Assembly (NCBI GenBank): GCA_018970255.1
Contig: JAGWWS010000014.1
Location: forward strand, 1 to 64,000
Direction of reading: 5' to 3'
DNA length: 64,000 nt
Source: Verrucomicrobiota bacterium
GTDB taxonomy: Bacteria > Verrucomicrobiota > Verrucomicrobiia > Chthoniobacterales > Terrimicrobiaceae
The notes under the pieces were generated by a model. The model had not been told where the DNA came from. It saw only the letters and a list, made by a program, of their open reading frames with translations, and did no database searches. Made by a program: the position numbers and the translations under genes. This document shows, piece by piece, positions 1 through 64,000 of the stretch. Position 1 is the stretch's first letter. Each line of letters starts with the position of its first letter.

Positions 1-197
1 GGACCCGAGCGCGCGGTGCCGCCGTCGATGTTGCGGTCGGCTCCATTGAGTATGCCGTCGTTGTCCACATCGAGATCGGAGATGTTGGCGATTCCGTCGC
101 GGTCAAGATCAGCGACAGCAACTTGGGCTTGGGCGGTGTCGAGAATGATGAAACACAGTGCAGCGCTTACGACCATTAGGAGCCTAAATACTTTCAT
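1..197 (-). CDS. Secreted calcium-binding-repeat (TSP3-like) protein, 3' part outside the window
   Basis: The reading frame starts at ATG 197-195 and leaves the window at its left edge, so only about 65 residues are visible. They are a hydrophobic signal peptide (starting MKVFRLLMVVSAALCF and ending near AQA), then Asp-rich repeats with DLDRDGIAN and DVDNDGILNG, the pattern of thrombospondin type 3 calcium-binding repeats. Its start lies exactly 1320 bases from the start of the neighbouring paralogue (1517), and the first 39 bases of the window are identical to 1321-1359, so this is the second copy of a tandem gene duplication. It lies 45 bases after the stop of the first copy, and an AAGGT sequence sits shortly before the ATG, so co-transcription is likely. 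Probable location is the cell surface or outside the cell (inference). Confidence 0.8.
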   Translation of the reverse strand, partial: MKVFRLLMVVSAALCFIILDTAQAQVAVADLDRDGIANISDLDVDNDGILNGADRNIDGGTARSG

Positions 198-242
198 GTT
201 TGACCTTGGATTTGATTGAATTCGCTCGCTTTCTCTGGTCGC

Positions 243-1517
243 TTACCGAAGCTGCTGCGCTTCCAGTTGCCCATACCAAGCCCTGTTCACCTGCATGATG
301 GTTCGCTGGAGGTTGACGATGGGTTGGACGCCGGGGAGGCCGGGGGTTGAGCTGAAGAAACCGGAGAAAGTAAGATAATATTGGCTGGATTCGAATCCCG
401 GATATGAACTGAGCGCAGCCCTCAAAGACTCGTAGGGAGGCGCAAACCCGGTCGCCTGCTGATCTGGCGCTATGTAATAAAAACCGGCCGGTTGGGATGG
501 CACCCAGCTGACGAAGGTGAAGCCCCCGCCCGGGAACTGCGCAGAGGCTCTACTCTCCTCGGAGATCACATAATTGGCAGGATTGGAGTAGTCCTCCACA
601 ATGCCCGAATAAGGTCCTGTGTATTGCCATTTAACGAAGACCTTCAGCTGTGATGGATCCGAGGAGGGGTAGGCCCAACTCGCGTAGATTTGGATGTTGT
701 CGGCACTGAGATACCGCCAATCTCCGTAGACCCATGTTCCGAACGGGTAGGCGCTGACCCTGACGCGAAGACCGTTGTCGGTGGCCGGTATCTGCAATAT
801 CCGGCGGACTTCCCCGCTAACGTAGGCAATGGTGGGTGCCACGCTCGCATCGGGAGCGTAGGCTGCATCTCCGACGGTTTGAAAATAGTCATTGATGACC
901 CCCGTCCCGTGCATGTCGGCATCGGAATTATTGGCCAAGCCGTCACCGTCCACATCGCCGTCAAAACCGTTTGTGGAGGCGTCGCCATCGGTATCGACTT
1001 CGCCGGACACCCCATCGGCCAAGCCATCGCCGTCGATGTCTGTTTCGCTGGCCGCGTCGTCGGCACGCGCATCGCCGTCGATATCTGTTTCGGTGGCCGC
1101 ATTGTCCAGCAGACCATCGCCGTCGATATCGGTCTCTTGGCGCTCGCCGTCCAAGCGACCGTCGCCGTCGATATCGGTTTCATTGGCTGCACTGTCGGCG
1201 AGACCATCCCCATCGATATCAAGTTCCGCCACAGCGATGTCGGCGAGGCCATCGGCGTCCATGTCGAGTTCCTGCGAGGAATCGTTGGGGAGGTTGTCGC
1301 CGATGTATCGGCCGCGCAGGGGACCCGAGCGCGCGGTGCCGCCGTCGATGTTGCGGTCGACTCCGTTCAGGATGCCATCGTTGTCCACATCCCGGTCGGA
1401 GATGTTTGGAATGCCGTCCCTATCGAGGTCGGGTGGGTTGGCGGTTTGGGAAAACGCGGTCGTCGAGGCAAGAAAGGCTATGCATCCGACCACGGTCATA
1501 AGTGTAGTATTTTTCAT
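243..1517 (-). CDS. Secreted protein with about a dozen DxDGDG calcium-binding repeats (TSP3-like) and unique C-terminal domain
   Basis: This 424-residue protein starts at ATG 1517 after a GAAAGGAAA Shine-Dalgarno-like site; the frame is open further upstream, but a clear signal peptide (about residues 1-24, ending AFSQ) begins here. Residues about 28-205 are a ladder of Asp-rich units such as TDIDGDGLLDNAA and ELDIDGDGLADSAA, the thrombospondin type 3 calcium-binding pattern, repeated every 12-13 residues and visible in the DNA as a 36-39 base periodicity. Residues about 210-424 form a Trp/Tyr-rich domain I do not recognise. It lies downstream of the sigma-factor fusion gene and upstream of its tandem paralogue. 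The role is probably a surface or extracellular Ca-stabilised protein; no catalytic motif is seen. Confidence 0.85.
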   Translation of the reverse strand: MKNTTLMTVVGCIAFLASTTAFSQTANPPDLDRDGIPNISDRDVDNDGILNGVDRNIDGGTARSGPLRGRYIGDNLPNDSSQELDMDADGLADIAVAELDIDGDGLADSAANETDIDGDGRLDGERQETDIDGDGLLDNAATETDIDGDARADDAASETDIDGDGLADGVSGEVDTDGDASTNGFDGDVDGDGLANNSDADMHGTGVINDYFQTVGDAAYAPDASVAPTIAYVSGEVRRILQIPATDNGLRVRVSAYPFGTWVYGDWRYLSADNIQIYASWAYPSSDPSQLKVFVKWQYTGPYSGIVEDYSNPANYVISEESRASAQFPGGGFTFVSWVPSQPAGFYYIAPDQQATGFAPPYESLRAALSSYPGFESSQYYLTFSGFFSSTPGLPGVQPIVNLQRTIMQVNRAWYGQLEAQQLR

Positions 1518-1583
1518 TTGTATTTCCTTTCGGGGTTGATGGCATTTTTGGATTCCCGTGGTCGGGTCATCGAAAAAGATGCC

Positions 1584-1605
1584 TGACGGAAATCGAATTC
1601 CGTCA
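1584..1605. promoter_or_regulatory. Perfect inverted repeat upstream of the TSP3-repeat gene
   Basis: TGACGGAA and TTCCGTCA form 8-base perfect arms around a 6-base spacer, ending 67 bases before the start codon of the TSP3-like gene, in the gap that follows the sigma-fusion gene. It could be an operator for a dimeric regulator or an RNA hairpin in the leader; the sequence does not decide between them. No T-run follows, so it is not an intrinsic terminator. Confidence 0.45.
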
Positions 1606-1653
1606 CTTGAACAAACGACTGCCGAAGTCTTAAGGACGCTTTTTTTTGGAAAC

Positions 1654-1684
1654 TGCGGGCTCCACCCATCTGTGGCGGCCCGCA
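1654..1684. other. Strong imperfect hairpin between the sigma-fusion gene and the TSP3-repeat gene
   Basis: Outer arms TGCGGGC / GCCCGCA (7 bp) enclose inner arms CCAC / GTGG (4 bp) around a 6-base loop, 15 bases after the stop of the sigma-fusion gene. Read along the minus strand, a T6 run precedes it and an A8 run follows it, the reverse of an intrinsic terminator. It may slow transcription or protect a transcript end; the function is unknown. Confidence 0.4.
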
Positions 1685-1698
1685 AAAAATCCATAGTA

Positions 1699-4218
1699 TC
1701 AGCCCTTCAGCGGGATTGCCTTGCGAATCGAGGCTGCCTTCGCAGGCGCGGCTTGGGCGGCGGTTCCGGCGACAAAGGCTCCGCCCACGGCCGCAGTCAC
1801 ATCGTCCTTGGCAGGTGCGGGCGTGGCAGCCGAAGCGGTTGCCTGGGGCTCAGTGGATACAGGCATGAACGAGTCATCATCCGTGAAAGCAATATCATCG
1901 GAGAAAGAGGGTTCTTCCGATGCTGAGACCGATTGCGCCTCGACCAACTTGGGAAGTTCCACGGAGTCCAGCACTGGCTGGGTGAGTGGTGTGGGACCAG
2001 CCACAGATTCCGCGACAGAGTCCGATCCGCTAATGATGGGCGTGACCGATGAATAGACTCCTGTCGGCGCCTGGATTCCGTTTGTCGCGGAACCTTGGTC
2101 GGTTGAAGCGGCAGCAACGACTTCCGCGGCAACTGGGGCTGCGGTGGCGTTGGTTTCGCGGGAAGCGACAGTTTCTTCGGCGGAGAATTGATAGGTCCCT
2201 TCGCCGAATGTTTGATCGCCAGCGGTAATGGTTCCGCCCTTTTGCACGGTAAAATTGCCTTCCAGAGGCTGGTTGGAGACCAAGGTGCCGCCCGTGACAA
2301 TGGATTGGCCGGTGCCGCCAAGAACCGGCGTGGGCACTTGGTTGAGGGAAAGGTTTTCGGGGTTAAGAAGTCCGACGCCATTGTTCACGGCGATCGTGCC
2401 TCCTCCGGAAAGTTGCACCCCACCGCGCCACCATTCTTGCGGAACGCCACCCGATTTGTCGGTGGTCAGTAGCGTGCCGTAGTCGTAAGACCCTCCGCCA
2501 ACATTCAAAGAACCACCCTCGACCGGGAGAACTTCGGGTGAGTCGAGTTGATACTTCTCATAGGGGGCAATGTAGGTGTCATAAAACCATTGGTCGAAAG
2601 CGGCGGCCTCGCCGGGATTCCCAAACTCGATTCGCGCATACTCGCTGGATGTAAGCACTTGAAGTTGAATTTCACCGGTGTGTGAGGCGACCCAATCGGG
2701 GTTACTTTCAAGGAAGGCTTTGTATTCAGATAAGAGGTCGTTGTTAAATTCCTCCGGATCAAGTGGCTGTGTTTCGAATTCCACACCAGACCCATCATCC
2801 CATCCGGAGCCGGAGTCCTCCGGGTAATTGCAGTAGAGATATGTGTTTTCGAACCAAAGATCGAATGCACGGGCGGCGCCGGGGTCGGCGAGTTCAAGCC
2901 CGGTGTAGTAGCTGGGAGTGACGACTTGGGCGTGCATTTCGCCACCCGAGTTTTCCGTGATCCAATTCGGATTCTCGGCGAGGAAGCTGTCGTATTCGCG
3001 AAGGAGTTGATTGTAAAATTCACCCAGATCGAATTCCCAAGAGTCATCGATAGCGGTGGCATCTTCACCTGTGGCATCGGAGCCTCCATCCGTGGTTTCC
3101 AGCTCATAGGGAGCGATGTAAGACTTGTAATACCAGAAATCGAAAGCGCGGGCGGCGCCGGGATCGGCAAGTTCAAGACCCGTATAAACGCTGGGCGTAA
3201 CAACTTGTGCATGCGTTTCGCCACCCGAGTGTTCAGTGATCCAATCAGGGTTCTCGGCGAGGAAGCTGTCGTATTCGCTGAGGAGTTGGTTGTAGAACTC
3301 GCCCAAGTCGATCTCCCAGGACACATCGACCACGGCGACTTCCCCCTCGCCCTCGAAAATTTCGCTGAGAATTTCGTCGACGGGCTGTTCGGAGAGGTCG
3401 ATTGGCTCTTGATCCTCCGCGGGAAGGTCGATGGTCGGGGGCTCGATGAAGGGCCCGCAAACAACGAGGATCGGCTCTTCAAAACTTTCAACCATGGGAG
3501 GAGGAAGTTCGCATGCCACCGCCTCGGGTTCGGCGTCATGCTGGAAATCATCCACCGCAAGGGCGGCGGCGCCTTCGAGTCCGGGGACGACGCTGGGGAC
3601 GCGTTTGGGTTCGAGGGGCTTGATGAGGCGTTCGGGGGAATCGGAAAGGGTGTTGGGTTTGTTGGTTTGGTTTTTCATGGCTGTGTAGTGGGGACGGAGC
3701 CGCGCGCGGATTTTGTCTAAAGAATATCGCAGGCGGCTGGCGGCGGTGTTCAGGGTGATGGCTTGCTCGGCCGCGATGACGGCGAGGGTTTTGCCTTGGA
3801 GGATTTTTGCTTCGAAGACGGCGCGCTGTTCGGGCGGGAGTTCGCGGACGGCCGCCGAAATCGCGGCGGCGGTGTCAGTGTCGTTTTTTGCGGGCGAGGG
3901 CGATGGGTGGACGGCTTCGGCGGCCTCGGGGGATTCGTGGCGGCGCTGGTCGGCGGCGCGTTTGCGGGCGGCGTCGATGGCGATCCGGCGGGCGGCGACG
4001 ATGAGGAATGCGCGTGGGGATTTCGCCGATTCCACAACAGCCGGGTTTTTCCCGACGCGTAGGAACAATTCCTGCAGTGCGTCGCTGGCGTCCTCGGGGC
4101 AGGCGCAAAACGCCTTCAGCATTCCGAGGACGGCGGTGGAGTGCCCGTTCCAAATGCGCTCGAGCTTGGCGGCATCGGAGCGTGACAGGACCAGGCGGGG
4201 GCGCTCGCGGTTCGGCAT
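1699..4218 (-). CDS. ECF-type sigma factor fused to a long acidic C-terminal region with three 73-residue repeats
   Basis: The protein is 839 residues, against about 180-200 for an ordinary ECF sigma factor. Residues about 15-90 match sigma region 2 (DASDALQELFLRV, then SPRAFLIVAARRIAIDAARKR), and about 115-175 match region 4 with its helix-turn-helix (ELPPEQRAVFEAKILQGKTL, then TAASRLRYSLDKIRARL). The frame continues without a stop through an internal MKNQTNKPN at residue 181. A Pro/Asp/Glu-rich linker follows (about 185-298), then three repeats at about 300-372, 393-465 and 484-556 sharing EFYNQLLSEYDSFLAENPDW and LELADPGAARAFD. After these come a Gly-rich segment (about 565-700) and an Ala/Ser/Pro-rich tail. 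No transmembrane segment or known anti-sigma domain is visible. The gene lies directly upstream of two tandem secreted-repeat genes, which it may control (inference). Two genes that lost an intervening stop is the alternative reading. Confidence 0.85.
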   Translation of the reverse strand: MPNRERPRLVLSRSDAAKLERIWNGHSTAVLGMLKAFCACPEDASDALQELFLRVGKNPAVVESAKSPRAFLIVAARRIAIDAARKRAADQRRHESPEAAEAVHPSPSPAKNDTDTAAAISAAVRELPPEQRAVFEAKILQGKTLAVIAAEQAITLNTAASRLRYSLDKIRARLRPHYTAMKNQTNKPNTLSDSPERLIKPLEPKRVPSVVPGLEGAAALAVDDFQHDAEPEAVACELPPPMVESFEEPILVVCGPFIEPPTIDLPAEDQEPIDLSEQPVDEILSEIFEGEGEVAVVDVSWEIDLGEFYNQLLSEYDSFLAENPDWITEHSGGETHAQVVTPSVYTGLELADPGAARAFDFWYYKSYIAPYELETTDGGSDATGEDATAIDDSWEFDLGEFYNQLLREYDSFLAENPNWITENSGGEMHAQVVTPSYYTGLELADPGAARAFDLWFENTYLYCNYPEDSGSGWDDGSGVEFETQPLDPEEFNNDLLSEYKAFLESNPDWVASHTGEIQLQVLTSSEYARIEFGNPGEAAAFDQWFYDTYIAPYEKYQLDSPEVLPVEGGSLNVGGGSYDYGTLLTTDKSGGVPQEWWRGGVQLSGGGTIAVNNGVGLLNPENLSLNQVPTPVLGGTGQSIVTGGTLVSNQPLEGNFTVQKGGTITAGDQTFGEGTYQFSAEETVASRETNATAAPVAAEVVAAASTDQGSATNGIQAPTGVYSSVTPIISGSDSVAESVAGPTPLTQPVLDSVELPKLVEAQSVSASEEPSFSDDIAFTDDDSFMPVSTEPQATASAATPAPAKDDVTAAVGGAFVAGTAAQAAPAKAASIRKAIPLKG

Positions 4219-4224
4219 GGGGTT

Positions 4225-4950
4225 TTAAATGTCGAAAACCACTTTCGCCGGCACGCCGGAGCGGATCGAAAGGTCGGGGTTCGCGAGGACGAGGCGAACG
4301 CGGAAAAGCCCGCTCCCCGGATCGACCACGGGATCGACCATGCCGATCGCCACGGGGACGCCGGAGAGCCCGAGCGCGGGGATTTCCACGGCCGCAGCGG
4401 TGGATTTTCCGATTTTGCCGATCACGGCGCCATCCAGGAACGCGTCGACATGCAGGGTCTTGAGGTCGACGATATCCACGATCTTGTCCACGCGGCCCAC
4501 GGTTTCGCCGGGTTCTTTGTGGATGCGGAGGACGAAGCCGTCGAACGGCGCAAAAAGCGTTTTGTCCTCGATCACGGCCTGGGTGCGGCGCGCCTCGATG
4601 CGGGCAATGTCGCAATCGATGAGCTTTTCCCGCGCGGCCTCCTCGCTGATGATCGCGTTTGCGCGGAGCTTTTCGCTGTTTGCGAGCAGGAACTCGGCGA
4701 GTTCGAGTTGCTTGGCGGCGCGTTCCTTTTCGAGGGATTCGACGGGCGAGTAAAGGGTCGCCAGAACATCGCCCTTTTTCACGGGCGAGCCCTCGGTGAC
4801 CTTCACCTCGCGGAGGATGGCTTCGACGGGCAGGCTCAGCGAAACCGAACGGGACGGGAGAACGATGGCCTCGGCCTCGAGGGTTTCCGCACGGATGCCA
4901 GCAGCCGGGATGAGGGTTGCGAGGAGGAGGGCGAGGGCGGACTTTGGCAT
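4225..4950 (-). CDS. Short periplasmic adaptor (HlyD/RND membrane-fusion-like), orphan
   Basis: A 241-residue exported protein; the start at ATG 4950 was chosen because a signal peptide (MPKSALALLLATLIPAAG, cleavage near IRA) begins there, although the frame is open upstream. Next come a lipoyl-like half-motif (VKVTEGSPVKKGDVLATLYS), a charged alpha-helical hairpin (about residues 70-120), the second lipoyl half (TLFAPFDGFVLRIHKEPGETV) and a beta-barrel ending in GSGLFRVRLVLANPDLSIRS. This is the layout of membrane-fusion proteins that join an inner-membrane pump to an outer-membrane channel, but shorter than usual (350-400) and without a pump or channel gene nearby. It sits between metH and the sigma-fusion gene, only six bases before the latter's ATG, so those two are probably co-transcribed. 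Confidence 0.8.
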   Translation of the reverse strand: MPKSALALLLATLIPAAGIRAETLEAEAIVLPSRSVSLSLPVEAILREVKVTEGSPVKKGDVLATLYSPVESLEKERAAKQLELAEFLLANSEKLRANAIISEEAAREKLIDCDIARIEARRTQAVIEDKTLFAPFDGFVLRIHKEPGETVGRVDKIVDIVDLKTLHVDAFLDGAVIGKIGKSTAAAVEIPALGLSGVPVAIGMVDPVVDPGSGLFRVRLVLANPDLSIRSGVPAKVVFDI

Positions 4951-5006
4951 TTTCGGACAAAACTCAGACGGGCGGCGCCGGCGGTTTTGTCTAAAAAAAA
5001 CCGCGC

Positions 5007-8000
5007 TCATGCGGCGGTGACGGCGCCGGGCTGGCAGGGGCGGACGAGGGTGCTGTCGGGGTCGTAGTTCAAATATGGCATGAGCCATTTTTCCGCTTCG
5101 GCCACGGACATTCCCTTGCGGGCGGCGTAGTCCTCGATTTGGTCGCGCTCGATTTTTCCGACGGCGAAATACTTTGCCTCGGGGTGGGCGAAATAGAGCC
5201 CGCTCACGCTGCTGCCGGGGAACATGGCGAGGCTTTCGGTGAGGGTGATTCCCGTCGCCGCCTCGGCATCGAGGAGCTTCCAGATCGCGTGTTTCTCGGT
5301 GTGGTCGGGCTGGGCGGGGTAGCCGGGCGCGGGGCGGATGCCGCGGTATTTTTCCCGGATGTAGTCGTCATTCGAAAGGTTTTCGGTTTTTCCGAAGCCC
5401 CAGAGGTCGCGGGCGAACTTGTGCATCCACTCGGCGAACGCCTCGGCAAAGCGGTCGGCGAGGGCTTCGGCCATGATGAGGTTGTAGTCGTCGTGCTGGG
5501 CCTTGAATTTTTTGGCGAGTTCGGGGAGACCGTGGCCGGAGGTGACGGCGAAGGCTCCGACATAGTCCTTCGCGGGTGCGGGGGCGACGAAATCGGCGAG
5601 CGAGTGGTTGAACTGGCCGGCCGGTTTTTTCATCTGCTGGCGCAGGCAGTGCAGGCGGGCGGCGATTTCGGTGCGCGATTCGTCGGTGAAGACCGCGATG
5701 TCCTCGCCGTCGCGGTTGGCGGGGAAGAGGCCGCAGGCCCCGCGGAGCTGGAGCGATTCGTTTTCGACGATTTCGGCGAGGAGCTTTTGGGCGTCGTCGA
5801 AAAGTTTCTTCGCCTCGGTGCCGCAATTCGGGTCGCCGAAAATCGCCGGGTAGCGGCCGCGCAGTTCCCAGGTGTGGAAGAACGGAGACCAGTCGATGAA
5901 CGGGACCAGGTCGCGGAGGGCGATGTTTTTTCCCGATTCGAAAATGGCGACGCCGGTTTTTTCGGGGACGGCGATGCCGTCATGGGAAAGTTTCGGGGCA
6001 TTGGCGATGGCTTCGGCGAGTGGGAGCATCGCTTTCGCGGTTTGGCGGCCGGCGTGCTCGGTGCGGAGTTTTTCGTAGTCGTCGGCGAGCTGCCCGAGGA
6101 AGGCGGGTTTTTGCTCGGGGTTGAGCAGTGCGCTGGCGACATTGACGGAACGCGAGGCGTCGAGGACATGGACAACGCCGCCGCTGTAATGGTGCGCCAT
6201 CTTCACGGCGGTGTGCGCGCGGCTGGTGGTGGCGCCGCCGATGAGGAGCGGGATGGTGAAGCCCTGGCGTTCCATTTCCTTCGCGACATGGATCATTTCG
6301 TCGAGCGAGGGGGTGATGAGCCCGGAGAGGCCGATGATGTCGCAATTTTTCTCCTTCGCGGTGGCGAGGATTTTTTCGCAGGGGACCATCACGCCGATAT
6401 CGATGACCTCGTAGTTGTTGCAGGCGAGGACGACGCCCACGATGTTTTTGCCGATGTCGTGGACATCGCCTTTCACGGTGGCCATGAGGATGCGGCCTTG
6501 CGTGCGGGCATTGGGGTTGGCGGCGCGCTCGGCTTCCATGAGCGGGGTGAGCCAGGCGACGGATTTTTTCATCACGCGCGCGCTTTTGACGACCTGCGGC
6601 AGGAACATTTTCCCGGCGCCGAAGAGGTCGCCCACGGTTTTCATGCCGTCCATGAGCGGGCCTTCAATCACGCTGAGGGGCTTCCCGTATTTGTTCAGAG
6701 CTTCCTCGGTATCGGCTTCGATGTGGTCGGCGATGCCTTTGATGAGCGAGTGGGCGAGGCGTTGCTCGATGGGCTCGTTGCGCCAAGCGAGGTCCTGCGC
6801 GGGCGCGCCGGATCCGGTTTTTTCGGATTTGAAACCTTGGGCGAAGGCGACGAGGCGCTCGGTGGCGTCCGGGCTGCGGTTGAAGAGGACATCCTCGATG
6901 AGCGCGAGGAGGTCTTTCGGGATTTCTTCGTAAATGCCGAGTTGGCCGGCGTTGACGATGCCCATGTCGAGGCCGGCCTTGATGGCGTGGTAGAGGAATG
7001 CGGCGTGGATGGCTTCGCGCACCGGGTTGTTTCCCTGGAACGAAAACGAAATATTGCTGACGCCGCCGCTGACGCGGGCAAATGGGAGGTTTTCCTTGAT
7101 CCAGCGCGTGGCGTCGATGAAGGCCTTCGCGTATTCGTTGTGCTCCTCGATGCCGGTGGCGACGGTGAGGATGTTGGGGTCGAAAATGATGTCCTCGGGC
7201 GGGAAGCCGACTTCGTCGACGAGGATGCGGTAGGCGCGCTGGCAGATTTCGGTTTTGCGCGCGAACGAATCCGCCTGGCCCTGTTCGTCGAACGCCATCA
7301 CGATGGTGGCGGCACCGTAGGCGCGGATGAGCCGGGCTTGTTCTTTGAATTTCTCGGGACCCTCCTTGAGGCTGATCGAGTTGACGACGCACTTGCCCTG
7401 CACGCAGCGCAGGCCGGCCTCGAGGACCTCCCATTTCGAGGAGTCGATCATGATCGGGACCTTCGAGATGTCCGGCTCGGCGGCGACGAGGTTGAGGAAT
7501 TTCGCCATGGCGGCGGCTCCGTCGAGCATGCCGTCGTCCATGTTCACATCGATGATCTGCGCGCCGGCCTCGACCTGCTGGCGGGCGACCGAGAGCGCGC
7601 CGGTGTAGTCCTCGCCAAGGATGAGTTTTTTGAAAATTTTCGAGCCGGCGACATTCGCGCGCTCGCCGATGTTGATGAACGGGATTTCCGGGCGGGCGGT
7701 GAACGGCTCGAGGCCGCTGAGGCGGAGGGTGGTGGTGCGCGCGGGGATTTTTCGCGGCGGGAGGCCGCGGACCGCTTCGCAAATCGCCTCGATGTGCGCG
7801 GGCGTGGTGCCGCAACACCCGCCGATGATGTTGAGCCAACCCTGCTCGGCCCATTCGCGGAGCTGCGGGGCGAGCGACTCGGGGGTCTCGGGGAATCCGG
7901 TGGGCGAAAGCGGGTCGGGCAGGCCGGCGTTCGGGTAGGTGCTGACGAAGAACGGCGAGATGTTCGAGAGTTCCTCGATGTAGGGGCGCATTTCGTTCGG

Positions 8001-8744
8001 CCCGAGCGCGCAGTTCAGCCCGATGGAGAGGAGCGGGAAATGGGAAAGGGAATTCAGGAACGCCTCGACGGTTTGGCCGGTGAGCGTGCGGCCGCTGAGG
8101 TCGGTGATGGTGCCCGAGACCATGACCGGCAGGTTTTTTCCGGTCTTTTCGAAAAACCGGCGGATGGCGAAGAGGGCGGCCTTGGCGTTGAGGGTGTCGA
8201 AAACGGTTTCGACGAGCAGGATGTCCACCCCGCCTGCGACGAGGTTTTCGATTTGTTCGGTGTAGGCGGCGGCCACCTGCTCGAAGGTCACCTCGCGCTT
8301 GCCGGGGTCGTTCACATCGCGGGAGATCGAGAGCGTGCGGTTAAGGGGACCGATGGCGCCGGCGACAAAAACACGCCGTTCCGTGCAGGCATCGGCGGCC
8401 TCGCGTGCGAGCCGGGCGGCGGCGAGGTTGAGCTCGGGGACGATTTCGCCGAGGCCGTAGTCCTCCTGCGAGATGGTCGTGGCGTTGAAGGTGTTCGTTT
8501 CGATGATGTCCGAGCCGGCGGCGATGTATTGGGCGTGGATTTCTCGGATGACCTCCGGCTTGGTGAGCACGAGGAGGTCGTTGTTGCCCTTGAGGTCCTG
8601 GCCGGTCCAATCGGCGAAGCGGCCGCCCCGGTAATCGGCTTCCTGCAATTTGTATTGCTGGACCATGGTGCCCATGGCGCCGTCGAGGAGCAGGATGCGT
8701 TCGGCGAGCAGGTCGCGCAGGGCTTTTTCCGTGGCGGAAATCAT
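5007..8744 (-). CDS. metH: Cobalamin-dependent methionine synthase
   Basis: MetH transfers the methyl group of 5-methyltetrahydrofolate to homocysteine through a cobalamin cofactor in the cytoplasm. All four modules are present in 1245 residues. The homocysteine domain (about 1-330) carries zinc ligands Cys245 in GLNCALG and Cys310-Cys311 in [10 protein letters not shown]. The folate domain spans about 355-610. The cobalamin domain carries the base-off ligand motif DVHDIGKN (His762). The C-terminal activation domain (about 905-1245) includes [12 protein letters not shown]. Length and cysteine positions match the E. coli enzyme closely. The start is ATG 8744. In the 115-base upstream gap, GCGCT and AGCGC arms (8766-8784) could form a weak hairpin, but I see no recognisable SAM, SAH or cobalamin riboswitch. 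Confidence 0.97.
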
Positions 8745-8859
8745 TTCAGCGAATCTGGAAGATTAGCGCTTGGGCCTATAGCGCAAATGAAAAACTGCCA
8801 CTCCACACACACTCACGCGAATGATCCTAACCCGCATGAAAGCCTAAAAAGTGATCCGA

Positions 8860-11238
8860 CTATTTTTTGACGAAAAATGCTGAGCTGAGTGGCGGGAGTT
8901 CGAATTCGACGTCTCCGCCTTCGATTTCGATTTCGAGGCCGCTGAGGGCGTCGGTGTATTTGCCGTCGGGCAATTCGGGGGCGGTTTCGACTTCGAATTC
9001 GGCGGGGGTTTTGCCCCGGTTCCACGCGCAGAGGACGGCATCGCCGAGGTGGCGCCGGACGAAGGCGTAGCGGTCGCCTTCGGCAATGAGCGCCCGGCGG
9101 CTGCCGTAGCGGAGGGCGGGGTGGGCGTGGCGGACCTTCGCAACTTTCGCGAAATGGGTGCGGACGCTTTTTTGCGCGTCGTTCAATTCGGCCTCGAGCG
9201 GCATCATGCGGCGGTTGTCGGGGTCGCCCGCGCCGGTGAGTCCGACTTCGTCGCCATAGTAGATCATCGGCACGCCATCGATCGCGAGGATGAAGGCGGT
9301 GGCGAGCTTGAGGTATTCGTAGGATTCGGCGTTGTCGACCTGCGGGGGCTTGGCCCAGCCGAGTTCCTCTTCGTCGGGGATGGCGGCATCGGGCATGTCG
9401 CCGTCGGCGTAGGCCATGAAGCGGGATTTGTCGTGGTTGCCGACGAGCGGGGACATGAGCGTTTCCTTGCCGTAAACGGACTCGGATGCGGCGAGGGATT
9501 TTTCCAAATCCTGGAAGCCGTGGCTGCGGCGGCCGAGCACATCCATGATGGTGTCGTAGAGCGGGAAGTCGAACTGGCCGTCGAGCATGTTCGGGCCGAC
9601 GAAGGACATGATGCCCTGGCGGTCCATGAAGGTTTCGCCGACGAAATACATGGAGCCGGGCGGCTTCGATTCGCGGGCCTGGAGGTTCCGCATCGAGGTG
9701 CGGAAGGCGGGCCAGAAGGAGAACTGGATGTGTTTGACGGCGTCGAGGCGGTAGCCGTCGAGGTCGAATCGCTCGACCCAATCCTCGGCGTTTCCGAGCA
9801 GATAGGCGACGGCTTCGGGGTTGTCGAAATCGAAGCCGGGGAGCCATTCCTCGAACCAGGTGGTGAACTGGTGGTCGTTCCAGCGGCGGAGGTTTTTCGT
9901 GCCGTCGGGGAGGTCCACGGTGCCGAACCATTCGCGTTTGTTTTTCCAAAGCGGGTTTTCGACATGGACATGCTTGAGCACGAGGTCGGCGATGATTTTC
10001 GTGCCGTTTTTGTGCGCGGCGCCGACGAGGTTTTTCAAACCCTCCTCGCCACCGAAGCGGGGTTCGACTTCGGTATCCGAGACCGGCCAGTAGCCGTGGT
10101 AGCCGGTGTAGAAGCGGTAGGGCGGGAGGTATTCCTGCCAGGCGCCATCGGGGTTGCGGTTCAGCGGGGCGAGCCAGAGGATATTGATGCCGAGGTCGCG
10201 GAAGTAGCCTTCCTCGATGCGCTGCTGGATGCCGGCGAAGTCGCCGCCGTAGTAGTTCGCCTGCGGCAGCACGCGGCCGTCGTCCACGGGGCGGGTGTTC
10301 GATTTGTCGCCGTCCACGAAGCGGTCGGTGAACGCGTAGTAGAGGATGCCGTCCTGCCACAGGAACTCGCCGGTGGGGCGGACGAGTGCGCGTGCGGCGT
10401 TGGCGAAATTCCCGGCGGAATCGGCGGCGACGAGGCGCACCCAGGATTGGGCGGGGGTTTTCGAGACATCGACGGTGGCGACATCGCCTCCGCGCTCGAA
10501 CGGAATGGCGGCGCTGGAGCCATCCGGCGTTTGGAGCACGGCGGAAATTTGGGTGACGGGCGCGGAGCCGGGGACGATGCGGAAGGCGACGGAACCGTTC
10601 GATACGGATTCCACGAAAACGGTGGGCGCTTGCGGGGCGGGGCGGGCGGGGACATCAAGGAGGGAGTTTTTTCCATCGGCGCTTTTCTGCGCGTTCGAGG
10701 GGTCGAGCACCCATTCGCCGTCGACGACGAATTTGTATTCGTTCGGGCCGGAGGGGAGTTCGAGGTAGGTTTCAAAAACCCCCGGCGAGGTTTCCTTGAG
10801 CGGGTTTGCAGTGGCGCTCCAGCCGTTGAACGAACCTGCAATGGCGACGGTGGATGGTTTTTTTCCATCGGCTTTGTAGCGGAAGTCCGTGCCGTCGCGC
10901 GGGTGGGCGGCGATGGAGAGGACGGCTTGCATGCCGGCGGGACCGCCATTTTCGGGGACGATGCGGAGCGGGATTTCCACGAGGCCGGTGGCGGACGGCG
11001 CGAGGGCGATGGTAAGGACAAGCGATTTCGGGTCCAGCGAGGCGGAGTAGTTTTTCCCTTCCACCGTGAAGTCGAGCTTGTGGCCGGCGGCGGGCTCGTA
11101 GAAGCGGCGCATGTCGAGGGCGAGGGATTCGCCAGCGGTGGCGTGCTGGAGCGGAATCCAACCAATGAACGGCGCGGCCCAGGCAGCCGGGAGAATGAGA
11201 AGGATGGCGAATGCTGCGGCGAGTGTTTGTCTTTTCAT
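8860..11238 (-). CDS. Exported alpha-amylase-family (GH13) glycosidase with N-terminal CBM48-like domain
   Basis: A 792-residue protein with a signal peptide (about 1-21). A beta-rich N-terminal region is followed by a CBM48/glycogen-binding-like segment (about 120-195, VAIAGSFNGWS and GPNEYKFVVDGEW). The GH13 barrel (about 290-700) carries the catalytic set: nucleophile Asp499 in GYRLDAVKH, acid/base Glu535 in YFVGETFMD and Asp603 in VGNHDKSRF. A C-terminal beta domain closes it. It should hydrolyse or rearrange alpha-glucans in the periplasm or outside the cell; the exact substrate cannot be read from the sequence. It lies 30 bases downstream of a second, divergent GH13 gene in the same orientation, so the pair is probably one maltodextrin-degrading operon. 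Confidence 0.92.
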   Translation of the reverse strand: MKRQTLAAAFAILLILPAAWAAPFIGWIPLQHATAGESLALDMRRFYEPAAGHKLDFTVEGKNYSASLDPKSLVLTIALAPSATGLVEIPLRIVPENGGPAGMQAVLSIAAHPRDGTDFRYKADGKKPSTVAIAGSFNGWSATANPLKETSPGVFETYLELPSGPNEYKFVVDGEWVLDPSNAQKSADGKNSLLDVPARPAPQAPTVFVESVSNGSVAFRIVPGSAPVTQISAVLQTPDGSSAAIPFERGGDVATVDVSKTPAQSWVRLVAADSAGNFANAARALVRPTGEFLWQDGILYYAFTDRFVDGDKSNTRPVDDGRVLPQANYYGGDFAGIQQRIEEGYFRDLGINILWLAPLNRNPDGAWQEYLPPYRFYTGYHGYWPVSDTEVEPRFGGEEGLKNLVGAAHKNGTKIIADLVLKHVHVENPLWKNKREWFGTVDLPDGTKNLRRWNDHQFTTWFEEWLPGFDFDNPEAVAYLLGNAEDWVERFDLDGYRLDAVKHIQFSFWPAFRTSMRNLQARESKPPGSMYFVGETFMDRQGIMSFVGPNMLDGQFDFPLYDTIMDVLGRRSHGFQDLEKSLAASESVYGKETLMSPLVGNHDKSRFMAYADGDMPDAAIPDEEELGWAKPPQVDNAESYEYLKLATAFILAIDGVPMIYYGDEVGLTGAGDPDNRRMMPLEAELNDAQKSVRTHFAKVAKVRHAHPALRYGSRRALIAEGDRYAFVRRHLGDAVLCAWNRGKTPAEFEVETAPELPDGKYTDALSGLEIEIEGGDVEFELPPLSSAFFVKK

Positions 11239-11268
11239 GGGGTGGGAAGTGCAGCTGGCGCAGCGGCG

Positions 11269-13755
11269 TCAGGGTTTCGAGACTTCGAGGTAAAGCGGGG
11301 TGAGCGGCGGAATGGTTTCGATTTCGAGGCCGGTCGTTCCAATCGCGGACGTTTCCGCTTCGATGCGGAGGGGGTCTTCGGCGGCGAGGCGGTCGGTGAA
11401 AACCACCTTGTTCCCCGGGAGCGCCTGCAGCGCGGCTGCGGGGAAGCGGATGCGGACATTGTGCATGGCTTGCGTGGGGTTGAGGTTCACGGCGACGAGG
11501 AATGCCTGGCCGGTGGAGGGGTCCACGCGCATGAAGGAATAGAGCCAATGCCCGCTCGCCTTCTCGCCGCCAAGCCGGCCGTAGGCGGGGTTTTCCAGGT
11601 TGGTTTCGCTGAAGGGAATGAACGACCCGCTGCGGAATGCGGGTTCGTCCACGAGGTTCAGGAGGCGCGTGTAGAAGGCGCGGAGGTCTTTTTGTTCCGG
11701 CGAGAGCTTGCCGCCGTCGAATTTCCCGCCATTCACCCATTTGGTGAATTCGGGCATGGACCAGTAGTCGAAGATCGAAGTGCGCGCATCCTCGCCGCCG
11801 AAGCCCTCGGTGCCGTGGGCCGGCTCGCCGACCTCCTGGCCGTGGTAGAGCATCACAGGACCGCGCGAGAGGCCGAAGAGGATGGCGGAAGCAGGGCGGC
11901 CGACATTCGGGCCGAGGTCCGCCCAATGCCCCTTGCCGGCGAGGCGGACTTCGTCGTGGTTTTCCGCGTAGCGGAGGGAGTTGTCAAAGACGAGTTGGCG
12001 CACGGCCTGGCGGTCGATGTCGTTCGCCCAGCGTTCACCATCGTAGATCTCCTTGATCATGTCGTAGGTGGCATCGTCGTAAACGGAGTCGAAGCCAGCC
12101 GCGAGGAGGTCGAACATGATATTGCCGCCGCCGATTTGCGCGATGAGCGGGTCGCCGCCGGGGACTTTCGAGGGATCGGTGTCGTAGGCCTCGGCGGTGA
12201 AAAAGACTTCCGGGTTCCGCTCGCGGGCGCGGGTGATCATCCAATGCCAGAACTCCGGCGGGACCATGTGCGCCATGTCCACGCGGAAGCCATCGACGCC
12301 CATCGCCTGCCAATGAGCGACGATCTCATCCATTTTTTTCCAGGTGTCCGGGATCGCTTTGCCGGGCTGGTCGCCGTGCGGGTATTCGCGGGTTTTCTTC
12401 GTGGGGTCTGTGAAATCGAAGCCGTAGTTGAGCTTCACGGTCTCATACCAATTCCCCTGCGAGGGGCGCCAGGATGCGACATTGTCGCCGGTCACGCGGC
12501 CGTGCTCGAGTTCGGGCTTGAAAAGGCCGTCGCTTTTCGCGCGGGCGACCTTGCTCGTGGGGCTGGTGATGTTGCCCTTTTCGTCAACCGTGGGGAGGCG
12601 CAGGGGCGGGCCGTCTTCGGATTTGGCGAGCCAGAAGAAGTTGTTCTCCGGGCTGAAGAATTTCGAACGGTCGTCGGTGGCGCCGAAAGTGAGGTCCGGG
12701 CGCACGGTGGAGCTGTAGCTGCGCGCGACATGGTTCGGGACGAAGTCGATGAGGACTTTCAGGCCGGCATCGTGGATGCGGGCGACGGCGGCCTTGAATT
12801 CGTCGAGGCGCTTCGAGGGGTCGGTGGCGTAGTCGGGAGAGACATCGAAATAGTCGCGGATCGCGTAGGGGCTTCCCGCAAGACCCTTAAGGAGGTCGGG
12901 GTCGTCGGCGGGCTCGCCGACATCGGTGTAGTCGGTGGAAGTGGCTTGCTGGTGCACGCCGGTGAGCCAGATGTGCGTGGCGCCGAGTTTTTTGATTTCG
13001 GCGATGGCGGTTTCGTTGAGGTCGTTGAATTTCCCGACGCCGTTTTCCTCGAGGAAGCCGTTTGGTTTGCGGGTTTCGTTGGTGTTGCCGAATAGGCGAG
13101 GGAGCATTTGGTAGATGCGGACTTTCGAAAGGTCTTTGTCCGCGCGCGAGTGCATGGCGAAGCGGGCGGCCTCGCCCGAGCCATCGACCGCGAGGTAGCG
13201 GCGGAGCGTGGTCTCGCCGGCGCCCAGCGGCGCGTGGGGGTCGATGCAACCGGTGAAGAGTCCCCAACCGCCATCGGCCGAGATGTCCTTCGTCCAAGCA
13301 AGGAGGTTGAATTTTTGCGCCCCGCCGAGGATGTCTGCGGGAACCGTGAGCGAGGTGGACTCCGCATCGCCCGAGGCGGCGATGCCCGCCGGCGCCGCTT
13401 CGCGCGGCCCCCATTGCGTTTTGTTCCAGCGGCGGATGGTGGTGCTGTAGCCCGTGCCATCCGGGACCGCCGCAATGATGGTGCCCGCCTTGAAGGGAAG
13501 GAAAACCGTCGAGCCCTCGATGCCTTTCTCAAACGGAACAATGATCGAACCGTCCCGCGCTCCGATGGCGATATAGAGGGCTTGGGGTTTTTCGGAATCT
13601 TTTTTGAAGGAAGCAGAAACTTTCAGGCCGCCGTCGGTGGGTCGTTCAATTTTGTAATTCGAGTCACCCGCGCCATCGGACTCGAAAACCCCTGCCGAGG
13701 TGAGGTGGGGAATTGCACAAAAAAGAACTAGCGGAAGAAGAAAGATTTTAGGCAT
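11269..13755 (-). CDS. Exported alpha-amylase-family (GH13) glycosidase with long N-terminal domain
   Basis: An 828-residue protein; the start at ATG 13755 (MPKIFLLPLVLFCAIPHLTSA) opens a clean signal peptide, whereas the longer open frame begins with an Arg-rich stretch. An N-terminal beta domain of about 190 residues precedes the GH13 barrel: DFVPNH (337-342), nucleophile Asp493 in GFRVDMAHM, acid/base Glu522 in FFTAEAYD, and the His-Asp pair at 600-601 in YAENHDEVR. The C-terminal beta domain ends in LYLEVSKP. It is not a duplicate of its downstream GH13 neighbour: domain layout and motifs differ, so complementary activities on alpha-glucans are likely (inference). Confidence 0.92.
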   Translation of the reverse strand: MPKIFLLPLVLFCAIPHLTSAGVFESDGAGDSNYKIERPTDGGLKVSASFKKDSEKPQALYIAIGARDGSIIVPFEKGIEGSTVFLPFKAGTIIAAVPDGTGYSTTIRRWNKTQWGPREAAPAGIAASGDAESTSLTVPADILGGAQKFNLLAWTKDISADGGWGLFTGCIDPHAPLGAGETTLRRYLAVDGSGEAARFAMHSRADKDLSKVRIYQMLPRLFGNTNETRKPNGFLEENGVGKFNDLNETAIAEIKKLGATHIWLTGVHQQATSTDYTDVGEPADDPDLLKGLAGSPYAIRDYFDVSPDYATDPSKRLDEFKAAVARIHDAGLKVLIDFVPNHVARSYSSTVRPDLTFGATDDRSKFFSPENNFFWLAKSEDGPPLRLPTVDEKGNITSPTSKVARAKSDGLFKPELEHGRVTGDNVASWRPSQGNWYETVKLNYGFDFTDPTKKTREYPHGDQPGKAIPDTWKKMDEIVAHWQAMGVDGFRVDMAHMVPPEFWHWMITRARERNPEVFFTAEAYDTDPSKVPGGDPLIAQIGGGNIMFDLLAAGFDSVYDDATYDMIKEIYDGERWANDIDRQAVRQLVFDNSLRYAENHDEVRLAGKGHWADLGPNVGRPASAILFGLSRGPVMLYHGQEVGEPAHGTEGFGGEDARTSIFDYWSMPEFTKWVNGGKFDGGKLSPEQKDLRAFYTRLLNLVDEPAFRSGSFIPFSETNLENPAYGRLGGEKASGHWLYSFMRVDPSTGQAFLVAVNLNPTQAMHNVRIRFPAAALQALPGNKVVFTDRLAAEDPLRIEAETSAIGTTGLEIETIPPLTPLYLEVSKP

Positions 13756-13871
13756 GGAATGGCGCGGTTTCGGGGATTTGCGGAAGCCGTTTTCTTTCCG
13801 CGAAAGGCGGAAAAGGAGCAATTCAATTCGCGTGAGATTTTTCCCAACCGAGGCGATTGGAAAACCTCATG

Positions 13872-13899
13872 AAAAAAGCCCCTGCGGCCTCGATGGGGA
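13872..13899 (-). terminator. Possible weak intrinsic terminator after nusG
   Basis: On the minus strand GTCCCC and GGGGC can pair (a 4 bp core) and are followed by six T residues, about 85 bases after the nusG stop. The stem is short, so this is only a candidate end for the tuf-secE-nusG transcript. Confidence 0.3.
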
Positions 13900-13938
13900 C
13901 AAGATGTGAAGCCCGCGGAGCCGGACTATTGCAAGGGT

Positions 13939-13957
13939 CGCAGGCGGGACGCCTGCG
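13939..13957. repeat. REP-like perfect palindrome
   Basis: CGCAGGCG and CGCCTGCG form 8-base perfect arms around a GGA loop in the intergenic region between nusG and the GH13 operon. It has no T-run on either side, so it does not look like a terminator. The form resembles short repetitive extragenic palindromes; no second copy was seen in this window. Confidence 0.5.
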
Positions 13958-13981
13958 CTAGGGTTCAGTCCGAATGGGGCG

Positions 13982-14545
13982 TTAGGCTTTTTCGACCTGC
14001 CAGTATTCGAGGTCCACGAGCGTGTCGCGGCCGAAGATGCTGACGGAGACGCGGAGTTTGCCGCGCTCGGGGTCGATTTCCTCGACGATGCCGTTCTGGT
14101 TTTGGAACGGACCGTCGGCGACTTTCACTTTGTCGCCCACTTCGAACTGGATCTTGGGTTTGACGGAATCCTCGCGGTCGCGGACCTGGGCGAGGAGAGC
14201 CTCGACTTCCTTCGGGCGCATGGGGATCGGGCGGTCCTTGGTGCCGGCGAAACCGAGCACGCCGGCGGTGTCCTTGATGAAATACCAGGTTTTCTCGACG
14301 AGCTGGTTGTTGTCGTCGAGGAGGTGCATGTTGACGATGATGTAGCCGGGGAAGAACTTGCGGGTGCTTTCGGTCTTCTTGCCGCGCTTGATTTCCTGGA
14401 CGCGCTCGGTGGGGATGAGGACTTCGAAGACATGGTCGCCCATTTCCTCGGTGGCGATGCGTCGCCGGATGTTTTCCTGCACCTTCTGCTCCTGGCCGGA
14501 GAGGACGTGCACGACATACCATTGGTCTTTCGGGGCTACGGGCAT
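13982..14545 (-). CDS. nusG: Transcription termination/antitermination protein NusG
   Basis: A 187-residue protein with the NusG N-terminal fold (QWYVVHVLSGQEQKVQENI; RKFFPGYIIVNM) and a C-terminal KOW domain (FEVGDKVKVADGPFQNQNG). It binds RNA polymerase, supports elongation and links it to Rho or to ribosomes. The start at ATG 14545 (MPVAPKDQWYVV) fits family length better than the longer open frame, which would add 18 residues of uncertain value. It follows secE by 25 bases, the usual bacterial order. No clear Shine-Dalgarno site precedes it. Confidence 0.96.
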   Translation of the reverse strand: MPVAPKDQWYVVHVLSGQEQKVQENIRRRIATEEMGDHVFEVLIPTERVQEIKRGKKTESTRKFFPGYIIVNMHLLDDNNQLVEKTWYFIKDTAGVLGFAGTKDRPIPMRPKEVEALLAQVRDREDSVKPKIQFEVGDKVKVADGPFQNQNGIVEEIDPERGKLRVSVSIFGRDTLVDLEYWQVEKA

Positions 14546-14570
14546 TGTTTTGGTTTTCTGGAAAGCGGGT

Positions 14571-14786
14571 TCAGGGGCGGGTGAGGAAGCCAACGACATT
14601 GATGAGGATGAAGTCGAAAAACGCGATGTAGCCGCCGAGGATGACCATGGCCACGAGGACTACGACGGTGGAGTCGGTGAGTTCCTTGTAGCGCTTGAAG
14701 CCTTTCTCGTTCGGGTCCCAGGGCCACTGGGCCTTGACGAGTTCCGAGCGGACCTCTGCGGTGAATTTGCGGAGTTTTTTGAACAT
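14571..14786 (-). CDS. secE: Preprotein translocase subunit SecE
   Basis: A 71-residue single-span SecE: an amphipathic N-terminal helix (KLRKFTAEVRSELVKAQWP), KRYKELTDSTVVVL, and one transmembrane helix (about 42-64) ending at FLTRP. It clamps SecY in the inner-membrane translocon. The start is ATG 14786 (MFKKLRKF); an upstream in-frame start would run into the tRNA-Trp gene. It lies between tRNA-Trp and nusG. Confidence 0.95.
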   Translation of the reverse strand: MFKKLRKFTAEVRSELVKAQWPWDPNEKGFKRYKELTDSTVVVLVAMVILGGYIAFFDFILINVVGFLTRP

Positions 14787-14810
14787 CGCGGGTGGCGCTT
14801 CGCGGGGGCA

Positions 14811-14883
14811 CAGGCCAGGAGGGACTCGAACCCCCAACCGGCGGTTTTGGAGACCGCTGCTCTACCAATTGAGCTACTGACCT
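14811..14883 (-). tRNA. tRNA-Trp (anticodon CCA)
   Basis: A full cloverleaf reads on the minus strand: acceptor AGGTCAG pairs with CTGGCCT, the D stem is GCTC/GAGC, the anticodon stem GCGGT/ACCGC encloses loop CTCCAAA with anticodon CCA, and the T arm contains GGTTCGAGTCC. It is 73 bases with discriminator G and CCA not encoded. It lies between tuf and secE, a common bacterial arrangement. Confidence 0.96.
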
Positions 14884-14924
14884 TCGGATTTTTCGTCCGG
14901 CCCCTGCGGGCGTTGTTGGCGGAT

Positions 14925-16109
<1,185 letters not shown>

Positions 16110-16151
16110 CTTAGATGTGTGTTGGGTTTCTGGTGCCGGGGTGTGCGGTGG

Positions 16152-16224
<73 letters not shown>

Positions 16225-16359
16225 ATTTGGCGGCTTGGAGCCGCGGGTGTGCACACTTGCCAGCGTTATGGTTTTTCCCGCCGGAAGGCGAAAACGCGGA
16301 CCGCACAGCTCGTTCGGCCGGGCGGTTGGCGTCGTCCTCCAGTTCCAACGGGACCGCAA

Positions 16360-16387
16360 AAGCTAACGGGTCGGGGTTTTGTGTCAA
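16360..16387 (-). promoter_or_regulatory. Candidate sigma-70 promoter for tRNA-Thr-tuf-tRNA-Trp-secE-nusG
   Basis: On the minus strand a consensus TTGACA (16387-16382) is followed after 16 bases by TAGCTT (16365-16360), which keeps the key T, A and final T of a -10 box. Transcription would start near 16353, about 130 bases before the tRNA-Thr gene. It is the best promoter-like sequence I found in the window. Confidence 0.55.
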
Positions 16388-16448
16388 AACAAATTGCGGC
16401 GGCGGTTTGGGGCGTGCGGCGGGTTCGGCGGCGGGGTAGTGTGGCGGG

Positions 16449-17888
16449 ATGGAGACGGCGGGATTCCGGTTCGACAACACCTACACGCGGCTGCCGGGCG
16501 TGTTTTTTTCGCGCGTGGCGGCGGAGAAGGTGGGGGCGCCGGCGATTGTGGCGTTCAATGCCCCGCTCGCGCGGGAGATGGGGCTGGATGCCGTGGCGCT
16601 GGATTCGCCGCTCGGGGCGGGATTTTTTTCGGGGAATGCGGTGCCGCCCGGGGCGGACCCGGTCGCGCAGGCGTATGCGGGCCACCAATTCGGGCACTTC
16701 ACGGTTTTGGGCGACGGGCGGGCGCTGCTGCTCGGCGAGCATGTGGGGACAGGAGGCGTGCGGCGGGATGTGCAATTGAAGGGAAGCGGGCGGACGCCGT
16801 ATTCGCGGCGTGGCGACGGTCGGGCGGCTCTCGGGCCGATGCTGCGCGAACACATCATGGGCGAGGCGATGCATGCGCTGGGGATTCCAACAACCCGGAG
16901 CCTCGCTGTGGCGGCGACAGGGGAGGTGGTGGAACGCGACGAGCCGCTGCCGGGCGCGGTGCTGGTGCGCGTGGCGGCCAGCCACATCCGGGTGGGGACT
17001 TTTGAATTCGCCTCGCTCACGCGCGATGTGGGGAATTTGCGGGCGCTGGTGGATTACACGGTGCAGCGGCATTTTCCCGAATGCGCGGGGGCGGCTTGCC
17101 CGGCGCTCGCGATGCTCGGCGAAGCGGTGCGGCGGCAGGCGGCGCTGGTGGCGAAATGGATGGGAGTGGGTTTCATCCACGGGGTGATGAACACCGACAA
17201 CATGGCGCTCTCCGGCGAGACGATCGACTACGGGCCGTGCGCTTTCCTGGACACCTACGACCCGGGGGCGGTCTTCAGTTCCATCGACCGGCACGGGCGG
17301 TATGCGTATGGGAACCAGCCGTCGATTGCGCATTGGAACCTGGCGCGGTTGGCGGAGGCGTTGCTGCCGCTCTTCGATGGGGACGGGGAAAAGGCGGTGG
17401 AAACCGCGAAGGAGGCGCTGGGGATTTTTCCGGAGGAATTCCGCGCGCGGTGGCTGGAGGTGATGGGCGCGAAGCTCGGGCTCGCGGAGCCGGGTGGAGA
17501 TGATGAAAAGCTGATCGGGGATTATTTGGAGTGGATGCACCGGGAGGGGGTGGATTTTACGAATGGGTTCCGCTCCCTGGACCCCGGGGCGCAGGCGGCT
17601 CCGGCGGGATTGGGGGATTGGTGGGCGCGTTGGTTGGCGAGGATTTCGGAACAACCGGGTGGGGAGCAGCGGGCGCAGGGATTGATGCGGCGAGCGAATC
17701 CTTTTGTGATTCCGAGGAACCACCGCGTGGAGGAAGCGCTCGCCGCCGCGGCGCAGGGGGATTTTTCCGTGATGCGGGAATTGATGGAGGTGCTGGCCGA
17801 TCCGTTCTCCGAAACCGAAAGGTCGCGCACCTATGCCGTGCCGCCGCTGGATGGAGGGAGGGGCCACAGGACTTTTTGCGGGACATGA
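16449..17888 (+). CDS. selO: SelO/YdiU-family pseudokinase, protein adenylyltransferase
   Basis: A 479-residue protein of the SelO (UPF0061) family, whose characterised members transfer AMP from ATP to protein side chains. Recognisable stretches are FDNTYTRLPGVFFSRV at the N terminus, AYAGHQFGHFTVLGDGRALL, VQLKGSGRTPYSRRGDGRAA, SHIRVGTFEFA and the metal-binding NTDNMALSGETIDYGPCAF. Length equals that of typical bacterial members. No selenocysteine or C-terminal CxxU motif is present. The start is ATG 16449. Its TGA overlaps the ATG of the next gene (ATGA), so the two are translationally coupled. Confidence 0.94.
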   Translation: METAGFRFDNTYTRLPGVFFSRVAAEKVGAPAIVAFNAPLAREMGLDAVALDSPLGAGFFSGNAVPPGADPVAQAYAGHQFGHFTVLGDGRALLLGEHVGTGGVRRDVQLKGSGRTPYSRRGDGRAALGPMLREHIMGEAMHALGIPTTRSLAVAATGEVVERDEPLPGAVLVRVAASHIRVGTFEFASLTRDVGNLRALVDYTVQRHFPECAGAACPALAMLGEAVRRQAALVAKWMGVGFIHGVMNTDNMALSGETIDYGPCAFLDTYDPGAVFSSIDRHGRYAYGNQPSIAHWNLARLAEALLPLFDGDGEKAVETAKEALGIFPEEFRARWLEVMGAKLGLAEPGGDDEKLIGDYLEWMHREGVDFTNGFRSLDPGAQAAPAGLGDWWARWLARISEQPGGEQRAQGLMRRANPFVIPRNHRVEEALAAAAQGDFSVMRELMEVLADPFSETERSRTYAVPPLDGGRGHRTFCGT

Positions 17889-18604
17889 GGGCGGCACTGG
17901 CGGTTTTGGTTTTGTTTGCGGCTTGTGCGCGCGGGTTTGAATTGCCGGGGGATTGCCGCCAGTGCGTGGTGGGCGTGGCGCCGGACTGGGATTCCTCCCA
18001 TGCCGAGGTGTCGCTTTGGGAAAAGCGGGGCGGGGATTGGGAAAGGACTGCGGGACCATGGGCGGCGAGGCTGGGGAAGAAGGGGCTCGTTTGGGGTTTG
18101 GGTTTGCACCCCGTGCCGGAGGGGGTGGCGACAAAGAGGGAGGGCGATGGGCGGGCGCCGGCAGGGGTTTTCAAAATCGGGGGCGCGTGGGGCTATGAGG
18201 TCGATTTGGAGAGGAATCCCACGCTGCCCTATGCACGGATCACCCCGAACGACCTGTGGGTCGAGGATCCCGTTTCGGCGGATTACAACCGCCATGTGCG
18301 ATTGGCGCGCGCGCCCGTGACGGCTTGGGAGAAAAAGCAACAGATGAAGCAGGGCGACAGCGCCCACGCGCTCAAGCTTTTCATCGCCCACAATGCGGAG
18401 CCGGTGGTGCCCGGCGCAGGGAGCGCGATTTTTTTCCACATCTGGAGGGCGGGCGGCGCGAAGGCGAGCGCGGGCTGCACGGTGGTTGCGGAGCAAAACC
18501 TACGGCGGCTGATTGCAGCAATCGATCCCGCGAAAAATCCGGTGTATGTGCTTTTGCCGGCGGGGGAATACCGGCGTTTGCGGGGGCAGTGGAAATTGCC
18601 CTGA
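17885..18604 (+). CDS. Exported L,D-transpeptidase-like (YkuD-related) protein
   Basis: A 239-residue protein starting at the ATG that overlaps the selO stop. A signal peptide (about 1-17, ending ARG) is followed by a compact catalytic domain with PAGVFKIGGAWGY, conserved His185 in FFHIW and the active-site SAGC motif (Cys198), the arrangement of L,D-transpeptidase/YkuD-like enzymes that act on peptidoglycan peptides. The HGT stretch of classical members is replaced by HIW, so it belongs to a divergent subgroup and activity should be confirmed. Coupling to selO is notable. The next genes downstream, convergent, are murI and an amidase, also cell-wall enzymes. Confidence 0.8.
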   Translation: MRAALAVLVLFAACARGFELPGDCRQCVVGVAPDWDSSHAEVSLWEKRGGDWERTAGPWAARLGKKGLVWGLGLHPVPEGVATKREGDGRAPAGVFKIGGAWGYEVDLERNPTLPYARITPNDLWVEDPVSADYNRHVRLARAPVTAWEKKQQMKQGDSAHALKLFIAHNAEPVVPGAGSAIFFHIWRAGGAKASAGCTVVAEQNLRRLIAAIDPAKNPVYVLLPAGEYRRLRGQWKLP

Positions 18605-18608
18605 AAAT

Positions 18609-19436
18609 TCAGGCTTTCTGGACTTCCTGGACCGAGCGCAGGGCGACATCGCCGATTTCCAGGTCGAGCGCCTTTGCGGCGGTGCGGAGAAACCCTTCGG
18701 TGGCGTCGGTGAGGGCGACATCGAGTTTGCCGAGTCGGGAGGGCGGGGCGGCAATACCCGAGTTTGCCAAGAGTTCGCGGACGGCCAGGGCGCAATTTTC
18801 CGCGGAGTCCACCAGTGACACGCCGGGACCGGCGGCGCGGGCGATGGCGGTGCGCAGGAGCGGGTAGTGCGTGCAGCCGAGGACAAGCGTGTCCACGCCG
18901 GCGGAGCGCAGGGGGTCCAGATAGCGGGCGAGCATGCGGTCGGTGACTTCGTCCTCGAACATCCCTTCCTCGATCAATGGGACGAGGAGCGGGCAGGCGG
19001 CGCTGACCACGCGGACTTCGGGGTCGAGCGCCTTGATGGCGTGTTCGTAGGCGCCGCTGGCGATGGTGGCGCGGGTGCCGATGACGCCGATGGTTTTGTT
19101 GCGGGTGGATTTGACCGCGGCGGCTGCACCCGGGGCGACGACGCCTTGGACGGGAACCTTGAACATGTCGCGCATGCGCGGGACGGCGAGGGCGGACGCG
19201 GTGTTGCAGGCGACGACGATGATCTTCGCGTGTTCCGCAAGGAGGAGGCCGCCGAGTTCGATGCCGTAGCGCTCGACGGTGCGGCGGCTTTTCCCGCCGT
19301 AGGGGACGCGGGCGGTGTCGCCGATGTAGAAGATGTTTTCCGAGGGCAGGATTTCGCGCAGGGCGGCGACCACGGTGAGGCCGCCGATTCCGGAATCGAA
19401 GACGCCGATGGGGTCGAGCGGCCGGTCAGTTTGCAT
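18609..19436 (-). CDS. murI: Glutamate racemase
   Basis: A 275-residue MurI, which makes D-glutamate for peptidoglycan in the cytoplasm. It has the family start (IGVFDSGIGGLTV), both catalytic cysteines (Cys77 in VACNTASA, Cys188 in LGCTHYP) and the loop YIGDTARVPYG. The ATG at 19436 overlaps the end of the upstream amidase gene by 11 bases, so it is the last gene of a lysS-amidase-murI unit. Confidence 0.96.
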   Translation of the reverse strand: MQTDRPLDPIGVFDSGIGGLTVVAALREILPSENIFYIGDTARVPYGGKSRRTVERYGIELGGLLLAEHAKIIVVACNTASALAVPRMRDMFKVPVQGVVAPGAAAAVKSTRNKTIGVIGTRATIASGAYEHAIKALDPEVRVVSAACPLLVPLIEEGMFEDEVTDRMLARYLDPLRSAGVDTLVLGCTHYPLLRTAIARAAGPGVSLVDSAENCALAVRELLANSGIAAPPSRLGKLDVALTDATEGFLRTAAKALDLEIGDVALRSVQEVQKA

Positions 19437-20634
19437 GGGTGGATGCGTTTTCCTTGGCTTTCTTTTTCAAGTCCTGTGCGGTGCGCTGGACGGCTTCGTT
19501 GAGCGTGGGTGCCATTCCGATCGTGGACAAGCGCGAACGGATGTCCGGCACCGAAGTGGGGTCGGCGCCGCCGGCCACAGCCGAGGGTTTTTGGAACGAC
19601 ATCGTGCCGGCGAGGGCTTTTTGGTAGCGGTTCACGCCATCGAGGATCGCGCGGGCGAAGGAGTCCCGGTAGGCGGGGGAGGCGATGAGGCGTCCGTCCA
19701 CGGGGTGGTTCATGAAACCGCCCTCGAGCAGGACGCCGGGGATGCGGATGTCGCGGATGACGACGAAGCGCGCGCGCTTGATGCCGCGGTCGTGGAGCCG
19801 CATGTGGCGGAGCATCGAGGAGTGGAGGGCCGTGGCGAGGGCGATATTCTCGGGGTCGCGTGCGTGGCCGGGGTGCTGCTTGAGGTCGCTGTAGCTGAAA
19901 TTTTCCTCGTCCATCGAGGGGACGCCGCGGGGGGCGAGGGCGAAGGTTTCGATGCCGGAGGCGCAGCCCTTGGCGCTTTTGTTGAAATGGACGCTGACGA
20001 AAATGGCGTTCGGGAAGCGGTTCGCGAAGGCGGCGCGGTTTTCGAGGGGGATGAACACATCGCGGCCGCGGGTGAGGCGGACGGTGTAGCCCGCCTGCTC
20101 CAAGAGGCGCTTCGCGCGGAGGACCACATCGAGGGCGGCTTCCTTTTCCATGCCGCGCTGCCCCTTCGCGCCGCTGTCGTGGCCGCCGTGGCCCGCATCA
20201 AGGACGACGGTGCGGACGGCGCCCGCGTTGCGGATTTGCCCGGGGCGCATGACCGGCTCGATGATTTTCGTCACATCCATGGCGGAGACGAGGATGTCCT
20301 TCCCTTTTTGGACGATGGGGAAGCACAGGATGTATTTCACATTGTTGATGAAAACTTCGCGGGTCCCGGCGCGGCCGCGGATGCTTTTCGTGGGGCCCGA
20401 GAGGATGAAGGATTGGTTGTTTGTGACGGGCGGGTTGAGTTTGTAAAAGCGCGAGACATCCTCGATCGGGACATAGCGCCGGCCGCCATGGAGGACGACA
20501 TTCCACGGGGACGCCGCGGCTTCGGCCGCGAAAACAACGATGAGGACCAGTGTGGCCAGGGCGCGCACGGAGCGTGAAGGTGCTGGCGGCGCAAGATGCG
20601 CGCAAGGGATTTCTGGGGCGGCTGCGGGCGGCAT
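19426..20634 (-). CDS. N-acetylmuramoyl-L-alanine amidase (Amidase_3) with N-terminal beta domain
   Basis: A 402-residue protein; the ATG at 20634 shares one base with the lysS TGA (TGATG). A signal/anchor helix (about 24-41) precedes a small beta domain (about 50-130, RRYVPIEDVSRFY) resembling copper-amine-oxidase-type N-terminal domains. The zinc amidase domain has His149 in VVLDAGHGGHDSG, Glu165, His216 in SVHFN and Glu304 in GVLLEGGFMNHP. It cleaves between N-acetylmuramic acid and the stem peptide in the periplasm, for example during daughter-cell separation. It is coupled to murI at its 3' end. Confidence 0.93.
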   Translation of the reverse strand: MPPAAAPEIPCAHLAPPAPSRSVRALATLVLIVVFAAEAAASPWNVVLHGGRRYVPIEDVSRFYKLNPPVTNNQSFILSGPTKSIRGRAGTREVFINNVKYILCFPIVQKGKDILVSAMDVTKIIEPVMRPGQIRNAGAVRTVVLDAGHGGHDSGAKGQRGMEKEAALDVVLRAKRLLEQAGYTVRLTRGRDVFIPLENRAAFANRFPNAIFVSVHFNKSAKGCASGIETFALAPRGVPSMDEENFSYSDLKQHPGHARDPENIALATALHSSMLRHMRLHDRGIKRARFVVIRDIRIPGVLLEGGFMNHPVDGRLIASPAYRDSFARAILDGVNRYQKALAGTMSFQKPSAVAGGADPTSVPDIRSRLSTIGMAPTLNEAVQRTAQDLKKKAKENASTHAN

Positions 20635-22097
20635 CAATGCGCCGCCGGGCGCGGCCGCAGGTGCGGGAAAAGGACCACATCGCGGATGCTTTCTGCACCG
20701 GCGAGCATCATGACGAGGCGGTCGATCCCGATCCCGATCCCGCCGGCCGGGGGCATGCCGTGCTCGAGGGCGGTGAGGAAATCCTCGTCGAGCTTGTGGG
20801 TCTCGCCGCCGCTCTGGTGCTCGAGGCGCGCGCGCTGGACGACGGGGTCGTTCAACTCGGAGTAACCGGGCGAGATTTCCTGGCCGTTGATGACGAGTTC
20901 GTAGACATCGACGAGGCGCGGGTCGGCGGCATTTTGCTTCGCGAGGGGGACGAGTTCCTTCGGGCAATGGGTGACGAAGAGCGGGTCCATGGTTTTCTCC
21001 TCCACCAGCTTTTCGAACACGTGCTGGGTGACCTCGAAATCCTCGGTGCAGTGGCCGGCGTCGATGCGGTTTTCCGCGCACCAGGCGCGGCGCTGTTCCG
21101 GCGTGCGCTCGAACCAATCGGGGACGATGCCGCGGATGAGGTCTTCGTAGCGCGCGCGGCGCCAGGGGCGGGCGAGGTTGATGGTGCGGAGGGTGTTGCC
21201 TTCGGCATCCTTGTGTTCGATTTGCAGCGTTCCGCAAACGGCCTGCGCGACATGGCAGACCATTTCCTCGACGAGGGCCGCCATTTTTTCGAAGTCCGCA
21301 TAGGCCCAGTAGGCTTCGAGCATGGTGAACTCGGGGTTGTGGCGGCGGGAGATGCCTTCGTTGCGGAAGTTGCGGTTGAGCTCGAAAATTTTCGTGAAGC
21401 CGCCGACAAGCAGGCGCTTCAGGTAGAGTTCCGGCGCGATGCGGAGGAAGAGGTCGACGCCGAGGGCGTTGTGGTGGGTCTTGAAGGGCTGGGCCGCGGC
21501 GCCGCCGGGGACCGCCTGCATCATGGGCGTCTCGACCTCGATGAACCCGCGGTTCTCAAGGAAGCGGCGGATTTCGCGGACGACCGCGATGCGCTTGTGG
21601 AACATCTCGAGCGATTCGGGGTTGGCAACCAGGTCGAGGTAGCGCTGGCGGTATTTGATTTCGGTGTCAGTGACGCCGTGCCATTTGTCCGGCAGCGGGC
21701 GGAGGGATTTCGAGAGGACCGCGAGCGAGGAGGCTTTGATGCTGGGTTCGCCGGTTTTGGTGGTGAAGGTCTCGCCCTCGACGCCGACGAAGTCGCCGAT
21801 GTCCACGAGGTCGAACACGCGCATGGCGTCGGGACCGACTTCCTTCGAATTGAGGTAAACCTGGATGCGGCCGGTGTGGTCGGAGATGTCGAAGAAGTGG
21901 CTTTTGCCCATGTTCCGGTGGGCGGTGACGCGGCCGGCGGCGCGGACTTTTTTGCCTTCCGCGAAACCGGAACGCAGGGCGCCGGGGGAGTCGGTGGTTT
22001 CGAATGACGCGCCGAAGGGGTCGATGCCGAGTTCGCGGAGGGCGTCGAGTTTGCGGCGGCGGATGGCGAGGAGTTCGCTTTGGGATGTTTCTTCCAT
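20634..22097 (-). CDS. lysS: Lysyl-tRNA synthetase, class II
   Basis: A 487-residue class II LysRS with an N-terminal OB-fold anticodon-binding domain (about 55-150), motif 2 (FRNEGISRRHNPEFTMLEAY) and motif 3 (GIGIGIDRLVMMLAG). The start at ATG 22097 (MEETSQSELLAIRRRKLDAL) matches family length. It begins a three-gene unit with the amidase and murI, an unusual pairing of translation and cell-wall genes. Confidence 0.97.
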   Translation of the reverse strand: MEETSQSELLAIRRRKLDALRELGIDPFGASFETTDSPGALRSGFAEGKKVRAAGRVTAHRNMGKSHFFDISDHTGRIQVYLNSKEVGPDAMRVFDLVDIGDFVGVEGETFTTKTGEPSIKASSLAVLSKSLRPLPDKWHGVTDTEIKYRQRYLDLVANPESLEMFHKRIAVVREIRRFLENRGFIEVETPMMQAVPGGAAAQPFKTHHNALGVDLFLRIAPELYLKRLLVGGFTKIFELNRNFRNEGISRRHNPEFTMLEAYWAYADFEKMAALVEEMVCHVAQAVCGTLQIEHKDAEGNTLRTINLARPWRRARYEDLIRGIVPDWFERTPEQRRAWCAENRIDAGHCTEDFEVTQHVFEKLVEEKTMDPLFVTHCPKELVPLAKQNAADPRLVDVYELVINGQEISPGYSELNDPVVQRARLEHQSGGETHKLDEDFLTALEHGMPPAGGIGIGIDRLVMMLAGAESIRDVVLFPHLRPRPAAH

Positions 22098-22119
22098 GGG
22101 ACTGCCGGCGTGCGCCGGC

Positions 22120-22611
22120 TCAGGCGGGTTTGAAGACAATGAACAGGGCGGCTGCTGCCGAAAGGACGCCAACGGCCGTGGCGGCGGCGAAGATGAGGTT
22201 GCCTTTGCCGTCGGGGGCGGCGCCGCGCGGGAGCGGGGATGTGCTTTGGAAATCGGCCGGCCGGCGGCTGGTGGTGGCTGCGGCGTTGTCCTGCGAGCCC
22301 GCTTCGAGCGCGATCGCGCCGCCGGATGCGCTTAGGAACATGCAGACCACGGAGCCGAAGCGGAGTTCGTCCCCGTGGGCAAGGATCGCGGTGTCCACTT
22401 TGACGCCGTTCAGGTAGGTGCCGTTCGTGGAGCCGGTATCGTGGACGAAAAAGCTGTTGTCCTCGAAGAGGATTTCGCCGTGGCGGCTGCTGACCGAGGG
22501 GTCGTCGAGCTGCAGCATGTTCTCCGGCAGTCGGCCGACGGATGTTTTTTCCTCGGGCAGGTCGTGGATGATTTCTTCGCCGCCGGGCAGGAAGATCTGG
22601 AGCTTCGCCAT
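22120..22611 (-). CDS. FHA-domain protein with C-terminal membrane anchor
   Basis: A 163-residue protein. Residues about 22-90 are a forkhead-associated domain with SVGRLPENMLQLDDPSVSSRH and DTGSTNGTYLNG, the loops that bind phosphothreonine. A short linker leads to one hydrophobic helix near the C terminus (about 138-160). FHA proteins recruit partners after Ser/Thr phosphorylation; no kinase gene is visible in this window. It lies 12 bases after carA and 22 before lysS on the same strand, so co-expression is likely although a functional link is not obvious. Confidence 0.9.
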   Translation of the reverse strand: MAKLQIFLPGGEEIIHDLPEEKTSVGRLPENMLQLDDPSVSSRHGEILFEDNSFFVHDTGSTNGTYLNGVKVDTAILAHGDELRFGSVVCMFLSASGGAIALEAGSQDNAAATTSRRPADFQSTSPLPRGAAPDGKGNLIFAAATAVGVLSAAAALFIVFKPA

Positions 22612-22623
22612 GGGGGGGATTTC

Positions 22624-23799
22624 TTATCCGCGGGCCTTGGCAGCGGCAACTTCTTTGGCGAATTCGGCGAAGAAGTGGTCGGCGTCGTGGGGTCCGGGGC
22701 TGGCCTCGGGGTGGTATTGCACGCTGGAAGCTGAAGCGGTGCGGTGGCGCAGGCCGGCGACGGTGCCGTCGTTGAGGTTGATGTGGGTGACCTCGACGCC
22801 CTCGGGGAGCGATGCGGGATCGACGGCGTAGCCGTGGTTTTGGGAGGTGATGGAAATTTTTCCGGTGCGCAGGTCCTTCACCGGTTGGTTCGCGCCGCGG
22901 TGGCCGAATTTCAGTTTGAAGGTGCGGCCGCCAAGGGCGAGGGCCAGGATTTGGTGGCCGAGGCAAATCCCGAAGATGGGCTTTTTCCCGACAAGGCCGC
23001 GGACGGTTTCGTGGGCATAGTCGAGAGCCCCGGGGTCGCCGGGACCATTCGAAAGGAAGACCCCGTCGGCGCCGAGGGCGAGGACGTCCGCGGCGGTTGA
23101 CCGTGCGGGCAGGACGGTGACATCGAAACCGTGGCTGCGCAGGCGGCGCAGAATGTTTTTCTTCATACCGAAATCGAGGGCGGCGAGTTTGAGCGAAGCC
23201 GGCACGGGCTTTTCGAAAACATTCCCCTTGGCATCGGCGGATTCGGTCTCCGTGTTTCCGCGGCGGAGGATCCATTGCGCGCTTTCCTTGCCGCTCGGGT
23301 CCCAGGCGGTTTTGGCGCCGACGGTGACTTCGCGCACGAAATCGACCCCCTCGTAGGAAGCGCCCCGCGCCGCTTCGACCGCCTGCTTTTCGTCGGAAAA
23401 TTCCGTGGTGATGCAGGCGCGCATGGCGCCGCGGGTGCGCAAGTGGCGGGTGAGCGCGCGGGTGTCGATGCCTTGGATGCCGGGGATGCCTTGTTGGCGG
23501 AGGTAATCGGAGAGGTTCGAGTCGGAGCGCCAATTGCTGACGACCGGGCTCAGTTCCTCGATGACGAACCCGCGGACCTGCGGGGCGGCGCTCTCGGTGT
23601 CGATGGAATTGACGCCGTAGTTGCCGATTTCCGGGTAGGTCATGGCGACGATTTGCCCGCGGTAGGAGGGGTCGGTCAGGATTTCCTGGTAGCCGGTCAT
23701 CGAGGTGTTGAAGCACACCTCGCCGGTGGCGGTGCCCGTCGCGCCGAAGGATTCCCCGCGGAAAACCCGGCCGTCCTCAAGTGCCAGCAGTGCGGTCAT
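22624..23799 (-). CDS. carA: Carbamoyl-phosphate synthase small subunit
   Basis: A 391-residue CarA, the glutaminase subunit that feeds ammonia to CarB for carbamoyl phosphate (arginine and pyrimidine synthesis). The N-terminal domain has [20 protein letters not shown]. The class I glutamine amidotransferase domain has Cys279 in FGICLGHQ and His363/Glu365 in YHPEASPGP. The start is ATG 23799. carB is not in this window, so the genes are not adjacent on this side. Confidence 0.96.
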
Positions 23800-23888
23800 G
23801 GGATGCGGATTGAAGCAGGGGGGGCGCGGGCGGTGAAGCGATTTCCGGCTGCTTGACTCGCGGTGGAATCGGGTGGATCAAAGGGGGC

Positions 23889-24890
23889 ATGAACCTCTCC
23901 CGGCGCGTTTTTTTGAAGTCGGTCGCAGGCGCAGCGGCGGCCGTGCCGCTTTTCGGGATGAAGCAGGCGCGGGCTGCGGAGCCGGGGTCGGTGCCAAAGC
24001 GGAAATTCGGCAGGCATGACGAAATGGTCAGCGTGCTCGGCATCGGCGGGCAGACGCTTGGCTCGGCGGAGAGCGCGGAAGAGGCCCGGCGGATCGCGCA
24101 GCGGGCGATCGAATGCGGGGTGAATTTTTTCGAGAATTCCTGGGACTACCACGGCGGGCGGGCGGAGGAGTGGATGGGGCATGCGCTCGAGGGATCGCGG
24201 GACAAGGTTTTCCTGATGACGAAGGTTTGCACGCACGGGCACCCGTTGCCGCGCGGGGGGCGCGAGGGGGCGATGCAGATGCTCGAGGAGTCGCTGCGGC
24301 GGTTGAAGACCGACCACCTCGACCTTTGGATGATCCACCAACTGGAGAACAACGAAGAGGTCGAGAAGGCATATGGGCCCGGCGGCGTGATCGAGGCGCT
24401 CGAACTCGCAAAAAAACAGGGCAAGGCGCGATACACGGGTTTCACCGGCCACACCGACCCGGAGGCGCATGTGAAAATGCTCGAGGGCGGGTATGAGTTC
24501 GATGCGAGCCTGATGCCGGTTTCCGCGCTCGGGGCGCTGAGTTCGCGCGCGTTCGAGAAGGCCGTGATGCCGGAACTCGCGAAGCGGAATGTGGCTTGCC
24601 TCGGGATGAAGGGCTTTGGCGGCAGCCGCCGGGCGCATTTGCACGGCCTGGTCACTTCGGAAACGGTGATGCGATACAGCCTCAGCTACCCGCAGGTTTG
24701 CACGCATGTGGTGGGCATCGACAAAATGGAATTCCTCGACGAGGCGGTTCTCGCGAGCGCGAAGACGCCGATGACGCCCGCCGAGCGCGACGCGTTCACG
24801 GTTTCCGTGGCCGCGCGGGGCGGAGCGGGGTTTGCATCCTACCTGCAGGATGGCTACCGCGACGGGTGCGGCGGTTGCGCGGCGGCTTGA
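23889..24890 (+). CDS. Tat-exported aldo/keto reductase with C-terminal CxxC
   Basis: A 333-residue protein starting at ATG 23889 behind AAAGGGGG. The N terminus MNLSRRVFLKSVAGAAAA carries a textbook twin-arginine signal (SRRxFLK). The body is an aldo/keto reductase barrel with family stretches FFENSWDYHGGRAEEWMG, RDKVFLMTKV and LDLWMIHQL. It ends in DGCGGCAAA with a CxxC pair, so a metal or disulfide at the C terminus is possible. Tat export suggests it folds with its cofactor in the cytoplasm before transport. Its stop codon abuts the stop of the convergent cdsA gene (TGATCA), leaving no room for a separate terminator. Confidence 0.9.
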   Translation: MNLSRRVFLKSVAGAAAAVPLFGMKQARAAEPGSVPKRKFGRHDEMVSVLGIGGQTLGSAESAEEARRIAQRAIECGVNFFENSWDYHGGRAEEWMGHALEGSRDKVFLMTKVCTHGHPLPRGGREGAMQMLEESLRRLKTDHLDLWMIHQLENNEEVEKAYGPGGVIEALELAKKQGKARYTGFTGHTDPEAHVKMLEGGYEFDASLMPVSALGALSSRAFEKAVMPELAKRNVACLGMKGFGGSRRAHLHGLVTSETVMRYSLSYPQVCTHVVGIDKMEFLDEAVLASAKTPMTPAERDAFTVSVAARGGAGFASYLQDGYRDGCGGCAAA

Positions 24891-25769
24891 TCAGCCGACC
24901 CCTAGCGCGAACCTCATGTAGAAATACAGGAGCGGCGCGGTGAAAAGGATGCTGTCGATGAGGTCGAGCGTGCCACCAATGCCGGGCAGCACGGTGCTGG
25001 AGTCCTTCGTGTGGGCGCCGCGCTTGACGACCGACTCGGCGAGGTCGCCCACCACGGCGGCGAATCCCAGCAGCAAGCCGAGAACGGTGAGGTCGTCGAA
25101 CCGGAACGCCGAGAGGCGGCCGGGCATGAGCGCGAACATCCAGTAGCTGCAGAGCAGCGAGGAGACCATTGCGCCGGCGAACCCCTCCCAGGTTTTTTTC
25201 GGGCTGATGTGCGGGGCGAACGGATGGCGCCCGAAGAGGCTGCCGAACACATACGCGCCCATGTCGCTGAACTTCGTCACGGCGACGAGGTAGAGGACAT
25301 AGTATTGCCCCGTGGTCATGCCGTCCTCCGCGCGCGGGGCGACATAGATGATTTTCGTGATGAAGCTGAAAAGCCACGGGATGTAGAGCAGGCCGAAAAC
25401 CGTGTAGGCCATCGCGCGGAGCGGGTCGTTCGCAGTGCCGCGGAACATTTGGCGCGCGAAAATCGTGATGAGGAAAAGGACCAGGACGAGGAGTTCGAAG
25501 TCGTGGCTGTTTTCCGCGCCCTCGTGCCGGACGATGAGGAAACCGCCGATGAGCAGCACCGCCGCGCACACGAGCCCGGTGAGCGTGAACACCCCGATGC
25601 CGTCGGCCTCGAGCATGTGGTAGTATTCCCAAAGGGCGCGCATGGCCATCGCGGCCATGAGGGCGAAGAACCCGGCTTCCCATCCGGCGAAGACGGTGGC
25701 CAGCATGAGCGCCCAGAGCCCGAGCGTGCTCCCGAGCCTCAAAAAAAATGTCATCCGCGCCGGCGTCAT
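24891..25769 (-). CDS. cdsA: Phosphatidate cytidylyltransferase
   Basis: A multi-spanning membrane protein of about 292 residues that makes CDP-diacylglycerol from phosphatidate and CTP for phospholipid synthesis. The C-terminal family signature is clear (SVVKRGAHTKDSSTVLPGIGG, then TLDLIDSILF), preceded by SPKKTWEGFAGA. About eight hydrophobic helices are visible. The start is uncertain: ATG 25769 (MTPARMTFF) or ATG 25754 (MTFFLRL); neither has a good ribosome site. The neighbouring DUF2126 gene ends upstream on the same strand, so read-through is likely. Confidence 0.93.
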   Translation of the reverse strand: MTPARMTFFLRLGSTLGLWALMLATVFAGWEAGFFALMAAMAMRALWEYYHMLEADGIGVFTLTGLVCAAVLLIGGFLIVRHEGAENSHDFELLVLVLFLITIFARQMFRGTANDPLRAMAYTVFGLLYIPWLFSFITKIIYVAPRAEDGMTTGQYYVLYLVAVTKFSDMGAYVFGSLFGRHPFAPHISPKKTWEGFAGAMVSSLLCSYWMFALMPGRLSAFRFDDLTVLGLLLGFAAVVGDLAESVVKRGAHTKDSSTVLPGIGGTLDLIDSILFTAPLLYFYMRFALGVG

Positions 25770-25852
25770 GGGCGGGGAGAGTGTCGAAGCGGGGCGCTTC
25801 CCGCAACACCGCGGATGGGTTTCCTTTCGCCCAAATCCAGCGCCGCCGGCAT

Positions 25853-27835
25853 TCAGGGAATCCGCAGGTCGAACGACCGGTGGGCCGGGTTCGCGGCGCG
25901 GCACGGCGGTCCGGCTGCGGGCGATGGGGTTTTCGCGGGGAGAGGCTTGAAAACGCTGGAATGCTGCGCGAGTTCGAAGCGGCGGGTGGTTCCGCGGCCT
26001 TCGATCTCCAACACGAGCGGGAGTTGGACGCCGATGCCCGGATGGAGCGAGGGGTGGAGCGCGGAGCGCCGGTAGCGCAAACCCGAGAGGCAAAGCCCGC
26101 GTTTCCAGGCGCGGAATGGAAGCGCCCGGCCATTGATGCGGATCCGGTGGGAGCGCGCGAACTCGGTGCCGGCGAGGAATTCCAACCGGTCCACGGAGGT
26201 GTCCACAAAGCGCGTGGTGTTGCCGCCCTCGAGCGGCGTTTCGCAAAGCAGCGGCCAGCTTTCCAAGGCGGGGCGCACCGTGAGCCCGTCGCGGGTCCGG
26301 AGCAGGACCGGGAAGCGCCAATCGAAAATCGCGCGCAGTTTTTTTTCATCGGCGGGAATTCCAGCGCGGGCGAGGTCCGCGAGGATGGCTTCAAGGTCCC
26401 ACCAGAGGGCAGAGGGAAGGAAAAACCCGTCGTGGAGCGATTCGCCGAAATCGCGCAGCGGCTTGCGGAACGGCGAATCGAGGAGCATGGCGGCGAGTGC
26501 CCGCCAGAGCAGAGCCAAGGCTGACGCCCAGTCGGCGCGGGGCAGGGATTCGAGGGCGCGGAACTCCACCAAGCCGCGTGCGCCGCCCGGCAGGGACGGG
26601 TTCCAGAATTTGTCGAAGCTGGTTTCCGAGCGGTGGGTGTTGCCGCCCGCGTCGCTGTGCAGGTGGATGAGTGTTCCCGCAATCGCGGCGCGGTGGTCGG
26701 TGCCGGAAGGAAGCCCCTGCAGCCACGAGTAGGCCATCTCCAGGTCCCAAAGGCTTTTCCCCGACTCGTCCGGCCGCGGGGCCTGCGAGGTCGGGCCGAC
26801 ATAGCAGCCGGTGAAGAGGTAGGAGAGGCTGGGGTGGTGTTGCCAATAGCGCAGGATGGAAACGAGCCACTCCGGCCGCGTGAAGAACGGGTTTTCCCAA
26901 AGCGCCGGGCCGCCAAAGAGGATGTGGTGGCCGCCGCCGGTGCCTTCGGCGCGCGCGCCCGCCGGCTGTTTCCAGGGGCGGAGACCGGCGGATTTTTGTG
27001 CCGCCCCGAGCGAGCGGAGGTGGTAATCGTATTCCTCCCAATCCGCGCAAGGCGGGAGGTTGATTTCGATGACGCCGGGATCCGCCGCCAAGGTGAGTTG
27101 CCGCCATTCCCCGGCCTCGTCGGCGGGGACATGCCCGGTGAATCCGCAGGCAGCGCCGGCCGGCAGCGCGGCGGCAATCGCCTCCAGCAGGGCGGTCCAC
27201 GGTTTTTGCAACAAGGGAGGCAGGAAAATCTCGAGGCGTCGCGGGGTTTGCTGCACCGTCAACGCACGCCGCGGTCCACCGGTCTCGAGGAGGTGGAGCG
27301 GAAGGCGCAACCCGGCCGGTCCTTCGGTGGGCACGAGCTTCGCGCCGACGGGGAAAATCCATTTCGGCGAGGTCCACGAATCGCCGTCGCCATCCAGCGG
27401 CAGAACGAATGCCGGAGCCCCCGGCGCGGCGGGGTCGGGGAGGGAGAGGATGTTTTTTTGCCCCACCCCGAGGATGCCCGCCAATTTCCCCAGGAAACTG
27501 CGCGGCGAAACTTTTGGTTTTTTTGGAGCGGCTTTTGCCCGCGGAAGCATCGGGCGCCCATCGCGGCGGCCGACGAGGTGGATGGCCCACCGGGGGTTTG
27601 TTTCGCCCGGATAGGTTTTCCCCGGTGCGAAGACGGCAATGGCCCCGGGGAGCGATTGCCGGATAAACGCTTCCGCCAGCGCTTCCGCGAAGCGGAGTTT
27701 CGTGGGGCCCGTGGCGGTAATGCTCCACTCGGCGCCTTTGGGGTTTTCGGGAACGCAGGTCGGCTCGGCCCCGAGCGTCAACTTCACATCGTGCGCGGAG
27801 AGGATGCGCTCGACCTTGGCGGCGGTCTTTTTCAA
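25853..27835 (-). CDS. Stand-alone DUF2126 protein (carboxylate-amine-ligase-like)
   Basis: A 660-residue protein matching the DUF2126 region that usually forms the C-terminal half of about 1100-residue transglutaminase-like proteins. Recognisable stretches are EPTCVPENPKGAEW at the N terminus, GTGGGHHILFGGP, SLSYLFTGCYVGPTSQAPR, GGNTHRSETSFDKFWNP and LVEFRALESLP. Comparative-genomic work places this family near amide-bond-forming ligases; the substrate is unknown. No transglutaminase domain precedes it and none of its usual ATP-grasp or alpha-E partners is nearby. The start is TTG 27835, overlapping the TGA of the upstream adaptor gene (TTGA), with AGAAGGAGAG a little upstream. Confidence 0.8.
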   Translation of the reverse strand: MKKTAAKVERILSAHDVKLTLGAEPTCVPENPKGAEWSITATGPTKLRFAEALAEAFIRQSLPGAIAVFAPGKTYPGETNPRWAIHLVGRRDGRPMLPRAKAAPKKPKVSPRSFLGKLAGILGVGQKNILSLPDPAAPGAPAFVLPLDGDGDSWTSPKWIFPVGAKLVPTEGPAGLRLPLHLLETGGPRRALTVQQTPRRLEIFLPPLLQKPWTALLEAIAAALPAGAACGFTGHVPADEAGEWRQLTLAADPGVIEINLPPCADWEEYDYHLRSLGAAQKSAGLRPWKQPAGARAEGTGGGHHILFGGPALWENPFFTRPEWLVSILRYWQHHPSLSYLFTGCYVGPTSQAPRPDESGKSLWDLEMAYSWLQGLPSGTDHRAAIAGTLIHLHSDAGGNTHRSETSFDKFWNPSLPGGARGLVEFRALESLPRADWASALALLWRALAAMLLDSPFRKPLRDFGESLHDGFFLPSALWWDLEAILADLARAGIPADEKKLRAIFDWRFPVLLRTRDGLTVRPALESWPLLCETPLEGGNTTRFVDTSVDRLEFLAGTEFARSHRIRINGRALPFRAWKRGLCLSGLRYRRSALHPSLHPGIGVQLPLVLEIEGRGTTRRFELAQHSSVFKPLPAKTPSPAAGPPCRAANPAHRSFDLRIP

Positions 27836-28839
27836 TGGATGACGATTTTCTCTCCTTCTGAGAGGCCGGAAAGGACGGGAAAGAGTCCGTCGATTTCGGG
27901 GCCGACCTGGATGAGGGCGGGAACGTGTTTGCCAGAGCGTTCCTTGAAAACCACGGCGTCGCCGATCGAAAACTCGACCGCTTCGGCAGGCACGACCGGA
28001 CCGCGCGGATAGGCGAGGACTCGGACTTCCGCCGTGGCTGTGATGCCTCCGGGAAGTTGGGATTCTTCGTTGTCGATGATTGACTCGACGCGGAAGAGCC
28101 CAGTCGAAGGATCCGCGGAACGACTCACATATTCGACTCGTCCTTCCAGACCCGTGATGGCGAAAGAATTCAATTTCAGCGGAATTCTCGATCCGCGTTG
28201 GAAGGCGGAGAGATCGGATTCCGTAATATCGACATAGGCGCGGAGTTTTCCGAGATCCACCACTCGAGCGATTGGATCGCCCGGTTTCACCGAATCGCCG
28301 GTGTTCACGAGAATTCCATCCAGGATTCCGGTGAACGGAGCACGGATTGTGTGTTTTTCAAATGTGTCGCGGGCGGCATCGAGTTCCAGGCGGGAAGTGC
28401 GAACTTGCTCGAGAGCCGCATCGTAGGCGCTCTGAGGGACGGCATTGCTTTTCAGCAAACGCTCGGTCTCGACCAAAAGTCGGGAAGTTTCCATGTGCCG
28501 GGCGATGGCAAGGTCGAGCGCGATGCGTGCAGTCCCATCATCGAGGCGCAGGATGGCATCGCCTTTGTTCAACGACTGGCCGGGCTTCGCCAGCGTCTCG
28601 AGAATTCTGCCCGGAACTTCCGCGGAGACGCGCGCTTGGAGCCATGGGCGGATCTCAACGGGGAATTCGCGATCGCGGTAGAGCGGCTTGGCACGCACCT
28701 CGACGGTGGTGGGAATGTGGACCGTCGGCTCCGAGGCGAAGCGCATCAGGTCGTCCAATGCCGCGCCCGCCACGAAGAGCAGGCAGCCTGCGATCAGTGT
28801 GACCAAACCCAAGAACCACTTGGTCCGTTTTTTCCCCAT
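27832..28839 (-). CDS. RND/HlyD-type periplasmic adaptor subunit, orphan
   Basis: A 335-residue membrane-fusion protein. An N-terminal transmembrane anchor (about 9-28) is followed by the lipoyl halves (SAEVPGRILETLAKPGQSL; HTIRAPFTGILDGILVNTGD), a coiled-coil hairpin (about 95-150) and beta-barrel and proximal domains ending in GLSEGEKIVIH. Such adaptors link an inner-membrane pump to a TolC-like channel, but no pump or channel gene lies beside it; instead it overlaps the DUF2126 gene by four bases. The start ATG 28839 was preferred over TTG 28875 (12 extra residues). Confidence 0.87.
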   Translation of the reverse strand: MGKKRTKWFLGLVTLIAGCLLFVAGAALDDLMRFASEPTVHIPTTVEVRAKPLYRDREFPVEIRPWLQARVSAEVPGRILETLAKPGQSLNKGDAILRLDDGTARIALDLAIARHMETSRLLVETERLLKSNAVPQSAYDAALEQVRTSRLELDAARDTFEKHTIRAPFTGILDGILVNTGDSVKPGDPIARVVDLGKLRAYVDITESDLSAFQRGSRIPLKLNSFAITGLEGRVEYVSRSADPSTGLFRVESIIDNEESQLPGGITATAEVRVLAYPRGPVVPAEAVEFSIGDAVVFKERSGKHVPALIQVGPEIDGLFPVLSGLSEGEKIVIH

Positions 28840-28898
28840 CGGCTGCTTCGTAGGCAAGGAGGGGGCGCTTTGCAAGATCGGGCGGGTTTTTTAAAGTC

Positions 28899-29273
28899 TT
28901 GGTTGGAATCGGACTGCGGCTGGAATATGAGAGTCGCGTGCAGGAACTCCGCTCCCAACGCCGCCGCAAGGCCGAGGCATGGAACAAGGCCAATCGAATG
29001 GTCGCGGGGTTGATTGGCTTCGGAATCCTTATGGTGCTGGTCTCGGCATTTCTTCCGGAAACGCGCGAGGTCGCGCGGCTGTCCGCCGAGAAGGAGAAAC
29101 AACTCTCGACTCTGGCGAGGGAGGAGAAGTTGCGGGCGGAGCAAAGCCGGGAACTGAATCTTTTAAAAACCGATCCCGAATACCTCGAGATCATCGCGCG
29201 TGAAAAAATCGGGCTGATGAAGGAGGGCGAAAGCATCATCAATCTTGATGCGCCTGTGCCCGGAAAAAATTGA
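28899..29273 (+). CDS. FtsB/DivIC-like septum formation protein
   Basis: A small protein (up to 124 residues) with a basic N terminus, one transmembrane helix (about 36-53), a coiled coil (about 57-92) and the family tail DPEYLEIIAREKIGLMKEGE. FtsB/DivIC proteins bridge early and late division proteins in the inner membrane. The start is uncertain because only TTG 28899 opens the frame upstream of the helix; a later GTG is possible. It lies divergently from the adaptor gene and 46 bases before prfB. Confidence 0.85.
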   Translation: MVGIGLRLEYESRVQELRSQRRRKAEAWNKANRMVAGLIGFGILMVLVSAFLPETREVARLSAEKEKQLSTLAREEKLRAEQSRELNLLKTDPEYLEIIAREKIGLMKEGESIINLDAPVPGKN

Positions 29274-29319
29274 TTTCGTTTGCCGGCGCGCAGTGCGCTG
29301 GTAGCTTCCCGCCCTTCGA

Positions 29320-30460
29320 ATGACCGACGAACTCCAAAACATGGACACCTCCGCAATCAAGGGGCGCTTGGCCTCGCTGCGGAGGTTCCTTTGACTTGCC
29401 CGAATTGAACCGGCGCCTCGCCGAAATCGAGGCCCGCATGTCCGCACCGGATTTCTGGGACAGCCGCGAGAGGGCCCAAAAGGATGTCGCCGAAGTCTCG
29501 TCGCTGCGCGGGAAAATCCAGCCAATGCAATCGCTGGAATCGCGCGCCTCGGACCTGGATATCCTGATCGAACTCGCGCAGGGGGAACCCCCCGAAAACC
29601 GCGCCGCGGCAACGGCCGAAGTCGCGGCGGAATTCGCCTCGATCAACGCCGACATCGATAAATTCGAAATCTCCGCGCTGCTCTCCGGCGAATACGACGG
29701 GAACCCGGCGTTCCTTTCCATCAATGCCGGGGCGGGCGGCACCGAGTCCTGTGATTGGGCGGACATGCTGCTGCGGATGTATCAACGCTGGATGGAGCGG
29801 CACGGCTTGAGGAGCGAGATTGTGGATATCCAGCTCGGCGAAGAGGCGGGAATCAAATCCGCAACGCTCCGCGTAAGCGGCGAGAACGCCTACGGCTACC
29901 TCCAGACCGAGCGGGGCGTCCACCGCCTCGTCCGCATTTCGCCGTTCGATGCGAACAAGCGGCGGCACACTTCGTTTGCCGGCGTGGATGTCGTTCCCGA
30001 AATTGAAGACGCGCCGGTGGAGGTGAACGAAGCGGATGTGAAAATCGACACCTTCCGCTCCGGCGGCAAGGGCGGGCAGAATGTCAACAAGGTCGAAACC
30101 GCGGTGCGCCTCACGCACATGCCCTCGGGGATCGTGGTTGCCTGCCAGGCCGAGCGCAGCCAGGGCCGGAACCGCGAGATGGCGATGCAAATGCTGAAGG
30201 CGAAACTTTTCCAAATCGAAAACGACAAGAAGCGCGCGGAGATCGACCGCCAATACGGCGAGAAGGGCGATGTCGCCTGGGGAAACCAAATCCGCAGCTA
30301 TGTTTTCCAGCCCTACCAGATGGTGAAGGACCTGCGCACAGGCGTGAAGACCGGCGACATCCAGGCGGTGATGGATGGTGAGATCGACGCCTTCATCGAG
30401 GGCAAGCTGCGCGGGCTCACCTATAAAAAGGGCGAGTCCGGGGACGAAGAAGACGAATAG
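29320..30460 (+). CDS. prfB: Peptide chain release factor 2, with programmed +1 frameshift
   Basis: RF2 reads UGA and UAA stops. The gene is split between two frames: 24 codons from ATG 29320 end at an in-frame TGA (29392-29394), and translation resumes one base on with GAC at 29393. The joined product is about 379 residues. It carries the stop-reading tripeptide SPF (about 207-209, in [13 protein letters not shown]) and the peptidyl-hydrolysis GGQ (about 251-253, in [11 protein letters not shown]), at nearly the E. coli positions. The frameshift makes synthesis respond to RF2 level. It converges with ccsA one base after its TAG. Confidence 0.96.
29381..29395 (+). promoter_or_regulatory. RF2 autoregulatory frameshift site
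   Basis: The sequence GGAGG, then TTC, then CTT TGA C reproduces the known RF2 recoding element: an internal Shine-Dalgarno-like GGAGG three bases before the slippery CTT, followed by the UGA stop and a C. Low RF2 leaves the ribosome paused on UGA and favours the +1 slip from CUU to UUU. Confidence 0.95.
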
Positions 30461-30461
30461 G

Positions 30462-32057
30462 TCAGGCCGCCGCGGGCGCGGGGCGTTTCCTCAAGGCAAA
30501 GCGGCGTGCGACGGCCACTCCGACGAACGCGAGTTCCGCCAGCACGAATGCGACCGCGCCGGGCAGTCCGCCGGTGCCGAAGCCGTAGCTGTGCAGGCCC
30601 ACGCCGAGGATGAAGTTCACCCCATACCACGCCATGATCACGCATTGGAACGCGAGCACCGCGCCGACGGCCGTGCCGAACCCTCCCCAGGTCCCGGCGA
30701 TTCGCCCGTGCAAAACGAAGAGGTAGGCCAGCAGCGCCACGAGCGCCCAGGTTTCCTTGGGGTCCCAATCCCAGAAGCGGCCCCACGAATAATTCGCCCA
30801 CACCGCGCCGAGCACCGTGCCCACGGCGAGCAGGAGGACGCCGATTTGCAGCGCGCGGTAGAGGTAGTTGTTCAGCGCCGGCGACGCTTTGCGCCCTGCG
30901 ATTTCCTTGCCGAGGACGATGTGCCCGACCCCGAGGGCCAGGGCGAATGCCGCGTAGCTTAGGGTGATCGTGAGGACATGCGTGGTGAGCCAGAAATTGT
31001 CGCGCAAAACCGGCACGAGCGGCGTGATGGAGCGGTCGAGGATGACAGGCTGCGAATCCGCAAGGATGAGGCAAGCCACGGCGACCGGCACCGCGCCCAA
31101 CAGGAAATACCGGCTGCGGTAAAGCGCTTCGAACACGAGCGCGAAGAAAATCGTCCCGAATGCGACCCAGATGACCGATTCATACATGTTCGTCACCGGC
31201 GCGCGCCCCGAGACGAGGATGCGCAGGACGAATCCGGCGATCTGCATGAGGAAGCCCGCCACGGCGAGTGCCCAGCCCGCCGTGTAGCCGGCGCGGCCGG
31301 GCAGCGCGAGGATGCTGAGCCCGGCGGCAAGGTAGAGGATCCAAGCCCAGCGCGAGGGGTGGAGTTTTTGGTAGGCGAGTTCCACGGCGATTTTGCCGGG
31401 GTCCGCCTGGTATTTTTCCTGTTCGCGGGCCTGCTCCTCGCGCAGGAGGGCGAGCCCGGCGTCGAATTCGGCTTGGTCGCCGGCGTCGAATCCCTTGCGG
31501 AGTTTCGCGAGGGCGGGGTCGTCCATGGAAAGCGCGCTCCAGGCCGATGCGCCGGTTGGCAAAAGCGTGACGAGCTTCCCGCTCACGAGCCCCTCGAAAA
31601 GCGCGAGGCGCATTCCCACGGTGGATGCCTCCTGCTGGAGCGTGTCGAGGCGGGCCTTCGGGGTGTTCGCGCGGATGTTCGAAACCTCTTGCAATGCGGC
31701 GCGCAGGTTTTCGCTCATGGCGAGCTCCCGGTAGGTGAAAAGTTTTTTCTTCGGGTCGACCCCGATGAGGTCCTTGAATTTCCTGTTGGCGATCAGGATC
31801 AACGGAGTGTCCTCCCAGCCGACCGGCGACAGCCAGAGCGAGGCCACTGCCTCGATCGGGCCGAGTTTTTTCCCGTCGCGGACGACTTGTTTTTTTCCGG
31901 TCATCCCGAGGACCGATTCCTCCGCGAAAACCAGGAACGGTTTTTTCCTGCCGCCTTCCTGGATCGGAATGGATTCGAGGCCGGAGAGGTCGAGCGCGCG
32001 TGCGGGCAGGCACGCGGCGGCCAGCAGGATGGCGGCGAGGATGCGGATGTGTCTCAT
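30462..32057 (-). CDS. ccsA: Cytochrome c biogenesis protein CcsA/ResC with exported N-terminal extension
   Basis: A 531-residue protein. The C-terminal half (about 270-520) is a multi-spanning haem-handling domain with the tryptophan-rich signature WANYSWGRFWDWDPKETWAL. Together with ResB it passes haem to apocytochrome c (system II). The N-terminal part is unusual: a signal peptide (about 1-22, ending ARALDLSG) and about 220 residues predicted to lie outside the cytoplasm before the first membrane helices. The ATG at 32057 overlaps the resB stop (ATGA). Confidence 0.92.
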   Translation of the reverse strand: MRHIRILAAILLAAACLPARALDLSGLESIPIQEGGRKKPFLVFAEESVLGMTGKKQVVRDGKKLGPIEAVASLWLSPVGWEDTPLILIANRKFKDLIGVDPKKKLFTYRELAMSENLRAALQEVSNIRANTPKARLDTLQQEASTVGMRLALFEGLVSGKLVTLLPTGASAWSALSMDDPALAKLRKGFDAGDQAEFDAGLALLREEQAREQEKYQADPGKIAVELAYQKLHPSRWAWILYLAAGLSILALPGRAGYTAGWALAVAGFLMQIAGFVLRILVSGRAPVTNMYESVIWVAFGTIFFALVFEALYRSRYFLLGAVPVAVACLILADSQPVILDRSITPLVPVLRDNFWLTTHVLTITLSYAAFALALGVGHIVLGKEIAGRKASPALNNYLYRALQIGVLLLAVGTVLGAVWANYSWGRFWDWDPKETWALVALLAYLFVLHGRIAGTWGGFGTAVGAVLAFQCVIMAWYGVNFILGVGLHSYGFGTGGLPGAVAFVLAELAFVGVAVARRFALRKRPAPAAA

Positions 32058-33907
32058 GCGTTGGAGGATCTCGGTTTGATGTAGAACATGGTGGCGATGC
32101 CGACGCAAATGGCGAGCGAGCCGACCCACTTGAGCAGCCAGCCTGGGTCGTAGAGGACCTGCAGCGTGGTTTCGCCCAGGTCGCGCGGGTTCCATTCGGC
32201 CTGCGAGAATTTGTAGTTGATGCCGGTGAAGTTCGAAAGGAGCGTGCCCGGGAAGCTCGCGGGGTGGTTCATTTTTGCCGTGCCGGTCTTGGTTTCCCCC
32301 GTGGCCGGGTCGCGGAATTCGACGGTGGCGATGTAGTTGGACGGCGTTTCCGTGCCCTCGTAGCGCGGCACCTCGAAATCCACGAGCCGGATGGTGAAGG
32401 GGACCGGGCGCAGTTCGAGGCCGTAGCCGATCCGCACGACATTGAGTCCATCGGTGAGCGTGGTGATGTCGCCGCTCGCGACCCAGCGTTTTTCGGCATC
32501 CGGCCGCTCCGGCGAGGACAAGCGCGCGCGGAAGCCCTGGATGCCCTGCTCGCCCTTGGGAAGCGGCGGCCCGGGCTTCATCGTGGTGGCAATCGAGGCT
32601 TTCGGGAAAAAGGATTCCACTTGCACGGTCCAGTCCGCCCAGCCGGTGGAGAACGAATCGCCCGGCTTCGCTTCGCCGGACGCGTAGGCCGTCTTCCCGC
32701 GGCGGAGTTGGTAGCGCAACCCTTCGGGCGCCGGCGCGATGACGAGGTTGGGTTTGTTGTCCGAAGGTTCCCCGCCGAGGGGTTGGATCCTCACCAGCGC
32801 GGCGGGATTGTTGGGTTGGCCGGATTTGGAAATGGGCTTGCCTTCGGCCATCTCGAAATCCGGCCAGTATTCCTCGATGGTTACCATGGCGCCGGGCACG
32901 GGGATCGGTTTCCCGAGGGCTTCCTTTCGGGAGTAGGTGGCGGATGTCCCCTCCGCGGCGGTGACCGTGAACCGTTCGCCATCCGGGGAAAGCGCGACCG
33001 TGACGCCGCTTGCGCCGCCATCCGCATGCGTCACCGGGGCGAAGCGGCCGAAGACCATTTGCGTTTCGGTTTTGCCGGCTTCCGCGGATTCCGGCAGGGA
33101 CGGCTCGATCGAGACGGTGGCGAGGCCGAAGAAATCGCGCTCTTGGGCGGTGCCATTTTCCAACAGGAGCGGGATTTTCGATTCCTGCCCCATCCGCGCG
33201 CTGTTGAAGCGGAGCATGGCGCCGGGGAACCCCGGTTCGGCCGGCACGAGGCGCTCCTCCTTCGCGAGGTTGTCGCTGAACCCGTCTGCGATGATTTCCA
33301 AATCGGTGTGCGGGACCGCAAAGGTGCGCGGGCGTTTCTCGCTGGGGAGCGCGGTCGAGGCGTCGAAGGGCATGACATACAGCGCGGAATCGTTCGGGCT
33401 CTCGACCTGGATGATGCTGCGGTTCACGGTGATTTTCCGGACGGGCGGCTTGTCCTTGTGGAGCGTGACATTCCCTTCGAAACCGGTGTGGAGCCCGACC
33501 ATCGCGCCGATGAGCAGCGTGATGATGCCGTAGTGGGTGATGATGAAGCCGGTGTGCTTCTTTTCCCACGGCCAGCGCGTGAGGGTGACCGCGAAAAGGT
33601 TGATGCAAAGGACGGCGAGCCAAACGATGAACCACGGCGCCTTGTAGATGTAAGCCTGCGCGATTTTGCTGTTGAACTCGGACTCGGCCACGGTCGCGAT
33701 GGCGCACGCAACGGCAATCGTCGCCAACAAGACCAGCGCGAGCTGCAGGGACCCGAGCCAATGGACCACGCGCCAGAGCGGGGAGTTTCTCTTGCGTTCT
33801 TCGACGAGCCGCTTGCGCTCGACGGCCGTCAAGGGCGCCCTCCGGCTGTGGATGGTTTGCGGGCTGTGAGGATCATCGCGCGGAGAAGCTATTCGGCATC
33901 GCGCCAT
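32054..33907 (-). CDS. resB: ResB-like cytochrome c biogenesis protein
   Basis: A 617-residue protein with three transmembrane helices near the N terminus (SLQLALVLLATIAVACAIA; WFIVWLAVLCINLFAVTLT; GFIITHYGIITLLIGAMVG), a large periplasmic beta-rich domain (about 150-580) and one C-terminal helix, the ResB layout. With CcsA it forms the system II haem lyase. The start at ATG 33907 (MARCRIASP) is chosen; the frame stays open further upstream with no better site. It is the first gene of a two-gene unit with ccsA. Confidence 0.9.
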   Translation of the reverse strand: MARCRIASPRDDPHSPQTIHSRRAPLTAVERKRLVEERKRNSPLWRVVHWLGSLQLALVLLATIAVACAIATVAESEFNSKIAQAYIYKAPWFIVWLAVLCINLFAVTLTRWPWEKKHTGFIITHYGIITLLIGAMVGLHTGFEGNVTLHKDKPPVRKITVNRSIIQVESPNDSALYVMPFDASTALPSEKRPRTFAVPHTDLEIIADGFSDNLAKEERLVPAEPGFPGAMLRFNSARMGQESKIPLLLENGTAQERDFFGLATVSIEPSLPESAEAGKTETQMVFGRFAPVTHADGGASGVTVALSPDGERFTVTAAEGTSATYSRKEALGKPIPVPGAMVTIEEYWPDFEMAEGKPISKSGQPNNPAALVRIQPLGGEPSDNKPNLVIAPAPEGLRYQLRRGKTAYASGEAKPGDSFSTGWADWTVQVESFFPKASIATTMKPGPPLPKGEQGIQGFRARLSSPERPDAEKRWVASGDITTLTDGLNVVRIGYGLELRPVPFTIRLVDFEVPRYEGTETPSNYIATVEFRDPATGETKTGTAKMNHPASFPGTLLSNFTGINYKFSQAEWNPRDLGETTLQVLYDPGWLLKWVGSLAICVGIATMFYIKPRSSNA

Positions 33908-33996
33908 TTTCAAGGACTTGGCATTTTTTAGCCAAATTCGCTTGGTTGCCAGAGTGCGCACGATTCGACACACTGCGCTAGGAACGCTCACCGATT

Positions 33997-35304
33997 TTGG
34001 AAGAAAAAGACTCCCCGAATTCCGACAACCATTTCGATGTTGTTGTGGCTGGCGCCGGCTCGGCTGGCGTGGCGGCGGCGGTCTCCTGTGCGAGGGAAGG
34101 CCTGAAAACTCTGTTGGTCGAGCGCGATGGGTCGCCGGGAGGAAATGTCGCAGGGGCTCTCGTGCACAGTATCTGCGGGCTTTATCTCATCAGCCCTGAT
34201 GCGATCCCTCGGCCTGCGAACGGCGGCTTTGCGATGGAGTTCGCAGACCGCTTGCGCGAACTCGGTGCGGCGACCGGCCCTGTGCGAATGGACCGTCTGG
34301 ATGTCCTCTTGCAGGAGCCGGCTGCGTTTTCGGAACTCTGCCTCGACATCTGCCGCAGGGAAAAAAACCTGGAGCTCGCCTGCAACACGGACCTCCTCGA
34401 GGTGGGCGGTAGCGACTCCCACATCGATTGGGTCCGGACCAGCACACAAGCCGAACCCGTCTTCGCCTCGGCCTTCATCGATGCCACCGGCGACGCGCAC
34501 TTGGCGTTCCTCGCTGGAGCTACCTGCGAGACCACACCGGGCGGAATTCTCCAGCGACCGGCCTATATTTTTTCCATCATCGATGTCGCGGCAAATGCGA
34601 CCGACGACAATTCGGGCCTGGAGTTTTCCAGAAAAGTGGTCAGTGGAATCCGCCACGGTGACCTTGACCCGCGCCTCGCGGCTGCCGTCATGCGCCCCTC
34701 GGTCGTGCCAGGAAAGGTCAGGGTCACGATCGACCTCGATGCCGAGGGCGACCATTACAGCCCGCTCAATCCCGAGTGCCTGACGAGGCTTCAAATTCTC
34801 GGAAAGAAATTGGCCTTCGAGTTGGAGAACTATCTTCGGACTTCGCTGGCGGGTTTTGAAAAATGCCGCATTGCCACGCTCCCGGCGCGAATTGGCGTGC
34901 GGGAAAGCCGCCGCGTGCTGGGCCGGTATCAACTCACTGGCGCGGATATTGTTTGCGGCGCCGAATTCCGCGATGCGGTTTGCCGTTCCGCATGGCCGAT
35001 TGAACTCCGTGAAAACGCGGGTGATCCGCGAATGCGCTATCCTTCTGAAAACCGCGCTTGCGATGTTCCTCTTCGCGCTCTTCTTTCTGCAGAGATCGAT
35101 AATCTTCTCATGGCCGGCAGATGCATTTCCTCGACACATGAAGCCCAGGCTGCACTTCGCGTGATCGGCACTTGCATGGCAGTGGGTCAGGCTTCAGGAC
35201 TCGCCGCCGCTCAGATAGCCACAAGCGAGGAGCGCCGTATTCCGAAGGGAAACGAGGCTTCTGCCGCGTCATCCATCAGACAAAAAGTTTTCAAAGGGAT
35301 CTAA
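33997..35304 (+). CDS. FAD-dependent oxidoreductase (FAD_oxidored-type)
   Basis: A 435-residue flavoprotein. The N-terminal Rossmann motif is FDVVVAGAGSAGVAAAVS, followed by LLVERDGSPGGNVAGALVHS. The C-terminal FAD-binding stretch is NLLMAGRCISSTHEAQAA with RVIGTCMAVGQASG, as in FAD-dependent oxidoreductases of the PF12831 type. The substrate is unknown. The only start near the N terminus is TTG 33997. The methyltransferase gene begins six bases after its stop, so the two are a unit isolated between minus-strand resB and the unrelated 36031 operon. Confidence 0.85.
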   Translation: MEEKDSPNSDNHFDVVVAGAGSAGVAAAVSCAREGLKTLLVERDGSPGGNVAGALVHSICGLYLISPDAIPRPANGGFAMEFADRLRELGAATGPVRMDRLDVLLQEPAAFSELCLDICRREKNLELACNTDLLEVGGSDSHIDWVRTSTQAEPVFASAFIDATGDAHLAFLAGATCETTPGGILQRPAYIFSIIDVAANATDDNSGLEFSRKVVSGIRHGDLDPRLAAAVMRPSVVPGKVRVTIDLDAEGDHYSPLNPECLTRLQILGKKLAFELENYLRTSLAGFEKCRIATLPARIGVRESRRVLGRYQLTGADIVCGAEFRDAVCRSAWPIELRENAGDPRMRYPSENRACDVPLRALLSAEIDNLLMAGRCISSTHEAQAALRVIGTCMAVGQASGLAAAQIATSEERRIPKGNEASAASSIRQKVFKGI

Positions 35305-35310
35305 GGCAGG

Positions 35311-35976
35311 ATGGCGAAGTCGTTTTCGGTGTTTCAAATCTCCCGGGCCTACGGGCGCTCGCGATGGCTCAGGGCGTATGTCGCGATAAAGCTCGCGATG
35401 GATCCGATTTTCGAGACCGCCTGGAAGCTCATCGTTTTCCGCGGAGCGCAAGTGGTGGACATCGGCTGCGGGGTCGGCCTGCTTGGCATTACGATGAGGG
35501 CGGCGGGTCTCATCGAGCGCTATCGCGGGGCGGATATGAGCGTTTGGAAAGTAAACAAGGCAAAGCAGGCCATGCGTTACTTCGGCTTCGAGGAAGTCGG
35601 CTACGAGGTGAATGATGCCCTCACCACACCGATTCCGCAGGGAGCCACGGTTTGCGTTTTTGATGTCCTGCATTGCCTGACGCATGATGCTCAGAAAAAA
35701 CTCCTCGCGCGTCTCGCGGATGCAGCGGACTCAGGCTCACTGGTGCTCATCCGCACTGCGCTCCGCAAATCCGGGTTGAGATATTACCCAACGCTCCTCA
35801 ACGAATACCGCCGCCGCCTGGCATTCTGGATTCCGCGCGGGAAAATCAATTTCCCCGACAGGCGCGAGCTCATCGCTGCATTTGAGTCCCGGGGATTGCA
35901 TGTCGCCATCTCGCCGATGTGGGGGAAAACCCCATTCGCCGGGGAGCTTGTCGTGGTGGAGAAGCCGAACTCTTAA
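35311..35976 (+). CDS. Class I SAM-dependent methyltransferase
   Basis: A 221-residue protein with an AdoMet-binding motif VVDIGCGVGLLGITMRAAG at about 48-66 and a second acidic strand GADMSVWKVNKAKQAM. The central strand VCVFDVLHCL fits motif IV. The substrate cannot be named. An AAGGCAGG ribosome site precedes ATG 35311, one of the better ones in the window. The tight coupling to the FAD oxidoreductase suggests both act on the same small molecule or lipid (inference). Confidence 0.85.
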   Translation: MAKSFSVFQISRAYGRSRWLRAYVAIKLAMDPIFETAWKLIVFRGAQVVDIGCGVGLLGITMRAAGLIERYRGADMSVWKVNKAKQAMRYFGFEEVGYEVNDALTTPIPQGATVCVFDVLHCLTHDAQKKLLARLADAADSGSLVLIRTALRKSGLRYYPTLLNEYRRRLAFWIPRGKINFPDRRELIAAFESRGLHVAISPMWGKTPFAGELVVVEKPNS

Positions 35977-36030
35977 AACCCGCGGCGTTCAACCTTTGAA
36001 AACCCGGGAACAGGGGTTTACCCTTCTTCC

Positions 36031-36822
36031 ATGAGCCTCAGGTTTGCGCTGGTCGTTCTGCTCGCCGCTTCCACCGCCCGCGCGGAAAAGCTGACCTCGG
36101 ATCAAATCGCCTCGGCCGTTGTCGTGGAAACCATTGCCATTCCCTCGCCTTCGGAATTCCTCATCGCGGTGGACAAGCAGTGCGAGCCGAACTGGGCGAA
36201 GCACAACAAACCCTCCGCGCCCGTGCCGACCGCGGACCGCGAGCACATGGCGGCGCAACTCGGGATGCTCTACGCGGATTGCCACATCGCGATCGAGGCC
36301 GGCGATGCACAGTCCGTGAGCAATTCCGTGCGCGACCTCGCCGCTGTCGCCAAGAAATTGAACATCGGGGCAGACACCGTGGCGCGGTTGGGCAGCATCG
36401 ACGACCTTGCCGATTCGGCCGATTGGAACTCCCTGCGGCAGGAACTCGATGCCATGCGCAACGACCTCCGCCTCGCCATGCTCGCCCAGCGCGACGACGA
36501 CCTCCGGGTCATCGCGTCCGTGGGGTCCTTCAACCGCCAGGTCGAAGTGGCGGCGGAGGTGCTGGCGGAGGATTGGTCGCCCCGGCGCGCGGCGGTCCTC
36601 GACCTTTCGCCGACCGCGGCGCACCTCGTGGACCGGCTCGACGGGCTCCCCGAAAAATCCCGGAATTCTCCTTTCGTCTCGGAACTCTCCGCCGCGCTGG
36701 CGCGCTACCACGGCATCATGGGTTCCTGGCGCCGCGGGCAGCCGAAAAAAGAGCAAGTGCTGGAAATCGCCTCCACGGCCCGGGGCGTCTCGCGTGCCGC
36801 ATTCGGGGAGCCGAAGAAATGA
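36031..36822 (+). CDS. Exported protein of unknown function
   Basis: A 263-residue protein with a signal peptide (about 1-18, ending ARA) and an all-alpha, charged body, for example LRQELDAMRNDLRLAMLAQ and FVSELSAALARYHGIMGSWR. No family was recognised and no cysteine pairs or catalytic motif stand out. Its stop overlaps the ATG of the next exported gene (ATGA), so the two are probably made together in the periplasm. Confidence 0.75.
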   Translation: MSLRFALVVLLAASTARAEKLTSDQIASAVVVETIAIPSPSEFLIAVDKQCEPNWAKHNKPSAPVPTADREHMAAQLGMLYADCHIAIEAGDAQSVSNSVRDLAAVAKKLNIGADTVARLGSIDDLADSADWNSLRQELDAMRNDLRLAMLAQRDDDLRVIASVGSFNRQVEVAAEVLAEDWSPRRAAVLDLSPTAAHLVDRLDGLPEKSRNSPFVSELSAALARYHGIMGSWRRGQPKKEQVLEIASTARGVSRAAFGEPKK

Positions 36823-37274
36823 AATCCCTCGCCGCCGCCATTTTCCTCGCTGCCGTGCCGGGCCTCATGGCATCGCCGGGAAAATCCCAGCCCTCGCCGC
36901 TGGATTGGAACCCGGCCGCCGAGAGCCCGCGCTCGCGTGCGATCGAAATCGCCGGTGCGGGCGAGGGGACGGGCTACATCGCACGCGACGGGTATTGGCT
37001 TGGAACATTGGAAAAACAAAAACCCGTCCTCGTCGCGGTGGACCTTTTCGCGGGGAATTCCTACCGGTTTTCCGCCGCCGCGCTCGACCCTTCGGTGAGG
37101 CTGCGGGTCTCGGTTTTCGATGGCGACGGCCAGCCGGCGGGATCGGAATCCATGCTGGATTCCCCGGGCGCCACCGCCTCGGTTACGCCGGTCCGCAACG
37201 GGCGGTTCTTTGTCCGCCTCCTTATGACCGAGGGTGACAAGGCCGAAACCTGCATGGTATATTTCTTCAAGTAG
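36819..37274 (+). CDS. Small exported beta-rich protein of unknown function
   Basis: A 151-residue protein with a signal peptide (about 1-18, ending MAS). The rest resembles a small beta-sandwich (VAVDLFAGNSYRFSAAALD, VRLRVSVFDGDGQ), similar in pattern to pre-peptidase C-type or other small carbohydrate/protein-binding modules, but the match is too weak to name. It is translationally coupled to the exported protein upstream and followed after five bases by the ACT-domain gene. Confidence 0.72.
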   Translation: MKSLAAAIFLAAVPGLMASPGKSQPSPLDWNPAAESPRSRAIEIAGAGEGTGYIARDGYWLGTLEKQKPVLVAVDLFAGNSYRFSAAALDPSVRLRVSVFDGDGQPAGSESMLDSPGATASVTPVRNGRFFVRLLMTEGDKAETCMVYFFK

Positions 37275-37279
37275 CTGCC

Positions 37280-37741
37280 ATGAAAGCCGCCACCGCCGAG
37301 AAGTTGAACACCCCCCAAGTCCGCCAATTTTCCGTTTTCCTCCAAAACAAGGTCGGTGCGCTCCTCGAACTCGTGCGATTGCTCGACGAGAGCAACATCG
37401 TTGTCCTGGCCATCAGCATTGCGGATTCCTCGGAGTCTGCCATCAGCCGGATCATCGTGAGCGACCCCGACCGCGCCGCGGAGATTTTCCGCGAGCGCGA
37501 CATCGCCCACAGCGAAACCGACCTCCTCGTTGTTGAAATGAAACAGGGGCCCGGCGACCTTTCCGGGGTCCTTGCGGCCCTGCTCATGGCCGAGGTGAAC
37601 ATCCATTACAGTTATCCGCTCCTCGTGCGCCCGCGGGCGCGGGCCGTCCTCGCCATGCATGTTGACGACATCGAGTGCGCCTCCTCGGTGCTGATCGGCG
37701 AGGGCTTCAAGGTCCTCAACCAGGGCGACCTTTCGCGCTGA
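37280..37741 (+). CDS. ACT-domain protein
   Basis: A 153-residue protein with two ACT-like halves. The first opens with FSVFLQNKVGALLELVRLLDE and NIVVLAISIAD, the second has GPGDLSGVLAALLMAEVNIH. Free-standing tandem ACT proteins usually sense amino acids and regulate metabolism or transport. It lies two bases before a dicarboxylate/amino acid symporter gene, which fits a sensing role for that transporter's substrate (inference). Confidence 0.85.
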   Translation: MKAATAEKLNTPQVRQFSVFLQNKVGALLELVRLLDESNIVVLAISIADSSESAISRIIVSDPDRAAEIFRERDIAHSETDLLVVEMKQGPGDLSGVLAALLMAEVNIHYSYPLLVRPRARAVLAMHVDDIECASSVLIGEGFKVLNQGDLSR

Positions 37742-37743
37742 AG

Positions 37744-39048
37744 ATGCCCGGGGACGCGGCCTCCAGCAGATTGGCCGCGCGCATCCTGGCAGGGCTCGGG
37801 ATCGGCTTGGCGCTCGGGCTCGCCGCAGGAATCCTTGTTCCGCCGGAGGGTCGCGCCGCGCTGGATTGGTGGATCGACGGCGTTATCCAACCCGCAGGGC
37901 GGATTTTCCTCCGGATCATTTTCATGGTCGTCGTGCCCCTGATCATTTCCGCGATCGTAGTCGGCACGATGGAAATGGGGGACATCCGCACGCTCGGCCG
38001 CATTGGTTGGCGCTCGCTTGCCGCAAGCATTGCCCTCTCCGCGGTGAGTGTGGGCGTGGCGCTCGGCATCGTGAACCTGCTGCAGCCCGGCTCCTCGCTG
38101 CCAGCCGACAAGCGCGACGCCTTGGTCGAATCCTACTCGGGCGCTTCGCAAAAAAGCATCGAGCGCGGCAGCCAATCCCAACCGCTCTCCACCACGCTCC
38201 TGAATTTCATCCCCGAGAACCCGCTCGCCGAGGCGGTGAATGCCTTCAACCCCGCGAACACCGGCGGGGGATTGCTCGCCGTGATGGTCTTCAGCCTATT
38301 CGTCGGCGTGGCAATGACCGTCGCGCCGAGGGAAAAAACCAGCACCTTGCGCGGGTTTTTCGAGGGGATGTTCGAAGTTTCCATGGTCATCATCAGCTTT
38401 GCGCTGCGGCTTGCGCCCTTCGGCGTTGCCTGCCTCGGGTTCGTGATCGCCGCGCGCCTCGGGCTCGACCTTTTCCGGACGCTTGGGGCCTATGTGGGCG
38501 TCGTTTTGCTTGGGCTTTCGATCCAACAATTCCTCGTCTACCCGCTTGCGCTCCGACTCTTCGCCGGGCGCAAGCCGTTGGATTTTTTCCGCGGAGCGCG
38601 AGAGGCCATCGCCACCGCATTCAGCACCTCGTCGAGCAACGCCACGCTCCCGGTTTCCATCCGCGTGGCGGAGGCCGGGCTTGGAATCCCGCCACGCATC
38701 GCACGGTTCGTCCTCACGATCGGCGCGAGCGCCAACCAAAACGGCACCGCGCTCTACGAAGGCATCACCGTGTTGTTCCTCGCGCAGGTTTTTGGCGTGG
38801 AACTCACCCTCGGCCAGCAATTCACCGTCGCCCTCATGTGCATCATGGCGGGAATCGGGACGGCCGGCGTGCCCGGCGGCTCCCTGCCGCTTGTCGTGGG
38901 CGTCCTCCTCGCGATCGATGTGCCGCCCGATGCGATCGCCATCATCCTCGGGATCGACCGCTTCCTCGACATGTGCCGCACCACGCTGAATGTGACCGGC
39001 GACCTTGTCGTCGCCACGATCGTTTCCAAAAACCCCGGTCCGGCATGA
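37744..39048 (+). CDS. Dicarboxylate/amino acid:cation symporter (DAACS family)
   Basis: A 434-residue, roughly eight-helix membrane transporter of the GltP/DctA type. The re-entrant loop STSSSNATLPVSIRVAE and the substrate/Na region GASANQNGTALYEG (a variant of the NMDGT motif) identify the family, as does DRFLDMCRTTLNVTGD near the C terminus. It takes up glutamate, aspartate or C4-dicarboxylates with cations. The ATG at 37744 lies two bases after the ACT-protein stop. Its TGA overlaps the coaX ATG. Confidence 0.93.
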   Translation: MPGDAASSRLAARILAGLGIGLALGLAAGILVPPEGRAALDWWIDGVIQPAGRIFLRIIFMVVVPLIISAIVVGTMEMGDIRTLGRIGWRSLAASIALSAVSVGVALGIVNLLQPGSSLPADKRDALVESYSGASQKSIERGSQSQPLSTTLLNFIPENPLAEAVNAFNPANTGGGLLAVMVFSLFVGVAMTVAPREKTSTLRGFFEGMFEVSMVIISFALRLAPFGVACLGFVIAARLGLDLFRTLGAYVGVVLLGLSIQQFLVYPLALRLFAGRKPLDFFRGAREAIATAFSTSSSNATLPVSIRVAEAGLGIPPRIARFVLTIGASANQNGTALYEGITVLFLAQVFGVELTLGQQFTVALMCIMAGIGTAGVPGGSLPLVVGVLLAIDVPPDAIAIILGIDRFLDMCRTTLNVTGDLVVATIVSKNPGPA

Positions 39049-39776
39049 AGCGATACCTGCTCGTCGACATCAGCAATTCCTACACGAAAGCCGCCGTGGC
39101 CTCCGGAGGGAAAATCGGCCGCGTGCACCGGTTCCCGACACCTGCCCTCGATTCCGTGCAAATCCGCCGCGCCGCAGGTTCCAAGCCCCTGGCTGGCGTT
39201 GTCCTCGCCTCGGTGGTTCCAAAAAAAAACCGGGCTGTCCTCGGCGCGTTCCCGAAGGCGCTCGTTGTCGGTCCCGGCTGCAAAATGGGAATCGGGATCG
39301 ACTACCCCGACCCCGCCGCCATCGGTGCAGACCGGCTCGCCAACGCCGCCGGCTGCGTCGCATTCCACGGCGCCCCGGCCATCGTGGTCGATTTCGGCAC
39401 CGCGGTGACATTCGATGTGGTTTCCGCGGATTCGAAATACATTGGCGGCGTGATTGCTCCCGGCCTTGGCGCCATGACCGGTTACCTCCATGAGAAGACC
39501 GCCCTTTTGCCGAACATCACCCTCCGCGAACCGCGCTCGGCGGTCGGCCGTTCCACGCGCGATGCAATGCTCTCCGGCGCCGTCCACGGCTACCGCGGGC
39601 TGGTGAAGGAAATCGCGGCCCGCATCTCCGCCGAGGCCTTTCCGCGCAAAAAACCGCTCCTTGTCGCCACCGGCGGCGATGCCGCGCTGATCGCCGGGAA
39701 GGTTCCGATCTTTGACACCGTCGATCCCCTGCTCACGCTGCGGGGACTCCTCGCCATCGCCCAAAAAAACCTGTGA
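39045..39776 (+). CDS. coaX: Type III pantothenate kinase
   Basis: A 243-residue CoaX that phosphorylates pantothenate, the first step of coenzyme A synthesis. Family stretches are IGADRLANAAG, IVVDFGTAVTFDVVS and GGVIAPGLGAM. The N-terminal phosphate loop reads DISNSYTKAAV rather than the usual DxGNTxxK, with Ser in place of Gly, a mild departure. ATG overlaps the symporter stop (ATGA) and its own TGA overlaps the GTG of the next gene. Confidence 0.9.
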   Translation: MKRYLLVDISNSYTKAAVASGGKIGRVHRFPTPALDSVQIRRAAGSKPLAGVVLASVVPKKNRAVLGAFPKALVVGPGCKMGIGIDYPDPAAIGADRLANAAGCVAFHGAPAIVVDFGTAVTFDVVSADSKYIGGVIAPGLGAMTGYLHEKTALLPNITLREPRSAVGRSTRDAMLSGAVHGYRGLVKEIAARISAEAFPRKKPLLVATGGDAALIAGKVPIFDTVDPLLTLRGLLAIAQKNL

Positions 39777-40666
39777 ACACCGAAATTTTCCAAAACCAAC
39801 CCACCATCAAAATCCAATCCGGGGATTCCACGGCGTTGCTCTCGCCGGCTCACGGAGCGCGCCTCCTTTCCTGGTCGGTCGGTGGAAAGCCCGTCATCCG
39901 CTGGCCCGTGGATGCCGATTGGAGCCGACCCGCCAAGGTCCGCGGCGGCGACCCAGTGCTGTTCCCGTTCATCGCCCGCACATTTTGGGATGGGCGCATC
40001 GGGTTTTGGAAGGACGCGGCCGGAACGGTCCGCCCGGCGCCGATGCACGGCTTCGCCCGCGACTCGGCATTCAGCATCGCGGAAGCGGGGCCCGATTTCC
40101 TGCGGGTCGGCCTGGAGTCCAACGACACCACGAATTCCTGCTATCCGTTTGCCTTCCGTTTCGAAGTCATCCACCGCATCGCCCCCGGCTCGCTCGAAAC
40201 CGTTTTCCGCGTCTCGAACAAAGGCGACAAACCGATGCCCTGGTCCGCCGGGCACCACTTTTATTTCCACCTTCCCGCAGCCGAACGCGCTGCGTGGCGA
40301 CTCGACCTCCCCTGCGAAAACTGGGGCTCCCAGGATTTCTCGGACGGCTCGATCCGTCTCTCCAAGCCCGCCCATGCCGGTGCGCCCGTCTCCGACCCGG
40401 CATGGGTCGACCGTTTCCACATCAAACCGTCCATCGCGTCCATCCGGCTCACACCGCCGGGCGGTCCGGCAATCCGATTTGAAGACACCTCGCCGAAGCC
40501 GGGAGCGTGGCATTGCACCACCACCTGGACCGAAAATGCAGGCTCCGATTTTTTCTGCATCGAACCCTGGAGCGCACTCCCGAATGCGATTCACAACGGA
40601 ATTGGCCTTCGCGTTTTGGAGCCGGGTGTGGTCGATGAAATCGGGGTGCGCCTGCGCCTGTCATAA
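39773..40666 (+). CDS. Aldose 1-epimerase/hexose-phosphate mutarotase-like protein
   Basis: A 297-residue beta-sandwich protein of the aldose epimerase superfamily, which interconverts sugar anomers. Key stretches are SPAHGARLLSWSVGGKPV, MHGFARDSAFSI with the catalytic-type His, SAGHHFYFHL with a second His pair, and FFCIEPWSALPNAIH carrying the Glu. The start is GTG 39773, overlapping the coaX stop (GTGA). It ends 47 bases before tRNA-Pro. Confidence 0.87.
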   Translation: MNTEIFQNQPTIKIQSGDSTALLSPAHGARLLSWSVGGKPVIRWPVDADWSRPAKVRGGDPVLFPFIARTFWDGRIGFWKDAAGTVRPAPMHGFARDSAFSIAEAGPDFLRVGLESNDTTNSCYPFAFRFEVIHRIAPGSLETVFRVSNKGDKPMPWSAGHHFYFHLPAAERAAWRLDLPCENWGSQDFSDGSIRLSKPAHAGAPVSDPAWVDRFHIKPSIASIRLTPPGGPAIRFEDTSPKPGAWHCTTTWTENAGSDFFCIEPWSALPNAIHNGIGLRVLEPGVVDEIGVRLRLS

Positions 40667-40713
40667 TCGTTCTTGAATCCCCGCCGCCGCCGAACCAGAT
40701 TGGTGGCGGATTC

Positions 40714-40787
40714 CGGGCCGTGGCTCAGCTTGGTAGAGCGCTTGAATGGGGTTCAAGAGGTCGAGAGTTCGAATCTCTCCGGCCCGA
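40714..40787 (+). tRNA. tRNA-Pro (anticodon GGG)
   Basis: A complete cloverleaf: acceptor CGGGCCG pairs with CGGCCCG, D stem GCTC/GAGC, anticodon stem CTTGA/TCAAG with loop ATGGGGT and anticodon GGG, and a T arm with GAGAGTTCGAATCTCTC. It is 74 bases with discriminator A. The 3' end of a protein gene runs antisense across 63 of its bases. Confidence 0.95.
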
Positions 40788-41570
40788 TGTTTCCAAAGCT
40801 TCCTCCGTGTCGCGGAGGAGTTCGATCTCGTCCGCGGGGCGCGCTTGTTGCGGGAGTTCCAGCAACTCCATGCGGCCGTCCAAGTGCTCGACCATCGCAG
40901 TGCAGCTCTCCACCCAGTCGCCGCAATTGTAATACGCCACGCCGCCGAAATCCCTCACGGCCGCGGTGTGGATGTGCCCGCACAGAACGCCGTCCACCCC
41001 ATAGTCGCGCGCGTAGCGCACCACGGACTCCTCGAACTTGCCGATGAAGCTGACCACATTTTTCACCTCGGCCTTCACATAGGCGCTGAGCGACCAGTGC
41101 CCGAGCCCGAAGAGCCTGCGGAAAAAATCCACGAGTCCGTTGCACCGCATGAGGAGCACGTAGCCGATGTCTCCCACATGCGCGAGCCACCCGAGGTTTT
41201 GCACGACGGTGTCGAGTTCGTGGCCGTGGATGACCAAAATGCGGCGTCCGTCCGCGGTGGTGTGGACCGCGTTTTTCCGGAGGTCCACGCTGGCGTAGTG
41301 GCCGTGGAAGGATCCGAGGAACTCGTCGTGGTTCCCGATGATGTAGATGATTTCGGTCCCCTTGCGGCCCTTGCGGAGGAGTTTTTGGATCACATCGTTG
41401 TGCTCCTGCGGCCAGTAAATCCCGCGCCGCAGCGCCCAGATGTCGATGAGGTCGCCGACGAGGTAGAGGGTCTCGAATTCCGAGTCCCTGAGGAATTCCA
41501 ACAGAGCCGCCGCTTTGCTGCCGCGCGTCCCGAGGTGCACATCCGAAATCCAACCGGTGCGGTATTGCAT
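40725..41570 (-). CDS. Metallophosphoesterase, UDP-2,3-diacylglucosamine diphosphatase-like
   Basis: A 281-residue calcineurin-like phosphoesterase with the metal-binding set SDVHLG (about 8-13), GDLIDIW, GNHDE, VIHGHE and GHIHTA. The family includes LpxH-like enzymes that cleave the diphosphate in lipid A synthesis, a plausible role in this Gram-negative. The start ATG 41570 (MQYRTGWISDVHLG) places the first motif at the usual distance; earlier ATGs at 41594 and 41639 are possible. The frame has no stop until 40725, so about 20 C-terminal residues (GRRDSNSRPLEPHSS) are encoded antisense to tRNA-Pro. Confidence 0.85.
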   Translation of the reverse strand: MQYRTGWISDVHLGTRGSKAAALLEFLRDSEFETLYLVGDLIDIWALRRGIYWPQEHNDVIQKLLRKGRKGTEIIYIIGNHDEFLGSFHGHYASVDLRKNAVHTTADGRRILVIHGHELDTVVQNLGWLAHVGDIGYVLLMRCNGLVDFFRRLFGLGHWSLSAYVKAEVKNVVSFIGKFEESVVRYARDYGVDGVLCGHIHTAAVRDFGGVAYYNCGDWVESCTAMVEHLDGRMELLELPQQARPADEIELLRDTEEALETSGRRDSNSRPLEPHSSALPS

Positions 41571-41654
41571 CTTGGGAAAAGAATCCCACGCCATCCGCGG
41601 GCGGATGGGAACCCCGCGAATGTTACAATTCCGCCACAAATGCCCCCGGCCGCG

Positions 41655-43016
<1,362 letters not shown>

Positions 43017-43038
43017 GTGGGCGACGGGGCCGCGGGAT

Positions 43039-43503
43039 TTATTTGAGCCGGAAGAGCGCCTGGCCGAATTGCACGGGCTTGCCGTTCTCGGCGCAAACCT
43101 CGGCGACCGTCCCCGAGACCTCGGCCTTCACCTCGTTCATGACCTTCATGGCCTCGATGATGCAAATCACCGTCTCCGGCGTGACGTCCTGGCCCACCGA
43201 AACGAACGGCGCGGCGTCGGGCGAGGGCGCAGAGTAGAAAGTCCCGACCATCGGGGATTTGATTTCCGGTCCGCCGGACTTGGCCGGCGCGGCTGCTGGC
43301 GCCTGTTGGGGTGCCGCCGCGGGCAATGCCGCCGGGGCGGGCGCTTCGAGGATCGGAACCACCTGCGGGGCTTGCGCGATGCGCACGGCCCCCGCCGAAT
43401 CGGTCTTGAGGGTGATTTTGAATCCCTCGCGCTCCATTTTGAAGACGGCGACGCCGTTCTTCTTCATCAGGTCTATGAGTGTGCGAATTTCTTTGAGGTC
43501 CAC
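43039..43503 (-). CDS. accB: Biotin carboxyl carrier protein
   Basis: A 154-residue AccB: an N-terminal helix region, an Ala/Pro-rich linker (about 50-76) and the biotinyl domain with EAMKVMNE, where Lys120 receives biotin. It carries the carboxyl group between AccC and the carboxyltransferase. The start codon is GTG 43503. It heads the accBC unit and is divergent from the tonB-like gene. Confidence 0.97.
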
Positions 43504-43531
43504 GGGTAGTAATTTTTGAACTGCGTCGGAA

Positions 43532-43561
43532 ATCCTCTCACGCGCTTTTGCGGGGGGTCAA
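43532..43561 (-). promoter_or_regulatory. Candidate promoter for accBC
   Basis: On the minus strand TTGACC (43561-43556) is followed after 18 bases by GAGGAT (43537-43532), about 30 bases before the accB start. The -10 match is only partial, so this is a weak prediction. Confidence 0.3.
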
Positions 43562-43620
43562 GCTATGGAATTCAGCGCCCGCATTTGCGCGCCGTCGCAC
43601 CCTCTGCCATTCTTGCGCGA

Positions 43621-44577
43621 ATGCAGGCAACCGTGCAGGAACGGCGCGAATGGCGGCGCGAAGCGCTGGCCGCCTTGGCGCTTGCTCTCCTGATCCATCT
43701 CGCCCTCGTTTTCGGTGCGGGGTGGTTTTTTGTTCTCGCCGCCAAAATTCCATTCCAACCCGCCGCGGCGGAACCGGAGCCTGTCCGCCTGGTCATTTTG
43801 CCGCCGGAACCGAAGCCCGCGAAGCGACCGGTTTTTGTTCCGAGCCAATCCGCGGAAACTCCGGCAAGAAAACCGCGCGAGGATACCCCGTTCGAGTCGG
43901 ATCGCGATTCCATCGCAGCTAGTGAAACCGCGCCCACCGGTGCTGATCCACTCCCGAGTGTTGATGGCCGCGAGGAAAATGCCCTAACCCTGCGCGACCA
44001 GGCCTACTCGGCCGGAAGACCCGAGCAGTCCGCCGCGCCTGCCCTTCCCCAGGAATCGAAGCCCGCGGCTCAAGCCGCCTCCACACCGCGTCCCGAGGAA
44101 AAAACCGCCCCTCTTGAGAAACCCCGGCCGACCCCCCAAGCCACACCGAAACCCGCCGAGCAAACCGCCCGCCCCGCCCCGCCCACAGCCACCGGCTATC
44201 GGCCCGAAACCCGGGTGACACGCCTTCGTGGAAATGTCAGCACGCGCGGCCGCGCCTCTGTCGAGGCGAACGCGACTCCGCTCGGTCGTTTCAAAAAACA
44301 AGTCTCCGACGCCATCGGCTCGCGCTGGTATTACTATGTGAAGTCCCAAACCGGTCTGCTCAACCTCGGCACGGTCGAAATCCGTTTCACCGTCGAGTCG
44401 TCTGGAAAAGTCCGCGCCCCCCGCGTTCTTCGCAACACCTCGAACGAAAGCCTCGCCTCGGTCAGCATCGCATCGATCATCAATGCGGAAATCCCGCCCA
44501 TCCCGCCCGATGTCGCCAAACTCCTCGACAACGGCCGCCTCGAAATAGACTACTCCTTCACCGTCCTCGCCAATTGA
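43621..44577 (+). CDS. TonB-like energy-transducing protein
   Basis: A 318-residue protein with the TonB/TolA plan: a short cytoplasmic tail, one transmembrane helix (about 18-40), a long Pro/Lys/Glu/Ala-rich spacer (about 45-215) and a C-terminal domain (about 235-318, GTVEIRFTVESSGKVRAPRV) of the TonB C-terminal type. It couples the proton gradient, via ExbB-ExbD, to outer-membrane receptors or to envelope integrity. The start ATG 43621 is chosen over an earlier open frame lacking a signal. It is coupled to exbB (TGATG). Confidence 0.85.
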   Translation: MQATVQERREWRREALAALALALLIHLALVFGAGWFFVLAAKIPFQPAAAEPEPVRLVILPPEPKPAKRPVFVPSQSAETPARKPREDTPFESDRDSIAASETAPTGADPLPSVDGREENALTLRDQAYSAGRPEQSAAPALPQESKPAAQAASTPRPEEKTAPLEKPRPTPQATPKPAEQTARPAPPTATGYRPETRVTRLRGNVSTRGRASVEANATPLGRFKKQVSDAIGSRWYYYVKSQTGLLNLGTVEIRFTVESSGKVRAPRVLRNTSNESLASVSIASIINAEIPPIPPDVAKLLDNGRLEIDYSFTVLAN

Positions 44578-45212
44578 TGCTTTCGAACCCGACCATCGCC
44601 GGAATCGTCCAATTCTTCGCCCACGGGGGTCCCTTCATGGTCCTGCTGGTCCTCCTCTCGATCCTGTCTTTGACCTCGATCATCCTCCGCGCCCGCCGCC
44701 TCCGCGCGCAAGTGGTGCTTCCCTCCCCCGTCGCCGAGGCCGCCGAAAATTTCACACCGGGAGCGAGTCTTGGACTGCTGCGCGCAGCCATTGTCGAAAA
44801 TCCCTCCGCCCTCTCGCGCATCCTCGCCACGCTCCTCTCCCACACCGATTGGTCGAAGTCCGAAAACCTCGAGGCCGTCCAAACCACCGCCCGCCACGAA
44901 ATGGCGCGCTTGGAAAAAGGCCTCGTCATCCTCGAGATCGCCACCGGCGCCGGCCCGCTGCTCGGGCTGCTCGGCACACTCTCCGGCCTTGTCGGGATTT
45001 TTGCGACCCTCGGCGGCAGCGGCGACCCGGTCCTCGTCGCCCGCGGCATTTCCGAAGCCCTCAACACCACCATCGTCGGCCTCGCCGTCGCCGTCCCCAG
45101 CCTCACCGCCCACAGCTACTTCCAACGCCGCATCGAGATGGCCGCCGTCGAAATGGAATCCATCGCCGGCGACCTCCTCGCGAAGCTCTACCAGCCCGCC
45201 ACCCGCCGCTGA
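44577..45212 (+). CDS. exbB: ExbB/TolQ/MotA-family proton channel protein
   Basis: A 211-residue inner-membrane protein with one N-terminal helix (GGPFMVLLVLLSILSLTSII) and two C-terminal helices carrying the family stretch GPLLGLLGTLSGLVGIFATL and EALNTTIVGLAVAVPSLTAH. With ExbD it forms the proton-driven motor for the TonB-like protein. ATG 44577 overlaps the stop of the upstream gene by one base; a TTG immediately before it is the less likely start. Confidence 0.92.
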   Translation: MLSNPTIAGIVQFFAHGGPFMVLLVLLSILSLTSIILRARRLRAQVVLPSPVAEAAENFTPGASLGLLRAAIVENPSALSRILATLLSHTDWSKSENLEAVQTTARHEMARLEKGLVILEIATGAGPLLGLLGTLSGLVGIFATLGGSGDPVLVARGISEALNTTIVGLAVAVPSLTAHSYFQRRIEMAAVEMESIAGDLLAKLYQPATRR

Positions 45213-45216
45213 CCGC

Positions 45217-45639
45217 ATGCGCTTCTACGCACGCAAACGCCGCAGCCCCGCCGTCAATATCGTCTCCCTGATCGATATCCTCGCGATCCTCCTGATTTTT
45301 TTCATCGTCACCACGACCTTCAAAAAAAACCCGCCCCAGCTGCAAATCAACCTCCCCGATTCGAAGGCCGCCGAAACCTCGCCCGCCCAGCGGAACGAAC
45401 CCCTCGTCCTCGCCGTGAAAAACGCCGAGGAAATCACGCTCGACGGCAAACCCGTCAAAATCCCCGGCCTCGCCGCCGCACTCCGCACCGCCACCGTCGC
45501 AAACCCCTCCCGCCCCGTCGCGCTCCAGGCCGACCGCGAAGCCCCGTTCGGCGTTGTCGTCGGCGTCCTCGACGCGCTCAAGGCCGCCGGCATCCGGGAC
45601 ATCCCCGCCTTCACCCAGCCAGAGCCAGCCAACCCATGA
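45217..45639 (+). CDS. exbD: ExbD/TolR-family protein
   Basis: A 140-residue protein with one N-terminal transmembrane helix containing the conserved Asp (VSLIDILAILLIFFIVTTTF) and a periplasmic domain with ALQADREAPFGVVVGVLDAL. It is the partner of ExbB in the proton channel. It starts at ATG 45217, four bases after exbB, and its TGA overlaps the ATG of def. Confidence 0.92.
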   Translation: MRFYARKRRSPAVNIVSLIDILAILLIFFIVTTTFKKNPPQLQINLPDSKAAETSPAQRNEPLVLAVKNAEEITLDGKPVKIPGLAAALRTATVANPSRPVALQADREAPFGVVVGVLDALKAAGIRDIPAFTQPEPANP

Positions 45640-46193
45640 TCCTCGACATTGCCCAATTCGACCACCCCGCCCTCCGCACGCCCGGCTCGCCCATCCAAAA
45701 AATCGACACCAGCCTGCGCGACCTCGTTGCCGACATGGTCGAAACGATGCGCGAAGCCGACGGCCTCGGCATCGCGGCCCAGCAGGTCGGCCTCCCGCTC
45801 CAGCTCTTCGTCCTCGATGTCCCCCAACTCAAAAAACGCCCCAGCGCCATGCGCATCGGCGGCCGCCGCGCCGAGTTCGAGCCGCTCATGCCGCTCGTCC
45901 TGATGAACGCCGAGGCCGCCACATTCGGAAAAACCCACACCGAGGGCGAAGGTTGCCTGAGCTTCCCGGAAATTTCCGCCCGCGTCGCCCGCCCTCTCTC
46001 CGTCCGCGTGAAAGCCCTCGGCCTCGACGGCGCCACCATCGAGTTCGAAGCCGACGGGCTCCTCGCCCGCGCCGTCCAACACGAACTCGACCACACCCGC
46101 GGCGTCCTTTTCATCGACCGCGCCATCGAGGAGGACCGGTTTGAACTCCCCGACGACATCCGCCGCCTCGTCCGCCCGGCCCCGCCCGCATAG
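45636..46193 (+). CDS. def: Peptide deformylase
   Basis: A 185-residue enzyme that removes the N-formyl group from nascent proteins. The three metal-site motifs are intact: [10 protein letters not shown] (43-52), EGCLSFP (Cys107) and QHELDHTRG (His149, Glu150, His153). An insertion of about ten residues ([19 protein letters not shown]) sits between motifs 1 and 2. It is coupled to exbD by ATGA. Confidence 0.97.
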
Positions 46194-46236
46194 ACCCCTT
46201 GCGCGCCCGGCCCCGCTTTGGCATCTTCCCGCCGCC

Positions 46237-46812
<576 letters not shown>

Positions 46813-46828
46813 GCTTCCCGGGCGTTTT

Positions 46829-46852
46829 CTGACGCCTGTAGTTTTCCGTCAG
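46829..46852. other. Hairpin between convergent cyclophilin and rng genes
   Basis: CTGACG and CGTCAG form 6 bp arms around a 12-base loop in the 36-base gap between the two stop codons, the second arm overlapping the rng stop. No good T-run follows in either direction, so it is at most a weak bidirectional terminator. Confidence 0.3.
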
Positions 46853-48429
46853 TATTTCAATTCCTCGCCGGTTTTGGCGTCGGCGATGACGAATTTTTCC
46901 TGGTGGAAGGTGGGGTCGGCGCGGAAGACAAGGCGGCCGGCGTAGCGGCGCTCGATGTCGATCAGGTGCTCCTCGTCCTCGGTGCGCAACCGGTTCAAGA
47001 GGTCCGGGTGGACGGTGATGCGGATTTCGTGGACGAGTTCCTGGTGCTTGCGCATCACGGAGTGCAGGGCGCGCTGGAGCTCGACGCTCATTGTCATCGG
47101 GCTCTTGATCATTCCCTTCCCGGAGCAGTGCGGGCAGGGGATGAAGATCGAACTGGCGAGGCTTTCGTTCGCGCGCTGGCGGGTCATTTCCATGAGCCCG
47201 AGCTGGGAGATGGGCAGGACATGCGTGCGGGCCTTGTCGCGCTTGAGGCGTTCCCTGATGTGGTTGTAGACGGCCTGCTGGTCCTTGCGGTTCTTCATGT
47301 CGATGAAGTCCGCGACGATCAACCCGCCGATGTTCCGCAGCCGCAGCTGGCGCGCGATTTCCTCGGCGGCCTCCAGGTTTGTTTGGAGGATGGTTTTGTC
47401 CATGTTGTCCTTCGTGCCTTTGTTGCGGCCGGTGTTCACATCGACGGCGATCATGGCCTCGGTTTCGTCGATGACGATGTAGCCCCCGCAGGGGAGCCAG
47501 ACCTGGCGGTGGAAGGCGGCGTCGATTTGCGCCTTCACGCCGAAGCATTCGAAGATCGGCTGCACGCCGGTGTAGTGCTGGATGGATTTTTTCGCGCGCT
47601 TCGAGATGTGGCCGACGAGGTCCTGCATTCGCTCGGCGGACTTGGCGTCGTCGATGATCACGGCATCGACCTCGTCGGTGAGGAAATCGCGCACGGAGCG
47701 TTCGATGAGGTCTGGTTCCTCGAAGAGGCAGGCGGGGGCTTGTTTCTCCTCCATGCCTTTTTGGACCTGCGCCCATTGCTCGAGGAGGAGGCTGAGGTCG
47801 CGGACGAAATACCGCGCGCGCTGGCCGGCCCCGACGGTGCGCATGATGACGCCCATGCCTTCCGGCACTTCGAGTTCGCGCAGGATTTTCCGGAGGCGCT
47901 CGCGTTCCTTCGGATCGTCGATTTTCCGGGAGATGCCGAACTGGTCGTTGAAGGGCATGAGGACGAGGTAGCGGCCGGCGAGGCTGATATCCGTGGTGAT
48001 GCGGGGGCCCTTGTTGCTGATGGGGCCTTTTTTGACCTGGACGAGGACATCGGATCCGACGGGGTAGATGTTCGGCACATCCTTGTGGGTGATGCGCGGG
48101 GCCTTCTTTTTCTGGGCGCCGCCGCGGCTGATGGTTTCGATGCCGCTGTCGAGGGCGGCGGGGATGGCGTCCCAGAACTGCAGGAACGCGTTTTTCTCGA
48201 ATCCGATGTCGACGAACATCGCCTTGATGCCGGATTCGATGTTGCGGACCTTGCCCTTGAAGATGCTGCCGACGATGTTGCGGTCGGTTTCGCGTTCGAT
48301 GGTGTATTCCTCGAGCTTGTTGTTCTCGAGCAGCGCGACGCGCTTTTCGAGCTTCTCGCAGCTGATGACCAGCTTGATGCCGGTCGATTTTTTTCCAATT
48401 CCTAGGAGTCTTTTCACGGTTTCCAACAT
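46849..48429 (-). CDS. rng: Ribonuclease E/G family endoribonuclease
   Basis: A 526-residue RNase G-type protein. An N-terminal S1-like domain with RNIVGSIFKGKVRNIESGIKA is interrupted by an insertion (GGAQKKKAPRITHKDV). The catalytic DNase I-like domain has IVIDETEAMIAVDVNTGRN with the metal-binding Asp residues and NLEAAEEIARQLRLRNIGG. The zinc-link CPHCSGKG mediates dimerisation. It processes rRNA and turns over mRNA. The start is ATG 48429 (MLETVKRLLGIGKK). It is the last gene of the mreB-mreC-mreD-mrdA cluster, a placement seen in many bacteria. Confidence 0.95.
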   Translation of the reverse strand: MLETVKRLLGIGKKSTGIKLVISCEKLEKRVALLENNKLEEYTIERETDRNIVGSIFKGKVRNIESGIKAMFVDIGFEKNAFLQFWDAIPAALDSGIETISRGGAQKKKAPRITHKDVPNIYPVGSDVLVQVKKGPISNKGPRITTDISLAGRYLVLMPFNDQFGISRKIDDPKERERLRKILRELEVPEGMGVIMRTVGAGQRARYFVRDLSLLLEQWAQVQKGMEEKQAPACLFEEPDLIERSVRDFLTDEVDAVIIDDAKSAERMQDLVGHISKRAKKSIQHYTGVQPIFECFGVKAQIDAAFHRQVWLPCGGYIVIDETEAMIAVDVNTGRNKGTKDNMDKTILQTNLEAAEEIARQLRLRNIGGLIVADFIDMKNRKDQQAVYNHIRERLKRDKARTHVLPISQLGLMEMTRQRANESLASSIFIPCPHCSGKGMIKSPMTMSVELQRALHSVMRKHQELVHEIRITVHPDLLNRLRTEDEEHLIDIERRYAGRLVFRADPTFHQEKFVIADAKTGEELKY

Positions 48430-48478
48430 GGGTTGAGTGGGGTTGTTGCGCAGCGGGGGATGCGCGGTTGACAGGGTT

Positions 48479-50707
48479 TCAACGGCCGCCGGGCCTTTCC
48501 GGCTGGGGGCGCTTGGGGGGCGCGCCTTCCCTTGGTTTTTTTCCGCCGATGAAATTGAAGAGTCCGCCGAGCGGGTTGCGGTTGGGTTTCGCCGCGGGCG
48601 GTTCGGTTTTGTTTTGGACGCGGCCGGCTTCGTCGGCATCGGCCACGACATTCGGGGCGGCGGCGGGTGCGCTTTCCTGGCCGGGGGCGGCCACGGTGTC
48701 GCTGGTTTCGCCGTCGTCGGAGAGCTTCGTCACGGCGACAGCGGCGCGGCGGAAGTCGATGCTCTCGGTGAAGAGGAAGTTGCCCTGCGCGGGCTCCAGG
48801 GCGGCCATTTGGACATCCTCGCCGGATTTGTATTTTTCGATTCCGCTGATGATTTCCGCAGCGATGGGGGCGGAGACGCCGCCGCCGGATTTCGCGCCCT
48901 GCACAAAGACCACCACGGCATACTCGGGATTCTCGTATGGGGCGAAGGCAATGAACCAGGTGTGGTTGTCCTTGATGCCCGAGCGCCAGAATTGGGCGGT
49001 GCCGGTTTTGCCGGCGGTGGGCATCTTTTCGTTTTTCGCGCGGCCGGCCGTCCCTCCGCCTTCGTTGACGACTTCCCACATGCCCTTCCTGACGCGCTCG
49101 ATCTGTTCGGCGGTGAGCCCGCCGTCGGCTGCAAGGGTGGAGCGCACGCGGGGCTGTTCCTGTTCGATGGTGTTCCCATCCTGGTCGACGACGCGGTCAA
49201 CGAGACGGGGGTAGTAGACGGTGCCGCCGTTCGCGACCGCGGCGGTGACCATGGCCATCTGGAGCGGCGAGGCGAGGACATCGCCCTGGCCGATCGCGGT
49301 GTTCGCGGTGAGGCCGTTCGACCAGCGTGCGCGCGGGTTCACGCCGGAGAGCCACTCCGGTCCCGGCAGAACGCCGGGGGATTCGCCGGAGAGGGGTAGG
49401 CCGGATTTTTGACCGAGCCCCAGGAGGTTCCCCATGGCGACAATCTGCTCGATGCCGGCGGCGTTGCCGAATTGGTAGAAAAATGCATTGCAAGAGACTT
49501 TGACCGCATCCTCGAGCGAGAGCGAGCCGTGTGTTCGGTTTTTTTCGGCGATCCAGCAACGCATGTATTTGTCGCCATATTGCACGCCGCCCGCGCAGCC
49601 GAAGGGTTTTTCCCCGATGCCGGCGCGCAGGCCGGCCAGGGCGATGGGGATCTTGTAGGTCGAACCCGGCGCGTAGGCGCTGATCGCGCGGTTCACCAGC
49701 GGGTTCGTGGCATCCTTGTTGATCTCGGACCATTTGCTGGCGGTGATCGAGGGGATGAAGATGTTCGGGTCGTAGGAGGGCACGGAGGCCATGGCGAGGA
49801 TGTCGCCGTTGCGCGGATCGACCACCACGGCGGCGCCGCGGCCGACGGCGCGCAGGGCTTTTTCCACGATGTATTGGATTTTCGCATCGAGCGTGAGGTG
49901 GACATTGTTGCCCTGCACCGGCTCGCGGCGGCCGGTTTCGCCTTCGATCACGCCTTTGGCATTCCGCCGCAGGATCCGGGCGCCGGGTTTTCCCTTGAGG
50001 TGGCGGTCGAGGTAAAGTTCGAGCTGCGCCTTGCCCTCGACATCGGGCTCGTAAAAATTGAAGTCGCGCAGGTCGGGGAGCTTGTCGAGTTCCTTGGGCG
50101 GGCCGACATAGCCGAGGAGGTGGGGCGCAAGGGCGCCGTAAACATACCAGCGCACCGGCTTCACACCCACATTCACGCCGGCGAGGCCGAGGTTTTTTTC
50201 CGAGAAAAGCGCCATTTCCTCGAAGCTCAGGTCCTGGCGGTAGTTGTAGGGGACCTCGCGGTTGGTGCGGTAGTGGATCTGGAGGGCCTTGGAATTGTAA
50301 TCCTTCGCCACGCCCAGTTCCTCTAGGCGCGGGATCACGGTTTCGGAAACAATCCGGACCACATCGGCCTCCTTGAGGTCGCGCGGCATGTTGTGCACGC
50401 GGCCGCGGTAGGTGGTCATGGGAACGCGGCCGCGGCTCTCCTTGTAGGCGCGGACCATGTCGGGCAGGTAGAAATCCACTTCGAAGCTGGCGCGGTTTTC
50501 GACGAGTTTCACGCCGTTGCGGTCCAGGATCTCGCCGCGCACGGCGGGGATGCGGACCGTCACCTGCGAGCCGGTGCTGACTTTGCGGGCGAACTCGGCG
50601 CCGCGCGTGATTTGGACATCCCAAAGGCGCACCGCCAGCGCGGCCATCCCGACCACGACCACCACACCCAGGAAGAAAATGCGTATCGACGATTTGCTCC
50701 GCTTCAT
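48479..50707 (-). CDS. mrdA: Penicillin-binding protein 2 (elongasome transpeptidase)
   Basis: A 742-residue class B PBP: one N-terminal membrane helix (about 9-28), a pedestal domain (about 45-240), and the transpeptidase domain with SxxK (Ser349-Lys352 in APGSTYKIP), SCN (405-407) and KTG (567-569). It cross-links new side-wall peptidoglycan with the MreBCD complex. A C-terminal extension of about 110 residues, Pro/Ala/Lys-rich and ending GERPGG-like, follows the catalytic domain; E. coli PBP2 is only 633 residues. ATG overlaps the mreD stop. Confidence 0.95.
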   Translation of the reverse strand: MKRSKSSIRIFFLGVVVVVGMAALAVRLWDVQITRGAEFARKVSTGSQVTVRIPAVRGEILDRNGVKLVENRASFEVDFYLPDMVRAYKESRGRVPMTTYRGRVHNMPRDLKEADVVRIVSETVIPRLEELGVAKDYNSKALQIHYRTNREVPYNYRQDLSFEEMALFSEKNLGLAGVNVGVKPVRWYVYGALAPHLLGYVGPPKELDKLPDLRDFNFYEPDVEGKAQLELYLDRHLKGKPGARILRRNAKGVIEGETGRREPVQGNNVHLTLDAKIQYIVEKALRAVGRGAAVVVDPRNGDILAMASVPSYDPNIFIPSITASKWSEINKDATNPLVNRAISAYAPGSTYKIPIALAGLRAGIGEKPFGCAGGVQYGDKYMRCWIAEKNRTHGSLSLEDAVKVSCNAFFYQFGNAAGIEQIVAMGNLLGLGQKSGLPLSGESPGVLPGPEWLSGVNPRARWSNGLTANTAIGQGDVLASPLQMAMVTAAVANGGTVYYPRLVDRVVDQDGNTIEQEQPRVRSTLAADGGLTAEQIERVRKGMWEVVNEGGGTAGRAKNEKMPTAGKTGTAQFWRSGIKDNHTWFIAFAPYENPEYAVVVFVQGAKSGGGVSAPIAAEIISGIEKYKSGEDVQMAALEPAQGNFLFTESIDFRRAAVAVTKLSDDGETSDTVAAPGQESAPAAAPNVVADADEAGRVQNKTEPPAAKPNRNPLGGLFNFIGGKKPREGAPPKRPQPERPGGR

Positions 50708-51255
50708 CTCGCGACGGCCTTCTTCTTCCGGGAGCCATCGGGAATCAAGCGGTCCAAGTGCGAAAGCGTCAGGTGGAACAGCGGGGCGACGAGCGCGGCC
50801 ATGCACCCCGGCGCCAAAATGCGCCAACCGGCCGCCGTTTCCCAAACAAATCCCCCGCGGTTCCAAGTGATCAGCAGGAACTGCATCAGCAACAAACCGC
50901 TTGTCCCCAACCCGCTCATCAGTGCGAAGGGAAGGATGTTTCCCCCCTTCATGGCGGGCTGGAACCCATTGGCCAAACAACCGAAAATCACGAAGTAGAC
51001 AATAGACGCGCCACCCGGGATTTCAATCCTGCCACCAACCACATGCGCGTTCAGCACATCCACCACAAACCCGGTGAACACCGCGCCGGCCAGCATCGCC
51101 GGGAATGGCAGCACGACGGCTGCGTAGCAAAAAACCATCGGGATCAAAACAATGTGGGCACCGTAAATGTCATGCATGGGCGGCAGCGCCTCCTGCACGA
51201 TGTAGGCGAGGAACACGCCCACGAACAAAACCAACAAGTCGACGGCGGTTTTCAC
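50704..51255 (-). CDS. mreD: MreD-like rod-shape membrane protein
   Basis: A 183-residue protein with five or so membrane helices (LLVLFVGVFLAYIVQEALPP; IVLIPMVFCYAAVVLPFPAM; GLGTSGLLLMQFLLITW), the size and position of MreD between mreC and mrdA. The start codon is GTG 51255, overlapping the mreC stop (GTGA); its own TGA overlaps the mrdA ATG. MreD sequences vary widely, so the call leans on context. Confidence 0.85.
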   Translation of the reverse strand: MKTAVDLLVLFVGVFLAYIVQEALPPMHDIYGAHIVLIPMVFCYAAVVLPFPAMLAGAVFTGFVVDVLNAHVVGGRIEIPGGASIVYFVIFGCLANGFQPAMKGGNILPFALMSGLGTSGLLLMQFLLITWNRGGFVWETAAGWRILAPGCMAALVAPLFHLTLSHLDRLIPDGSRKKKAVAR

Positions 51256-52061
51256 TTTTTCTCGATGAGGACAAAGACATCCTCTGTCGCCGCCAAATGC
51301 ACGGCTGGCTCGACGATGGCTTGCCCATCCAGCGCGCGGCGCTTGAATTCCGTGACCTTCCCGACCGGGATGCCGGGCGGGAACGAGCCGTGGACAACAC
51401 CGGCCGTGACCACGAGCTGGCCGGGTTCGATCGGCGCGTTTTTCGAAAGAAAGTTCATTTGCAAAAGCCCTTCGGCCTCGTTCTCCTGCACCCGGAAGCC
51501 CGTCACGATCCCCTGTTCGCGCGTGCCTTCAATGCGCGCCCCGACGCGGCAGGATTCATCGGTCACCAACACCACGATGGCTTCGTTTTTCGAAACCGTC
51601 GTCGTTTTGCCCACCAAACCCGAGTCGGTGAGCACGGGTTGGTCGGCCTCGACGCCGTCCTCGAACCCGCGGTCGATCCGCACGGTGTTCCACCATGTGG
51701 AGGAATCCCTCGCCACGATGCGGGCCGGCACGAGTTGGAATTCCGAGCGCTCGCGGAAATCGAGCATCATGCGCAGGCGGCCGTTCTCCTGCTTCAAATC
51801 GCGGAGCAGGTTGTTCTCTGCCCGGAGTTCGCGGTTCTCCCTTTGGAGTTCGCGGTTTTCGACCTCGAGTTCATCGAGGGTTTGAAGGCGTTTCCCGACG
51901 GCGCCGATGTTTTCCTGCACGGCCGTGCCGGTTTTCAAAAACGGCGAGAGCGCGGAGAGGAGCCCCGCCTGCATGGTTTGCAATGCCGCCGGCGAAAGCG
52001 TGGAAACATAGACCGCCGCCGCAATGGCGGCCACCACGAGGGCGATGTGGAATTTGTTCAT
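51252..52061 (-). CDS. mreC: Rod shape-determining protein MreC
   Basis: A 269-residue protein with an N-terminal membrane helix (about 5-27), a coiled coil rich in Glu/Arg/Asn (about 62-95) and the periplasmic beta domain (about 100-265) with STWWNTVRIDRGFEDGVEAD and GLVGKTTTVSKNEAIVVLVT. MreC forms filaments that activate PBP2. It lies between mreB and mreD, overlapping the latter by four bases. Confidence 0.95.
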   Translation of the reverse strand: MNKFHIALVVAAIAAAVYVSTLSPAALQTMQAGLLSALSPFLKTGTAVQENIGAVGKRLQTLDELEVENRELQRENRELRAENNLLRDLKQENGRLRMMLDFRERSEFQLVPARIVARDSSTWWNTVRIDRGFEDGVEADQPVLTDSGLVGKTTTVSKNEAIVVLVTDESCRVGARIEGTREQGIVTGFRVQENEAEGLLQMNFLSKNAPIEPGQLVVTAGVVHGSFPPGIPVGKVTEFKRRALDGQAIVEPAVHLAATEDVFVLIEKK

Positions 52062-52104
52062 CGGGCAATCGGCGCCCCAGATTCCCTACGAAACAAGGCG
52101 CCTG

Positions 52105-53163
<1,059 letters not shown>

Positions 53164-53252
53164 TCAGTCCCGCGGCGGCCATGTGGTTCCCGGCCGTTTG
53201 TAAGCGGGCGCTTTTTTAGGACCGGCGAGAGTCGTTTCAGCGCCCCCGAGCG

Positions 53253-53693
53253 TCAAGGTTTTGTTTGCGCCGCAGGGGAATCCTTAGCCCCGTAAACTGC
53301 GCCGTCGTCGAAAAACTTCGTCTCCTGCACTGGCAGCGGATTCGCCGAGCGGTCGAGTTCCTGGAAAAAGCAACTCTCGTAGCCCGTGTGGCATGCGCCC
53401 GTGGTTTGTTCGACCTCGAAGAGCAGCACATCTCGGTCGCAGTCCACGAACCAGCGCACCACCCGCTGCGTGTGGCCGCTCGTTTCGCCCTTCAGCCACA
53501 ATTTGCCCCGCGAACGGCTCCAATAGGTCATCAGGCCGCTCTCAAGCGTCATCCTCAGCGACTCGCGGTTCATCCAAGCGAACATGAGCACCCTCCCCTC
53601 CGGACGCCCCGCGCCCTTGGCTTCCTGGACGATCACCGGGATGAGCCCGTCCGCGGTGAATTTGAAATCGAACTCCTCGGGATTGCCTGCCAT
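53253..53693 (-). CDS. hisI: Phosphoribosyl-AMP cyclohydrolase
   Basis: A 146-residue enzyme of histidine synthesis that opens the adenine ring of phosphoribosyl-AMP. Family stretches are VLMFAWMNRESLRMTLESG, YWSRSRGKLWLKGETSGHTQ, VDCDRDVLLFEVEQ and GACHTGYESCFF, with the zinc/magnesium-binding Cys and Asp residues. It has no fused pyrophosphatase domain. The start ATG 53693 overlaps the likely start of the divergent gene; no other his gene is in the window. Confidence 0.95.
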   Translation of the reverse strand: MAGNPEEFDFKFTADGLIPVIVQEAKGAGRPEGRVLMFAWMNRESLRMTLESGLMTYWSRSRGKLWLKGETSGHTQRVVRWFVDCDRDVLLFEVEQTTGACHTGYESCFFQELDRSANPLPVQETKFFDDGAVYGAKDSPAAQTKP

Positions 53694-54705
53694 GCGGGTT
53701 TCTCGATACCTTCGCGGAATCGAAGAGACAACAACAACTGTCGCACCCGAAGCGCAAACCGCCGCCCCGTCGCGCCCACGCCGCGCCGCCCCGCCGAAAT
53801 CCATTCGGCTCCGCCTTTCGGATTTGGAAAAATGCATGCCGCCCGGCCGCGTGTTGCGGCCCGCCCGGGAAGGCGAAACCATCGACCTGCCGGCGGACCA
53901 CCTCCTCGGCCACATTATTCCAACGGTGACCGTGCGCTTTTTGGCAAAAACCCTACCCGACTTCGCGTCGAACGGCGATGAGATCGTCCGCGTGCCCACC
54001 GCCCTCGTTGCCCTCGCCTACAAGGTCGGCGAGGAACCCGCCCCATCGGAGCCCCAGGGAATTTCCCCCGAACCGCCGAACGCCCGCCCGGACCTCCCTT
54101 CGCCCGTTTCGAGCCTCAAGCGACTGCGTTCGGATATCGCGGACGAATTGCCGCCCGTCCGTGTGCCCCAGCGCATCTCGCGGCTCGTCGGCCGCTTCAA
54201 ATTCCAGCGCAACCCCGAAACCTCCCCTGCAGCACCCCCGCAGCCAGCCATCCCCGCCAATCCGCTCGATGCCGTGCCCACCAACCAAATGGCGCTGCAA
54301 GCCCTCTTCCACACGGGCGAAACCCTCACGCTCGGCCGCGTGGTGGAACTCTTCGGCGCGCTCCCCGGCGTCCAATCCATCGTCCTCGCCTGCGGCACCG
54401 AGGCGATTGCAAAACACAACATCCCCGCCAGCGTGGACATGGAACTCCTGAACTCCCACGCCCGCGACGCCGTGGCGATGTTGAAGCCGCTCAACGAAGC
54501 TTCGCAGCGCATGGGCATCGGCACCGTCCCCGGCCTCACGCTCCACACGGAAAGCGGCCCGTTCAGCATCATCCAGCAGGGCGCGCTCACCATGCTCGTC
54601 TTCCACCGCGAAGGCGGGTTCCTCCCCGGGGTCCGGGAAAAAATGACGCTCGCGCTGCGCGAGTTGGACCTCGGGCGCCCGGTGCTGGCGGCGCCGGCGG
54701 AGTGA
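53692..54705 (+). CDS. Protein with possible Roadblock/LC7-like C-terminal domain
   Basis: Up to 337 residues from ATG 53692; a shorter form from ATG 53836 (MPPGRVLRPAREGETIDLPA) is possible. The N-terminal half is Pro/Arg-rich with two similar short segments (GRVLRPAREGETIDLPADHL; PPVRVPQRISRLVGRF). The C-terminal part (about 205-335 of the long form) has the length and strand-helix pattern of Roadblock/LC7 domains, with LGRVVELFGALPGVQSIVLA and the later FSIIQQGALTMLVFH. Such domains bind small GTPases or form dimers on membranes. The call is tentative. It precedes an ExbB-ExbD-TonB-like cassette by 44 bases. Confidence 0.6.
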   Translation: MRVSRYLRGIEETTTTVAPEAQTAAPSRPRRAAPPKSIRLRLSDLEKCMPPGRVLRPAREGETIDLPADHLLGHIIPTVTVRFLAKTLPDFASNGDEIVRVPTALVALAYKVGEEPAPSEPQGISPEPPNARPDLPSPVSSLKRLRSDIADELPPVRVPQRISRLVGRFKFQRNPETSPAAPPQPAIPANPLDAVPTNQMALQALFHTGETLTLGRVVELFGALPGVQSIVLACGTEAIAKHNIPASVDMELLNSHARDAVAMLKPLNEASQRMGIGTVPGLTLHTESGPFSIIQQGALTMLVFHREGGFLPGVREKMTLALRELDLGRPVLAAPAE

Positions 54706-54749
54706 ATGCCATTGCGGCGCCACCGGCCATTCGTTAGAAACTCTCGGTC

Positions 54750-55379
54750 ATGATGGAGATTGTGCAAAAGGGCGGGCCGCTCATGTGGCTCATCCTCGCC
54801 TGCAGCATCACCGCGCTGGGCGTGTTCCTGGAAAGACTCCTCTTCTTCCACCGCGCCTCGATCCAAACCGGCGATTTCCTCCGCGGCCTCGCCAACCTCC
54901 TCAAGGCGGGAAACACCGCCGAAGCCGTGCAGGAGTGCGCCGGTTCGCCGGGCCCTGTCCCGCGCGTGCTCCACGCCATGCTCACCCGCCCGGGCGCCCC
55001 CAGGCAGGAACTCCGCGACATCGCGCAGGAAGCCGGCCAACTCGAAGTCCCCCGCCTCGAGCGCAACCTCGCCCTCCTCGGCACCGTCGCCTACACCACG
55101 CCGCTCCTCGGCCTCCTCGGCACCGTCCTCGGCCTCCTCACCGCATTCCAGCAAATCAGCGCCCACGGCGGATACGCCACCGCCACCGAGATCGCCGGCG
55201 GCGTCTATGAAAGCCTCCTTACCACCGCGGCCGCGCTCACCGTCGCCATCCCGGCCTTCGTCGCCCACAGCTACCTCTCCGCGCGCGTGAACGAACTCCT
55301 CCGCGACATCGAACGCGCCTCCATCGAAATGCTCGAAATCCTCGCGCCGCCGCGCCCCGAAGGATCCCCGCAGCAGTGA
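54750..55379 (+). CDS. ExbB/TolQ/MotA-family proton channel protein (second set)
   Basis: A 209-residue homologue of the ExbB encoded at 44577 but clearly divergent. It has an N-terminal helix (GGPLMWLILACSITALGVFL), a cytoplasmic helical part and the paired helices with TTPLLGLLGTVLGLLTAFQQ and SLLTTAAALTVAIPAFVAHS. It probably powers the downstream TonB-like protein. It starts at ATG 54750; an ATG three bases later is equally possible. Its TGA overlaps the GTG of the exbD-like gene. Confidence 0.9.
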   Translation: MMEIVQKGGPLMWLILACSITALGVFLERLLFFHRASIQTGDFLRGLANLLKAGNTAEAVQECAGSPGPVPRVLHAMLTRPGAPRQELRDIAQEAGQLEVPRLERNLALLGTVAYTTPLLGLLGTVLGLLTAFQQISAHGGYATATEIAGGVYESLLTTAAALTVAIPAFVAHSYLSARVNELLRDIERASIEMLEILAPPRPEGSPQQ

Positions 55380-55777
55380 AACTCGAGCGCACGCCAGGTC
55401 CCCACCCGGCCTTGATGTTCATCGCGCCTTCGCTCGATGTCGTCCTGGTCCTTGTTTTCTTCCTCGTCCTCAGCACCTCGTTCCTCCTCCAACCCGGAAT
55501 TTCCGTGGATGTCCCGGATTCCCCCTTCCTGCTGGCGCCACAACGCGACCCCCTCGTCGTCAGCGTCCTCGCCCCCCCGGTCTCGGCGGCCTACTTCGAG
55601 AACGAGCGCGTGGACGCGGCCCAACTCCGCAAAAAACTCGCCGACCGCCCCTCGCGCAACAACACCATCATCATAAAAGCCGACCGCGAAGCCCCCTTTG
55701 AGCGTGTTTCCGAAATCCTCAACATCTCGCTCGGCCTCGGCTACCCCACTGTCATCGCCACCTCGGAGGACCAGTGA
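55376..55777 (+). CDS. ExbD/TolR-family protein (second set)
   Basis: A 133-residue protein with one membrane helix holding the conserved Asp (PSLDVVLVLVFFLVLSTSF) and a periplasmic part ending with IIIKADREAPFERVSEILN, the ExbD signature. The start codon is GTG 55376, coupled to the upstream exbB-like gene, and its stop overlaps the next GTG. Confidence 0.9.
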   Translation: MKLERTPGPHPALMFIAPSLDVVLVLVFFLVLSTSFLLQPGISVDVPDSPFLLAPQRDPLVVSVLAPPVSAAYFENERVDAAQLRKKLADRPSRNNTIIIKADREAPFERVSEILNISLGLGYPTVIATSEDQ

Positions 55778-56508
55778 AAACCCCGGACCTCGTCTTCGAC
55801 TGGCCCCACCGCCACCGGATCCACCTCCTCCTGCCCGCAGCCATCCTTGCCGCCGGGGCGGCCCACCTCGCGGTCTTTTTCGTTTTTTCCGTCGCCTACC
55901 CCCGCCCGGAATCCGAAGGCCCCAAGCCAGCCCGCCTTTTCTTCGTCCCGCCCGGCGATCCCGCCATGGCGCCCCTCGCGGGTTTCCTCGCATCGTCCGA
56001 CCCCGCCCTCTTCGCCCCCGGCCGCGGCCTCCCGCGCACCGAAGCCATTTCCAATGCCGACCACATCCCCCAATTCGAATCCTCGAGGCCCGAACTCATC
56101 ACCGCCCTTCCCTCGATCCGCAGGGAAAAACCCGCCGGGCCCATGTTCGCGGGTCCACCCGAAATCCCCCGCCCGCAGCGCCAGCAACCACCCCCCGCCC
56201 CGCCGCTCCCCACGCGCATCATCGCCGAAACCCCGCTCGCCACCCGCCTTCCCCAACCCCTTGAATGCCCCATCCCCGCCCCCACGCGCCAAACCCCCGA
56301 CCTTGTCTTCCTCGCCGGCGTGGAACCCGATGGCACCGTTCGATACCTCTTTGCCGAATCTGCAGGCGCCACCGGCGAGTCCCTCGAATCCGCCGCGGCC
56401 GAATTCCTGCGTGGCGTCCGTTTCACGCCCTCCGCCTTCCAACAAACCGAATGGGGTTTCGTCCGCTTCCGCTGGGGAACGCCGCCACCCCCCGCCATTC
56501 CCGAATGA
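55774..56508 (+). CDS. TonB-like protein (second set)
   Basis: A 244-residue protein with an N-terminal membrane helix (about 18-42), a long Pro-rich spacer (about 45-165) and a short C-terminal domain (LVFLAGVEPDGTVRYLFAES, then AAAEFLRGVRFTPS) of the TonB type. It differs from the TonB-like protein at 43621 in spacer and length. Its start is GTG 55774 (GTGA with exbD). It probably transmits energy to a different receptor or envelope target. Confidence 0.8.
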   Translation: MKTPDLVFDWPHRHRIHLLLPAAILAAGAAHLAVFFVFSVAYPRPESEGPKPARLFFVPPGDPAMAPLAGFLASSDPALFAPGRGLPRTEAISNADHIPQFESSRPELITALPSIRREKPAGPMFAGPPEIPRPQRQQPPPAPPLPTRIIAETPLATRLPQPLECPIPAPTRQTPDLVFLAGVEPDGTVRYLFAESAGATGESLESAAAEFLRGVRFTPSAFQQTEWGFVRFRWGTPPPPAIPE

Positions 56509-56744
56509 TCCGCCTCCCGCTCCCCTGGCTCGTCTTCACGGCGCTCTTCATTTTCCTCATCGGCATCATCGTGGTTTGGATCGGCTACGAAATCGCACGC
56601 CGCCGCCGCGAAGCGCGTGCGCTCGAGCATTGGACCGCCTGCCGAATCTGCTCCTACAAATTCCGCACCGACGGACTTGGCGAACTCCCCCGTTGCCCCC
56701 AATGCGGCGCCCCGAACACCCGCACCCCGCTCAGGATTTTTTAA
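56505..56744 (+). CDS. Small membrane-anchored zinc-ribbon protein
   Basis: A 79-residue protein with an N-terminal transmembrane helix (about 6-28), a basic stretch RRRREAR and a four-cysteine zinc ribbon (CRIC then CPQC, 18 residues apart). I know no named family for it. It is coupled by ATGA to the TonB-like gene, so it belongs to the second TonB cassette. Its TAA overlaps the stop codon of the convergent rpiB gene. Confidence 0.8.
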   Translation: MIRLPLPWLVFTALFIFLIGIIVVWIGYEIARRRREARALEHWTACRICSYKFRTDGLGELPRCPQCGAPNTRTPLRIF

Positions 56745-57184
56745 TCCCGCCCGGCCTCGACCTTCCCAAGACGGCGCAAATGCCGTTCCTCGCCGCTGAA
56801 CCGCGCCCCGACAAAAGTCGAAACCAAATCCCACGCGACCTCCGATCCCACCGTCCGCCCACCCATGCACAGGATGTTCATGTGGTCGTCCTCCACACCC
56901 TGTTTCGCGGAAAAATGGTCGTGGATCAGGCAGGCGCGCACGCCCCGCACCTGGTTCGCACAGACGGAGGCGCCAACGCCGCTGCCGCAAATCGCAATCC
57001 CGCGCTCGAGCTCCCCAGAAGCCACCGCCCGCGCCAGCGGAAAAACATAATCGGGATAATCGTCGCCGCTGTTCAGCTCGTTCGCCCCGAAGTCCCGCAC
57101 CTCATGCCCAGCAGCCCGCAACCGCGACACCAACTCCTGCTTCAGCGCAAATCCCCCATGGTCCGTTGCAATGCCGATTTTCAT
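56741..57184 (-). CDS. rpiB: Ribose-5-phosphate isomerase B
   Basis: A 147-residue RpiB of the pentose phosphate pathway. Motifs are KIGIATDHGGFALK at the N terminus, the catalytic cysteine loop AICGSGVGAS (Cys66) and DHMNILCMGGR. The start ATG 57184 overlaps the bioF stop (ATGA). It is the last gene in the pdxJ-bioF-rpiB series. Confidence 0.95.
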   Translation of the reverse strand: MKIGIATDHGGFALKQELVSRLRAAGHEVRDFGANELNSGDDYPDYVFPLARAVASGELERGIAICGSGVGASVCANQVRGVRACLIHDHFSAKQGVEDDHMNILCMGGRTVGSEVAWDLVSTFVGARFSGEERHLRRLGKVEAGRD

Positions 57185-58395
57185 GACTGCGATGCTGCCC
57201 CCCGAGCCCCCGGAAGTAAATCCGCCAGTTCGCCCAAAGCCACCCCGAGCGCATCGATGGCCTCCGCGGATTGCGTCGCTGTGAGGGTCACGCGCAGCCT
57301 CGCCGCCCCGCGCGCCACTGTCGGGTAGCGGATTGCAGGGACAAAAAATCCCGCCTCCAGCAAACGCGCCCCCGCCTCCACCGCCGCTGCTTCCGGACCC
57401 GCCAAAAGCGGAACAATCGCCGCCGCCGGTCGGGAAATGCCAAGAGTTTGGCAAAACCGCGCCACATTCGATTCCAACCTCCCCCGCAATCCATCCCCCT
57501 CCGCAGACCGAACGATTTCAACCGCCTTCCGCGCGGCAGCCGCCACCGGCGGCGGCGGAGCCGTGGAAAAAACAAAACTCCGCGCGCGGTTAACGAGAAA
57601 ATCACGGAGCACCGAACTGCCCGCGATGTAGGCGCCATGCGCCCCGAGCGCCTTTCCCAGTGTCCCCATCTGGATCTCGATCCGGTCCGCCACACCCGCA
57701 GCATCCGCCAAACCCCGACCACCGCGCCCGACCACCCCGACCGCATGCGCCTCGTCGAGGAACAGCCACGCGCCGTGGCGCTCCTTGATCTCCACAATCT
57801 CCCGCAACGGCGCCGCATCCCCGTCCATGCTGTAAATCGATTCCGCCACCACCAGCACCCTGCAGCCCGGCTTCGCCTTCGCCGCCCATCGCAGGTGGCT
57901 GTCGAGTTTCGCCGTGTCGTTGTGGGGAAAAACCCGGATCGCCGCACCCGAGAGCCGCGCCCCGTCCACGAGGCAGGCGTGCGAAAGTTTGTCGAGCACC
58001 ACCACATCATCCTTCCCGCACAAGGCAGCAATCGTCCCCACCGCCGCCGCATAACCGCTGCCGAAGCACAGCGCCGCCCCGGTTCCCTTGAAATCCGCAA
58101 TAGCCTCCTCAAGGTCCGAATGCCCCCGCAGCGTCCCGCAAACCAGCCGTGACGCCCCCGCCCCGAATCCCCCGCGCTCCCACTCCTCCATTGCCGCCTC
58201 CTTCAACGCCGGGTGGGCCGCCAGCCCGAGGTAATCATTCGAGGAAAAATTCGCCACGGCGCGGCCGTCCACCTCCACCCTCGGACCCTGCGGACCCCCG
58301 AGCGCCTTCAATTTCCTCAACAACCCCGCCGCCTCGATCCGCGAGAGTTCCTCGCGCAACGCCCCGTCCAGCGGCTTCGGCGAGCCCTCCGCCAT
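57181..58395 (-). CDS. bioF: 8-amino-7-oxononanoate synthase-like (alpha-oxoamine synthase)
   Basis: A 404-residue PLP enzyme of the alpha-oxoamine synthase family; BioF joins pimeloyl-ACP and alanine in biotin synthesis. Motifs are NFSSNDYLGLAAHP, FGAGASRLVCGT, YSMDGDAAPL, FLDEAHAVGVVG and the PLP-binding GTLGKALG (Lys248). The sister enzyme glycine C-acetyltransferase cannot be fully excluded; no other bio gene is near. The start is ATG 58395, one base after pdxJ's stop region, and its stop overlaps the rpiB start. Confidence 0.88.
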   Translation of the reverse strand: MAEGSPKPLDGALREELSRIEAAGLLRKLKALGGPQGPRVEVDGRAVANFSSNDYLGLAAHPALKEAAMEEWERGGFGAGASRLVCGTLRGHSDLEEAIADFKGTGAALCFGSGYAAAVGTIAALCGKDDVVVLDKLSHACLVDGARLSGAAIRVFPHNDTAKLDSHLRWAAKAKPGCRVLVVAESIYSMDGDAAPLREIVEIKERHGAWLFLDEAHAVGVVGRGGRGLADAAGVADRIEIQMGTLGKALGAHGAYIAGSSVLRDFLVNRARSFVFSTAPPPPVAAAARKAVEIVRSAEGDGLRGRLESNVARFCQTLGISRPAAAIVPLLAGPEAAAVEAGARLLEAGFFVPAIRYPTVARGAARLRVTLTATQSAEAIDALGVALGELADLLPGARGAASQS

Positions 58396-58396
58396 C

Positions 58397-59167
58397 TCAG
58401 CCCCTCGCCAAAATCGCGCACATCTCGCGCACCGCCTGCTCCATCCCCACCGCCACCGCCCTCGAAACAATCGAATGCCCGATGTTCAACTCCTCGAGCC
58501 CCGGCAGCGCCAAAACCGCCTGCGTGTTTTTGTAATTCAACCCATGCCCGGCATTCACCCGCAGCCCCAATGCCAACGCGCACTCCGCGCCCCCCATGAG
58601 TTTTTTGAGCTCCACCGCACGCGCCTCGGCGAAAGCATTCGCATACGCACCCGTGTGCAATTCCACAAACTCCGCCCCCGTTTCCGCCGCCGCCTCCAAC
58701 TGCCCTCCATCCGGGTCCACAAACAGGCTCACCCGCGCCCCCGCCCCCCGCAGCACCGCGACCACACGCTTGAGCGCCTCGAGTTGCCCCGCCACATCGA
58801 GCCCGCCTTCTGTCGTCACCTCCTGGCGGTTTTCTGGAACCAGGCACACATCCTCCGGGCGCACCCGCAACGCCACGCCCACGATGTCCTCCGAAATGCC
58901 CATCTCGAGGTTGAGCTTCACGCCGACCCGCTCCTTGAGTTCAAAAATGTCGCGGTCCTGGATGTGCCGCCGGTCCTCGCGCAAATGCGCCGTGATGCCG
59001 AGCGCGCCGCCGCGCACCGCCGCCAGAGCCGCTTCCACGGGGTCCGGTTCGGCATTGGGATGCCCCTGCATTTCGCGGTAGCGCGCCTGCCTCACGGTCG
59101 CCACATGGTCGATGTTCACTCCGAGTGTTGCCACGCGCCGCACTATCGAACCGCCCGCCCCGCCCAT
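58397..59167 (-). CDS. pdxJ: Pyridoxine 5'-phosphate synthase
   Basis: A protein of about 256 residues that makes pyridoxine phosphate in the DXP-dependent vitamin B6 pathway. Family stretches are [57 protein letters not shown] and [13 protein letters not shown]. The start is probably ATG 59167, although GTG codons nearer to LGVNIDH are possible. Position beside a PLP-dependent BioF is suggestive but may be coincidence. Confidence 0.95.
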
Positions 59168-59225
59168 CAAGCCGCACCTTTGCGCGGGCTTGAACCCCCG
59201 TCCCGCACGCGGCTATCCAATCCCC

Positions 59226-60758
59226 GTGCCCCTGCACCCGCTCGCCAAACGCTTTCCCGAAATCGCCATCCTCCTCGCGGCGGTGCTCCTGCGCGCCTGG
59301 CTCATCGAAATCAAACCCGCCCATTTCGACGAGGGCATCAACGGCTGGTTCGCCGACCAAATGCGCGAGACCGGCTACTACCGCTACGACCCCACAAACT
59401 ACCACGGCCCGCTCCATTTCTACGCGGTGTTCCTCTCGCAAACCCTCTTCGGCCGCTCGGAATGGGCGTTGCGCTTGCCCATCATCATCGTCTCGGTCCT
59501 CTGCGTCGCCGCGATGCTGCGCTTCCGCGAATTCTTCGGGCGCCCCGCCTCCCTCCTCGCCGCGCTTGCGATGGCGCTCTCGCCGGCATTCGTTTTCTAC
59601 GGCCGCTACTCGATCCACGAATCCTGGCAGGTCCTTTTTTCCATCCTGCTCCTCCAGGGCATCCTCGGGCTTTGGAAAACCGGGGAACGCCGCTTCCTCT
59701 TCACCACTTTCGCCGCCGTGGCAGGCATGGTGCTGACGAAGGAAACCTACATCATCCACATCGGCTCGCTCGCCATCGCCGCAGCCGTCCTCGCGCTTTG
59801 GCAAAAGGCCGCCCCGTCGCAGCCCGCCCAGCCGTGGGCGCGCCAACTCTGGACGCGCGACGATGCCATCCTCGGCGGGGGCATCGCCGCCATTGCCATC
59901 GTGTTCTTCTACTCCGGCACCTTCCTCGACTTCCGCCAACTCACCGGCATCTACGAAACATTTTTCACCTGGGTGAAAACCGGCACCGAATCCGGCGGGC
60001 ACGAGAAGAAGGCATACGACCTCATCGGCCCCCTCAATTACTATTGGATCCACCTCATGGCGCGCTACGAGTGGCCCGCGCTCGCCGGGTTCCTCGCGTG
60101 CCTGCGCTACGCGCTGCCCTCGCCCGCGCCCATCCGCCTCACCGCGATCTGGGGATGCGGCATCCTGCTCGCCTACTCGGTCATCCCCTACAAAACCCCC
60201 TGGTGCATCATCTCGATCCTCTGGCCGTTCTATCTCGCGCTCGGCACGCTTCTCGCCGAAGCCGCCGAACGCTTCCGCCGCCGCATCGCATGGCTCGCCG
60301 CCGCCCCGCTCCTCGCATTTTCGCTCTACGCCTCGGTGCGGCTGAACTTCTTCGTCTTCACCGATGACAGCGAACCCTATGTCTATGTCCAAACCTACGA
60401 AGACATCCGCGATTTCACCTCGCCGGTCCTCGAAGCCGCCCGCGCCGAACCGGCTGGCTTTGAAATGGAAGGCATCATCTCGCTCGACAGCTACTACCCG
60501 CTCCCATGGATGCTCGGCGACTTCACCCGCATCGGGTATTTCACCGAGGAAAACCCGCCCCAGCGCTGGCACGCCGACTTCATCGTGGTCGAAAGCGCCG
60601 ACTCCGCAGGGATCGAGAAAAATCTCTCCAAGCCGTATTTCAAAATCCCGTTCCGCCTGCGCAGCGGCCAGGAAGAGTGCACCGCCTACCTCTGCGCGGA
60701 ACGCTTCGGGAAAATCCTGGCCCGCGAACCCGAATTCCGCCCCGCCCCTGCACAATGA
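59226..60758 (+). CDS. TIGR03663-like membrane glycosyltransferase-type protein
   Basis: A protein of about 510 residues with about ten membrane helices and the N-terminal loop HFDEGINGWFADQMRETGYY, followed by YHGPLHFYAVFLSQTLFG, as in the TIGR03663 family related to dolichyl-phosphate-mannose-type (GT-C) glycosyltransferases. The acidic residues of the first loop fit a catalytic role. GTG 59226 (VPLHPLAKRF) is the most likely start, since the frame open further upstream overlaps pdxJ on the opposite strand. Its TGA overlaps the ATG of the next membrane gene. Confidence 0.82.
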   Translation: MPLHPLAKRFPEIAILLAAVLLRAWLIEIKPAHFDEGINGWFADQMRETGYYRYDPTNYHGPLHFYAVFLSQTLFGRSEWALRLPIIIVSVLCVAAMLRFREFFGRPASLLAALAMALSPAFVFYGRYSIHESWQVLFSILLLQGILGLWKTGERRFLFTTFAAVAGMVLTKETYIIHIGSLAIAAAVLALWQKAAPSQPAQPWARQLWTRDDAILGGGIAAIAIVFFYSGTFLDFRQLTGIYETFFTWVKTGTESGGHEKKAYDLIGPLNYYWIHLMARYEWPALAGFLACLRYALPSPAPIRLTAIWGCGILLAYSVIPYKTPWCIISILWPFYLALGTLLAEAAERFRRRIAWLAAAPLLAFSLYASVRLNFFVFTDDSEPYVYVQTYEDIRDFTSPVLEAARAEPAGFEMEGIISLDSYYPLPWMLGDFTRIGYFTEENPPQRWHADFIVVESADSAGIEKNLSKPYFKIPFRLRSGQEECTAYLCAERFGKILAREPEFRPAPAQ

Positions 60759-62422
60759 AATCCGCGCTGCTGGACAAAACCGCGGCCGCCCTCCTTGCCG
60801 CCGCCTGCGGCTCGGTGGTTTGCGGGATTATCCTCGCGTTCGCCTTCGAGGGTCTCGGTCCGCGCACCGCCGCGGCCTCGCTTGCAGCGGGCCTCGCATG
60901 CGGCACCGCCGCATTTCTCTCCGTCCGCGCAGGCCCCGCGCAAAAACCCAACGCCTGGGACATCCTCCTCCTCGCCATTTTCGCCATCGCCTCGCTGCGC
61001 GCGTTCCTCTGGGTGCTCTACACCGTCGGCGACGAATGGCGCGTCCTCTCGCCCTACAACCTCGGCGACATGTCGCTCCACATCCAATTCATCCGATACT
61101 TTGCGTCCGGCATCCCCTTCTGGCCCGAAAGCCCGATTTTGAGCGGAGCCCCGTTGAGCTACCCGCCGGGTGCGGATTTTTTCAACAGCCTGCTCCTGCT
61201 CTGCGGCGTTCCCCTGCGCGAGGGGCTTGTCTGGTGCGGGCTCGCGGGCGCCGGGCTCTCCGCATTCCTGCTTTGGCGCTGGGGCGGCGCATTCGCCATC
61301 GCGGCATTCCTGTTCAACGGCGGCATCGCCGGCTTCGCCATCCTGCGCTCGGGCGCCATCCAGGATTTCCAGTCCGAACTCGCCTGGAAAAACCTGTTTC
61401 TCACCATGCTCGTGCCCCAGCGCGGGTTGCTCTACGCACTGCCTTGCGGGCTCCTGCTCCTCCGCGCGTGGCGGGATGATTTTTTCGGCACGGGCTCCGG
61501 CGTCCCGCGCCCGCTCCAGTTCGCCCTCTACGCCACAATGCCCCTTTTCAATGTCCATGCATTCCTCTTCCTCAGCCTCGCCCTCGCCTCGATTTTCCTG
61601 GTGCAGCCCGCATCGCGGAAAACCCTCTTGGCATTCGTCGGCGCCGCCGTTCCCCCCGCCACGCTCTGCGTGTGGCTCGTCACCGGCGGGTTTGCCGCAT
61701 CCTCCGGCATGCGCTGGCTCCCGGGTTGGATGCAAGGAACCGGCGGCGCGATGTTCTGGATCATCAATTTCGGCGCCGCCCTTCCGCTCCTCGCCTTCCT
61801 ATTCTGGCGCGCCGCCCGCCACGGCGGCCCCTCCGCCCGCGCCTTCTGCCTGGTGTCGTTTGCCACCTTCGCGCCCTGCTTCCTCTTCGCCCTCGCCCCG
61901 TGGGAATGGGACAACACGAAACTCCTCCTCTGGGCATGGCTCGCCGCCGCGCCGTTCCTCTGGACCCTCGTCCTCGCGCCGATGCACAAAATCCCGCGGG
62001 GCATTTTTTGTTTCCTCCTCTTCTTCTCCGGTGCGGTCTCGCTGGTCGGAGGCCTCGACGGGCACCATGGCTACGGGCTCGCGAAACGCTCCGAACTCGC
62101 CGCCGCCGAAACCGCCCTCGCCGGCGTGCCGCCCGAAACCCGCATTGCCATCGCGCAGGATTACAACCACCCCGTCATCCTCCTCGGCCGCCCGGTCGTC
62201 TGCGGCTACGAAGGCCACCTCTGGAGCCACGGCCTCCCCTACCGCGAAAAAATGGGGCTCCTGAAAAACATCCTCGCCCTCGGCCCCGGCCACCAAGCCG
62301 ACGCCGCCAAAGCCGGGGCAGGCCTCATCTTCCTCCGCGGCACCCCGCCGCGAGTCATCAAGACGGAACCGCCCGCCAAAGCATCACCAGAATCGTTACC
62401 AGAATCAGCATTAGAACCATGA
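60755..62422 (+). CDS. Large multi-spanning membrane protein, possibly GT-C-like
   Basis: A 555-residue protein with about twelve hydrophobic helices. The first loop NLGDMSLHIQFIRYFASG and the segment SPILSGAPLSYPPGADFFNS recall membrane glycosyltransferases that use lipid-linked sugars, but I do not recognise a specific family. It is translationally coupled to the TIGR03663-like gene, so both may act on the same glycolipid or surface polymer. Its last 65 bases overlap the 3' end of a convergent small gene. Confidence 0.75.
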   Translation: MKSALLDKTAAALLAAACGSVVCGIILAFAFEGLGPRTAAASLAAGLACGTAAFLSVRAGPAQKPNAWDILLLAIFAIASLRAFLWVLYTVGDEWRVLSPYNLGDMSLHIQFIRYFASGIPFWPESPILSGAPLSYPPGADFFNSLLLLCGVPLREGLVWCGLAGAGLSAFLLWRWGGAFAIAAFLFNGGIAGFAILRSGAIQDFQSELAWKNLFLTMLVPQRGLLYALPCGLLLLRAWRDDFFGTGSGVPRPLQFALYATMPLFNVHAFLFLSLALASIFLVQPASRKTLLAFVGAAVPPATLCVWLVTGGFAASSGMRWLPGWMQGTGGAMFWIINFGAALPLLAFLFWRAARHGGPSARAFCLVSFATFAPCFLFALAPWEWDNTKLLLWAWLAAAPFLWTLVLAPMHKIPRGIFCFLLFFSGAVSLVGGLDGHHGYGLAKRSELAAAETALAGVPPETRIAIAQDYNHPVILLGRPVVCGYEGHLWSHGLPYREKMGLLKNILALGPGHQADAAKAGAGLIFLRGTPPRVIKTEPPAKASPESLPESALEP

Positions 62423-62702
62423 ATCGAACCTTCGCGGTGCTGAGTTCGCGGGCCGGAGTTTGTTTTCTGCGGCGCGTTGGCTGAGGGGGTCGCATCCCGC
62501 GCAGATTCACCGCCGGAGCGGCCACATTCCGCAGGAGATATTCCTTTTGATCCTTGGCGCGCTTTTGCTCGATCTGCTTCGGCAGGTTTTTCAACTGCCG
62601 CTTCAGCTCCGCCTCCTTTTTCAAAAGCTCGGCCCGCTCGCGCTCCAGACGGCGCTCCTCGGCGCTGACTTTGCTCGGTGGTGGAGTCCTCCTAGGCAGC
62701 AT
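62358..62702 (-). CDS. Small coiled-coil protein with C-terminal membrane anchor
   Basis: A 114-residue protein: a charged helix (about 13-54, rich in Glu/Arg/Lys) likely forming a coiled coil, a basic linker (PPQPTRRRKQTP) and one hydrophobic helix close to the C terminus (about 93-110), so it looks tail-anchored. No family was recognised. An AGGTAGGA ribosome site precedes ATG 62702. It lies three bases after a larger gene with the same design, suggesting joint function. Confidence 0.7.
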   Translation of the reverse strand: MLPRRTPPPSKVSAEERRLERERAELLKKEAELKRQLKNLPKQIEQKRAKDQKEYLLRNVAAPAVNLRGMRPPQPTRRRKQTPARELSTAKVRFMVLMLILVTILVMLWRAVPS

Positions 62703-62705
62703 TTC

Positions 62706-63326
62706 CTACCTCGAAGCCAGAGTGGCCCAAATCAAAACGAGCGCAAAAATCACACCCACGATCTGCAAGGGCAGCGTGAAGGCGAAACCGCTTTTCAGCC
62801 AATATCCAAAATTCTGTTCCTCGACCGGCCCGTAGTCGCCCGCGCCGGAGGCGGGAAGGGGCGAGAGTTCGGAGGTCGAATCCACGGAAATCTTCGCTTG
62901 GGCCCGGGTGTATTCGGACCGCGCATCATCCACCGCGCTCAGCGCCTTGCTCAATTCCCGCGGCATGTCCTGCGGCATCCAGGACCGCGCGTTGATCAAT
63001 TCAATCGTCTCGAGATGCTGGCTGAAGGACCCGTGAATCACCCGCATTTGCTCGGCGCGTTTTTGGGACTCCTCGATCTCGCGTTGCACCACCACCAGAG
63101 CACGCGTCAGTTTGTCCTGCATCTCCGCGCGGCCGGTTTCAAGCATCTCCTGCCGCTTTTTCAGCTCCTCCAGTCGCGCCTTCTCCCGCTCGATCTCCTC
63201 CTGCTTTTGCTTGAGGCTTTCCAGTTCCGCGCGCACCTGCTGGACCTTGTCGCCCAACTCGCCCCCCTCGTCGTTTTGGAGGTTCAGATAATTTTCGGAA
63301 TCCCTGCCGGATGGGTCGTAAGGCAT
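62706..63326 (-). CDS. Coiled-coil protein with C-terminal membrane anchor
   Basis: A 206-residue protein from ATG 63326 (MPYDPSGRDSEN). Residues about 22-105 form a long coiled coil with heptad-like Leu spacing (LESLKQKQEEIEREKARLEE). A second helical part (about 105-150) follows, and a single C-terminal transmembrane helix (about 183-202). No enzymatic motif is seen. Pairing with the tail-anchored neighbour suggests a membrane-bound scaffold (inference). It is divergent from the desaturase gene. Confidence 0.72.
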   Translation of the reverse strand: MPYDPSGRDSENYLNLQNDEGGELGDKVQQVRAELESLKQKQEEIEREKARLEELKKRQEMLETGRAEMQDKLTRALVVVQREIEESQKRAEQMRVIHGSFSQHLETIELINARSWMPQDMPRELSKALSAVDDARSEYTRAQAKISVDSTSELSPLPASGAGDYGPVEEQNFGYWLKSGFAFTLPLQIVGVIFALVLIWATLASR

Positions 63327-63343
63327 AACGCGAAGCTCACTAT

Positions 63344-63387
63344 CCAAGCCCGCCGCGCGCTTCCAGAAAAAACCAAGCCCGCCGCGC
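63344..63387. repeat. 15-base direct repeat upstream of two divergent genes
   Basis: CCAAGCCCGCCGCGC occurs at 63344-63358 and again at 63373-63387, a start-to-start distance of 29 bases, within the 134-base gap between the coiled-coil gene and the desaturase gene. It could be a regulator-binding pair or a small local duplication. Confidence 0.6.
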
Positions 63388-63460
63388 TTGCCTTCCCATC
63401 GGCATGCGGGATATTACCCCCTTGTCGTCCGCAAATTTCTTCGCACGTCATATCTCATTC

Positions 63461-64000
63461 ATGAAACAACTCCTCGCAAAAGTCCGCGTCACAAACAGCG
63501 TGTTCCTCATCGGCACTTTTCTCACCACCTGCACCGCGGTGCCCCTCTACATCTGGCACTACGGGGTGGACGCCTTCCAAATCGTGCTCTTCCTGTTCTT
63601 TTTGATCTCCACCGGCATGAGCATCACGCTCGGTTACCACCGCCTCTTCTCGCACCTCACTTTCCACGCGAGCCCGCTGGTGAAAATCTACACACTCCTC
63701 TTCGGAGCGGCCGCCTTCGAGGGCTCCGCGCTCGGTTGGTCCGCCGACCACCGCCGCCACCACAAGCATGTCGATCACGACGACGATCCCTACGACATCT
63801 CCCGCGGCCTCTTCCACGCCCACATCGGCTGGCTTCTCTTCCGCCGTTCACTCGATACCCCGCTCACCTGGGTCCGCGACCTTCAAAAAGACCGCCTCGC
63901 CTGGTTCCAGCACCAATACTACGTCCCCATCGCCATCTTCATGGGTTTCATTCTCCCCGCCGCCATCGGCTGGGCTTGGGGCGGACCTGTCAGCGCCCTC
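63461..64000 (+). CDS. Acyl-CoA/fatty-acid desaturase, 5' part only
   Basis: The frame starts at ATG 63461 and runs off the right edge after 180 codons. Two of the three histidine boxes of membrane di-iron desaturases are present: HRLFSH (60-65) and HRRHHKH (97-103), in the context GYHRLFSHLTFHASP and WSADHRRHHKHVDHDDDPYD. Membrane helices flank them. The enzyme would introduce a double bond, probably delta-9, into acyl chains to adjust membrane fluidity. The third box lies outside the window. Confidence 0.93.
   Translation, partial: MKQLLAKVRVTNSVFLIGTFLTTCTAVPLYIWHYGVDAFQIVLFLFFLISTGMSITLGYHRLFSHLTFHASPLVKIYTLLFGAAAFEGSALGWSADHRRHHKHVDHDDDPYDISRGLFHAHIGWLLFRRSLDTPLTWVRDLQKDRLAWFQHQYYVPIAIFMGFILPAAIGWAWGGPVSAL

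Follow-up and report, generated by a model that had tools for sequence, protein, structure and literature searches.

A few lake bacteria carry an ECF sigma factor gene fused in frame to a long acidic tail, with a promoter-like element inside its sigma codons

Introduction

Is a sigma factor gene that continues in frame for about 660 further codons a true fusion, and, if so, what might the added part do? The question is raised by one gene in a 64,000-nt stretch of DNA (the window), which makes up almost all of the 64,416-bp contig C64; the draft genome to which this contig belongs has 2.56 Mb. An initial annotation had described an ECF sigma factor continued by an acidic linker, three repeat copies and a Gly/Ala-rich tail; the operon, a motif just after the sigma part and a promoter-like element inside the sigma codons were absent from that description. 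Here, we find that the sigma factor is joined to the tail in a few lake bacteria and that the junction is long-standing. The architecture is real, rare and conserved, and the frozen promoter-like element in the sigma codons is a more surprising result than the fusion itself.

Results and Discussion

The fusion protein consists of an intact sigma part and a tail with an orphan repeat

1699..4218, minus strand: fusion gene, ECF sigma factor with a 661-residue acidic tail, 839 residues, single open frame
3685..4182, minus strand: ECF sigma regions 2 and 4, residues 13-178 (Pfam and NCBIfam matches, dN/dS 0.13-0.22)

The reading frame cannot begin further upstream, since an in-frame TAA lies 9 nt 5' of the ATG. 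The sigma part (residues ~13-175) is an intact ECF factor in frame with the tail, and the initial annotation was right on both its regions and the continuation of some 660 residues: Pfam matches were obtained for Sigma70_r2 at residues 26-88 (5.6e-8) and for Sigma70_r4_2 at residues 119-164 (8e-7), PF04542 and PF08281 both exceeded their cut-offs in the fusion protein, and TIGR02937 scored 66 bits against a cut-off of 42.9. The N-terminus has regions 2 and 4 and lacks regions 1.1 and 3, which defines it as an ECF member of the sigma-70 family. The tail comprises the following features.

3676..3678, minus strand: internal ATG (Met181), at which a separate tail protein is likely to start; conserved in 8/8 fusions, preceded by the element P2 described below
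3571..3630, minus strand: conserved motif RLIKPLEPKRVPSVVPGLEG, residues 197-216, common to 8/8 fusions
3322..3570, minus strand: acidic, K/R-poor linker, residues 217-299 (composition; predicted disordered)
3103..3321, minus strand: repeat copy 1, residues 300-372 (predicted helix-helix-hairpin-helix, pLDDT 74)
2824..3042, minus strand: repeat copy 2, residues 393-465 (sequence comparison of copies)
2554..2775, minus strand: repeat copy 3, residues 482-555 (sequence comparison of copies)
2119..2523, minus strand: Gly-rich, beta-helix-like stretch, residues 566-700 (composition; no family match)
1702..1800, minus strand: weakly hydrophobic Gly/Ala segment, then basic C-terminal end, residues 807-839 (hydropathy)

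Composition and copy coordinates bear out the described order of linker, three copies and Gly/Ala-rich end. The repeat pattern had also been said to resemble no described domain known to the annotator, and indeed residues 181-839 gave no match in Pfam or NCBIfam, a known domain was not found for the tail in PDB sequences or PDB folds either, and no sorting-signal family matched. The extension domains known from ECF41, ECF42, ECF57 and ECF238 are of the SnoaL, TPR, WD40 or Cys-rich type, and Pfam and NCBIfam revealed none of these in the tail. It has a pI of 4.05, three cysteines and, in the window protein, no clear membrane helix (best 19-residue hydropathy 1.16); the C-terminal layout, weakly hydrophobic and then basic, is the same in the other complete fusions. 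Just 3' of the sigma part, the pattern I-x-x-L-x-x-[RK]-R-V-P-S is common to all eight fusions that we found, and an in-frame Met lies between it and the sigma part in each of them. AlphaFold did not resolve the tail in a model of the whole fusion built from only five sequences (pLDDT mostly <50) and predicted it to be mostly disordered.

The repeat core is conserved over ~66-70 residues, with copies spaced 93 and 89 residues apart. Copies 1 and 2 of the window, which agree at 54 of 68 positions in the protein (79%) and at 80% in the DNA, had looked recently duplicated; this proved wrong, since a dS of 1.54 with a dN of 0.08 indicates an old duplication under strong purifying selection. Among the relatives, G009 and G094 have one copy each and G056 has two, these being the outcome of a recent duplication (dS 0.20, dN 0); no unit is present in G097-G099, and none was recognised in the incomplete G001 protein. 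No other protein carried the unit at E 0.001 in 213 genomes of the order and a 388-genome sample of the phylum; two matches on viral contigs covered only 23 residues and were judged to be chance. A model from six sequences predicts a helix-helix-hairpin-helix fold (pLDDT 74) that matched no PDB structure. As judged from its sequences, the unit is an orphan domain under strong constraint. In the G001 fusion (L035:3666-5219), a short acidic unit, DEEHSDESGEHVDSDPEIAILPT, occurs in several copies before the contig end and replaces the 70-residue unit.

The same fusion is kept in frame in eight genomes

In-frame fusion was found in 8 of 213 genomes of the order, window included, in three families: G000 (the window genome), G009 and G001 in one, G094 and G056 in another, and G097, G098 and G099 in the third. 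The order name, Chthoniobacterales, is taken from named relatives (lake and other Verrucomicrobia MAGs of the Chthoniobacter/Terrimicrobiaceae type). Across the 213 genomes, fused sigmas are separated from unfused ones by a score gap of 1e-92 versus 1e-55, and in a tree computed without long rows, which sat wrongly when included, a branch with support 94/59, recovered in 90% of bootstrap trees, separates the eight fused sigma parts from the rest, suggesting that they form one clade.

Since the genome is metagenome-assembled and the gene of the window sits close to the end of its contig, an artefact, or run-on translation past a lost stop, has to be considered, and the initial annotation itself had named a sequencing error removing a stop near residue 181 as a danger. 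Eight separate genomes contradict this: the linkers between sigma part and tail differ among fusions by multiples of three so that the frame is kept, the repeat unit is strongly constrained, and purifying selection acts in the tail, with dN/dS of 0.17-0.51 in its measurable segments next to 0.13-0.22 in the sigma part. The presence of the fusion in seven further genomes argues that it is neither chance nor error, and we consider an artefact hardly conceivable. The search for homologues recommended by the initial annotation did yield proteins that share both the fusion and the unit.

The fusion belongs to an operon with exporter-type genes in most relatives

4225..4950, minus strand: periplasmic adaptor gene (MFP/HlyD type), first of the operon (HlyD_D23 6e-19)
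1584..1605, minus strand: terminator-like hairpin in the gap between the fusion and the next gene (pattern match only)

The adaptor gene ends 6 nt before the fusion (its ATG is at 4950, its ORF extends to 5088), and an orthologue lies 5' of the fusion in all eight genomes. In six of them (G009, G094, G056, G097, G098, G099) the order is adaptor, fusion, HlyD-like gene and M50 protease/HlyD chimera; the G056 operon is split across two contigs, and the G001 contig ends within the fusion. In the window, the fusion is followed by the terminator-like hairpin (hairpins of this kind in the region number 18, with 12.8 expected), the gene for a calcium-repeat protein and then the end of the contig. The window genome yielded no close orthologue of HlyD or M50, so the case for an exporter link is poorest for the window. 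Exporter genes without the sigma occur with TolC elsewhere in the order.

Such surroundings raise the possibility that the tail is exporter cargo, an acidic protein poor in lysine, located at the surface or secreted, whose gene was fused to that of its controlling sigma, so that the sigma would sense export through the loss of its passenger. The composition typical of exported proteins, the Gly-rich, beta-helix-like stretch, the hydrophobic-then-basic C-terminus and the operon with exporter genes all agree with this, as does the position of some sigma-less exporter copies beside large proteins with LEPRIAPA N-termini. The lack of a sorting-signal family match and of the exporter genes in the window genome speak against it, and the tail motif resembles LEPR N-termini no better than shuffled versions do (39/200 do as well), a result for which we rejected the tail as an LEPR-type exported protein by motif. 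We regard the cargo explanation as unlikely.

Three sigma-less M50/HlyD exporter loci (L158:4266-13000, L161:5814-8671, L148:7251-8906) lie beside large proteins with LEPRIAPA-like N-termini, which are possibly cargo; one such N-terminus has a weak likeness to the LEPR-XLL domain (E 0.077).

A promoter-like element precedes the operon and recurs inside the sigma codons

4967..4993, minus strand: P1, ECF-type promoter-like element TAGACAAA-N-CGTC, 16 nt before the adaptor ATG (4950)
3693..3719, minus strand: P2, the same element in the 3' codons of the sigma part (L-D-K-I-R-A-R-L-R-P), 14 nt before the internal ATG

The element is bipartite, consisting of TAGACAAA and then GCGTC with a spacer of 18 nt from AGAC to CGTC, and a search of the 2.56 Mb window genome with a slightly looser pattern returned only two sites, P1 and P2. 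The same sigma subfamily is common in the class as a separate protein of ~170 residues, and TAGACAAAT-N-GCGTC was found upstream of 37 of 43 such unfused genes (spacer 18 nt in 32, 17 nt in 5), where chance would give 0.9 matches over all spacers. The embedded copy occupies a fixed place: 42 of the 51 subfamily members have it in their [LIV]-D-K-x-R-x-x-L-R-P codons, and it is absent from all 23 ECFs examined outside the subfamily. Within it, the codon before GAC ends in TA in 44/48 genes against a background of 2.9% (log10P -62) and the Arg codon is CGT in 48/49 against 9% (log10P -48), although these P values overstate certainty because the related sequences are not independent; Lys is AAA in 51/51 and GAC is kept in 47/47. 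The skew of synonymous codons (NTA, CGT, AAA) indicates more than conservation of the protein. In 12 of 15 genomes the exact-pattern sites form pairs around the sigma gene, ~500 bp from one another. Nothing pointed to a wider regulon of the motif: off-target matches (9 in the 15 genomes) stayed below those of the reversed-pattern control (25). Both P1 and P2 are present with small variations in G009, G001, G094 and G056; in G097-G099, TA[GA]ACAAA and CGT are kept and the final C of P2 is lost, and P1 was not found upstream of these operons.

CGTC is the common -10 of ECF promoters, group-specific -35 elements such as TGTCACA of ECF41 are known, and ECF genes are usually autoregulated and cotranscribed with that of an anti-sigma (PMC3426412). 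With a promoter-like element 5' of the sigma operon, the locus has, in its sequence, the layout of an autoregulated ECF. The embedded copy might instead be another DNA or RNA signal, for example a repressor site or a translation-coupling element, a reading to which the absence of the AAC core usual in the -35 of ECF promoters lends some weight. The same bipartite element with fixed spacing in non-coding DNA 5' of 37/43 sigma genes argues against a translation signal, however, and both the CGTC half and the precedent of group-specific -35 elements fit a promoter (PMC3426412), so that another kind of signal appears very improbable to us. The element is, by its sequence, probably an ECF promoter. 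We give even weight to belief and doubt in the broader proposal that the sigma gene carries its own target promoter in its last codons, that the protein end and the promoter have co-evolved across the class, and that one clade has turned this arrangement into a nested fusion and free regulator. If true, this would be a case of dual-use DNA, in which the codons ending the sigma are the promoter that it recognises, visible as frozen synonymous codons across the class; an ECF subfamily of Verrucomicrobia that is so far uncharacterised would also gain a specific promoter sequence, with a regulon apparently limited to the sigma locus. We found no report of a frozen promoter element in sigma codons in the literature searched, which was limited in extent.

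The tail may act as a feedback regulator and may also be made on its own

Unfused sigma genes are followed by a gene for a small one-helix membrane protein (FExxL...P.R..P..WR..IL), likely an anti-sigma, and then by one for a membrane protein of ~500 residues; in the representatives scanned, neither had a Pfam match. At L195:3417-5608, L199:6594-8733 and L206:3352-5313, these proteins have ~120-165 and ~500-580 residues, respectively. The tail motif is weakly similar to the N-terminus of the one-helix protein, and 7 of 200 column shuffles do as well; homology of the two is thus only suggestive. Since the tail occupies the place of this anti-sigma-like protein, feedback control of the sigma is our leading guess for its function.

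We postulate an autoregulated ECF sigma gene to which the next gene downstream became joined in frame. Its sigma part would probably recognise TAGACAAA-N-(G)CGTC and transcribe its whole operon from P1; from P2 it would transcribe only the tail, with translation starting at Met181. One locus would in this way yield a sigma-tail fusion and, nested in it, a free tail. To hold the sigma back, the tail would use the I-x-x-L-x-x-K/R-R-V-P-S segment together with its acidic stretch, and the repeats may bind a signal or a partner, plausibly the adjoining HlyD/M50 exporter. The account as a whole, with P1, P2 and the tail as a feedback regulator, has in our view about an even chance of being correct; if true, the fusion would allow nested regulator expression to be studied.

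Separate translation from the internal ATG, seen by the initial annotation as a threat to the fusion, is a live possibility that modifies the fusion and does not refute it: a sigma-type element lies 14 nt before this ATG, which is kept in 8/8 fusions, and for these reasons a free tail is probably synthesised as well. A Shine-Dalgarno sequence is missing from most starts in these operons, so that its absence is no guide to the use of the internal ATG. G098 (L147, sigma 3' end) is the only fusion with a strong RBS-like sequence, AAAGGAG, just before it.

Alternatively, the tail could act solely within the fusion, as a sensor or inhibitor relieved by conformational change or by proteolysis, perhaps by the M50 protease of the operon, P2 being a relic from before the following gene was fused. 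The extensions of ECF41, ECF42 and CorE and the release of IutY by RseP (PMC8999054) are precedents, M50 is encoded in the operon in 6/8 genomes, and P2 is degraded in G097-G099. Nevertheless, P2 is intact in five fusions despite near-saturated synonymous sites (dS ~1.6), which would not be expected of a relic, and an intramembrane protease would find no clear membrane helix to cleave in the tail; we assign this alternative a low probability. As for the built-in sensor or inhibitor first proposed, the fusion underlying it stands, a regulatory role is the best guess, and a free tail is probable as well.

The fusion adds a new form to the ECF sigmas that carry extensions

Extended ECFs likewise have a long in-frame extension after the sigma, and ECF41 controls essentially one transcript at its own locus, a self-limited regulon (PMC3426412). 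The tail described here differs in being 3-5 times longer, acidic and largely disordered, with a repeat unit of its own and none of the known extension domains, and in its exporter operon and the promoter-like element inside the sigma codons. The sigma of IutY (ECF243), made as one protein with its anti-sigma, is freed by Prc and RseP (PMC8999054). Both are fusions of a sigma to the product of a following gene, regulatory in IutY and probably so here, and both are linked with an M50-type protease, which in most relatives is a product of the same operon as the fusion. Unlike IutY, the tail has neither a clear membrane helix nor a recognisable FecR-type domain, and the M50 protein is an HlyD chimera encoded beside the fusion. 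The locus resembles classical autoregulated sigma/anti-sigma operons in the ECF-type promoter-like element 5' of the sigma operon and in the sigma and one-helix protein of its unfused relatives, but has a second copy of the element in the sigma's own codons and, in eight genomes, a downstream gene fused to the sigma.

Neighbouring genes in the window

The gene directly 3' of the fusion (243-1694, minus strand, likely start 1516), at the position of the HlyD gene in relatives, encodes a protein with DxDGDGxxD repeats, calcium-binding and thrombospondin-3-like, with a likely signal peptide; tandem 45-bp units lie at 999-1220. On the other side, before the operon, the stretches 5007-8744 and 8860-13821 appear by eye to encode a protein like methionine synthase (metH), followed by two large alpha-amylase-like secreted proteins; P1 of the adaptor lies just past the metH stop.
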